Assembly (NCBI GenBank): GCA_021802055.1
Contig: JAKAAY010000018.1
Location: 1 to 34,860, forward strand
Length of the DNA stretch: 34,860 nucleotides
Origin: Thermoplasmata archaeon
GTDB taxonomy: Archaea; Thermoplasmatota; Thermoplasmata; Thermoplasmatales; Thermoplasmataceae
Direction of reading: 5' to 3'
A program made the translations under genes and the position numbers. Shown here one piece after another: positions 1 through 34,860 of the stretch. Position 1 is the first letter of the stretch. Every line of letters starts with the position of its first letter. The notes below the pieces were generated by a model that was not told the origin of the DNA, ran no database searches, and worked only from the letters and a program-made list of their open reading frames with translations.

Positions 1-803
1 AGGTCTCAGGAGGATCCAGATCTGGGAGAGGAGCTGAGATATACACAACAATATATTCCATTTACTATACAACAAAGCTGAGAGGGAAGAACTTCATCGC
101 AGATACACCGTCCGTTATCAAAAGAAAGGCTAAACCCGGCTGACGGAATCGGGCACATCAGACTGACCAGTTACTGGAAAGGATATACAAGATATTCAGG
201 AACCGCATAGAAGATCACAGGGCAGAGCTTCTGTCACCCGTGATCGGGAAAGAAGGGAATACAATCAATGTTGTGAGACACAACGGCATCGAGGAGATCG
301 GCCACAGATGGAGCAGGATGCATATCAGACGAAGAACAGGGAGATCACATACGGCTAAGGAAATGGGAATGTTTGGAGCACTCACCGCAATTCTTTCCAA
401 TATGGAGAATAAGCATTACACTGAGAAGGTTCTTTCATGGATCGATTTCATGAAGGAGTTCTCATCCATCACAAGGGAGGAAACGGATCAGGCACGCAAG
501 CTAATAAGGCCCAATCCATGCGATCCAATCATACGGAAGGGCAAGGAAAGGAAGCCTGTTCTGGATGCCCTTGTAAAGATTCTTGAAACACATGAGACTT
601 TACCTGAAGCGGAACTGAGGGTGTGGATAGAAGCAATCAAAATCTAAGACTATTTTGACGCCATATCAAAGGAAAGTACATCAGGGCTTGACAATAAGAT
701 TAGGACAGCATTCAAGCGATTATACGGGTTCAAGTCTCATGAATACAGAGACACGATCATATATCTGGTGGCAGGAGGAATGAGGCTATCCCCAGAATGT
801 TAA
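1..803 (+). pseudogene. Decayed transposase, 5' end beyond the window
   Basis: One reading frame runs from the left edge to a TAA at 801-803 and is broken by TGA at 141-143 and TAA at 645-647. Read through the stops it gives a continuous basic protein. The centre (about 240-420) contains HNGIEEIGHRWSRMHIRRRTG followed by a hydrophobic helix, and the tail resembles the C-terminal helices of DDE-type transposases. The longest intact piece (240-647) would be 135 residues. I infer a dead transposase from the internal stops plus the general character of the protein; I cannot name the IS family. No terminal repeats are visible inside the window. The 125 bases after it (804-928) hold nothing I can identify. 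Confidence 0.6.
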
Positions 804-928
804 AGAGACTCGTCATTATGAAGAATATAACAGAGCAGGATCAATTCGCATGAGGATCTTCCGCAATCTCCTCGTTTAAGAGTCTGAATCCCACTACGAG
901 GATATGGGATCAGCCCGGCCAAAGCAAA

Positions 929-1129
929 CTATCCAGTGTGTTTGGAGAGAGCCCTGGTAAAAATCGCCACTATAATGAACGCCAGGAACAGCCCGAAGGC
1001 GATTTCAAACAGGTAATTGGAATCAAACGACCCCATTGCTGACAGAAAGACTGACAGAAATGCGCCAGATACCAGCGCCGAGGAACCAATAATATATGAG
1101 ACTATTGAGATAATCTCGAGATATTTCAT
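929..1129 (-). CDS. Small two-helix membrane protein, unknown function
   Basis: The 66-residue product is almost entirely two hydrophobic segments (about residues 5-30 and 42-60) separated by a short polar turn containing GSFDSNYLFE, with a short basic C-terminal tail (RALSKHTG). This indicates an integral membrane protein with two spanning helices. No catalytic motif and no family is recognised. It stands alone on the minus strand between a decayed transposase and a GNAT gene. No clear Shine-Dalgarno sequence precedes the ATG at 1129. The hydrophobic pattern supports a real gene, but the length alone does not. Confidence 0.45.
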   Translation of the reverse strand: MKYLEIISIVSYIIGSSALVSGAFLSVFLSAMGSFDSNYLFEIAFGLFLAFIIVAIFTRALSKHTG

Positions 1130-1305
1130 ACGTAGAGCATGGTGAAAATTATTAAGAATTTTCCTTCAAATGCAGAACTGGGAATGGCCAGTCACAGGGG
1201 AAGAAGGCCAGGGGAAGACATCAGCAAAGTACTCCACTAACCCTTATAATTGAGGATGTTTCTGAGAGAGACCTTCCCATGGATGCGCTAAATGAAGATT
1301 CAGCC

Positions 1306-1782
1306 TCATTCAAGCTCTGCCCCATATACACTGACCGTCTCCCTGAACATGATCTTCTTGTAGAACCTGAGAGCTATAACGTTCAGCGTGGGGAACTCTG
1401 CTGTGATAAGGGAAATACCCTGTTTCGAAGCCTCCTTCTTCATCTCCTCAACCAGCTTTATAGCGAGATTGGACCTCCTGAATTCAGGCATCACGTAAAG
1501 GTCAGTGATTCTGACCTCCTTTTTGGGAACGTAAAAAATCCTGTCACGGAGCAAAGCCATGAGGTAGCCGGCGACCTTCCTGTTCTTCTCGCCCACGAGT
1601 ACTACGTGGTCTTTGTCGGATATGAACGTCTTCATTATGGACTCGCTGTTCTTTACCGATTCCTCGTCTACCTGAAACTGAGTGTCAAATTCCTCGTTAA
1701 GTTTCTTAAGCCTGATTGCCATCTTTGCTATTTCTGACGCGTCGGACTCCTTTGCCCTCCTTATTACAAATCCTTCCACCAT
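1306..1782 (-). CDS. GNAT-family N-acetyltransferase
   Basis: The 158-residue protein is a single GNAT domain: an N-terminal FVIRRAKESDASEIAKM strand-helix, a central VAGYLMAL strand, the acetyl-CoA-binding region ITDLYVMPEFRRSNLAIKLV at about 92-111, and a C-terminal NVIALRFYKKIMF segment. The family transfers an acetyl group from acetyl-CoA to an amine; the substrate here is unknown. The usual R/Q-x-x-G-x-G/A pyrophosphate loop is degenerate (RRSNLA). The ATG (1780-1782) abuts the stop codon of the malic enzyme gene (1783-1785), so the two are almost certainly co-transcribed and translationally coupled. A role in acetylating malic enzyme is possible but is only a guess from position. Confidence 0.85.
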   Translation of the reverse strand: MVEGFVIRRAKESDASEIAKMAIRLKKLNEEFDTQFQVDEESVKNSESIMKTFISDKDHVVLVGEKNRKVAGYLMALLRDRIFYVPKKEVRITDLYVMPEFRRSNLAIKLVEEMKKEASKQGISLITAEFPTLNVIALRFYKKIMFRETVSVYGAELE

Positions 1783-3114
1783 TTACAGCACCTCCATTTT
1801 TTTAATGAAGCCCTCTTTCAGTATGCTCTGGTATAGTCTTCTGTTATTCTCTATTATTTCCTGAGCGTTGTTCCTGAACCATTCTCTGGATTTCCGCTGT
1901 CTGGCCAGCCCCAGTTCTGCAGTCTTGTAAGCAACAGTTGCAGCCACCTCCGGATACATCTCCCACTCATCCATTGTGGGCACAATCTTATCCGGCTGGG
2001 GATCAGACACAAAGTTTGCTATCTCCTCCGATGCTGCGATCATTACGTCAAAATTCACGCCCTTTGCCCTCGCGTCGAGCACCCCTCTGAAGAGCGATGG
2101 GAAGATCAGGCTGTTGTTTATCTGGTTGGGGAAGTCGCTCCTTCCAGTTGCAACTACCATGGCTCCGGCATCCTTCGCGTCGTGGGGCCATATTTCTGGG
2201 GTGGGATTCGCAAGTGCAAAAACTATGGCATCATCATTCATCCCGCTGACCCATTCCTTGTGTATGAACCCCGCTTCCGATCGAGAGGCAGAAATGACGA
2301 CGTCTGAACCCTTCATGGCTGACTCGATGTCTCCTTTCTTTCTCTCTGAGTTCGTGTCTATTGCGAGTTTGTATTTCAGTGGATTTTCCATCATAAGCTT
2401 GTCCATGTCCTCTCTCTCAGGCTCCAGTATGCCGAGATGGTCTACCAGCATCATGTTGCCAGCCCTGAATCCAGCTGCTATCAGGAGATTCGCAATAGCC
2501 ACATTTGCAGCTCCTGATCCTATAAGGGTTACCCTGACATCTTCCTTCTTCTTTCCAACAACCCTAAGGGCATTGATTACGCCTGCAAGCGTTATGGAAG
2601 CCGTGCCCAGCTGATCATCATGCCAAACAGGCACTTCCATGTTTTTCTGAAGTTCCTCAAGCACAAAAAAGCATTTCGGGGACTCTATGTCTTCAAGGTT
2701 AAATGCTCCGAAGGATGGTTCAAGTGATCGGACAGACGCTATGAATTCCCCACGGCTTTCCGTCCTCAGCGTGAGTGGGATAGCATTTATCCCTCCAAGG
2801 TAGTTGAAAATAAGGGCTTTCCCCTCCATGACCGGCATTGCGGCTTCGGGCCCGATCTTTCCTAGTCCGAGTACGCGGGTTCCATCGGTAACGATCGCGA
2901 CAGAATTCCATCTGCCGGTAAGCTCAAAGCTCAGATCCTTATTTTCTTTGATTCTCCTGCTTACCTCGGCAACGCCAGGCGTGTACCATACTGAAAAATC
3001 TTTGAGTGAGTTTATCGGCACCTTGGGAAGGACCTGGATCTTGCCCTTGTACCTGAGAGACTGCTCATAAGCAATGGTATCATATTTCTTTGTTCTCTCC
3101 ACATCGCCTTCCAT
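1783..3114 (-). CDS. Malic enzyme (malate dehydrogenase, decarboxylating)
   Basis: The enzyme oxidatively decarboxylates malate to pyruvate and CO2 with NAD(P)+ and a divalent metal, linking the citric acid cycle to pyruvate. The 443-residue length fits the short prokaryotic form. Visible family signatures are YTPGVAEVSR at 44-53 (catalytic Tyr44), the catalytic lysine in MEGKALIFNYLGG (Lys99), acidic metal ligands in NLEDIE (about 139-144) and HDDQLGTASI (165-174), and a Rossmann loop GSGAANVAIANLL at 199-211. NAD versus NADP preference cannot be decided by eye. It is the first gene of a two-gene unit with the downstream GNAT gene, which begins on the next base after its stop. Confidence 0.95.
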   Translation of the reverse strand: MEGDVERTKKYDTIAYEQSLRYKGKIQVLPKVPINSLKDFSVWYTPGVAEVSRRIKENKDLSFELTGRWNSVAIVTDGTRVLGLGKIGPEAAMPVMEGKALIFNYLGGINAIPLTLRTESRGEFIASVRSLEPSFGAFNLEDIESPKCFFVLEELQKNMEVPVWHDDQLGTASITLAGVINALRVVGKKKEDVRVTLIGSGAANVAIANLLIAAGFRAGNMMLVDHLGILEPEREDMDKLMMENPLKYKLAIDTNSERKKGDIESAMKGSDVVISASRSEAGFIHKEWVSGMNDDAIVFALANPTPEIWPHDAKDAGAMVVATGRSDFPNQINNSLIFPSLFRGVLDARAKGVNFDVMIAASEEIANFVSDPQPDKIVPTMDEWEMYPEVAATVAYKTAELGLARQRKSREWFRNNAQEIIENNRRLYQSILKEGFIKKMEVL

Positions 3115-3244
3115 AGGTCCTCAGCCAATCTCTAAATCGCTGAAGAGTTTATTAAGCTGTGTCCTAAGCAAGAAGCGTGCCTAATATAGCAAACACATCG
3201 GCATGCATCAATCAGATTTTAAGGGAAACTGTGATTTGGAGTAA

Positions 3245-4195
3245 ATGGAGATCAACAACGTAAAAATAGACTGGGAATCAGTGCTGGAACCTTACATATC
3301 TCATCTCGAAAAAGAATTCCCCGGTCTTGATATAAGGGGAAAAATGAGTACTATCATCAGTGACCTGGCAAACAACAGGATAAAGTCCAGGATCATAATG
3401 GGTGCTGGACGGGTTTGTGCCTATGCTTTCTACACACCGGCTGGTTTCTATTCTGACAGGATCTATGGAAATGCAGGTTTCTACTCTGAGGGGGTATATA
3501 CCTCTGAGAGGCTTGGCAATCTTATGGCCTGGCTTGCCGGAGAAGCATCTTCCGGCAGGAAAATGCTCATGATTGACAGGATTTTCAACATGCCTTCTGG
3601 CGGAGAGGAAATCCTCAGCCGGATGGGGTTCAGGTTACTGCAGAGGATCAGAATGGAGCGCGACCTTGGCATCCCCGTGCCTGATAAGAAACCCGCTGGG
3701 AACCTTACATTTAGCGGCCTGGAGAAATTCGATGTCAACACCTTTTCCGATGCTGAATATGAAGCATTCTCCTCGGTTGAGGATTCAGTTCTAATGGGCA
3801 GTTCAGCTGAAGAAAGACACAACTTTACGAGGTTCATATTCTCGGGTTCTGAGCTCTACGGAGAAATCAATTCCACCTCCTCCTTATTCTGTTTCTCCGG
3901 CAGTGAACTTGCAGGGGCGGTGGTTGTTGCAAACCAGAAAGACGGGACGTCAGGGATAGTCCCTCTGGTCCTGACTGTATTTGTTAGAGACCGTTACAGA
4001 AGGAGAGGAATCGGCAGGTACTTGCTTCTACACTCTCTCGGCGAACTCAGAAAACAGGGATTTCGGTCGGTTCGTTTGTATGTAAATGCAACAAGTGAAG
4101 CAAGGCATCTTTATTCCTCTCTAGGCTTCGTTGAGTCGGATGAAAGATACTCTGAGGAGCTACACTATCTGCCGTCCGGGATCAACGGTCACTGA
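3245..4195 (+). CDS. Two-domain GNAT acetyltransferase
   Basis: The 316-residue protein ends in a well-conserved GNAT domain (about 215-310) with LTVFVRDRYRRRGIGRYLL, where RRRGIGR is the canonical acetyl-CoA pyrophosphate loop, followed by VRLYVNATSEARHLYSSLGF. The N-terminal half (about 45-150) has a similar length and alternation and includes MLMIDRIFNMPSGGEEILSRMG, consistent with a second, degenerate GNAT fold; this arrangement is seen in mycothiol-synthase-like proteins. The substrate is unknown. It is divergent from the malic enzyme gene (130 bp between starts). Its 3' end overlaps the convergent gene at 4182 by 14 bp. Confidence 0.8.
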   Translation: MEINNVKIDWESVLEPYISHLEKEFPGLDIRGKMSTIISDLANNRIKSRIIMGAGRVCAYAFYTPAGFYSDRIYGNAGFYSEGVYTSERLGNLMAWLAGEASSGRKMLMIDRIFNMPSGGEEILSRMGFRLLQRIRMERDLGIPVPDKKPAGNLTFSGLEKFDVNTFSDAEYEAFSSVEDSVLMGSSAEERHNFTRFIFSGSELYGEINSTSSLFCFSGSELAGAVVVANQKDGTSGIVPLVLTVFVRDRYRRRGIGRYLLLHSLGELRKQGFRSVRLYVNATSEARHLYSSLGFVESDERYSEELHYLPSGINGH

Positions 4196-5171
4196 GTCTC
4201 AGCGATCCGGAAAGCCATTTCTCAGCACACGCCTTAACATCAACTTCCGCTTCAGACTTTAGCTGCAGGAGAGAGTCAGGAGTCACCGAAGACGAAATTG
4301 CGGGCGTTTCTCCGTCAAGGTCCAGTATGCCAAGAGATTCAAGGATTGAAAGTGCATCCCGGTTTCTGAGCTGAGGGGGAAGTTTTCTTGAGTTTCTCCG
4401 CTCCAGGTTAAACTGTGCAGTCCTGAGGACTCTGGATTTTATGAGGCTTGAATAGCAGCTCTCATTCTCAAGCTCAGCATAGCTCCTTTTCAGGGCCAAT
4501 TTTAGGGATTCGATTGAGTACGATACGCTGTACTCTATTTCCTGAGCTGGTACGAGGTATTGAATAAACTCAATGCCGTTGGCGCCTTCACCCCCTACCA
4601 TGAAAAGGTTCCTCCGTGGCCATGATATTTGAATGTCCCTGCTGATGCCCCCAAAATCTGGCAATCCTTTGGCTTCCACGAGGCTCATCAGGTGCTCCGG
4701 CATGAAATCATCCGGGATCTCAACCTCGTTTTTGATTTCAAATATCGCTTCATCTGTAGTGGACAGGCGACCAGAAACAGCCAGGTTTCTCCTTGATATT
4801 AAATGGACCAGCATGTCAATCATCGTAGACGTTTGCTCAGGCACGTTATCCACCCTGTAATGCATGGGCTGGATGGCTTCTGGAGCCTGGATGATCTCGT
4901 ACCGGTCATATGCTATGGAATAATCTATCCCATCGTCTGAACGTCTAATTTCCGTTGACGCGATCTTCCCCGCAAATCCCGATGCAGAAAGGGCATATTC
5001 CATGTCATCTGCATCAAGTCCTGTGTTCAGGCATATATTTCTGACACTGAAAGGGTCTATAACGTAGATTTCCTTTCTATTGTCGAGGACCGGCGAAAAT
5101 CTGATAACAGCTTCCGGCTTGGGAGAAAGTTTTGCGATGGCATAGACATAAGATTTCAGTGTATCATCCAT
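4182..5171 (-). CDS. Conserved-looking protein of unknown function, 329 aa
   Basis: I do not recognise this protein. It is soluble (no signal peptide or membrane segment) and acidic in its first half, with an N-terminal region of about 100 residues (AIAKLSPKPEAVIRFSP) and a charged helical part at about 225-280 (LKLALKRSYAELENE, RTAQFNLERRNSRKLPPQLRN). A hydrophobic glycine patch, NLFMVGGEGANGIEFIQYL, lies near residues 190-208. Codon use and length support a real gene. It is convergent with the double-GNAT gene, overlapping by 14 bp, and divergent from the unknown gene at 5341. An AT-rich element at about 5196-5210 could be its TATA box. Confidence 0.65.
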   Translation of the reverse strand: MDDTLKSYVYAIAKLSPKPEAVIRFSPVLDNRKEIYVIDPFSVRNICLNTGLDADDMEYALSASGFAGKIASTEIRRSDDGIDYSIAYDRYEIIQAPEAIQPMHYRVDNVPEQTSTMIDMLVHLISRRNLAVSGRLSTTDEAIFEIKNEVEIPDDFMPEHLMSLVEAKGLPDFGGISRDIQISWPRRNLFMVGGEGANGIEFIQYLVPAQEIEYSVSYSIESLKLALKRSYAELENESCYSSLIKSRVLRTAQFNLERRNSRKLPPQLRNRDALSILESLGILDLDGETPAISSSVTPDSLLQLKSEAEVDVKACAEKWLSGSLRLSDR

Positions 5172-5195
5172 GAGCTAAAACACCTATCGGGCTAG

Positions 5196-5210
5196 AGTTA
5201 AATATAGTAT
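5196..5210 (-). promoter_or_regulatory. Probable TATA box for the 329-aa gene
   Basis: Read on the minus strand this is ATACTATATTTAACT. It is centred about 30 nt before the ATG at 5171, which fits an archaeal TATA box with a very short leader. There is no obvious Shine-Dalgarno sequence in between. Confidence 0.4.
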
Positions 5211-5340
5211 ATTACGAAATGCATGCTGTGTCCTCTCCGTACCGAGTTCCAGTGGGTCCATTGAAATAAGCGGCCATCGAAACGCTAGTGTTAAATACCA
5301 TATTTTATTAAATTATTAACTGCCCCCGGGATGGAACTAA

Positions 5341-5946
5341 ATGACTGGAGATAGATTCAATTATTATCTGCGCGTGATTATCAACTCTGATGTGAAGGAT
5401 TACGCATCCATACTGGATCAACTGGGCAACGATGATTCAGTTTCCGAGGCTGAGCAGTTTGAACTGATGAGCCTGATCCGAAGAAGCTTCTCATCGGCAA
5501 ATTCTAGGTTTTCGTTCAAGGTTGTAAACGAAAGAACAGGCGTGGAAGAAAACCCTCCACGATCCATCGCGGACGACTTCGGAGAGACATGCAATTTTGA
5601 GGGCGTGGAGGAAAAGTACGGGATTTCCTGGAGCGTGTATTCTCCCAAGGGAATATTTCTTTCCAGCACCGTTAAGAGATGGTACTATAGCCAGCGAATA
5701 ATGGAAATATTGGGCGAAGTCCTTTGCGCCAGGGGCTCTGACAGGAGTCCGGATTATTTCCACACACCACCGTGGATAATGGGGACGGCCTATGCCCCTG
5801 AAATGAAGTATCTGCCCCTGCAGGAAATCATAAATGGATCCATAGAATCTGGCCTCATTCCCAACTGGGAATATCTAATCGCAGTAGGAGTGCCGGCTGA
5901 TTTCATTAATGCGATAAGATCGGCTTCTCCAGACTTTCCCAGATAG
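5341..5946 (+). CDS. Protein of unknown function, 201 aa
   Basis: I do not recognise a family. The protein is soluble and acidic, rich in aromatic residues (WSVYSPKGIFLSSTVKRWYYSQ at about 99-120; PDYFHTPPWIMGTAYAPEMKY at about 139-159), and lacks cysteine pairs, signal peptide or membrane segments. It begins MTGDRFNYYLRVIIN; upstream AT-rich sequence (5288-5310) could hold a TATA box, but no strong Shine-Dalgarno is seen. It diverges from the other unknown gene (4182-5171), with 169 bp between the two starts, and lies just upstream of the L7Ae translation operon, from which it is separated by its own stop and a new TATA box. Confidence 0.6.
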   Translation: MTGDRFNYYLRVIINSDVKDYASILDQLGNDDSVSEAEQFELMSLIRRSFSSANSRFSFKVVNERTGVEENPPRSIADDFGETCNFEGVEEKYGISWSVYSPKGIFLSSTVKRWYYSQRIMEILGEVLCARGSDRSPDYFHTPPWIMGTAYAPEMKYLPLQEIINGSIESGLIPNWEYLIAVGVPADFINAIRSASPDFPR

Positions 5947-6026
5947 GGGTTCAGATCGTTCCTTCGCCACTTTCACTTCCACCATGCCTGTGAGCTGCTT
6001 CTTGATTTCGGGGCTGCCCGTGCAAA

Positions 6027-6038
6027 GATTATAAATAC
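6027..6038 (+). promoter_or_regulatory. TATA box of the L7Ae operon
   Basis: GATTATAAATAC is a strong archaeal TATA box. Transcription about 25 nt downstream would start near 6060 and give a short leader that contains AAGGAG at 6072-6077 before the ATG at 6084. Confidence 0.6.
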
Positions 6039-6083
6039 AGTCTCTGCTTTCCCACCTTACCTTAAAAAGTGAAGGAGATTCAT

Positions 6084-6452
6084 ATGGAGAAAGAATCATA
6101 CGTGAGATTTGAAACTCCCGAGAGCCTTGAGAAAAATGTTCTAGATCTCGTGGAGAATTCATTCAGAAATGGGAAGATAAAGAAAGGAACCAATGAAGTA
6201 ATAAAGTCTATAGAGAGGGGCGAAAGCAAGCTTATCGTTATTGCTGAAGACGTCACTCCACCGGAGATAGTTTATTACCTGCCGGCCTTGTGCGATGAGA
6301 GAAAGGTTCCATTCGTGTACGTAAAGAAAAAGGCAGACTTGGGAAGCAGAGTGGGTATTTCATCGGCTGCTTCCATATCTGTTGTTGATTTCGGCAAAAA
6401 CGCCGACCTCTTCAGCAAGATCAAGTCGGAGCTTGAAGGGATCAAGAAGTAA
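6084..6452 (+). CDS. rpl7ae: Ribosomal protein L7Ae
   Basis: L7Ae binds kink-turn RNA in the large ribosomal subunit and, in archaea, also in box C/D and H/ACA RNPs and RNase P. The 122-residue product matches the usual length. Visible signatures are IKKGTNEVIKSIERG (about 32-46), the RNA-contact helix, and IVIAEDVTPPEIVYYLPALC (about 51-70), followed by VPFVYVKKKADLG. I choose ATG 6084 because AAGGAG at 6072-6077 sits six bases before it; a GTG at 6069 in the same frame would place this ribosome-binding site inside the gene. It opens the classic archaeal order L7Ae-S28e-L24e-Ndk-aIF5B. Confidence 0.96.
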   Translation: MEKESYVRFETPESLEKNVLDLVENSFRNGKIKKGTNEVIKSIERGESKLIVIAEDVTPPEIVYYLPALCDERKVPFVYVKKKADLGSRVGISSAASISVVDFGKNADLFSKIKSELEGIKK

Positions 6453-6465
6453 ACGGTGAAAATCT

Positions 6466-6675
6466 ATGGCTGAAGACGCAACCCCGGCTGAGGTGCTGGA
6501 ATTGATGGGCAGGACTGGTATGGCTGGTGAGGCCACGACAGTGAAGGTTCGGGTACTCTCGGGTAGAGACCAGGGGAGGATCATCACCCGTAATGTTATG
6601 GGGCCCGTAAGGATCGGGGACGTTGTAATGCTGAGAGAAACTGCCAGAGAAGCAAAGAAGCTTTCGATAAGGTGA
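6466..6675 (+). CDS. rps28e: Ribosomal protein S28e
   Basis: This small-subunit protein (69 residues, normal length) has a one-domain OB fold. The sequence shows [20 protein letters not shown], then [21 protein letters not shown] and the highly conserved tail [19 protein letters not shown], which is diagnostic of S28e. The gene follows L7Ae by 13 bases, with GGTGA at 6455-6459 as ribosome-binding site. Its terminal TGA (6673-6675) is part of GGTGA at 6671-6675, which serves as the ribosome-binding site for the next gene, L24e. Confidence 0.96.
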
Positions 6676-6681
6676 GATGAT

Positions 6682-6885
6682 ACGGCCAGAAACTGCAACT
6701 TTTGTGGCATTAACATAGAGCCTGGAACGGGCATACTGTTCATCAGGAAGGATGGAAACGTGCTGAACTTCTGCTCTAGAAAGTGCAGAGTCAACATGCT
6801 CGTTTTGAAAAGGGTGCCTAGAAGAATCAGGTGGACAAAGGAATTCCACAATCTGAAAGACGCCCAGAAAAAAACGTCCCACTGA
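6682..6885 (+). CDS. rpl24e: Ribosomal protein L24e with no normal start codon
   Basis: The frame encodes an unmistakable L24e zinc ribbon: RNCNFCGINIEPGTG, then LFIRKDGNVLNFCSRKC and LKRVPRRIRWTKEF, with zinc-binding pairs CxxC and CxxxC. The frame is closed upstream by the S28e TGA at 6673-6675, and no ATG, GTG or TTG occurs between that stop and the first zinc cysteine. The start given here (ACG 6682) is the codon six bases after GGTGA at 6671-6675 and yields 67 residues, a normal length. The only nearby ATG (6677) lies in another frame; one added base near 6686 would join it to the L24e frame as MIRP-RNCNFCG. Either a non-standard start or a one-base sequence error or indel is therefore implied. 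The product assignment is secure; the start is not. Confidence 0.85.
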   Translation, partial: TARNCNFCGINIEPGTGILFIRKDGNVLNFCSRKCRVNMLVLKRVPRRIRWTKEFHNLKDAQKKTSH

Positions 6886-6894
6886 GGTGTTTGC

Positions 6895-7344
6895 TTGGGA
6901 ACAGAAAGAACGCTGGTACTGGTAAAACCTGATGGTCTCAAGAGGAGACTGGCTGGCGAAATTATTTCCAGATTTGAGAGAAAAGGTTTGAGGCTCATTG
7001 CCCTCAAGGAAATGAGGCTTACTCAGAGCATGGCAGAAGAACATTACTCTGTACACAGAGACAAGCCGTTCTACAGGGATCTTGTCCAGTATATCATATC
7101 CGCGCCCATATTAGCCATGATACTTGAGGGCAATAACGCCATAAGCGTGGTCAGGGGAATGTGCGGAGCTACAGATGGTTCCAAGGCAGCGCCAGGTACC
7201 ATCAGGGGAGATTTTGCGCTCAGTATTCAGAATAACATAGTCCATGCTTCCGACTCACTGGAATCATACCAGCATGAAGCCCCAATCTTTTTTGCCGAGG
7301 AAGAGATACTGGTATTCAGCTACGGAGATGAGCAGCTAATTTGA
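6895..7344 (+). CDS. ndk: Nucleoside diphosphate kinase
   Basis: Ndk transfers the gamma-phosphate from NTPs to NDPs through a phosphohistidine. The 149-residue protein has [19 protein letters not shown] (Lys11), [19 protein letters not shown] (about 89-107) and the active-site histidine in NNIVHASDS (His117). I assign the TTG at 6895 as start: GGTG at 6886-6889 lies five bases before it, and no ATG precedes the conserved TLVLVKPDG strand. It follows L24e by nine bases and leads into aIF5B with a 10-base gap, as in many archaeal genomes. Confidence 0.96.
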
Positions 7345-7354
7345 AGGTGATCAC

Positions 7355-9112
7355 ATGGAACAAAAAGAGAAGGCTCTCAGGGAGCCTATTGTGTGTGTTC
7401 TCGGACACGTTGACCATGGAAAGACCACACTTCTTGACGCTATCAGGGGCACTTCAATAGCCAAAGCTGAGGCAGGCGGCATAACACAGCGCATTGGTGC
7501 CACCGAGATTGATGCATCCAGCATCGAAAAAAAGGCCAAGGAACTCCTAAAGGGAGGGAAACTGAGGATACCGGGACTGCTTTTTATCGACACCCCCGGC
7601 CATGTGGCCTTTTCAAACATGAGGGCCCGGGGCGGTTCTCTTGCAGACATTGCAATCCTTGTCATAGACATCAACGAGGGGCTCAAGCCCCAGACTGTAG
7701 AATCCATAAATATACTGAAGAAGTTCAGGACGCCTTTTGTCGTGACCGCTAACAAGATCGATGGCATAGACCTGTTCAGGCCTTCCAAGGCAACCGCTTT
7801 CCGGGAGTTTATCAAGGACCAGAGGCCGGAATATGTGGAAGGGCTGGAAAGCAAGTTATACAATCTTGTGAGCGCAATCTACAATCAGGGTTTTTCTGCG
7901 GACAGATACGACAGAATTGGTGATTTTTCCAAAACACTGGCAATTGTGCCCGTGAGCGCTAAACTTGGAATTGGTATCTCCGATCTCCTGATGATCCTTT
8001 CAGGACTCGCACAGAGATTCCTGGAATCGGACATTTCTCTCAAGAACGACGAACTTGGAGCCGGAACCGTCATAGAGGTAAAGGTTGAGAGCTCGCTGGG
8101 CACAACCCTGGACACGGTCCTCTTTCAGGGGAAGATAAAGAGAGGAGATTCCATTGCCATAAATACTTCCGAGGGGCCTAAAGTAACCAAGGTAAAGGCC
8201 CTTTTTGTGAACTCCGGAAGGACCAGGAAGGATCTCAAGGAGAGAGAACGCGTCAATGCTGCTGCCGGTATAAGAGTGCTCATTGTGGACAAGTATGAGG
8301 TTATTCCCGGCTCACCCCTGCTGGTTGTCAAGGGGGATGCGACAGAGCAGATAGAAACCATACTCAAGGAGTCCTCCCCAAACATCCAGCTGGCGCCTGA
8401 CGGCATCATGGTCAAGGCGGACGCGCTGGGATCCCTTGAAGCGGTATGCTATGAGTTGTCTGAAGAGGACATAAAGATCAGATCTGCATCTATTGGGAAC
8501 GTCACGAGAAGGGACATTGTGGACGCCGCGACCATGAACAATCCACTGGACAGGCTGATAGTCGCGTTCAACGTATCTGTGTTGCCGGAGGCAAAGTCTG
8601 CATCTCTTGGAACTGATGTGGCTGTTCTCAATGGGAACATCATATATTCTCTGGTCGATCAGACAAAGAAATGGAAGGAAATGAAGAAGTCGGAGATGGA
8701 GGAAGAGAGACTTGGCTCAATGCCAATTCCATCCAAGATCGTCATAATGCCGGAATACATTTTCAGGACCACAAAGCCGGTCATAGTGGGCGTAAAGGTA
8801 ACTTCAGGCAGAATAAAGGTGGGCGATTCACTCATAAAGGGCGACGGCAGGTATGGAGGGACTATCAAGAGCATCAGGGACGGAGAGGTCAGCAAGAAGT
8901 TTGCCGAATCAGGTTCGGAGGTCGCCGTGGCCATCGACGGGGTAACCCTGCACAGGCAGATCGTTCCCAGCGAAGCCCTCTACGTGGATATCACGGAGAA
9001 TGTTGTCAGAGATCTGCGCAAGAACAACATGGATGCTGATACGATGCAGACACTGGAAGAGATCATAAAGATCAAGAGAAAGGAAAACATATTCTGGGGA
9101 ACCAAGGCATAG
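7355..9112 (+). CDS. infB: Translation initiation factor aIF5B (IF-2 family)
   Basis: aIF5B is the GTPase that promotes subunit joining. The 585-residue product has no long N-terminal extension, as is typical of archaea. G-domain motifs: GHVDHGKT at 17-24 (P-loop), GGITQRIGATEI at 41-52 (switch 1), DTPGH at 79-83, and NKID at 133-136. After the G domain come the beta-barrel domain II (about 230-330), domain III (ADALGSLEAV at about 355) and a C-terminal barrel (SKIVIMPEYIFRTTKPVIVGVKVTSG). No intein interrupts the P-loop. Ribosome-binding site GGTGA lies at 7346-7350. Last gene of the translation operon; the next gene is convergent, six bases away. Confidence 0.97.
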   Translation: MEQKEKALREPIVCVLGHVDHGKTTLLDAIRGTSIAKAEAGGITQRIGATEIDASSIEKKAKELLKGGKLRIPGLLFIDTPGHVAFSNMRARGGSLADIAILVIDINEGLKPQTVESINILKKFRTPFVVTANKIDGIDLFRPSKATAFREFIKDQRPEYVEGLESKLYNLVSAIYNQGFSADRYDRIGDFSKTLAIVPVSAKLGIGISDLLMILSGLAQRFLESDISLKNDELGAGTVIEVKVESSLGTTLDTVLFQGKIKRGDSIAINTSEGPKVTKVKALFVNSGRTRKDLKERERVNAAAGIRVLIVDKYEVIPGSPLLVVKGDATEQIETILKESSPNIQLAPDGIMVKADALGSLEAVCYELSEEDIKIRSASIGNVTRRDIVDAATMNNPLDRLIVAFNVSVLPEAKSASLGTDVAVLNGNIIYSLVDQTKKWKEMKKSEMEEERLGSMPIPSKIVIMPEYIFRTTKPVIVGVKVTSGRIKVGDSLIKGDGRYGGTIKSIRDGEVSKKFAESGSEVAVAIDGVTLHRQIVPSEALYVDITENVVRDLRKNNMDADTMQTLEEIIKIKRKENIFWGTKA

Positions 9113-9118
9113 AAAGCC

Positions 9119-10051
9119 TCACATTTTTTCTCCATTTCCCAGGGGAATCAGGGCAAGCATCAGGCCCAACAGGACTGCAAGGCTTACCATGGCATCAGTT
9201 CCGGTATAGATTACGAGGGCAATGGATGCCAGGGGCAGTAATAACATTTCCTTGTATATCGTCGACTGCATGACTATTCCGTATGCAACTCCCGTTCTCT
9301 TCCTTGTAAGCGCCAGCCATATGAGGTAGTCCTCGGGCAATGATGCCGCAGCCCCAAGAATTACAAACGATGCAGTGAAACTGCTTATCCCCAGGAATCC
9401 TGATACGGCCTCCGTCGCATGTATTATGTTGTACGCAGCCAAGCCTATGCCTGCAAGGCCAAGCAGTATAAAAAATGCCTGCGGCTCAGCTGCAGAATTG
9501 TTTTCTGGGGTCTCTGAAACTCCTCTTCTGAATCCGAACAGGAAAAGCATGAACACCAGCAGAAGAAGCGCAGCTATCTCAACAATTATCCTGTTAAATA
9601 ACACGCCAGAAAGCAGGAGAAGCCCTGTCCCCAGAATAATGACGGCGAGTTCCAGATTGAAGGCGTGGTGCCTTTTGCCCTTGATGAGAAGGTACGCCAG
9701 ATATATGCCCGTAACAAAGACATTTGAGCCTATGATGGCACCCAGGTCCACAGATCCCAGGCCATCAAAGGTCGCCACACCAATGAGGAAGATCTCGTCG
9801 ATAATCGATGCCATGGAGAGGAGCACCACCATGGCGCCCTGGGGGTTTTTCAGGAATCTCTTCTCAATCCCGGCAATGCTCTCATAAAACATATCCCCCC
9901 CAGAGTAAAGCAGGATTACTGAGGAAGCAGCCACAATTAATGACAGTGCCAGGGAGGAAAGAAATATGGAGATGTAAAACAAAAAAAAGATCTGTATGAT
10001 AGAGAGTGCAAGCGTAATTAAAAAATTGCGAGGCTCGCCCGGTAACTTCAT
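9119..10051 (-). CDS. Cation exchanger-like membrane protein (CaCA superfamily)
   Basis: The 310-residue protein has about ten hydrophobic segments. Two half-repeats resemble the alpha repeats of Ca2+/cation antiporters: LSMASIIDEIFLIGVATFDG with GAIIGSNVFVTGIYLAYLL in the first half, and LGAAASLPEDYLIWLALTRKR with AYGIVMQSTIYKEMLLLPL in the second. The acidic residues (DE, PED) occupy positions that carry ion-binding glutamates in the family; the second GSN motif is altered to QST. I infer cation exchange, but the ion is unknown. The start ATG overlaps the SpeD stop as ATGA (10048-10051), so it is translated together with SpeD. Confidence 0.75.
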   Translation of the reverse strand: MKLPGEPRNFLITLALSIIQIFFLFYISIFLSSLALSLIVAASSVILLYSGGDMFYESIAGIEKRFLKNPQGAMVVLLSMASIIDEIFLIGVATFDGLGSVDLGAIIGSNVFVTGIYLAYLLIKGKRHHAFNLELAVIILGTGLLLLSGVLFNRIIVEIAALLLLVFMLFLFGFRRGVSETPENNSAAEPQAFFILLGLAGIGLAAYNIIHATEAVSGFLGISSFTASFVILGAAASLPEDYLIWLALTRKRTGVAYGIVMQSTIYKEMLLLPLASIALVIYTGTDAMVSLAVLLGLMLALIPLGNGEKM

Positions 10052-10446
10052 TCGATGAGTATGTGCTGAGGCTTTTCCACCCTCACTTCTTCGTCCACCA
10101 GAGTTCCTCTTGCCATCTTTCTGTACTCCACCGACCTGGGTGAAAGACGCTTGACTATGTAGTTGAAAGCGGCATCCGCACTGGCAGGATCGCCGCAGGT
10201 ATAAACATCAAGCGTAACCAGATTATGCTCCGGCCACGTGTGAAAAGAGAGGTGGGATTCCGCAAGCAGAACCACCCCGCTGACACCCCTTGGCTGGAAC
10301 TGGTAGTAATCCGAGGATATCTTTGTCAGCCGTCCTGCTTTGATGGCACTTTCTATTATCTCGTATACCCCGCTGGACTCTGAGATCAACTCTTCATCGA
10401 CACCGTAGAGATCTGCAACGATCTGCATCCCCACGGCCATCTTCAT
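10048..10446 (-). CDS. speD: S-adenosylmethionine decarboxylase proenzyme
   Basis: SpeD makes decarboxylated S-adenosylmethionine for spermidine-type polyamines. The 132-residue proenzyme has the self-cleavage site in LLAESHLSFHTWPEHN: cleavage before Ser64 creates the pyruvoyl group, and His69 plus Cys84 (DVYTCGDP) are the conserved processing and catalytic residues. Some archaeal homologues of this fold are arginine decarboxylases, so the substrate is inferred. GGAGG lies just before two in-frame ATGs (10446 and 10440); the second has the more usual spacing, so the true N-terminus may be MAVGMQ. Coupled by ATGA overlap to the membrane exchanger. Confidence 0.92.
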   Translation of the reverse strand: MKMAVGMQIVADLYGVDEELISESSGVYEIIESAIKAGRLTKISSDYYQFQPRGVSGVVLLAESHLSFHTWPEHNLVTLDVYTCGDPASADAAFNYIVKRLSPRSVEYRKMARGTLVDEEVRVEKPQHILIE

Positions 10447-10630
10447 CTTCCTCCAACGCTACCACCCATTGGAACCATGTTAGCAAAGAATTAATATCTT
10501 GTATTTAAATATTTTATGACCGACGCTCATTTGTTAAGTATTGATGCAAGCTTATAATTTAGGGAAGCCCTAAGCCAATTTTGAATAATCATATTAATAT
10601 ACTGTCAAATGTATATAAGATAGTCCACAA

Positions 10631-11398
10631 TTATACGCTGAGCAGGTAATTCTTTACTACAGGATATTTTCGTGCCAGTTCTTCAAGTTTCCTGCTCTCG
10701 TAGAGAAACCTTCTTCTGGAGGAAACGACGACGCTGCGTAAACCCCTTGAAGCCGCATCGTAGGCAGCTTCCAGGGGGGCAAAACTGGAAGGTTCTGTGA
10801 TACCAATCTGTCTGACAACGTAAAGGGCCATTTCCCCCAAGACAAAAACTTCATAATCGTGCATATTTTTCATAACGGCAGCCGTGCCCTCGACTATATT
10901 TTCCAATCTGCAGCCCCTGTCAGGATCAGGTAATATTATGATCTGCACGGTCCGGATATCCACTTCCACGATACCTGAGACTTCCTCTACCCCTGTTACG
11001 GAACCACCGGCCCCCGTGAGTGTACTTCTACCACGGGCAGAGGAGACCCTGGTCCTGCTGCAATGAAGATATCCCCCGTCCATGTAGAGATATACATCAT
11101 CACCCTGTCTCACGTCACTCGAACAGAGGGCTTCCCAGGTTCTTGTGCCCTCAAGCTCCGACAGTGTCTTCCCTATCCTATCCCGGATGGCCCGCAGTGA
11201 TTCGTAAAGGATTTCGTAGCCTTTGGTTGTGATCCTGTGATTCTCGTCTATCAGCCCCGCCTTCTGGATATTCCTCAAGTGATAAATCGTTCCCTGGAGG
11301 CTCATCCCAACCGTCCTGGCAATCTCTGCGGGTCTTGATTTACCGTCGTATACGGTTGAAAGGATTCTTATTTCCGTGTCAGTGAGGCTGCTGGTCAC
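10631..11398 (-). CDS. Winged-helix transcriptional regulator with C-terminal sensor-like domain
   Basis: Residues 1-75 form a winged helix: LTDTEIRILSTVYDGKSRPA, then EIARTVGMSLQGTIYHLRNI (recognition helix) and the wing HRITTKGYEIL. The remaining roughly 150 residues form a separate alpha/beta domain that I do not recognise (VDIRTVQIIILPDPDRG, YEVFVLGEMALYVVRQIG, RGLRSVVVSSRRRFLYE). The design suggests a DNA-binding protein controlled by a ligand. The start is a GTG (11396-11398). A TATA box lies 24 nt upstream, which implies a leaderless transcript. It is isolated between SpeD and LipB with intergenic space on both sides, so its target is not evident from position. Confidence 0.75.
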   Translation of the reverse strand: MTSSLTDTEIRILSTVYDGKSRPAEIARTVGMSLQGTIYHLRNIQKAGLIDENHRITTKGYEILYESLRAIRDRIGKTLSELEGTRTWEALCSSDVRQGDDVYLYMDGGYLHCSRTRVSSARGRSTLTGAGGSVTGVEEVSGIVEVDIRTVQIIILPDPDRGCRLENIVEGTAAVMKNMHDYEVFVLGEMALYVVRQIGITEPSSFAPLEAAYDAASRGLRSVVVSSRRRFLYESRKLEELARKYPVVKNYLLSV

Positions 11399-11417
11399 GA
11401 TTCCAATATATGTAATA

Positions 11418-11426
11418 TTTATAATT
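11418..11426 (-). promoter_or_regulatory. TATA box of the winged-helix regulator
   Basis: AATTATAAA on the minus strand is centred 24 nt before the GTG start at 11398. This is the geometry expected for an archaeal leaderless mRNA, and it supports the GTG start. Confidence 0.5.
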
Positions 11427-11587
11427 GTTTGTTGGGCTCATCCGCATAATCCAAAAAAGGCTATTCATAAATTTCAGCGTATAAATCTAATGCTATAATT
11501 GGAGTGCCTGTTGACGGTTTGAACTTGGTAAGTAAGTGACGGGATCAATAAATTAGACTTTGGCCATGATCATCATATTTACCAGTC

Positions 11588-12277
11588 ATGCTATCATGTT
11601 CACCAGTGAACCGGGTCAACGTCGTTGAACTTGTGCGGTCCGGATATTCAGAGATGCTGCAGGCGCAAAGACAGTTAGTGGACTTCAGAAACAAGGGCGG
11701 GATTGACGACACCATAATCTTCACTGAGCATAACCCGGTTTACACGGCAGGAATTCATACCCCCGCTGAAGAATCAGGCCCCCCCGGGCATGACTGGATC
11801 AGGGTTGAACGCGGTGGGGAATGGACATACCATGGACCTGGGCAACTGGTGATTTATTTCATTCTTAACCTCAAAGAGCTGGGCATTAATGTCAGGGACC
11901 TTATCATCAAGGCGGGAAAGTCTGTTGAGCTTCTTCTTGCCGGGTATGGGATCCATTCCGAGCTTAAGCTTGGGAAGGAGACGGGCACGTGGGTGGAGGA
12001 AAGAAAAATATGTTCCTACGGTTTCGCAATCAGGGAGTTCTCGACATTCCATGGCATGGCAATCAATATAGGCACAGACCTGGGGATGTTCAATCTCATA
12101 AGGCCCTGTGGCTTCGATCCTGAGGTTATGACCAGCGTGAAGCGTGAAACCGGGCTTGACATCAGCCTTCAGGATGCTGCTGTTACCGCGGAAGATTACA
12201 TAATTGGGCAGCTGGGCTATGCTTCACGCAAGAGGATAAGCATGGAGAGTCTCATGGAGACTCTCGAGACTCAGTGA
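11588..12277 (+). CDS. lipB: Octanoyl-(lipoyl carrier) transferase
   Basis: LipB moves an octanoyl group from octanoyl-ACP to the lysine of lipoyl domains, the first step of lipoate assembly. The 229-residue protein shows the family signatures in order: RGGEWTYHGPGQLVIYF (75-91), GTWVEERKICSYGFAI (133-148, Lys140), STFHGMAINIGTDL (152-165), and MFNLIRPCGF (167-176) with the active-site Cys174. All catalytic residues are present. The ATG at 11588 has no Shine-Dalgarno sequence; an AATAAATTA element lies at 11547-11555. The gene is convergent with the aldehyde dehydrogenase gene and overlaps it by seven bases. No lipA or lipoyl-domain gene is in the window. Confidence 0.93.
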   Translation: MLSCSPVNRVNVVELVRSGYSEMLQAQRQLVDFRNKGGIDDTIIFTEHNPVYTAGIHTPAEESGPPGHDWIRVERGGEWTYHGPGQLVIYFILNLKELGINVRDLIIKAGKSVELLLAGYGIHSELKLGKETGTWVEERKICSYGFAIREFSTFHGMAINIGTDLGMFNLIRPCGFDPEVMTSVKRETGLDISLQDAAVTAEDYIIGQLGYASRKRISMESLMETLETQ

Positions 12278-13821
12278 GCGATGGTCTGGGACTGCTCCCT
12301 TAGGAACTGCTGAAGGTAGTAAAATGATCCTGTGCCCTTTCCGGTATTCCCGCTCATCTTCCAGCCCACGAATGGCTGGGATCCAACCATTGCACCGGTA
12401 GAGCCGCCGCTTGCCCTGTTTGCGTATATGACCCCGACCTCCGCGTTATGGAAGTAGTATTCTATCTCCTTCCTGTCCTCTGTGAATATTCCCCCTGTCA
12501 AGCCATATTGAGACCTATTGACTTCATCCACGGCATCTTTCAGGGTTTTGAACTTTACAACACCAAGTATGGGGAGGAAAAGCTCATCCGTGAGCACAAA
12601 CGAATCAGGTTTCAGATCGGATATGATAGTGGGGTTTACGTAAAAACCCTCCCCGTCCACTTCAGATGCACCGCATACGACCCTGCCCTCTCCAGGAAGT
12701 GTCTTGCAGAGTTTTCTGTACTTGTCGAATGCCGATTTGTTGACCACTGGGGGAAGGAAAGAATCCCTTTCCCGTGGATCCGAGGGTTTTATTGCCTTTG
12801 TTCTCTCGGCGAGACGCTCCATGAATTTTTCGTATATCCCTTCCTGTACATATACGAGCGAACAGGCACTGCATTTCTGTCCGCCATATCCGTATGCCGC
12901 CCTTGTCACACCTTCCACCGCTTTGTTTAGGTCGGCCTTGTCAGTGACTATGATAACGTCCTTCCCGCCCATTTCTGTTATGACAACCTTGGGCTCTTTT
13001 CTGGTGGCACTGTGGAAGATCTGCATCCCGGTCTCCCTGGAGCCCGTGAAGACTATCCCGGAAATTTCATCGCTCTCGGTGAGGATGCTGCCAACTTTGG
13101 AGCCGGAACCGGCTGCATAAGCAATGGCAGTGGAGGGAACGCCGTTGTCCCTGAGAAGTTTAACAAAGAGGTATGACGAGAGCGGGATGTCAGAGGATGG
13201 TTTGAGGATGACCGCATTTCCAACCACCAGGGGCGCCACAGTCATTCCAACCGTTATTGAGAAAAAGTTGAAAGGGGCTATGACCGCAAAGACGCCGTAA
13301 GGCTTCATCATGCTCACGGTCTCCTCATTGGCATAGGCCTTGCCGGTGAACCTGTTGAACCCCTGGTTTTCCAGGAGGTTGAGGGCATAATACCTCATGA
13401 AGTCTATGGCCTCGTCCACGTCTCCCATGGCCTCATACCTGTTCTTTCCGTTTTCGTAGGCCAGAATTGCGGCAAAGTTGTACTTCTCGTCATTGAGCCT
13501 GTCTGCACAATCCAGTATCAGCCGGGCCCTCGCCACGTATCCCAGGTTGTACCAGGTCTTGTAATTCTGCTTTAGAACCTTCAGAGCGTTGGCAATATTA
13601 ACCTCCGTTGCAGACTGAAATGTTGCGATCTCCTTCCCGTCAATAGGTGAAAGGTCCCTTATCTTCTCCTTTTCAGTTACCTCACGCTCAGAGAGGTTTG
13701 GATATTCTTTGTGGAAATATTTTGGGACTTCCTTTACCGCCTTCTCATACTTTCTGTGGAACTCCTCTTCCTGCCCACTTTCCTTCAGCCTAATGTAGGT
13801 GTTGACGTTTTCGAATGGCAT
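12271..13821 (-). CDS. 1-Pyrroline-5-carboxylate dehydrogenase-like aldehyde dehydrogenase
   Basis: The protein belongs to the NAD(P)-dependent aldehyde dehydrogenases, closest in pattern to the RocA/PutA type that oxidises glutamate semialdehyde to glutamate in proline and arginine breakdown. From ATG 13821 it has 516 residues, the usual size for RocA. Motifs: PFNFFSITVGM (183-193), FTGSRETG (258-265), EMGGKD with catalytic Glu283, and GYGGQKCSACS with nucleophile Cys317. An in-frame GTG at 13869 would add 16 residues (MVRAQNQLSILTRCRV) that look unlike the family, so I prefer the ATG. Exact substrate is inferred. The arginine deiminase gene elsewhere in the window is compatible with arginine or proline catabolism but is not linked to it. 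Confidence 0.88.
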   Translation of the reverse strand: MPFENVNTYIRLKESGQEEEFHRKYEKAVKEVPKYFHKEYPNLSEREVTEKEKIRDLSPIDGKEIATFQSATEVNIANALKVLKQNYKTWYNLGYVARARLILDCADRLNDEKYNFAAILAYENGKNRYEAMGDVDEAIDFMRYYALNLLENQGFNRFTGKAYANEETVSMMKPYGVFAVIAPFNFFSITVGMTVAPLVVGNAVILKPSSDIPLSSYLFVKLLRDNGVPSTAIAYAAGSGSKVGSILTESDEISGIVFTGSRETGMQIFHSATRKEPKVVITEMGGKDVIIVTDKADLNKAVEGVTRAAYGYGGQKCSACSLVYVQEGIYEKFMERLAERTKAIKPSDPRERDSFLPPVVNKSAFDKYRKLCKTLPGEGRVVCGASEVDGEGFYVNPTIISDLKPDSFVLTDELFLPILGVVKFKTLKDAVDEVNRSQYGLTGGIFTEDRKEIEYYFHNAEVGVIYANRASGGSTGAMVGSQPFVGWKMSGNTGKGTGSFYYLQQFLREQSQTIAH

Positions 13822-13922
13822 GACCCGGCATCGGGTTAAAATAGATAACTGATTCTGTGCCCTGACCACATAGGGTTTATTTCAAGTTACAGGGGAATTT
13901 CAAGCGCAACGGGAAGCCCAGG

Positions 13923-16900
13923 TCAGGCGAAATTTACCGCATATCCTATGGAGTTGAGTTCTCTCTTAATACTCTCTCTGTAGCTCCTATCCCCCAGAAT
14001 CTTTCCGACTGTGAGGATCCTGCCGGTCTTCCTGGCCGTGAAAACTGCCTTCACCGACCCTTCCGCATAAAAGAGATAGTGGTTTGCCGTTCCGGCAATG
14101 GTCTTCACATATCCCTGGAAATACAGCGAAACGAGATCCTTGGGTGCAATGATGTAAGAGCCTTCCTTACCGGGATGAGGTTTTCCCGTGGCCATACCTG
14201 AGTCCACATAGACGACTCCCGCCATCCCTGGAGCGACCGCCTCCTTGATTACGCCGCTCTCTATCATGCCAGCAATGGCAGCCTTGAGGGATTCATCCGG
14301 TTCAATACCCAGCATCTTTCTGAGCCTGTCCAGGTCGAAGAATCCGAAGAGCGAAACTATCTCTCTCAAGACCAGAGCAAGCGCTTCATCCCTGGCGTGC
14401 TTTTCCGGCACGTATATATATTTCCTGCCGGAGTCCTTTACGATGACGTTGTTTCTGTAGAGGTTTTTAAGGATCATCCTGACTCCTGTCACCCCCTTCC
14501 TGAGGCGCAGAATAACCTCCTTCTCGGATATGCTGCCCTCCTCCAGCAGCAGCCTTATGATTTCTTTGTCAGACGGACCCAGCCTGTAGTCTCTGATTGA
14601 CCTCAGCAGGCTGATGCCGTCCATCGCCCCGTATGAGGGAGCATCGAACGGGCCATTATACTGGTAGATGAGTCTTGACCTGAAAAAGCTGTCAATGAGG
14701 GTGTCCTTGATGCCCAGCATATTGGCCTCAAAGTCGTTCCTTATGCCTAGAAACCGTTCCCTTATGAAGTTATAGTGGGACGACCTGGATTCCGAGATGC
14801 TTCTGATCCTCCGGAGTGAGAGCCGGAGAAAATCCTCCTCGCTGAACTCCATTGCGGGGATGCGCCCGATGAATATCTTTCCAGAGATCACATTGTACCC
14901 CAGTTCCCCGGCGGATTTCATGACGCTCTCTTCTGCCTCGACGAATGCTGCCCTCACGCCTCCCCTGATCAGGGAACTTTCCACTCCATCCAGAAAATTC
15001 CTGAGATCGGTCTTGACCTCGACATTGGATATTACAGCCAATTCATCGTTGATCTCCATGCTGAAGTCTCCCAGGTCTCCATCATTTCCAATCAGCCGGG
15101 CATTGAGTCCTGTACTCCCGTAGTACTGGCCTTCAAAATACGCTCCCGTCGGGTCGCGCATGGTGAGAAGCATCGTCATCGCATCCTTACTCGTGTCCCC
15201 CAGTTCCCCGTAAAAAATTTCGCCGTCGCTGTATATCTGGTTTACGTTGCCTGTCCTGAGTATTCCGGCAGGGTCAAACCAGAAATTGCTGCTTATCTCC
15301 CGGGACGAAAGCGGACCGAAAACCGATAAAATGGTCCTGAGTGCAGTTTCCCGGTCTCCGGGTTGCCTGTCCGGGAACAGGAGGTCGTAGTTGTTCGGTC
15401 CGATCCTGCGAATACTGCCCTTGTATTCCATCAGGGAAATCAGCTGGCGGAAAGTCCTGGTGTCGAGGCCAGCAAGTTCCATAAGCTCCTTCTGGGAGTG
15501 AACACCGTTCCCTATCAGGTTCAGGATCTGCTTCTCCTCATCCTTTGGATCCTCGTACCGAAGATCGTGAAGCGCTGCAGCGATCTCGGTCTTCACGTAG
15601 CTGTCCCGCCTCTTGATGAGCCTGCATCTCAATATCTTACCATTCGAGACCAACCTGGAGATCTCAGCTTCTGTGTAACCTGGTACTCTCTGCCTGAGGT
15701 CCCAGGGCTCTGAGAAGAAACCCAGTGAGTCAATGAAACTCTCAACGGAATCAAACGTACGGAGGAATTTGCCCAGGCGGATTCTTCTCACGTCAACCTT
15801 TCTCTGGTTCAGCAGGGCCTCGAGGTCACTTTTAAGCATGTACTGGGTGGAAAAGACCGGAGTGATGTAGTCCATCACCAGTATACCTGACGATGTGAGA
15901 TCCCTGAGTTCTCTGGTAAGCAACTCCTCATCCACAGGGACTTTTATGAGTATTTCGTCAAGTGTCATGGGGCCAAAGGATCCCAGAGTCATGGTGAGTG
16001 CCTCCCTCAGTGCCTTCTTCATGTCCACGCCATCAGATTTAATGTCCTTGCGGTACCTTGTTATCCCGTTCTTAACCACCTTCTGAATAAGGTAGGATGA
16101 TTCCAGTTTGATGAGTGCGTTCTTGAGTTCCAGGTCATCTGTGCCCGTGGCACTCTTGATCTGTTGTAATGTACTGTCATCCAGGGAATTGTAAACCTTT
16201 TCCTCGGCAGGTTCCAGTGCATGGCTCCTTGCAAAGAGCGCCTGGCATATCCCGGCATGTTCCCTGTTTGCATACTGTGTTCCCCGGACATACACAGACC
16301 TCAGGTCCCCGGCGAGAATCCTCTCCTCCATTTCTCCGGATATTTCGATGGTGGAATAAGGGCCCGGTGAATTGAATCTTGACCTGAAGGGATCGATATA
16401 GAGGAAATGTGAGGCAAACCTTCGAATATCATCTGGCTGCTCAATCCTTGGAACCTTTGATCTGAAGTATGCGTCCACGAGTTTCTGGTCCTGGATAAGA
16501 AACCTCACACTGGCTGTGCCATAAACCTTGTCGATGATCTTACTCTGCAGCTCCCTGAGAAGCTTGGACCTGTCCTCCATCAGGACCACGTCGGAGATGC
16601 CTGCCAGTATGATCCCATGTGAGAACGGGGACGTTTCCGCGGAATATTCAAGGCACCTGTAATGAGACCCATCCACCACGTCTGAGACATATGCCTTTGC
16701 TCTGGGTAAATCCATCATGTCGTTGAGGATTTCGTTGAATGTCTCCTTGATGACGGGAAAATTGGGTATTGTTTCCAGCGACTTCAGGACCCTGTCGCTT
16801 CTTAGCTGCTGTTTTGCCACTGATATGTCATAACCCTTGTATTTCCGGAGGATCATCAGGGACCTGGAGGCGCAGTGCCTGAAACGCTGCTTGAAAATTT

Positions 16901-19070
16901 CTGTGTTGTGAATGGATTTCCTGACCAGATCGTCGATGTTCTTCTCATTCACCAGCCTGACGATGGACTTGAGACTTATCTTCTTGGGATAGGTGAGCAT
17001 GAAGCCGTCGTCCGTGACGGTGATCCTTGTATTGACAGAGTAGGTATCAGAGAGCTCCTGTGCATAAGCACGGGACAAGGCGTCGTTCACCCTTCTGCCC
17101 AGCGGGATGTGGAATATGGCGTTGTAGTTGGAAGACTCATCAACATATCCCTCCACAAGGAGTTCCTTGTGACTCGGGATGGCATATTTCATCTGGGATC
17201 GGATGTAAGAGATGATGCTGTTTACGCCAAACTGGTCAAGGCGATAATTTTCCGAAAGCCATGCAGCCACGTCATCTCCCCCTGTAATTCTAGTCACGGC
17301 CTCCTCCCTGAACTTTCCGATGAGCACCCCTAGATCGTAACTTCTGGGCAGCATCTCTCCTGTCCATGAAGGCACGGTTGGCCTCATGCCCGTGGCCTCC
17401 TTGACCGTGACCTTGTTCCTGGAAGTCCTGAGGAACATGTAAGTCCTTGCGCCAAGGACCAGGATGTCTCCCGTCTTGAGCCGCTCCACGAATTTGTCGC
17501 TCAATTGGCCAAGATGCTTCCCACGCTCGTTCACGACATGATAGTCCGATTCATCCGGAATGGTGCCTATATTCATGAAATAAATCATCCTGGAACTTTT
17601 CTTGCGCCCAAAGGTATTTGTGTCCCTGTCGTACCATAACTTGGGGAAGATACCTCCGCTCTCCATTTCGCCCGAGAGATAGTTCAGCGTGGCCTCGAAA
17701 TCCTCCTCTGGAAGGTTATGGAAGGTGTAGGAATTCCTCACCATTGCAAGAGCCTCCTCCTTCTTCCACTGCTTCTCTAAGGACATGCCCACAAGAGCCT
17801 GTGCAAGCACGTCAAGGGAGTTCCTTGGCACCACCACCCTGTCTATCTCCCTGTCGTATGCAGCCTTTGTGAGGACCGAACATTCCACCAGGTCATCAAG
17901 GTCAAAAACCACAAATCTGCCCTTGGAAAGCTCGTTTATTCCGTGCCCGGATCGACCTATCCGCTGAAGACCCTTGGAAACCGATTTCGGGCTTCCTATC
18001 TGCACCACCAGGTCAATGTACCCTATGTCTATGCCCAGCTCAAGCGAGGTGGAAGTGATCACGCACTTGAGCTCACCGTTCTTCAGTTTGTTTTCCACCT
18101 CAAGCCTTGTCTCCTTGCCAAGTGATGAATGGTGTGCCTCTATGCTCTCTATGCCCCTTGCTTTGAGCCTGATGGCTACATGCTCTGTGGCTGCCCTTGT
18201 ATTGGTGAATACAAGGGTCGTCTGGTGGGAGTCTATGAGTTCTGCAAGTATGTCGTACATCCGGTCATTCGCAACTTCCGACGACGCCTGTGTAAGGTCC
18301 CTGACAGGTGTCATTGTCTGCAGATCGAGAAATTTCTTCGTGTCCACATCGACAATTTCGAATTTCCTGGGGACATTCCCGTTGTAACCGCAGAGGTACG
18401 ATCCGATGACCTCTAGCGGAGCCTGAGTGGCAGACAGACCTATCCGGACAAGCCCGCCAGTCATGGCCTCGAGCCGCTCCACGTTCAGGGAGAGCAGTGC
18501 ACCCCGCTTGGTGGCAGAAACCTCATGGATCTCGTCCAGCACAAGATATCTGGCCGTTATGAGTTTTTCCTTGAATTTGGGCGCTGATAACGCAAGCGAC
18601 AGGGACTCAGGGGTGGTGATGAAAATATGTGGAGGCTTTCTCAGCATGCGCTGTCTCTCATTCTGGGGAGTATCTCCAGACCTCACGGCAACATTGATGC
18701 GAGGAACTCTTTCCCCGGACTCCTCGGCGATCTGGTAAATTTCGTCAAGCGGTCGCTTGAGGTTCTTGTCTATGTCATTGGCAAGGGCTTTAAGGGGGCT
18801 TATGTAGACGCAATAGATCTTATCCTCCAGGGTGCCGGCTCTTGCCATAAGGAACAGTTCGTTGATGATGGAGAGAAAGCCCGTGAGGGTTTTCCCTGTC
18901 CCGGTTGGGCTGGATACCAGGACATTTTTCTTCTGGTGAATGAGCGGGATGGCCCTCTTTTGCGGCTCTGTAAGGCTGCTGTATCTGGAGTTAAACCACT
19001 TTGCGATATCGGGGTCAAGAAATGGGAGGTAGTCTTCTACTCTAAACTTGTCATGCTTCTCCATTTCCAT
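13923..19070 (-). CDS. lhr: Large Lhr-family ATP-dependent helicase
   Basis: Lhr proteins are superfamily 2 helicases that translocate 3'-5' on single-stranded DNA and act in genome repair. Residues 1-450 are the two RecA-like domains: LTEPQKRAIPLI (Q motif region), SSPTGTGKT (53-61), DEIH (179-182), SAT (213-215), and QRIGRSGHG (motif VI, about 385-393). Winged-helix and Lhr core domains follow to about residue 850. The remaining roughly 850 residues form several more winged-helix-like segments. At 1715 residues it is longer than Escherichia coli Lhr (about 1540) and about twice the common archaeal Lhr core (about 900). I see no internal stop or frameshift. A TATA-like GTTAAATACC lies about 35 nt upstream of the ATG at 19070. 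Confidence 0.93.
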   Translation of the reverse strand: MEMEKHDKFRVEDYLPFLDPDIAKWFNSRYSSLTEPQKRAIPLIHQKKNVLVSSPTGTGKTLTGFLSIINELFLMARAGTLEDKIYCVYISPLKALANDIDKNLKRPLDEIYQIAEESGERVPRINVAVRSGDTPQNERQRMLRKPPHIFITTPESLSLALSAPKFKEKLITARYLVLDEIHEVSATKRGALLSLNVERLEAMTGGLVRIGLSATQAPLEVIGSYLCGYNGNVPRKFEIVDVDTKKFLDLQTMTPVRDLTQASSEVANDRMYDILAELIDSHQTTLVFTNTRAATEHVAIRLKARGIESIEAHHSSLGKETRLEVENKLKNGELKCVITSTSLELGIDIGYIDLVVQIGSPKSVSKGLQRIGRSGHGINELSKGRFVVFDLDDLVECSVLTKAAYDREIDRVVVPRNSLDVLAQALVGMSLEKQWKKEEALAMVRNSYTFHNLPEEDFEATLNYLSGEMESGGIFPKLWYDRDTNTFGRKKSSRMIYFMNIGTIPDESDYHVVNERGKHLGQLSDKFVERLKTGDILVLGARTYMFLRTSRNKVTVKEATGMRPTVPSWTGEMLPRSYDLGVLIGKFREEAVTRITGGDDVAAWLSENYRLDQFGVNSIISYIRSQMKYAIPSHKELLVEGYVDESSNYNAIFHIPLGRRVNDALSRAYAQELSDTYSVNTRITVTDDGFMLTYPKKISLKSIVRLVNEKNIDDLVRKSIHNTEIFKQRFRHCASRSLMILRKYKGYDISVAKQQLRSDRVLKSLETIPNFPVIKETFNEILNDMMDLPRAKAYVSDVVDGSHYRCLEYSAETSPFSHGIILAGISDVVLMEDRSKLLRELQSKIIDKVYGTASVRFLIQDQKLVDAYFRSKVPRIEQPDDIRRFASHFLYIDPFRSRFNSPGPYSTIEISGEMEERILAGDLRSVYVRGTQYANREHAGICQALFARSHALEPAEEKVYNSLDDSTLQQIKSATGTDDLELKNALIKLESSYLIQKVVKNGITRYRKDIKSDGVDMKKALREALTMTLGSFGPMTLDEILIKVPVDEELLTRELRDLTSSGILVMDYITPVFSTQYMLKSDLEALLNQRKVDVRRIRLGKFLRTFDSVESFIDSLGFFSEPWDLRQRVPGYTEAEISRLVSNGKILRCRLIKRRDSYVKTEIAAALHDLRYEDPKDEEKQILNLIGNGVHSQKELMELAGLDTRTFRQLISLMEYKGSIRRIGPNNYDLLFPDRQPGDRETALRTILSVFGPLSSREISSNFWFDPAGILRTGNVNQIYSDGEIFYGELGDTSKDAMTMLLTMRDPTGAYFEGQYYGSTGLNARLIGNDGDLGDFSMEINDELAVISNVEVKTDLRNFLDGVESSLIRGGVRAAFVEAEESVMKSAGELGYNVISGKIFIGRIPAMEFSEEDFLRLSLRRIRSISESRSSHYNFIRERFLGIRNDFEANMLGIKDTLIDSFFRSRLIYQYNGPFDAPSYGAMDGISLLRSIRDYRLGPSDKEIIRLLLEEGSISEKEVILRLRKGVTGVRMILKNLYRNNVIVKDSGRKYIYVPEKHARDEALALVLREIVSLFGFFDLDRLRKMLGIEPDESLKAAIAGMIESGVIKEAVAPGMAGVVYVDSGMATGKPHPGKEGSYIIAPKDLVSLYFQGYVKTIAGTANHYLFYAEGSVKAVFTARKTGRILTVGKILGDRSYRESIKRELNSIGYAVNFA

Positions 19071-19380
19071 TTTGACTAATCCTAGACTCAGTCATGGATG
19101 GTATTTAACGGTTCTTAATGGGGCTCGCAACCATTGAACAGAGCTTCCGTGCTGAATTGGTGATTTTTGGTCTCCATGGAGTTCCACATGCGTGAGCAAA
19201 TGGATCGGTTTCATTACCCCGGGATCCACGAGGCACCGGATATCCACAGATCCTGAGTGGCTATCATCGCATGGAAAACCTATTTCATGCCATGCGAACA
19301 CTGCAACATCTATTCATGGTCACGTTAGGGGCATAATCATTGCCCACATTACCGGAGTGCTGGGTGGCATATTCTAATGG
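19071..19380. other. Intergenic region between lhr and the DUF763 gene
   Basis: These 310 bases contain the probable lhr promoter (minus-strand GTTAAATACC near 19100-19109). Otherwise I see only short unsupported frames and a weak hairpin, GGGCA-(7 nt)-TGCCC, at 19329-19345. No gene or RNA is supported. Confidence 0.5.
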
Positions 19381-20493
19381 TCAACGATTCGTTTCACTCC
19401 TGTGCGTCGCTTCGAGGCTTAACCGGGATAGGTTCATGGCCATCCTGTCCAGCCTTTTGTCGCCGCCTTTCAGGTTTCCCAAAACCTCATTGTAGAAATC
19501 TATGCACTTCTGGTAGTCTGCGTAGTCGACCGGCCTGGGTATCCCATCCTTACCTCCCAGGGCAAAAGAATACTTAACCGGGTCAACGAATGACGGCTCG
19601 TCACCGTATACGATCTCAGCAAGGTATGAAATCGCTCTCAGGGTGCTCTTACCGACCCCTCTTTGGTTCATCAGTTCGCTGAAATCCACTGGGTTGTATT
19701 CGTAGATTTCCCTTAGCTTCTTCCAGTCAACCTTCATGGACAGGTTGAGGGGTTTCTTTTCCAGGGCAAAGCTTTCAAGGTCAGTCTGGCCGCCGTAGTT
19801 GAACCGGTCTCTCAGCCTTTCGGGCTTTTCTTTCATCAGTTCGACCATGTCGTTGCGGTTCCTTTCGCTTCTCATAGTGGAGAGATCCAGAACGGATTCT
19901 TCTATGCGTTCCGCTGAAAGTCCTGCTCTGTTGTCATTTATGAGCACGGAGCTCTTATGATCGATCCAGTGGTACCTGCGGGCCAGCCTTTCATTGCTGT
20001 TCATGCCCTGCTGCACAACCGTCCACCGTCCCTTCCCGGTGACGCAGATGAACTGCATGTACAGATCAAATCCGTCCTGCAGGAGGTTTTGATCCACTCT
20101 GGCAATGGACTTGGCAGTGCTCCTGATATTTCCAAGGAGTGACTCACTTATAAATCCATCCTTCACAAGCTGTTCTGAGCGCTGTCCCACCGTCCCCATT
20201 CTTGCCCCCTTGCCTCCAAGAATTCTCAGATCCACATCATGCGAATTCATTGCTTCCTGCAGTGCGGCCAGGGTCGTGGTTGTGGTCCCGCTGGAGTTCC
20301 AGTCGAAACCTATGGCCAGGGAAAGGGAATGGAACCAGAACGGGTCTGCCAATTTCTCAAGGAGTACCTCAACCCCATATTTTTCTATAATTAAATTTGA
20401 TAGAATGCCTCCAAGTTCGACCATCTTTCTGAATAAGCGAACCGGAGGATGACCGTAATGCAGAGGCAGAAAAGCCGAGCCTGACTTTGGCAT
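19381..20493 (-). CDS. DUF763 family protein
   Basis: The 370-residue protein opens with GSAFLPLHYGHPPVRLFRKM, the signature of DUF763, a family of archaea and some thermophilic bacteria with no established biochemical role. Other conserved-looking parts are FDWNSSGTTTTTLAAL (about 64-79), a central basic stretch, and a C-terminal MNQRGVGKSTLRAISYLAEI that resembles a helix-hairpin-helix-like DNA-contact segment. No signal peptide or membrane segment is present. It lies 20 bases after the S27ae stop and is probably the last gene of the Rpo7-S27ae operon. Function should be left open; a nucleic-acid-related role is only an inference from the hairpin-like motif and the neighbours. Confidence 0.85.
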   Translation of the reverse strand: MPKSGSAFLPLHYGHPPVRLFRKMVELGGILSNLIIEKYGVEVLLEKLADPFWFHSLSLAIGFDWNSSGTTTTTLAALQEAMNSHDVDLRILGGKGARMGTVGQRSEQLVKDGFISESLLGNIRSTAKSIARVDQNLLQDGFDLYMQFICVTGKGRWTVVQQGMNSNERLARRYHWIDHKSSVLINDNRAGLSAERIEESVLDLSTMRSERNRNDMVELMKEKPERLRDRFNYGGQTDLESFALEKKPLNLSMKVDWKKLREIYEYNPVDFSELMNQRGVGKSTLRAISYLAEIVYGDEPSFVDPVKYSFALGGKDGIPRPVDYADYQKCIDFYNEVLGNLKGGDKRLDRMAMNLSRLSLEATHRSETNR

Positions 20494-20513
20494 CAGGCCA
20501 ATAATGCGACTTA

Positions 20514-20738
20514 TTACTTACTGGTTTTGGACTTGCTGCCCTTGGACTGCTTTGCCGCAGGTTTTGCTTTTGACGGTTCTGCCTTTTCCCTCTTCTTGTA
20601 CTCCGTATATCTGCATTTCCCACAGGTGAAACGATCCTCGTGTTCAGCCAGAAAAACTCCAGGACCACATTTGGGGCAAAATCTTCTATCCCTTACGACT
20701 TTAGCTCCTTCCAGCTTATATATTTCCCTTTTCAGCAT
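20514..20738 (-). CDS. rps27ae: Ribosomal protein S27ae
   Basis: This small-subunit zinc-ribbon protein binds zinc through Cys21, Cys24, Cys39 and Cys42 (RFCPKCGPG and [12 protein letters not shown]). The core (1-50) matches the archaeal family; residues 51-74 are an extra lysine-, serine- and alanine-rich tail, longer than in many archaea and probably disordered and RNA-binding. The gene starts one base after the S24e stop. The S24e-S27ae pair is a conserved archaeal neighbour set, equivalent to the ubiquitin-fused protein of eukaryotes, here without any ubiquitin domain. Confidence 0.95.
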
Positions 20739-20739
20739 C

Positions 20740-21039
20740 CTACTCTACCTTGATCTGTTTGAGGCCGTTTCTGAGGAGCTCATAATCAGGTTCGTAAAGA
20801 AGCGCACTTTCCTTGTCCTTGTAAACCTTGGCATATCCCGTGGCTTCATTCTTTCCTGTCAACTGAGTCATGCTGTCCACGATCACAAGTTCCTTTTTGC
20901 TGGAGGTGTTCTTGGCAATAAGCTCCCTTATTTCTTCTCTCGTGGGCGTAGCAAATCCCTGGTAGAATACCCGGAACCTGACTTCGTTTCTGCGCAAAAG
21001 CTGGTTTTCCTTCGACTTTTCAATTCTTATATCTGTCAT
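20740..21039 (-). CDS. rps24e: Ribosomal protein S24e
   Basis: This 99-residue small-subunit protein has the typical opening [20 protein letters not shown], followed by [15 protein letters not shown] and a C-terminal [20 protein letters not shown], all hallmarks of S24e. The ATG overlaps the stop of the dephospho-CoA kinase gene (21036-21039), so the two are translationally coupled. It sits between that kinase and S27ae, an order shared by many Euryarchaeota. Confidence 0.95.
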
Positions 21040-21539
21040 GTTTTTTCCATCCCTTCTATGAGTTCATTGACGTGCTTCCTGAGCTCCGTGGTGACATCGA
21101 GGCAGGCCATACCCACGTCCGGTATGCCGTATAGTATTAACGTATTTAATTCTGTATAAATAATTATTGGTATAACACTTAAATCTTCTTCGCCTAAAAT
21201 TTCAATTCTCTTGAAGCCGGGTTCATTGACGTATTTTGATATGGCGTCGAAAAGTTCTCCAGTCAGCGTACCTGCAGGGTTGTGAACCCGGATCGAACCA
21301 GGCTGATGCGGAAACATGCCGGTTTCACCCCTCCTCGTCTTAAGATCCACCACTTCCATGGAAACATGGATACCTGCCTTTCTCAGGTTGGCGGACGTGA
21401 CATCACCTACGGCAATAACCTTGCGTCCGCTTGAGTATTTCCTGATTTCATCGATCGTGCATATGCGGTGCTTGAAACCGGTAATGAGGTCTCTTGTCCT
21501 GCTGTCCACTAAATAATTACTGCCGGACCTTGATTGCAT
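21036..21539 (-). CDS. GTP-dependent dephospho-CoA kinase (DUF359 family)
   Basis: This archaeal enzyme phosphorylates dephospho-CoA with GTP, the last step of coenzyme A synthesis, replacing bacterial CoaE. The 167-residue protein has the family motifs in order: GDVTSANL (45-52), VVDLKTRR (63-70), NPAGT (87-91), GEEDL (116-120) and ILYGIPDVG (135-143). The acidic residues in GDVTS, VVD and GEED are those expected to bind metal and substrate. From ATG 21539 it overlaps the end of spt4 by 23 bp; a GTG a few codons later (at 21509) would remove the overlap and is possible. Placement inside a transcription/ribosome operon is common for this family. Confidence 0.9.
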   Translation of the reverse strand: MQSRSGSNYLVDSRTRDLITGFKHRICTIDEIRKYSSGRKVIAVGDVTSANLRKAGIHVSMEVVDLKTRRGETGMFPHQPGSIRVHNPAGTLTGELFDAISKYVNEPGFKRIEILGEEDLSVIPIIIYTELNTLILYGIPDVGMACLDVTTELRKHVNELIEGMEKT

Positions 21540-21711
21540 ATTTTCCTTGCTCTGTGATGTTGCTGGCTTTAGCTATCTCTGAAAATTTAGGCTCGTTGAT
21601 TATGACGTAGCCAAACCATTCCTCAGTGGTAATTTCCTCAGGATGGAGCACGCAGTTTTTATCAACCGTCAGTCTCTTGCATTTTTTGCATGCCCTGTAT
21701 GTTTGCTTCAC
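21517..21711 (-). CDS. spt4: Transcription elongation factor Spt4
   Basis: Spt4 (also called RpoE2) pairs with Spt5 to keep RNA polymerase processive. From GTG 21711 the protein has 64 residues, the normal archaeal size; longer starts upstream overlap the Rpo7 gene and give unrelated sequence. The purine run AGGGGAT before the GTG, next to the Rpo7 TAG, could be the ribosome-binding site. The zinc ribbon begins ACKKCKRLT (Cys8, Cys11), but the second pair is CVLH rather than the usual CPxC, leaving Cys20 and possibly His23. The Spt5-binding part TTEEWFGYVIINEPKFSEIA is well conserved. Confidence 0.9.
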   Translation of the reverse strand: MKQTYRACKKCKRLTVDKNCVLHPEEITTEEWFGYVIINEPKFSEIAKASNITEQGKYAIKVRQ

Positions 21712-21721
21712 CGTTAATCCC

Positions 21722-22297
21722 CTAAGCCTCTGTCTTCCTGGGTATGAGCCACTCGAGCTTTCCGAGGCCAACCTGTTTCATGGTCAGCCCGATTTTGCTG
21801 TCCTCGATTGAAGAGGATGAGAGGTTCATTGCCACGATCCTGACTCTTATCCTGTCGTTCGCTCGGAGATCACGCTTGGTATCCTTCCCAATGAATCTCT
21901 GATTTGCAAGGTCAAGGTCGATTCTGTCGTCCATGATCTGGCTGATATGCAGAAGGCCCTCAAACGGGCCAAACCTGACAAATGCCCCAAATTTCTGAAC
22001 AGATACCACCAGTCCCTCGACGATCTCCTGCATTTCTGGAAGATAGCCAAGTGCCCTATAGTGAATTGTCTGGTAAACACCCCCATCTCCGTGCACTATT
22101 GTCCCATCACCGATCATCTCGATGTCCCTGACAGAGACTATGAAACATTTCTTGACATTGTTATAGCCCTCGTTTATATCCAGGAGCCTGCCCTCTATGG
22201 ATGATTTCGCAACGTTCATGACAGAGGTGTGATAATCGTCCCCAAGTTTGTCCGGTGGAATACGGGCGATGTAATCATCTTCCACAATAACGTACAT
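21722..22297 (-). CDS. rpo7: RNA polymerase subunit Rpo7 (RpoE')
   Basis: Rpo7 forms the RNA polymerase stalk with Rpo4 and binds nascent RNA. The 191-residue protein has the N-terminal tip domain (IARIPPDKLGDDYHTSVMN, then EGRLLDINEGYNNVKKCFIV) and a C-terminal S1 RNA-binding domain (EIVEGLVVSVQKFGAFVRFG and EGLLHISQIMDDR). A TATA box 26-27 nt before the ATG predicts leaderless transcription. It is the first gene of a minus-strand operon that continues with Spt4, the dephospho-CoA kinase, S24e, S27ae and probably DUF763. Confidence 0.96.
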   Translation of the reverse strand: MYVIVEDDYIARIPPDKLGDDYHTSVMNVAKSSIEGRLLDINEGYNNVKKCFIVSVRDIEMIGDGTIVHGDGGVYQTIHYRALGYLPEMQEIVEGLVVSVQKFGAFVRFGPFEGLLHISQIMDDRIDLDLANQRFIGKDTKRDLRANDRIRVRIVAMNLSSSSIEDSKIGLTMKQVGLGKLEWLIPRKTEA

Positions 22298-22746
22298 TTC
22301 CGGGATAATAGAGACTAGGCTTATATTGCTTTTTATTTGCTTTCCAGAACACGGCTACTGTTCCAGATGTAATAATAATCCATCACTTTGATAGGTATAA
22401 CCGCAAACACTTATCCGGTCCGCAGATCAGCCACCCATCGCGGGGACTGGATGTCAATACACCTCGCTTCTTTTGCACCCTCGGTTTTTCCCGGCTCCAA
22501 GGATACTGGTTCTAGCATTTTCCTTCCTTTGCCGATAGACGGGTATTTCGGACGGCCGGATATCTAATGCCTCAATGACAGATTCGAATTCCACGCTTCT
22601 GTCGCTTAATCGTGGCGTCAAGGTCCTTTTTCCTTATCTGGGATCGGGAACTTCATTATGCATCAAAATGATGTGAAAGCACAATACTGATTTATTGTTC
22701 ATCGAGATAAGGACTATAACACCTTTATTATTGGCTGGGGGATCAC
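22298..22746. other. Intergenic region between two divergent operons
   Basis: The ends hold the promoters of the Rpo7 operon (minus, 22320-22327) and of the acyl-CoA dehydrogenase gene (plus, AT-rich around 22719-22730). The 350 bases between carry no convincing frame, tRNA or repeat. A candidate C/D-box RNA around 22668-22690 was considered but is too weak to call. Confidence 0.45.
22320..22327 (-). promoter_or_regulatory. TATA box of the Rpo7 operon
   Basis: AATATAAG on the minus strand is centred about 26 nt before the Rpo7 ATG at 22297, the geometry of a leaderless archaeal transcript. Confidence 0.55.
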
Positions 22747-22749
22747 TTG

Positions 22750-23925
22750 ATGATGCAGGAAAAACCTGAAGGAGAAACGTTCAGAATTCTGAGGCAGTCT
22801 GTCAGAGAATTTGTCAGGAAGGAAGTTCTGCCGCTGGCAGTTAAAATCGATCAGGATGATTACTTTCCCGTTGACGTTTTCAGAAAAATGGGTGCCATGG
22901 GCTACCTGGGAGTCACCATCCCGCCGGAATATGGCGGCTCGGGCCTCGGGTACCTCGCGCAGGCCATTGTTGAGGAGGAACTGGGCTATGCTTCAGCTTC
23001 CCTGGCCCTGTCTTATGGGGCACACAGCAATCTGTGCCTGGACAACCTCTTCAGGAACGGGTCCGAGAAGATGCGAAAGGAGTTTGTCCCGAGACTGTGC
23101 TCTGGAGAGTGGATTGGCTCACTCTGTTTAACTGAGCCGGGATCGGGTTCGGATGCCCTTGCAATGAAGACGACCGCCACCAGAAATGGTGGAGGCTTCG
23201 TCATAAGCGGCAGCAAGACCCTCATCACCAACGCCCCTTACGCTGATCTTCTGCTGGTGTATGCAAAGACGGATGCTGGGTTTACCCCATTTGTTTTGCT
23301 GGGTACAGACAAGGGAGTCACCAGAGGAAAGAAATTCGACAAGATGGGAATGCGGGGGTCACCAACAGGAGAACTGTTCTTCGACGCAGTGTCTGTCGGG
23401 CAGGACCGCATTGTAGGAAGTTATGCAGAGGGGAGGGATGTAATCCTCAGCGGTCTGAATTCCGAGCGTGTGATACTGAGTTTCATCTTCATTGGGCTTG
23501 CAAGGAGGGCCATGGAACTTGCAATCAGGTACTCAACTGAGAGAAAACAGTCCGGGAAGGAGATATCTGAATTTCAGCTCATACAGGAAAAGCTGGCGTA
23601 TATGTATACCAGATACGAAACTTCACGCTTGCTGGCTTACGAGGCACTGGAAGCCATGGAGAGGGACAGGATGGACGTGATTCACTCCGCTGCAGCAATC
23701 CTACATGCGGCAGAGTCTGCAGAATACGTGGCAAGAGAAGCGATTCAAATTATGGGGGGCATAGGCTACATAAAGGATTCAGAGGTAGAGAGGCTTCTCA
23801 GGGACGCCATCCTGGGACAGATCGGGGCCGGCACCACGGAAATAAGGAAGAGGCTCATAGCAAAGGAGCTCGTGAAGTTGTACAGGAAGGATAATAATTT
23901 CCTGGGCGAAGATGAAATGCGTTAA
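22750..23925 (+). CDS. Acyl-CoA dehydrogenase, isovaleryl-CoA type
   Basis: This flavoenzyme introduces an alpha-beta double bond into an acyl-CoA. The product (391 residues from ATG 22750) has SLCLTEPGSGSDALAMKT (FAD and substrate contact, about 124-141), ISGSKTLITNAPYADL, a middle beta domain, and the C-terminal GAGTTEIRKRLIAKEL. The YEGT glutamate of medium-chain enzymes is absent. Instead the motif SGLNSERVIL near residue 239 carries a glutamate at the site used as base by isovaleryl-CoA dehydrogenase, and the GAGT tail matches that enzyme. Leucine breakdown is therefore likely, but substrate is inferred. Three tandem candidates (TTG 22747, ATG 22750, ATG 22753) could start it. Confidence 0.88.
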   Translation: MMQEKPEGETFRILRQSVREFVRKEVLPLAVKIDQDDYFPVDVFRKMGAMGYLGVTIPPEYGGSGLGYLAQAIVEEELGYASASLALSYGAHSNLCLDNLFRNGSEKMRKEFVPRLCSGEWIGSLCLTEPGSGSDALAMKTTATRNGGGFVISGSKTLITNAPYADLLLVYAKTDAGFTPFVLLGTDKGVTRGKKFDKMGMRGSPTGELFFDAVSVGQDRIVGSYAEGRDVILSGLNSERVILSFIFIGLARRAMELAIRYSTERKQSGKEISEFQLIQEKLAYMYTRYETSRLLAYEALEAMERDRMDVIHSAAAILHAAESAEYVAREAIQIMGGIGYIKDSEVERLLRDAILGQIGAGTTEIRKRLIAKELVKLYRKDNNFLGEDEMR

Positions 23926-24910
23926 ATGTGGCATTAGGGACGCCTTGGCAAGGGGGCTTTGCAGGGAGTGTCTTATTGATTCGCTACACATAGAGTTTCC
24001 CCAATCGCTGGATTTGCAGATATGTCCAAAATGCGGGGCCAGGAAGCTGAAGAACAGGTGGGAGTATAACAGGTCAGATGCTTCGATTGCGAAGGCTCTG
24101 GAAAGCAAAATCCACGCAGGTGAGAGAGACGCAAGCATTCATGTGGATATGGATTCAATCTCCATCGAAAGAAGGTCCGCATCATACAGTGCAAAGATCG
24201 ACTGGCCCGGGGTGGCACAAATGGAAGTTCCGGGTACCATAGAACTTGTTGTGTCAAGGATAAGTTGCCCGCAGTGCAACAAACTCACTGGATCTTATTA
24301 CGAGGCAATCCTCCAACTCAGGTCTGTAAGCGAAAAGATAGGACTTGAGGAGATGCTGCAGTTTTCAACAAAGGCATTCTCAAGATACGAGTCCATCGAA
24401 AGGGGATCCTTCATTTCAAAAGTCGAGAAGAAGGATGAGGGATATGACATCTACATGGGCAATAATTCAGACGCCAAGAAGCTGGCCTCCCTGATACAGG
24501 ACCGGTTCTCAACGTCTCTTAAGGTGTCAAAAACACTTGCAGGACGCAAAAATGGGGAGGATTTTTACAGGTATACCTACTCCCTGAGGCATCTGGGTAT
24601 TTCCAAGGGTGCAGTTGTGTCATACCGGGGTTCACCATATATTATCCTGGAAGTGACATCTGGCAGGCTGAAGCTTGCTCCTCCCGGTGGTTCTCAGGGA
24701 ATCTCTGTCATGAAGAAGGAATTTCTCAACTCCGATTACCAGGTTCTGGCAATCTTGCCGGAGCACAGGGACCTCATAGTGGTATCGCGCAGGGAGGAGG
24801 AGACGGAGGTTATGGATCCCGTTACGTACTCCGTGTTCACAGTGAGGCGCAAAGAAGCGTCAGACGTTGTTCACGCCAGTTGCTTTAACGATCAATACTT
24901 TTTTGACTGA
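23912..24910 (+). CDS. nmd3: NMD3-family 60S/50S ribosome biogenesis protein
   Basis: Eukaryotic NMD3 is the adaptor that binds late large ribosomal subunits; the archaeal homologue is thought to act in subunit maturation. The 332-residue protein has the family's N-terminal zinc-binding cysteines (Cys3, Cys6, Cys17, Cys20; Cys38, Cys41), a third pair at Cys119 and Cys122 (ISCPQCNKLTGSYYEAILQL), then the OB and SH3-like domains (YDIYMGNNSDAKKLASLI, GAVVSYRGSPYIILEVTSG). The nuclear export tail of eukaryotes is absent, as expected. It overlaps the acyl-CoA dehydrogenase gene by 14 bases, so the two are coupled despite unrelated functions. Confidence 0.92.
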   Translation: MKCVKCGIRDALARGLCRECLIDSLHIEFPQSLDLQICPKCGARKLKNRWEYNRSDASIAKALESKIHAGERDASIHVDMDSISIERRSASYSAKIDWPGVAQMEVPGTIELVVSRISCPQCNKLTGSYYEAILQLRSVSEKIGLEEMLQFSTKAFSRYESIERGSFISKVEKKDEGYDIYMGNNSDAKKLASLIQDRFSTSLKVSKTLAGRKNGEDFYRYTYSLRHLGISKGAVVSYRGSPYIILEVTSGRLKLAPPGGSQGISVMKKEFLNSDYQVLAILPEHRDLIVVSRREEETEVMDPVTYSVFTVRRKEASDVVHASCFNDQYFFD

Positions 24911-24938
24911 ACGTATATTCCCTGAATCTGGTGTTATA

Positions 24939-26204
24939 TTGCAAATAGCCGCAGAATGGGACAGGCTCACTGAAGTGATGGTTCATGAGCCGGAGATAGA
25001 GATAGAATATGCAATGCTTTCCCCCAGACCGTTTCTATTTGAACGTATTTTCAGAACTTCCAAAGCGGTTGAGGAACACAGGAGGTTGCAGGAAACGCTT
25101 AAGGGTGAAGGTGTAAAGGTTTCCATACTGAGGCAACTCATAGTGGGCACGGCTGATGAGGACCCCGCGTTCAGGCGCCTGCTTGAAGATAAAGTCAGGC
25201 AGCTGGTTATCTTCTACGGGAGCAGAGAACTTTCTGAGAAGGCAAAGGAGGAATTCAGAAAGAATATCTCCGGCCTAGATTCGCTCAATCTTTTCCACAT
25301 CCTGACGCTGGAACCTGCCATCAACCTGAAGAAGACTGCTGATGGAACTCCAAACTACCCCACCATCTACTCCAATATACCGCTTGCTAACCTGTATTTT
25401 ATGAGAGATCAGCAGGCGGTGGGAAACAGGGGCGTCATAGTGGGAAATATGCGTTCTCTCCAGAGGCGAAAGGAGACGGAGATAACCGAATTTGTTCTGA
25501 AGAACAGCTTCAGGGTGGGAAATGTATCAAGAATCGAGGGCGAGGACTTCTTCGAAGGAGGTGATTTTATTCCTGCCCGGGATTTTGCCCTTATAGGCAT
25601 AGGCACAAGAACCAACCGGTCCGGGGCGCTGGCAGCAATGCAGAGCGGAATGCTGGATTTTAAAGAAATAGGTGTAGTGGAAAATCCATTATATTCTTTT
25701 ATGGAAGGAGCACCAAGGGACCCCATGGTCAATATGCACCTTGACACGTACTTCAACATAGCAGACTCAGGGGTCGCTGTGACATCGGTTGAACTGGCAA
25801 AGAAGGCGGAGACTGAGGTGTTTGTCAGGGAAGGCACGGTGTATAAATCATCTGGAAAAACCAGGTTGTATGACTTCCTGAAGGACAGGGGTTATTCCTT
25901 TGTGGATCTGTCTGTTGCAGAACAGGTCAGCTATTCGTCTAACTTTCTCACAATTTCAGGATCCAAAATAGTCGCTGTCAGGAGTGAGAATGTACTGAGG
26001 AAACTCCTTGGAGATTCAGTGCTGCCCCAATCAGTGGTACGAATAGTTAAGGAATCCATGTCAAGTAGCGGGACAGAGAAGATGTTTCCGTTCTCGAAGG
26101 CAGTCAAGGAACATGGCATAGATGCAATAGATCTCGATCTGAGTGAGCTTACAGGAGGATATGGAGGGGCCCACTGTATGACGGCATCCCTTTCCAGGAA
26201 CTGA
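24939..26204 (+). CDS. arcA: Arginine deiminase
   Basis: Arginine deiminase hydrolyses arginine to citrulline and ammonia. I place the start at TTG 24939, with GGTG at 24930-24933 five bases before it; the longer frame begins inside nmd3. This gives 421 residues. Active-site signatures: PLANLYFMRDQQAV, the guanidinium-binding EGGDFIP, MHLDTYFNI with the catalytic histidine, and the nucleophile Cys413 in GGYGGAHCMTASLSRN. In the family this enzyme yields ATP with ornithine carbamoyltransferase and carbamate kinase, or ammonia for acid resistance; neither partner gene is in the window. It follows nmd3 by 28 bases. Confidence 0.94.
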   Translation: MQIAAEWDRLTEVMVHEPEIEIEYAMLSPRPFLFERIFRTSKAVEEHRRLQETLKGEGVKVSILRQLIVGTADEDPAFRRLLEDKVRQLVIFYGSRELSEKAKEEFRKNISGLDSLNLFHILTLEPAINLKKTADGTPNYPTIYSNIPLANLYFMRDQQAVGNRGVIVGNMRSLQRRKETEITEFVLKNSFRVGNVSRIEGEDFFEGGDFIPARDFALIGIGTRTNRSGALAAMQSGMLDFKEIGVVENPLYSFMEGAPRDPMVNMHLDTYFNIADSGVAVTSVELAKKAETEVFVREGTVYKSSGKTRLYDFLKDRGYSFVDLSVAEQVSYSSNFLTISGSKIVAVRSENVLRKLLGDSVLPQSVVRIVKESMSSSGTEKMFPFSKAVKEHGIDAIDLDLSELTGGYGGAHCMTASLSRN

Positions 26205-26324
26205 TCTCCATCAGGGTCTGGACATGAAAAATGGTTATGTCCCTCTATTTTGCTGCGAAAGGTTTAATTCGCACTCATTATTACGCTGCTACCTGATTCA
26301 CGTTCAGACATTCAGAGGGATTTA

Positions 26325-26963
26325 ATGGCTTCCGATAGGACTCAAAGAAAGGGGAAAGACAAGTGGAAAGAGAAGACATGGTACGTAGTATCCGCGCCAT
26401 CCTATTTAGGCGGGAAGGATATGCTGGAAAGCCTGGGGAATGGCCCAGAGTCTATGATAGGAAGAAAGATAGAGGTCCCAGTATCTGATTTGACCGGTAA
26501 CTTCAAGAAGGGAAACACAAAGGCTATTTTTCGAATTTCGGAGTGCCAGGGGACAAAGTGTATTTCAGACTTCGTGGGTCACTACGTGAGTGATGATTAT
26601 GTCAGAAGAATGGTGAGAAGAAGAAAGGAGAGAATAGATATCGTATCCGAGTTTCTCACGAATGACAATTACGTGATCTCTGTAAAGTCAGTCATTGTAA
26701 CCGACGCTAAACTGACGGCTAACAAGAGGTCTGCACTGAGAAAAACAGTCAAGGATCACCTGACTTCAAGACTTTCACAGATGTCATACCATGAAGCCTG
26801 CGCTTACCTCATAGGAGATGAGATCCAGAATGAGGTCATGGCTTCGGTAAAGCACATTTATCCCGTTAAGAAGCTCGAGATTAGAAAGTCTGAGGTAGTT
26901 GGAAAATCCCGGAGAAAAACTGCTCCAGAAAGTGTTGACGAAGCAAGCACCGTGCCTGCATAA
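26325..26963 (+). CDS. rps3ae: Ribosomal protein S3Ae
   Basis: S3Ae (eukaryotic eS1) lies at the mRNA exit platform of the small subunit. The 212-residue product has the expected basic N-terminus (KGKDKWKEKTWYVVSAPSYL), then GRKIEVPVSDLTGNFKK, the conserved RRMVRRRKERIDIVSEFLT and a C-terminal YPVKKLEIRKSEVVG. An AGAGGGA ribosome-binding site precedes the ATG. A tRNA gene begins six bases after its stop, so the two are probably transcribed together and separated by tRNA processing. Confidence 0.95.
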   Translation: MASDRTQRKGKDKWKEKTWYVVSAPSYLGGKDMLESLGNGPESMIGRKIEVPVSDLTGNFKKGNTKAIFRISECQGTKCISDFVGHYVSDDYVRRMVRRRKERIDIVSEFLTNDNYVISVKSVIVTDAKLTANKRSALRKTVKDHLTSRLSQMSYHEACAYLIGDEIQNEVMASVKHIYPVKKLEIRKSEVVGKSRRKTAPESVDEASTVPA

Positions 26964-26969
26964 ATCTAT

Positions 26970-27059
26970 GCCGGGGTGGCTCAGCTGGAAGAGCGTCGGA
27001 CTCATAAGATTAATTTCTGAGAAATCCGAAGGTCTCGGGTTCGATCCCCGATCCCGGCA
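26970..27059 (+). tRNA. tRNA-Met (CAT anticodon), intron-containing, probably elongator
   Basis: The acceptor stem GCCGGGG (26970-26976) pairs with TCCCGGC (27052-27058), with discriminator A27059. D arm GCTC...GAGC, anticodon stem TCGGA/TCCGA, T arm TCGGG TTCGATC CCCGA. Anticodon CAT is at 27003-27005. The anticodon loop is 24 nt long and becomes a normal 7-nt loop (CTCATAA) on removal of 27007-27023. The anticodon stem lacks the three consecutive G-C pairs of initiator tRNA, so elongator Met is favoured; a tRNA-Ile with modified CAT anticodon is not excluded. CCA is not encoded. Confidence 0.93.
27007..27023 (+). other. 17-nt tRNA intron at position 37/38
   Basis: A bulge-helix-bulge is visible: central helix CTCA (27001-27004) with TGAG (27018-27021), three-base bulges TAA (27005-27007) and AAA (27022-27024), flanked by the anticodon stem. 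Cutting after the second base of each bulge excises exactly 27007-27023. This is the canonical archaeal site for tRNA splicing endonuclease. Confidence 0.85.
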
Positions 27060-27204
27060 TCTTTTCAAATGATAGTAATTCTTTGTGTTTGTCTGACTCA
27101 ATTGCCAGTTTATTGCCATTTTCCGCTGAATTGAACCCGACTTAATGTACTATTGGTGATTTACCTCCAGGAATCAATACAACTTAAATGTCAAAAGTAA
27201 ATGG

Positions 27205-27212
27205 TTAAATAT
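27205..27212 (+). promoter_or_regulatory. TATA box of the metalloregulator-transporter operon
   Basis: TTAAATAT is centred about 24 nt before the ATG at 27233, which implies a leaderless transcript starting at or next to the ATG. The palindrome at 27214-27228 fills the space between this box and the start. Confidence 0.6.
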
Positions 27213-27213
27213 C

Positions 27214-27228
27214 TTAGTATAATACTAA
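27214..27228 (+). promoter_or_regulatory. Perfect palindrome, probable DtxR/MntR-type operator
   Basis: TTAGTATAATACTAA is a perfect 7+1+7 inverted repeat that ends four bases before the start codon and lies just after the TATA box. Occupancy by a dimer would block RNA polymerase. The TTAG...CTAA edges resemble operators of archaeal metal-dependent DtxR-family regulators, the kind of protein encoded immediately downstream. Autoregulation is inferred. Confidence 0.65.
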
Positions 27229-27232
27229 CATT

Positions 27233-27643
27233 ATGAGTAAGACAAAAGGCATCACGAAAAGGGAAAGAGACTGCCTACTTGTCATTGGAGAAGATATCAA
27301 AAATGGTTTTCCAGACAGGCTTGTGAATCTTTCCAGAAAACTCCAGGTAAGTTCTCCCACGGTTATGAACCTCCTCGATCGCCTGGATCAGAAAGGTCTC
27401 ATCCGAAGACTTGAGGGAATGGTTACACTTACAGATCTCGGAATGCAAACCTACGGGGAACTCATGGAAAGCCACAGGGTTATTGAATACATATTCTACA
27501 AGAACGGCATCCCGGAAGACGAATGCTGCAAGGAAGCCAGCAAGATCGACTATATAATCGAACAGGATGTAATTTCGAGGCTCTTCATGAATCTGGGCAA
27601 ACCTTCAACATGCCCGCACGGCAGGCGCATCAGGGGTGACTGA
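27233..27643 (+). CDS. DtxR/MntR-family metal-dependent regulator
   Basis: The 136-residue protein has an N-terminal winged helix (ERDCLLVIGEDI, then LSRKLQVSSPTVMNLLDRLD and GLIRRLEGMVTLTDLG) and the DtxR metal-binding/dimerisation domain: SHRVIEYIFYKNGIPEDECC, KEASKIDYIIEQDVISRLF, and the terminal CPHGRRI. Likely metal ligands are His81, Glu85, Cys98/Cys99, Glu101, Asp106 and His129; several classical ligands are changed (Cys102 and His106 of DtxR become Ser and Tyr). No C-terminal SH3-like domain is present. Its stop is followed four bases later by the GTG of a predicted metal transporter, so the regulator and transporter form one operon behind a palindromic operator. Confidence 0.88.
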   Translation: MSKTKGITKRERDCLLVIGEDIKNGFPDRLVNLSRKLQVSSPTVMNLLDRLDQKGLIRRLEGMVTLTDLGMQTYGELMESHRVIEYIFYKNGIPEDECCKEASKIDYIIEQDVISRLFMNLGKPSTCPHGRRIRGD

Positions 27644-27646
27644 ATA

Positions 27647-28609
27647 GTGATAAACCTATGGAACCCGGGATATGATGGGCTCTATCTTGCTTTTCTGGTG
27701 TCGTACCTCCTTGGCATAGTTCATGGAATAACCCCTGATGAGCACACATGGCCGATAACCTTCTCCTACTCCGTTGGAAGTTACTCCACCAAGGGAGGTG
27801 CCAAAGCGGGCCTTATATTTTCTTCAGGGTTCACAATTCAGAGGGCCATACTATCGGAGTTAGCAGCCCTGGCATTTGCAGGATTCATTCTGTACCCATT
27901 CTTTAACGGGGTTATATATGTAATAGTGGGGACAGTAATGGCACTTTCCGGTCTCTACATAAGCCGAAAAGTTAAGTACCCTCACTTTCACCTCTTTGAA
28001 CACAGCCTCTACAGGATATTCCGGATACATCCGCATGAATCGGAAAAGGAACAGCGGGAAGATGAGCATATAGCAAACCCGGTTATGGTTGAGTCAAATG
28101 GAGTTTACCGTCCCATTCCCCTGAAACTTGCCTTTGTCCACGGATTCATAGCAGGATTTGGCTTTGGGGCATTCGCCCTCATAATTTATTTTGTTCTTGC
28201 CCCTGCAATGCCCATCTATCTGGGATTCATGCCAGGCGTGTTGTTTGGACTGGGAACGATGACCATGCAGGTCATGTCAGGCTCAATATTTGGCATGTGG
28301 CTGACTAAGGTTAAGAAGCTTTCAATGCAGGGCGTAATGACGGTGGCCAGAGGGATCAGCTCCTATGTGCTCACCTATGGTGGGCTGGCATTTGTAATAG
28401 CTGGAGCCTTTGCGATTGCATTCCCGGAAATCATTAATTACGGTTTCTCCACAGGCATTAAGGTCCACAACCTTGACATCATAGGAATCCCATTCTTCCT
28501 GGTCATCTTTTCTGTGGTCGTCATCGGTATTATTGGATACAAGGTGAATATGAAAAAGGTCATACAGTTGGGTTATACCAGCGACGGAATGGTGAACCAG
28601 GAGTCTTGA
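27647..28609 (+). CDS. NicO/NiCoT-like predicted metal transporter
   Basis: The 320-residue protein has about seven hydrophobic segments. The first helix ends in LGIVHGITPDEHTWPITFSY: His26, Asp31 and His33 recall the HxxxxD(H) metal motif of nickel/cobalt permeases and RcnA/UreH-like proteins. A histidine-rich cytosolic loop (KYPHFHLFEHSLYRIFRIHP, then HESEKEQREDEH, about 108-145) would suit metal handling. I infer transport of a transition metal; direction and ion are unknown. The GTG start is supported by GGGGTGA at 27633-27639, seven bases upstream and inside the end of the regulator gene. Co-transcription with the DtxR-like gene suggests metal-controlled expression. Confidence 0.75.
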   Translation: MINLWNPGYDGLYLAFLVSYLLGIVHGITPDEHTWPITFSYSVGSYSTKGGAKAGLIFSSGFTIQRAILSELAALAFAGFILYPFFNGVIYVIVGTVMALSGLYISRKVKYPHFHLFEHSLYRIFRIHPHESEKEQREDEHIANPVMVESNGVYRPIPLKLAFVHGFIAGFGFGAFALIIYFVLAPAMPIYLGFMPGVLFGLGTMTMQVMSGSIFGMWLTKVKKLSMQGVMTVARGISSYVLTYGGLAFVIAGAFAIAFPEIINYGFSTGIKVHNLDIIGIPFFLVIFSVVVIGIIGYKVNMKKVIQLGYTSDGMVNQES

Positions 28610-28690
28610 TGGGTATTTCCTTCCCTCTTTCCATCGGCATTGATAAACAGAATGAAGTTTCATATCCGATCAGACATTTTCCTCTGGCTT

Positions 28691-28763
28691 GGGTCTGTGG
28701 GGTAGCCTGGCATCCTTCCGGCTTCGGGAGCCGGAAACTCCGGTTCAAATCCGGACAGACCCA
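28691..28763 (+). tRNA. tRNA-Pro (CGG)
   Basis: Acceptor stem GGGTCTG (28691-28697) pairs with CAGACCC (28756-28762), discriminator A28763. Anticodon stem CCGGC/GCCGG encloses the loop TTCGGGA, giving anticodon CGG at 28725-28727. T arm TCCGG TTCAAAT CCGGA is perfect. There is no intron and no encoded CCA. Confidence 0.95.
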
Positions 28764-29470
28764 CTATTAACTATGATACAATTGTTTCATTATATCCCTT
28801 CTTAACGGGTTTATTTATATACTCATGCCATGCTTTTGGATCACTTTTTGGGATATATTAATGGTTGAATAAAAATAGACCTGATCCATGCCATCCATGA
28901 TTGGAATGTTTAGACTTTGATTTTTAACTAATTTTAAATTCGAATTTCCCATCCATCGGAACGGGTGCATTTCTATCCTTCCTTACTTACATTCCAATCT
29001 CTATCCCTATCTTATGCCCGTCCATTGCGTCTTATCCCTTCGATCATCCAATGGCATGGATCGCCATATCGATTCATGTTTTGCCGTTGCATTAATCCAG
29101 CAGGATTGGCACTATAACCGAGGTCTGCGGTTACTATTGATGTTTGTGTTGACCTTTATTCAAGAGCCATTTAGAAACCTAATTTGGAACCAGCACCATT
29201 GCATGTGAGGATTCATGGGAAAGTATCCATCAATTGAGATAATGTCTTAAAATAGATTCAAAGCAGCTAATTTTTATAAGTCCTGATCTTTTCTTTACAC
29301 AAAATGCTGGACACTACCAACCCAGTGCGGTAAAGGTTCATGACTATTGACCATGAGGCCATGAAAAGTTGTTTCGGTGAGAGTTTTTTTGGAATTCTCC
29401 TCAAACAGTCCAGGAAGAGGACGAAAGGTAATTGAGTCCTATAGACGACTCCGGAAACCATTATACACGG
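28764..29470. other. Long non-coding stretch, no supported gene
   Basis: About 700 bases of AT-rich sequence separate tRNA-Pro from the accessory region. The frames present are short, lack ribosome-binding sites and give no recognisable protein. There are TATA-like strings (near 28812-28820 and 29270-29280) and a small hairpin, ATGGC-(7 nt)-GCCAT, near 29052-29068. It may be eroded DNA bordering the mobile region. Confidence 0.5.
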
Positions 29471-30073
29471 CTAGGGCTTGATTTGTGTTCTGGCAAAAAT
29501 CATGTGGTAAAACAGAAGGAGAACGATCGATGCAACCATTACAATTGCGGCGCCTGAAACGGGCGTCATGGACAAATAGTGACCTTTGTAGCTCTCAAGA
29601 GCAATCACGGGGGAAAAGAAGTATATTATTCCACTCATGATGAGTCCTGCCCTCAAATGGATTATGGTATAATCTTCAAGCAGAGCCGTTATGGAAAATG
29701 GTATCAGGAAGAGAAAGGAAATTATCATAAAAAAAGATATTGAAGGAGACGACAGGAGAGAACTGAATAGCACGATAGACGAATAGATGAAGATTGAGGC
29801 AACGACCAATGACAGTAAAGATGTGTGCCCAAAATAGACCAGTAAAACAGACTCTGCCCCCAGGAAAGGGACAAAACTAATGAACAGGGCAGAAACCTTT
29901 CCTAGAGACACTGCAGACCAGCTTTCCAGAAGGGGGACCTCGAAAACTGTAATAGACTTATCCCTGACAAAGTGAAGGCCGTTTGAAAGAATGATTAAGG
30001 GGATTACAAGAAACTGAACAACATAGTAGTAACTATCAGAGATTAGGCTGTTGCTGAATATGTATGCTTGAAG
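29471..30073 (-). pseudogene. ABC-2 type permease, interrupted by an insertion sequence (3' part)
   Basis: The open frame runs from the insertion junction (30073) to the stop at 29471 and encodes 200 residues with about five or six hydrophobic segments. The region HFVRDKSITVFEVPLLESWS followed by AVSLGKVSALFISF resembles the coupling helix and third membrane helix of ABC-2 permeases. No ordinary start exists until a GTG at 29911, which would lose 54 codons, including one membrane helix. Joining 32242-32228 to 30073 across the insertion restores a continuous 205-residue protein starting at ATG 32242. The partner ATPase gene ends at 32280. The permease, and hence the transporter, is probably non-functional in this strain. 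Confidence 0.75.
30068..30073 (+). repeat. Target-site duplication, left copy
   Basis: TTGAAG directly adjoins the left terminal inverted repeat and is repeated at 32222-32227 beyond the right end. A 6-bp duplication fits IS1634/IS4-type elements. Confidence 0.75.
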
Positions 30074-30086
30074 CTTACTTTCCGCA
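30074..30086 (+). repeat. Left terminal inverted repeat of the insertion sequence
   Basis: CTTACTTTCCGCA is the exact reverse complement of 32209-32221. Partial similarity continues inward for about twelve bases. Confidence 0.8.
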
Positions 30087-30114
30087 AAAATTTAGAGCAT
30101 TATTCCCGAATTTT

Positions 30115-31809
30115 TCATCCGCCCGGAACAGCATTCCAGTCCTGCTGGTAAGAGTCGGAGGGGGCACCTGCCAGTCTCAACAGATCTTCCTGCCGCTGCG
30201 TAAGTTTCGGCAGGAATTTCTTCACCATCTTTCCATCCGCCTCGATCCAGTTCATCTGTACCATGGAGAAGTCACCCAGAACACGATCAGTTGTGGGTGA
30301 TTCGCATGACCTGAATTCAGGGTATATCCGGATTGATTTCCTCTCCTCTTTTTTCATGCCATTCCTGATCTCACGTTCTATGAGGCTCTCAACCAGTAAT
30401 GCGAGAAAATACACAAACAGGAAACCCTCTATCCTGTCCACGTTCTTCAGCATGACAGGTGCAACCCCGTATACGGATTTGAGCTGCTCATGCCTCTTCT
30501 CCACATGTGGCTGGAACTTGTAGCTGGAAAGAATCTCCTTCAGGGACAGCTTCCTGTCGTTGGTGATCAGGGGAAACATGCCGTCGCATGTTTCGTCAAA
30601 GTCGATATTTTCCTCTTCCGGTTTCCACTCCACATGGAATCGCTTCCTGATCACGGTGCGGTATTCCGTCATGGGCCCGGGTCTTCCTCTGGAACGCTGC
30701 ACCTTCCGTTCCACATCCTCTTCTGTTATCCTGAATCCAACCCATCTCCTCGCGGTCCTGCCGATGGCAGCTTCCGACGCCTTCTTCACGTCATCCATGC
30801 TGTGAAGCCTGCATTTCTTCGACCTGAGCTTTGTCTCCAGCCTTTCAAGATCCATGATGGATTTGCGCATCATGCCATCCCGCACATCCTTGTCATGCCC
30901 TGCCTTCTGTGAACTCCACACCCATACTGTGCGGAAACCACCGGAAGCAGGAACGGGGGACTCAGCCAGCTTCCATACCTGCCCCCTGTCCTCCTTCTTT
31001 CCATGCACGGTCTCCTCCCATACGACAGTATGGGACTGTATCCATTCCTGGAACATGCCATACTCCTTCCAGGTTGCCGGCAGGACGGTGATGAACCTTC
31101 CATTGTTTCCGTCAATGTATTTCAGGTTTGCATCAGAGCAGAGCTTTGAATCTGCAACGTAGAGGAAATCCGATCTTCCGGTAAGCTTCCTGATGGAATC
31201 CCATGTCTCGATGTGCGTCGGTGAATCATTCGTATTGCCGTCAGCAACCCTGTAATGTACGGGGACTGAACCGTCTGCAGTGACTGTGAGGATCCATACA
31301 AGCTGCTTCAGGTCCTTCCTGTGATCCTTGCTGTGGCCGAATGTAAGGTTCACGGTCTTCTTCATCCTCATGTCTTTTCCTGTCGCTGTCCGGTATAAAC
31401 CGCTCAATGCCACGGATGTCGAATCGTTGTGGAACCTCTTCATGGAGAGGTCAAATTCCCTGACAGCGCTGACAACAATCTCTGTCATGAGTGATGACCT
31501 GTCGGCATCGAAAAGCCTTTCAAGGGATCTGCCAATGCGGTCATCATTGATGTGCATGGCATCATCACCGGATGTGCCAAGCAGTGCCTGCGGATATTCC
31601 TCCACCCATTCCCCGATGCCGTACAGGGGTTCCCTTGAGACAAGAACGTTCCGTATCAGGATCCCGATGCACTGCACTGTACCGGCATCATGTGCTGATT
31701 GAAGCCGGCTGCCAATGATCTCTTCCAGGTGCAGCCTCTCCATGAAATGGTTTATGACGGGCAATGGCCCTATGGTTTTTGTATGAAGTTCCAGCCCTTC
31801 AGGATCCAT
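30115..31809 (-). CDS. DDE transposase, IS1634/IS4 type
   Basis: The 564-residue protein begins with the N-terminal domain typical of IS1634 transposases (HTKTIGPLPVINHFMERLHL, DUF4277-like). Candidate catalytic residues are Asp129 in RFHNDSTSVALSG, Asp220 in LYVADSKLCSDANLKYI, and Glu437 in KFQPHVEKRHEQLKSVYG, the K/R-x-E-x-L-K type motif of the IS4 superfamily. The frame has no stops, so the enzyme may be active. It reads from ATG 31809 and diverges from the passenger gene. The start-to-start gap of 49 bp holds a TATA-like sequence and an 18-bp palindrome. Confidence 0.9.
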   Translation of the reverse strand: MDPEGLELHTKTIGPLPVINHFMERLHLEEIIGSRLQSAHDAGTVQCIGILIRNVLVSREPLYGIGEWVEEYPQALLGTSGDDAMHINDDRIGRSLERLFDADRSSLMTEIVVSAVREFDLSMKRFHNDSTSVALSGLYRTATGKDMRMKKTVNLTFGHSKDHRKDLKQLVWILTVTADGSVPVHYRVADGNTNDSPTHIETWDSIRKLTGRSDFLYVADSKLCSDANLKYIDGNNGRFITVLPATWKEYGMFQEWIQSHTVVWEETVHGKKEDRGQVWKLAESPVPASGGFRTVWVWSSQKAGHDKDVRDGMMRKSIMDLERLETKLRSKKCRLHSMDDVKKASEAAIGRTARRWVGFRITEEDVERKVQRSRGRPGPMTEYRTVIRKRFHVEWKPEEENIDFDETCDGMFPLITNDRKLSLKEILSSYKFQPHVEKRHEQLKSVYGVAPVMLKNVDRIEGFLFVYFLALLVESLIEREIRNGMKKEERKSIRIYPEFRSCESPTTDRVLGDFSMVQMNWIEADGKMVKKFLPKLTQRQEDLLRLAGAPSDSYQQDWNAVPGG

Positions 31810-31830
31810 GCAACAGCAATACCGGAGAGC

Positions 31831-31838
31831 TTATTAAT
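31831..31838 (+). promoter_or_regulatory. TATA box of the passenger gene
   Basis: TTATTAAT lies about 25 nt before ATG 31859, consistent with leaderless transcription and supporting that ATG as the start. Confidence 0.45.
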
Positions 31839-31840
31839 GT

Positions 31841-31858
31841 ATGGGCATTACTGCCCAT
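31841..31858 (+). promoter_or_regulatory. Perfect 18-bp palindrome between the two IS genes
   Basis: ATGGGCATTACTGCCCAT has 7-bp perfect arms and a 4-nt centre. It ends on the base before ATG 31859 and lies between that gene's TATA box and start, 32 bases upstream of the transposase ATG. This is the placement of a repressor operator; a role as an RNA hairpin is the alternative. Confidence 0.55.
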
Positions 31859-32161
31859 ATGGAGGCATGCATCCTTGTATTCCATCTGCCGAAGAAGATG
31901 AACAATAGCGATCTGGGAAAGTTCGTGAAGAGATTCTACGGGCAGGAAACAAGCACACGAAATGGAAAATACAGGTACAGGAGGAGGGGATTGCTTGACA
32001 GTATCCCTCACCGGAAGCTGTTGCGTGGTGTCATAATTATCAGGAAGAGTGATCTGGAAGATGTCATGAAATTATTGATCCAGTGGAATGCTGTGGTGGA
32101 TCAAAGAATAATTGAACCAACTGAGGAGGACCTCAAAGTGCTCCAGGAGGTAGGGAAATAG
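31859..32161 (+). CDS. IS passenger protein, unknown function, 100 aa
   Basis: The small basic protein begins MEACILVFHLPKKMNNSDLG and continues with FVKRFYGQETSTRNGKYRYR, then RRGLLDSIPHRKLLRGVIII and DLEDVMKLLIQWNAVVDQRI. The pattern (strand, basic loop, strand, helix) suggests a small alpha/beta or ferredoxin-like fold. I do not recognise a named family. I prefer ATG 31859 over ATG 31841 because the latter falls inside the palindrome and a TATA box sits 25 nt before 31859. It lies wholly inside the terminal repeats, so it moves with the element. A regulator of transposition, acting at the palindrome, is one possibility. Confidence 0.65.
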   Translation: MEACILVFHLPKKMNNSDLGKFVKRFYGQETSTRNGKYRYRRRGLLDSIPHRKLLRGVIIIRKSDLEDVMKLLIQWNAVVDQRIIEPTEEDLKVLQEVGK

Positions 32162-32208
32162 GTATTCAGGAAGCTGATGAATAATTCGAAGATAAGCCTT
32201 TCAACTCA

Positions 32209-32221
32209 TGCGGAAAGTAAG
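32209..32221 (-). repeat. Right terminal inverted repeat of the insertion sequence
   Basis: TGCGGAAAGTAAG on the plus strand is the exact reverse complement of 30074-30086, and the TTGAAG target duplication follows immediately. Confidence 0.8.
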
Positions 32222-32227
32222 TTGAAG
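32222..32227 (+). repeat. Target-site duplication, right copy
   Basis: TTGAAG adjoins the right inverted repeat and matches 30068-30073. Confidence 0.75.
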
Positions 32228-32242
32228 GAGTATTATCAACAT
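32222..32242 (-). pseudogene. 5' fragment of the interrupted ABC-2 permease
   Basis: These seven codons, ATG TTG ATA ATA CTC CTT CAA on the minus strand, encode MLIILLQ and continue in frame, once the element and one TTGAAG copy are removed, into AYIFSNSLISDSYYY at 30067 and below. The fragment lies 37 bases after the ATPase stop. The frame is open further upstream but holds no ATG, GTG or TTG there. Confidence 0.65.
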
Positions 32243-32279
32243 TAAAAAAGCTTCCGTATAAGGATGGGGATAGAGCCCT

Positions 32280-33125
32280 TTACTGTACCATCTTATGGAG
32301 CTGAGTAGCTTCGTAGTACGCCCTCCTTATACCTGCCTTTCTGTATCCCATTATATTTCCTTCTGACATCATCTTCTCAAGCTTCTCTTTCTCGGACCTG
32401 ACCAAGAAGATCCTGCCGTATCTAAATAGGACCTCCAGCCCAGGTTCTGAATAATCAGGAAGATAGATTTCGTAGATATTGTCCCTGTACAGTGAATGCA
32501 TGTCACCCATCCAGGTTATTTGCCCTTTACCAAGTATTACGAAGTAATCCCCAACTCCTTCCGCTTCTTCAGGCAAATGAGTGGAGAATATGTAGTCTAG
32601 GTTGGACTCAACCGCCAGATATTTCATCAGGACTGAGGACCTGAAGGCATCCAGTCTGGAAAATGGTTCATCAAGAATCAGCGATCTAGATCCACAACCT
32701 ATTGTATTAAGGATGTTAATGAACTGTTCCTCTCCGCTTGACAGTTCTGAGATCTTTTTTTCCAGAGCCTTGTTCAGTTGCAATATATCAATTAGGGTTT
32801 CAAGGACTTTCCCGCAACCACGCGTCACAGAGAGAAATCTGGTATAATCCATGACCTTGAAGCGGTACGGGTAATGCGGACGCTCGAAGGAAAACGAAAA
32901 GCGGGAAACAAACTCATCCCTGTTTAAATACGGGTCAATACCGTTGACAAGGACGTGGCCATCTGAAGGACGCAGCAGACCACAAAGAAGGGAAAGGAGA
33001 GTTGTCTTGCCCGATCCGTTCTGCCCAAGGATTGCGATTCTCCTGGAACTCACATCCAGGTTAATCTCATTGAATACTTGAACAGCACCAAAACTGAACG
33101 ATAGATTCTTTAGTTCCACCTTCAA
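32280..33125 (-). CDS. ABC transporter ATP-binding protein
   Basis: The 281-residue protein is a single ATPase domain plus a C-terminal extension of about 70 residues. Motifs: GQNGSGKT (34-41, Walker A), ELSSGEEQF (127-135, signature, degenerate from LSGGQ), LILDEP (149-154, Walker B) and STHLPEEAE (His183, switch). The Q-loop glutamine appears replaced by glutamate (SFERPHYP), as in some ABC-2 type exporters. It would energise export through the ABC-2 permease encoded next, which is broken by the insertion sequence. The start lies four bases after the end of the upstream membrane-protein gene. Confidence 0.9.
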   Translation of the reverse strand: MKVELKNLSFSFGAVQVFNEINLDVSSRRIAILGQNGSGKTTLLSLLCGLLRPSDGHVLVNGIDPYLNRDEFVSRFSFSFERPHYPYRFKVMDYTRFLSVTRGCGKVLETLIDILQLNKALEKKISELSSGEEQFINILNTIGCGSRSLILDEPFSRLDAFRSSVLMKYLAVESNLDYIFSTHLPEEAEGVGDYFVILGKGQITWMGDMHSLYRDNIYEIYLPDYSEPGLEVLFRYGRIFLVRSEKEKLEKMMSEGNIMGYRKAGIRRAYYEATQLHKMVQ

Positions 33126-33129
33126 GAAA

Positions 33130-33975
33130 CTACCTCATTTGCCTGAATGCGATTATGGATATTATGAGCCCTGCTCCAAGTAGGACCAAATTAAGCGGCA
33201 AACTTGCCTCAAAGCCGTAATAAATCCAACCGACCCAATCCTGTTGCGGCGCTGAGTTTCCGCTGCCTATGATAATGCTCGCTCCCCGGCTAAAGTCATT
33301 ACCGGTGACCCCGGGATAGATATAGTGAAAAATTGAGCTAAAATTCTGCGAGTATTTCATGTTTGCCAGTGCATACTGCGTCCCGATGTGAACGTACTGC
33401 ACCACGTCAAAGGCAGGCAATCTTAGGTTATGATAAGCCGGATATCCGAGAAAGGGTCGAACTACCAGGTGCGAAATATTATTTGAGGAGATGCTTGCGC
33501 TGAAAAGTGGAGTTTTTACCCCTGTGCCGTTTGGCAACAATAGTGATAGAAAGGGGTTGCTGTCCTGGTTGACCACATCAGTATGATTGTAAACCTCCAA
33601 AATTTGAGAAGCAGAGAACGGCAAGGAGGGTAGATTATTGATGTTGAACCCAATGGACGTTCCTACCAGTTTGTAGACAATGGTCTCCATTGAATACTGG
33701 CCACGACCCTTATCAGTAATGGTTGCCTTGAAACCATAGGAATACGGTTGACCGGTGCTATTGATGAAGAGTCCGCAAGTACCATAGTATGTCAGGGAAG
33801 AACCATCAGAGAATGTATTCTGGTACGGTTCAGTAATGTAACTCCCAAAATAAAAGGTAGTCACTGGTATAAAATTTATGAGAGCCCCAGTGAGAACCAT
33901 GACCACCACTAATAGTGTGGAAATTCTAATGCTCCTTCTCATTCTGGGTCTCTTTTTGCTCGCAGACATGGCCAT
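33130..33975 (-). CDS. Membrane-anchored extracytoplasmic protein of the ABC operon
   Basis: From ATG 33975 the protein has 281 residues; GGTG (33982-33985, minus strand) lies six bases before this ATG, so I prefer it to the GTG at 33984. After a basic start (KKRPRMRRSIR) come a membrane helix (TLLVVVMVLTGALINFIPV), about 210 residues with many Asn, Ser, Thr and Tyr typical of an exterior domain in acidophiles, and a C-terminal helix (SLPLNLVLLGAGLIISIIAF) ending FRQMR. Both termini are thus probably cytosolic with the bulk outside. I recognise no family. It is followed by the ATPase gene, so it is likely an accessory, substrate-handling or immunity-type component of that transporter. Confidence 0.7.
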   Translation of the reverse strand: MAMSASKKRPRMRRSIRISTLLVVVMVLTGALINFIPVTTFYFGSYITEPYQNTFSDGSSLTYYGTCGLFINSTGQPYSYGFKATITDKGRGQYSMETIVYKLVGTSIGFNINNLPSLPFSASQILEVYNHTDVVNQDSNPFLSLLLPNGTGVKTPLFSASISSNNISHLVVRPFLGYPAYHNLRLPAFDVVQYVHIGTQYALANMKYSQNFSSIFHYIYPGVTGNDFSRGASIIIGSGNSAPQQDWVGWIYYGFEASLPLNLVLLGAGLIISIIAFRQMR

Positions 33976-34052
33976 CGTTGACACCGGAAATCTCTATCAT
34001 AGAATTAAAGCGTTATCCGCTCTTCATTCTTGTGAGAGTTTCGAAACGGGGA

Positions 34053-34602
34053 CTAATCGACCTCCACCGGTATGAAGTACACGGCTTCTGTTAGTGACTG
34101 GCCAAGGATGTATGCTTGCACACCAACTTCATTAGGATGTCCTGTGACCTGAACTATGTTCAGCACGATTGTACCGCTGGTAGTGGTGATCTGGTATGAT
34201 GTCTCAGAGTTAAGGACATATGCCGATTGTGAATTACTGGTTCCCGTGATCGAGGCAGATGACCACCAAGGGTGATTTACCCAGTTGTGGAAATAGGTAT
34301 TCTCATTCAGGACAAATTGGCCTGCGCCGGTATTGTCTTCCCAGTTCCATTGTGTATTTACCTGACCGAGACACCAACCCCACATGTTATTTTCCTGCCA
34401 GGTTGTAGTATAATAATTACCGGGAACGTAGGCTGCAGGAGTGGCGTGTGGCTCTGTTGCAGCTTGTGCTGAAGGCATCATCAACCAAATCAGAGACAGA
34501 ACCACCACGGAAAAAACTAATCCCGCCGCAAGGAAACATACGGTTTTCCGCTTTGACCTTTTCTACCCGCTGATCAGTATAGATACTTTCTTGATTTAAC
34601 AT
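34053..34602 (-). pseudogene. Trp-rich secreted protein, apparently frameshifted near its 5' end
   Basis: The main frame (34053-34508 and upstream to a stop) encodes a basic segment KRSKRKT, a hydrophobic stretch (VCFLAAGLVFSVVVLSLIWL) and a signal-peptidase-like site PSAQA, followed by about 130 exterior residues with eight Trp and one Cys (NNMWGWCLGQVNTQWNWED, NWVNHPWWSS). That frame has no good start: a GTG at 34508 would discard the basic part. An ATG at 34602, 24 nt after a TATA box, opens a neighbouring frame (MLNQESIYTDQRVE). Removing one base from the T-run at 34559-34562 joins the two. Either the gene is frameshifted or the run is a sequencing error. Family unknown; first gene of the ABC operon. 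Confidence 0.6.
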
Positions 34603-34622
34603 CCGTCACTTAATGTGTATCT

Positions 34623-34630
34623 CTATATAA
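34623..34630 (-). promoter_or_regulatory. TATA box of the secreted-protein/ABC operon
   Basis: TTATATAG on the minus strand is centred about 24 nt before ATG 34602, pointing to a leaderless transcript that begins at that ATG. Confidence 0.55.
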
Positions 34631-34797
34631 TGCCTTGCAGTTATGAAACAATCAAAATGTGCTTATTTTTCTTGATTCTTGACCCCATACATACGCAATT
34701 AAACAAGGGACATAGCTTCCCGAAAGTTGTGATGGTATGTTAGAGGCGGAGTGGTTTGGTCCCCTATTATGAGAGTGGATTGGCTTCTTAGCTATCA

Positions 34798-34860
34798 TCA
34801 CTTTTCTATTATACTTTCTTTCCATTCTTCATATACCTCCCTTGGCGCTTTATAATCTAT
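34798..34860 (-). CDS. C-terminus of a transposase/integrase-like protein, cut by the window edge
   Basis: The minus-strand frame entering from the right edge reads IDYKAPREVYEEWKESIIEK and then stops (TGA at 34798-34800). The KAPREVYEEW pattern recalls the K-TP-x-E-x-Y tail of rve-type transposases, in which residues shortly after the catalytic core read like this. With only 20 residues the assignment is tentative. The 195 bases between it and the secreted-protein start contain only that gene's promoter. Confidence 0.4.
   Translation of the reverse strand: MDYKAPREVYEEWKESIIEK

Follow-up and report, generated by a model that had tools for sequence, protein, structure and literature searches.

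An insertion sequence of the IS1634 family probably transposed recently into the permease gene of a predicted four-gene exporter operon in the window (the whole 34,860-nucleotide stretch of archaeal DNA analysed here) and, together with a frameshift in the secreted-protein gene of the same operon, has left the operon non-functional, a reading to which we assign a probability of about 90%. Disruption of a gene by an insertion sequence is in itself an ordinary kind of event; the operon affected is undescribed. The relevant features of the window, in the order in which the operon is read, are as follows.

34053–34602, minus strand: secreted-protein gene, with its N-terminus from ATG 34602 and a GTG ORF (34508–34053) in another frame
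33130–33984, minus strand: membrane protein, 284 residues
32280–33125, minus strand: ABC transporter ATPase, 281 residues
32228–32314, minus strand: 5′ part of the permease gene; its start region, probably at ACG 32314, overlaps the ATPase gene (start in the original prediction, ATG 32242)
32222–32227: target-site duplication TTGAAG, copy 1
30074–32221, minus strand: insertion sequence of the IS1634 family, 2,148 bp
31841–32161, plus strand: 106-residue ORF inside the element (passenger gene), divergent from the transposase
30115–31809, minus strand: intact IS1634-family transposase, 564 residues
30068–30073: target-site duplication TTGAAG, copy 2
29471–30073, minus strand: 3′ part of the permease gene, with 198 intact codons and two more contributed by the duplication

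The element is bounded by imperfect terminal inverted repeats (∼49 nt, 76% complementary) and by a perfect 6 bp direct repeat, TTGAAG, for which longer or shorter alternatives match no better. Two random 6-mers drawn from the window are identical with a probability of 0.000325 (∼0.03%). The ends (CTTACTTTCCGCA...) were set independently of the target duplication, using copies of the element in two other genomes, G003 and G004. The full-length relative in G003 is 77% identical over 2,154 columns, shares the CTTACTTTCCGCAT ends with the window element and is flanked by its own 6 bp duplication, TTATAA; the transposase of the G004 copy is deleted, and the ends of this copy are identical to those of the window element. 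The transposase in the window is open throughout and contains the Pfam domains DUF4277 and DDE_Tnp_1. The assembly of the window genome (G000) holds a single copy of the element, which has a G+C content of 52–53% compared with ∼45% in its surroundings.

The 106-residue ORF of the element is 88–90% identical to its counterparts in G003 and G004 and is more strongly conserved than the transposase (dN/dS ∼0.07 versus 0.14). It has no family match, and its own family is present in 39 of 250 genomes of the class. Relatives of the ORF (loci L041, L060, L091, L092, L094 and L095) lie divergent from transposases of two kinds, IS1634-type and IS5-like, the latter including near-identical copies in G004. 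The ORF may encode a regulator or accessory factor carried by the element.

Removal of positions 30074–32221 and one copy of TTGAAG yields an open frame of 205 codons from ATG 32242 (233 codons from stop to stop). The preservation of this frame across the junction had been taken as something not to be expected by chance, but it has a chance probability of 1 in 3, so that the frame match alone is weak, and the actual proof comes from a relative. An uninterrupted operon without the element is present in a genome of the same genus (G002, contig 37, JAKAFX010000015.1; MAG Thermoplasmata archaeon WY2.bin136). When the flanks in the window are joined, they align with its permease without a gap over 205 codons, at 74% identity, and the spacing from the ATPase stop to the 205-codon ORF is 37 nt in both genomes; the flanks thus join exactly as the original prediction had them. 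The permease frame also spans the insertion site in eight further operons of relatives, mostly with 229–230 residues. A profile search of contigs with a two-row alignment returned the known G002 record as its sole match. These comparisons confirm the element, the duplication and the joined frame, bear out neither of the two refuting conditions named with the original prediction, and support the earlier proposal that an intact insertion sequence splits a putative ABC-2-type permease gene directly after its ATPase gene.

The length originally given for the permease, 205 residues, corresponds to a frame that is indeed open, but the gene probably comprises ∼229 codons. The proposed start, ATG 32242, is TTG in G002, and the homologues start with an ATG ∼24 codons upstream, overlapping the 3′ end of the ATPase gene. 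At this position G000 and G002 both have ACG (32314–32312 in the window), and G018, the closest relative, has its ATG there; neither G000 nor G002 has an ATG, GTG or TTG in frame upstream of the ACG. A stretch of 13 codons at and beyond the ATPase stop shows three, zero and eight differences between the two genomes at codon positions 1, 2 and 3, respectively, and the peptide IRWYSKGLYPxPYTEA is conserved. This third-position bias and the conserved peptide suggest that the extension is translated, probably from a non-standard start of uncertain position. With the extension included, the identity to the G002 permease is 75% over 229 codons, and the insertion would fall after about codon 31, within the first transmembrane helix, instead of after codon 7. 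An AGGAGG lies ∼7 nt upstream of the ACG codon (32300–32314, minus strand). A search of the literature on archaeal ACG starts returned nothing relevant.

The permease has no sequence match in Pfam, NCBIfam or the PDB, and none of the six homologues tested has an ABC-2 match in Pfam. The AlphaFold model of the G002 permease (pLDDT 85) shows a predicted six-helix ABC-2 fold, and its best matches in the PDB, all of the ABC-2 type, are NosY of NosDFY (PDB entry 7o0y), PmtCD (PDB entry 6xjh), ABCG25 and ABCG2. The match to NosY has a modest E value of 4.5 × 10⁻³, with a probability of 1.00 and a TM-score of 0.64. Since the model matches ABC-2 folds and the adjacent gene encodes a PF00005 ATPase (73.7 bits), assignment of the protein as an ABC-2 permease is well supported.

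The ATPase and the membrane protein are 77 and 70% identical to their G002 orthologues, respectively. The membrane protein has hydrophobic segments at both termini, separated by a large domain, and has no match in Pfam, NCBIfam or the PDB; sequence searches of Pfam, NCBIfam, PADLOC and the PDB assign neither it nor the secreted protein to a family. An AlphaFold model of moderate quality (pLDDT 68) shows the secreted protein as all-β, and a Foldseek search with this model gave nothing significant and no confident PDB match. The dN/dS values relative to G002 are 0.08 for the ATPase, 0.17 for the membrane protein and 0.11 for the secreted domain.

The secreted-protein gene carries a lesion of its own. 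The G002 protein is encoded in a single frame from MLHQEDIYANPRAE...RAENRLLFAAGVV into the mature domain, whereas in the window the conserved N-terminus MLNQESIYTDQRVEKVKAENR (from ATG 34602) is out of frame with the signal peptide and the mature domain. Compared with G002, the window has one net extra nucleotide between ∼34541 and ∼34510, in addition to a 27 nt in-frame difference, as read in a single assembly. The operon thus probably carries two lesions, the insertion and the leader frameshift, the latter otherwise being an assembly error. Both are present in the assembly, and both appear to be recent, since the rest of the coding sequence has not decayed: the permease remnant retains a signature of purifying selection (dN/dS of ∼0.10 for the permease and, relative to G002, of ∼0.12 for its 3′ part), which dates the insertion as recent. 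That the upstream genes would be left without their channel agrees with the lack of a second match to the permease in G000; with the leader itself frameshifted, the damage appears to extend beyond the missing channel that was originally envisaged.

We weighed several other accounts of the same region. The 146-residue ORF that runs from GTG 29911 is open and has a legal start codon, and could be read as a complete small membrane protein, with the codons near 32242 as unrelated intergenic sequence. This is scarcely credible, as all intact homologues cross the insertion site and continue for ∼83 residues N-terminal to 29911, none beginning near that position, and G002 matches both flanks of the element without a gap, which already refutes such a reading. 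The remnant might instead still be made as a working permease, either from a non-standard start in the end of the element or in combination with another subunit: beyond the last stop of the element, starting at an ATT just inside it, the frame runs open into the permease, and the purifying-selection signature is intact. A recent insertion would leave an identical signature, however, and the remnant lacks the N-terminal helix, which is conserved, as well as half of TM1, and contains no in-frame ATG, GTG or TTG before GTG 29911, so that we consider a working product very unlikely. It is also conceivable that the ATPase might pair with a different permease.

Only slightly less improbable is a reversible or polymorphic insertion, in which some cells keep an intact gene and the element switches it on and off. 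The apparently intact and recent element and the undecayed remainder of the permease gene are in keeping with a switch, but a simple one leaves the frameshift in the secreted-protein gene of the same operon unexplained, and DDE insertion sequences rarely excise precisely. The preferred account remains recent transposition followed by loss of function. The element would have entered the last gene of an operon encoding a secreted β-rich protein, a two-helix membrane protein with an extracytoplasmic domain, an ABC ATPase and an ABC-2 permease, duplicating a 6 bp target and cutting the gene in its first transmembrane helix. As the 3′ remnant would be without a usable in-frame start, no full-length permease is expected. 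The insertion and the leader frameshift together would leave the operon non-functional, probably because selection has been relaxed on an accessory exporter often absent from genomes of the order.

The gene order secreted protein, membrane protein, ATPase and permease is found in every complete copy of the operon inspected. The membrane protein occurs in 11 of the 117 genomes examined from the order, and a sample of 400 genomes across the class yielded neither it nor the operon beyond the order. In G036 the operon has decayed, and the greater part of its membrane-protein and ATPase genes is gone; the many frameshifts in the G009 copy are possibly assembly errors, and this copy is not counted as firm decay. 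Such a patchy distribution, with degradation at least once elsewhere, is as expected for a dispensable accessory exporter, and the gene order suggests that the operon is likely to export the secreted protein or to interact with it. In G002 the operon adjoins different genes than in the window, and this genome has a second, divergent copy of all four genes (L034, G002:C40), while the window genome has only one. A tRNA-Pro(CGG) gene (28691–28764, plus strand) lies ∼700 bp from the end of the operon; a second copy of its 3′ end, which would mark an integrated island, was not found in the window. More speculatively, the four genes could make up an undescribed system of the order, serving secretion or antagonism, in which the exporter and the leader of the exported protein were lost together and the permease starts, in this genus, at a conserved non-AUG codon, the ACG inside the ATPase gene; we regard this combination as doubtful.

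The window offers a clear and verifiable example of a predicted archaeal exporter disabled by an insertion sequence, with an uninterrupted copy in a sister species for comparison. Its wider value lies in the operon, a four-gene set that is unannotated except for the ATPase, is patchy across an acidophilic archaeal order and has been lost or broken more than once. The less ordinary features are this unannotated operon, the absence of a canonical permease start in the genus and the passenger ORF of the element.

Lactococcin 972-type bacteriocin operons consist of a secreted protein, a membrane protein and an ABC ATPase. The operon described here resembles them in the idea of its gene order, in combining a small secreted all-β protein with a dedicated ABC exporter and in its patchy distribution, but its secreted and membrane proteins match no NCBIfam or Pfam family above cutoff. 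Assignment to this type is not supported, the secreted protein having no lactococcin match and the ATPase scoring 64.8 bits against a TIGR03608 cutoff of 254.85; a search of the literature on archaeal bacteriocin ABC operons found nothing relevant. The resemblance to NosDFY and other ABC-2 transporters lies in the predicted permease fold, which matches NosY, and in the PF00005 ATPase; the permease differs in having no Pfam or PDB sequence match, and no search performed relates its partners, the membrane protein and the secreted protein, to NosD. The element itself, as judged from its sequence, is a member of the IS1634 family, which is frequent in Euryarchaeota and is characterized by A+T-rich duplications of 5–6 bp, C-----YT ends and a listed length of 1,500–2,000 bp (PMC2266710). 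Its transposase scores 238.1 bits against NF033559, the NCBIfam IS1634 transposase model, far above the cutoff of 100 bits; both of its ends are CTTACTTT, beginning with C and with YT at positions 7–8 and so fitting the C-----YT pattern; and the 6 bp duplications of the window element (TTGAAG) and the G003 copy (TTATAA) are A+T-rich. At 2,148 bp it slightly exceeds the listed lengths, which are a typical range and no strict criterion, because it carries the divergent 106-residue ORF.

Follow-up and report, generated by a model that had tools for sequence, protein, structure and literature searches.

A family of small proteins accompanies insertion sequences of several families across the archaeal phylum Thermoplasmatota, and operator-like sites with co-varying halves accompany many of its genes. 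The family was traced from a single element in a window of 34,860 nucleotides, the whole stretch of DNA analysed here (contig JAKAAY010000018.1 of a Thermoplasmata archaeon). In that element the first-pass annotation had noticed a gene for a basic protein, here called the passenger, divergent from the transposase gene and preceded by an 18-bp palindrome. The observation is confirmed and is larger than first noted. On comparative sequence evidence, the passenger is probably a transposon-borne self-repressor, the specificity of which would diverge together with its operator.

The window element is a complete IS1634-type insertion sequence of 2148 bp (30074–32221) from a Thermoplasmatota archaeon. 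Its terminal inverted repeats (left, 30074–30122, plus strand; right, 32173–32221, minus strand) are 49 bases long and 76% complementary, match exactly over the outer 13 bases and enclose the transposase gene, as expected of a family member. The transposase (30115–31809, minus strand; 564 aa, with DUF4277 and DDE_Tnp_1 domains) scores 238.1 bits against the IS1634 model NF033559, which has a cut-off of 100. Copies of the target-site duplication TTGAAG lie at 30068–30073 and 32222–32227. This duplication is 6 bp long with four of its six bases A or T, in agreement with IS1634 elements, which are diverse in archaea and generate AT-rich target duplications of 5–6 bp according to an excerpt of PMC2266710. 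The window element thus resembles its family in its transposase score and its 6-bp duplication, but differs in having a second, divergent gene on board. In the source genome (1.48 Mb in 42 contigs), one full copy only was found of the passenger and one of the transposase; a profile search added part of a passenger at the edge of a contig. Beyond the right end of the element, the frame list places an ABC-transporter-like ATPase and a likely membrane protein on the minus strand (32280–33984).

The passenger gene, encoding the putative self-repressor of 100 residues, occupies 31859–32161 on the plus strand. The surrounding frame is open from 31841 to 32161 and could encode 106 residues from 31841. 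This longer version was rejected: homologues begin at the equivalent of the ATG at 31859, which makes the 100-residue version correct, as the first-pass annotation had it. Its placement of the gene inside the inverted repeats was equally accurate. That annotation would have given up its reading had the frame been lost from homologous elements; the frame is conserved in them. Comparison of the passenger with three relatives gave dN values of 0.06–0.11 and dS values of 0.87–1.06 (NG86), and the transposase gave a dN of about 0.16 and a dS of 1.1–1.2 with two relatives by the same method. The passenger is shown to be a real, conserved protein under purifying selection. With a 20-member profile, relatives were detected in 42 of the 117 genomes searched within the order, and in 38 of 389 sampled from the phylum. 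In a wider contig scan, which reached close relatives only and hardly covered other phyla, the named records carrying such relatives are Thermoplasmatota or Thermoplasmatales archaea.

The protein family appears to be without a name in the libraries searched. Pfam, NCBIfam, PHROGs, PADLOC and PDB sequence searches returned nothing above their cut-offs. The best Pfam match was DUF3788 (E 0.0048), with six of the 20 profile members at E 1 or below. An HTH_17 match in two of 20 members reached E 0.03 and 15 bits against a cut-off of 27. No description of the family was found in the open-licence literature, a scope that lies outside ISfinder and does not imply absence from print.

The start codons of the two window genes, at 31859 (plus strand) and 31809 (minus strand), are separated by a short intergenic region. 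A TATA-like sequence read by inspection, CTTATTAATG (31830–31839), is centred between them, about 25 bp from each, and possibly forms one TATA box common to two leaderless transcripts. The palindrome ATGGGCATTACTGCCCAT follows at 31841–31858. The first-pass annotation had located it between the TATA box and the passenger start, and this is indeed its position, just upstream of the ATG. With its flanking T and A it extends one base into the start codon and becomes a 20-bp site (31840–31859) with two matching 8-base arms TATGGGCA around TTAC, a centre that is not itself symmetric; the resulting operator-like inverted repeat reads TATGGGCA-TTAC-TGCCCATA. With up to three mismatches allowed, 0.07 chance matches are expected in the 34.9-kb window. 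In the 60 bases upstream of the window gene, 9 of 200 dinucleotide shuffles gave an equally good palindrome. The single copy is thus modest evidence, and the case rests on comparison between loci.

Such comparison reveals the same order upstream of the passenger ATG in many loci: TATA box, palindrome, ATG. The divergent start codons are 49–51 bp apart in the four IS1634 loci with an aligned first codon and 50–52 bp apart in most loci of an IS5-like group termed IS5A, in both cases with a TATA-like sequence between them. In the 60 bases upstream of each gene, no more than 10 of 200 shuffles reached the palindrome at 34 of 59 loci, and no more than two of 200 at 14 of 59. A more specific test required a 20–21 bp site that has a pair of 8-base arms and begins between −24 and −18 relative to the passenger ATG. 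At least seven of eight symmetric pairs were present at 31 of 60 loci versus five of 360 control windows placed within these genes, and all eight at 16 loci versus none of the control windows; the other 29 loci have no site of at least seven symmetric pairs at this fixed place. Near-copies occur among the 60 loci (L088 and L091 share a genome), and counts are therefore also given by passenger cluster at 75% identity: 21 of 39 clusters have at least seven symmetric pairs and 10 have eight.

The architecture conserved near −20 is TRTG-NNNN-(4-5)-NNNN-CAYA, the usual half-site being TRTG followed by four variable bases. The centre (TTAC or CTAC) is asymmetric and often kept, a constraint that simple binding by a dimer would not call for. 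Covariation was examined in 15 sites, one per cluster, picked by their outer TRTG...CRYA anchors only. Symmetry holds for 53 of their 60 inner pairs, and 12 distinct inner tetramers are represented. When the right arms were re-dealt 10 000 times, symmetric inner pairs averaged 25.9 of 60 and never exceeded 41; this procedure ignores relatedness, near-identical passengers having been merged beforehand. The first-pass annotation had looked to conservation of the palindrome across copies as a check on its proposal. Conservation extends to the architecture but not to the sequence, which varies widely while the gene is kept. This variation is symmetric, as a co-evolving dimer site predicts, and a repressor circuit is supported on that account. 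Other placements occur. IS66 elements have a longer site with TACTGAA arms that precedes both genes of an operon. A second IS5-like group, IS5B, has its palindrome beyond the TATA box, upstream and towards the transposase (about −57 to −32); it is clear in some loci only.

Loci without a passenger provided a further control. Thirty-nine of 72 such loci were chosen by hand, most of the others being partial transposases or having short flanks; six distant IS5 loci were also left out. Control windows ran from 120 bases ahead of the open-frame start to 60 bases beyond it (at most 180 bases, compared with at most 158 in passenger-bearing loci); length and placement differ between the two sets. The comparison was not blind, the TRTG anchor having been spotted in passenger-bearing loci beforehand. 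Any site with at least seven symmetric pairs was present at 41 of 60 bearing and 23 of 39 passenger-less loci. The TRTG-anchored site was found at 24 of 60 bearing loci versus none of the 39 (Fisher 1.2e-6), or by cluster at 13 of 39 bearing clusters (Fisher 7e-5). Positions between −24 and −19 account for 23 of these 24 sites; the exception, at L076, is at −79.

These results bear on the proposal that a transposase or host protein binds the palindrome while the passenger does something else. Palindromes lie close to or over the start codon of many passenger-less transposases, IS1634 and IS5 elements among them, and the frequency of any palindrome at the 39 control loci is in keeping with such binding. 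A palindrome near a transposase promoter alone is thus no mark of a passenger. The proposal is nonetheless improbable in view of the anchored site, which is confined to the bearing loci in this comparison, holds its position with respect to the passenger ATG whether the neighbouring transposase is IS1634 or IS5A, and is present at L017 and L094, an orphan or contig-edge pair of loci that have no matched transposase. Promoter-proximal symmetric sites are commonplace in these insertion sequences; it is the TRTG-anchored site at a fixed place that accompanies the passenger.

Several passenger-less elements have features of their own. In the IS1634 loci L205–L210, a palindrome ATGGTGG-TATWYM-CCACCAT covers the transposase start codon, and another copy of one arm lies about 60–80 bases upstream of that start; self-binding by the transposase is one possible explanation for the palindrome. 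A long inverted repeat, CCCCTGTATAATRAAATACAGGGG, is situated just upstream of the transposase in the IS5 loci L276–L278. The IS1634 element L158 (genome G026), one of the 39 controls, has a different divergent gene upstream of its transposase, encoding 137 residues with a cysteine-rich middle, and a fully symmetric palindrome, ATACTAATGTAATCATACATTAGTAT, across the junction between gene and transposase. The gene may be another passenger, unrelated to the first but wired alike.

The range of partner transposases extends well beyond IS1634. The 117 passenger matches were reduced to 84 distinct passengers, and a partner was defined as a match within 1.2 kb to any of six representative transposases, taken from the passenger loci themselves and assigned family names from NCBIfam; IS5A and IS5B are our own labels. 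Damaged or very distant members (e.g. L014, L093, L097, L114, L116, L118 and L119) are included in the counts. Sixty-five of the 84 passengers are near a transposase: 30 IS5A, 20 IS5B, eight IS1634 and seven IS66. IS5A transposases match IS5 models below cut-off only, and among the IS5B members tested against these models L023 alone scores above cut-off, barely. The transposase is upstream and divergent for 58 of the 65 passengers. Six others precede an IS66 transposase gene that is read in the same direction; at L029 the passenger and transposase genes overlap. The last, L076, is counted under IS66 despite adjoining an ISH3-like transposase that begins divergently beside it. The remaining 19 passengers have no transposase match, and some of them end at contig edges. 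Four intact ones (L010, L017, L065 and L078) lie among ordinary genes without a matched transposase; those of L017 and L078 retain a palindrome before the start. The first-pass annotation had treated a gene beside the transposase as unusual for this type of element. The gene is present in the window element as described, but it is not peculiar to it and recurs phylum-wide across several families of insertion sequence.

The passenger moves with its element. Genome G070 contains four copies of one 1.49-kb unit, 99.2–99.9% identical, each with both genes; two are flanked by 9-bp duplications (read by eye). Copies with and without the gene, both of which the first-pass annotation had proposed to look for, occur in the same order. 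Nearly every IS5A or IS5B locus that holds the N-terminus of the transposase also has a passenger. A passenger match is missing from 72 of 103 transposase loci, and passenger-less transposases in the order include matches to IS1634 models in 66 of 117 genomes and to IS66 models in 29. On a passenger tree with many weak forks (57 proteins, 101 columns), the transposase labels need 15 changes, where seven is the minimum possible. The IS1634 label accounts for four of these, three of them forced by well-supported branches. The simplest reading of the tree is that a passenger cassette has been exchanged between transposase families. At L121 (G052:C29), two passengers form a tandem pair on the same strand, and the second has a palindrome of its own. 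The IS5A label of this second passenger depends only on an IS5A fragment 414 bp away, from which it is separated by the first passenger; this label is uncertain, and the well-supported pairing of the second passenger with L020 (IS1634) is therefore weak evidence for exchange.

A role as a transposition accessory factor, either in target capture or as a transpososome helper, would account for some of these observations. The palindrome would then serve the factor's autoregulation or assembly, and transposase control would be secondary. Consistent with such a role are the near-constant presence of the passenger with the transposase N-terminus in IS5A and IS5B, its slower change compared with the transposase (dN as given above), and the IS66 arrangement, in which it overlaps or adjoins the transposase gene. 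We regard it as unlikely, since IS1634, IS5-like and IS66 transposases would need one common helper, passenger-less IS1634 and IS66 elements are numerous in the same order, and four intact passengers have no transposase nearby. The symmetric site, moreover, is at the promoter and not at the element ends.

Structure prediction provides limited guidance. A model built from four close sequences (mean pLDDT 66, a weak value) has alternating strands and helices. The closest solved folds are ferredoxin-like, the best being a designed ferredoxin fold (VIA-align Z 6.4, rmsd 2.5 over 69 residues), a Z value within the range reached by unrelated models. Foldseek gave no match at E 0.001, and with either program no fold rose above unrelated rows for this weak model. 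The model gives no support for a helix–turn–helix, and no function is drawn from it at this pLDDT. A ferredoxin-like topology is possible. Dimeric DNA-binding domains of ferredoxin-like fold, such as that of papillomavirus E2, recognize palindromes with a short spacer. The passenger may resemble this type in topology and has a short-spacer palindrome, but it has no significant sequence or structure match to it, and the model is too weak for a claim.

The first-pass annotation had also left room for a toxin or a host-interaction role, and for this no support was found. Many antitoxins and anti-CRISPR-associated regulators are small proteins with autoregulated promoters, and the passenger is likewise small, with a promoter of autoregulatory appearance. 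A toxin, antitoxin or counter-defence cargo is nevertheless very improbable. The element holds no partner gene, PADLOC gave no match for the window protein (the best, E 0.015, was in one of 20 members), and no relatives were present in the viral contigs, plasmids or phages searched.

The favoured reading, self-repression, suggests the following course of events. (i) A newly arrived copy would jump until passenger protein accumulates. (ii) A passenger dimer would then bind the symmetric site and block its own promoter; the site, which directly follows the TATA box in the passenger's direction, would be placed to obstruct polymerase there. (iii) Bound protein would also hamper the shared or neighbouring transposase promoter. 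The site overlaps the position that TFB would occupy for the opposite promoter. With the site before the gene pair in IS66 and nearer the transposase in IS5B, bound protein could curb the transposase in each arrangement. (iv) Gene and promoter would travel as a cassette between transposase families. (v) The inner four bases of the half-site would change in step with the protein, yielding element-specific specificity.

A precedent for such wiring is Tn3, in which, as an excerpt of PMC7157771 describes, TnpR binds res sites between or upstream of tnpR and tnpA and represses both genes. Going by that excerpt, the two systems share a transposon-borne protein whose gene is read either away from the transposase gene or in the same direction, with promoters and sites together. 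TnpR, however, is a serine recombinase acting on three-part res sites, whereas the passenger matches no recombinase and has one short palindrome; family searches detected no serine recombinase domain in the window protein or the 20 members. The likeness would thus be one of wiring, not of membership, with repression by the passenger the presumed counterpart.

A wider proposal is put forward tentatively, as possible more than probable. The passenger and its leaderless two-way promoter/operator would form an exchangeable cassette of unrelated insertion sequence families, the protein representing a new DNA-binding class other than helix–turn–helix. Protein and operator would diversify in step, giving rise to immunity groups of the sort that phage repressors define; passengers without a transposase would be repressors held by the host against related elements.

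The usual view of an insertion sequence is that of an element with one gene. Here a single protein family is found with four or more lineages of transposase, spread over an archaeal phylum. If the passenger represses, it would provide archaeal insertion sequences with a general switch for self-limitation. The family would then offer a natural set of a dozen protein–operator pairs in which specificity is directly readable, and a system for testing how cross-repression is avoided or shared among mobile elements.
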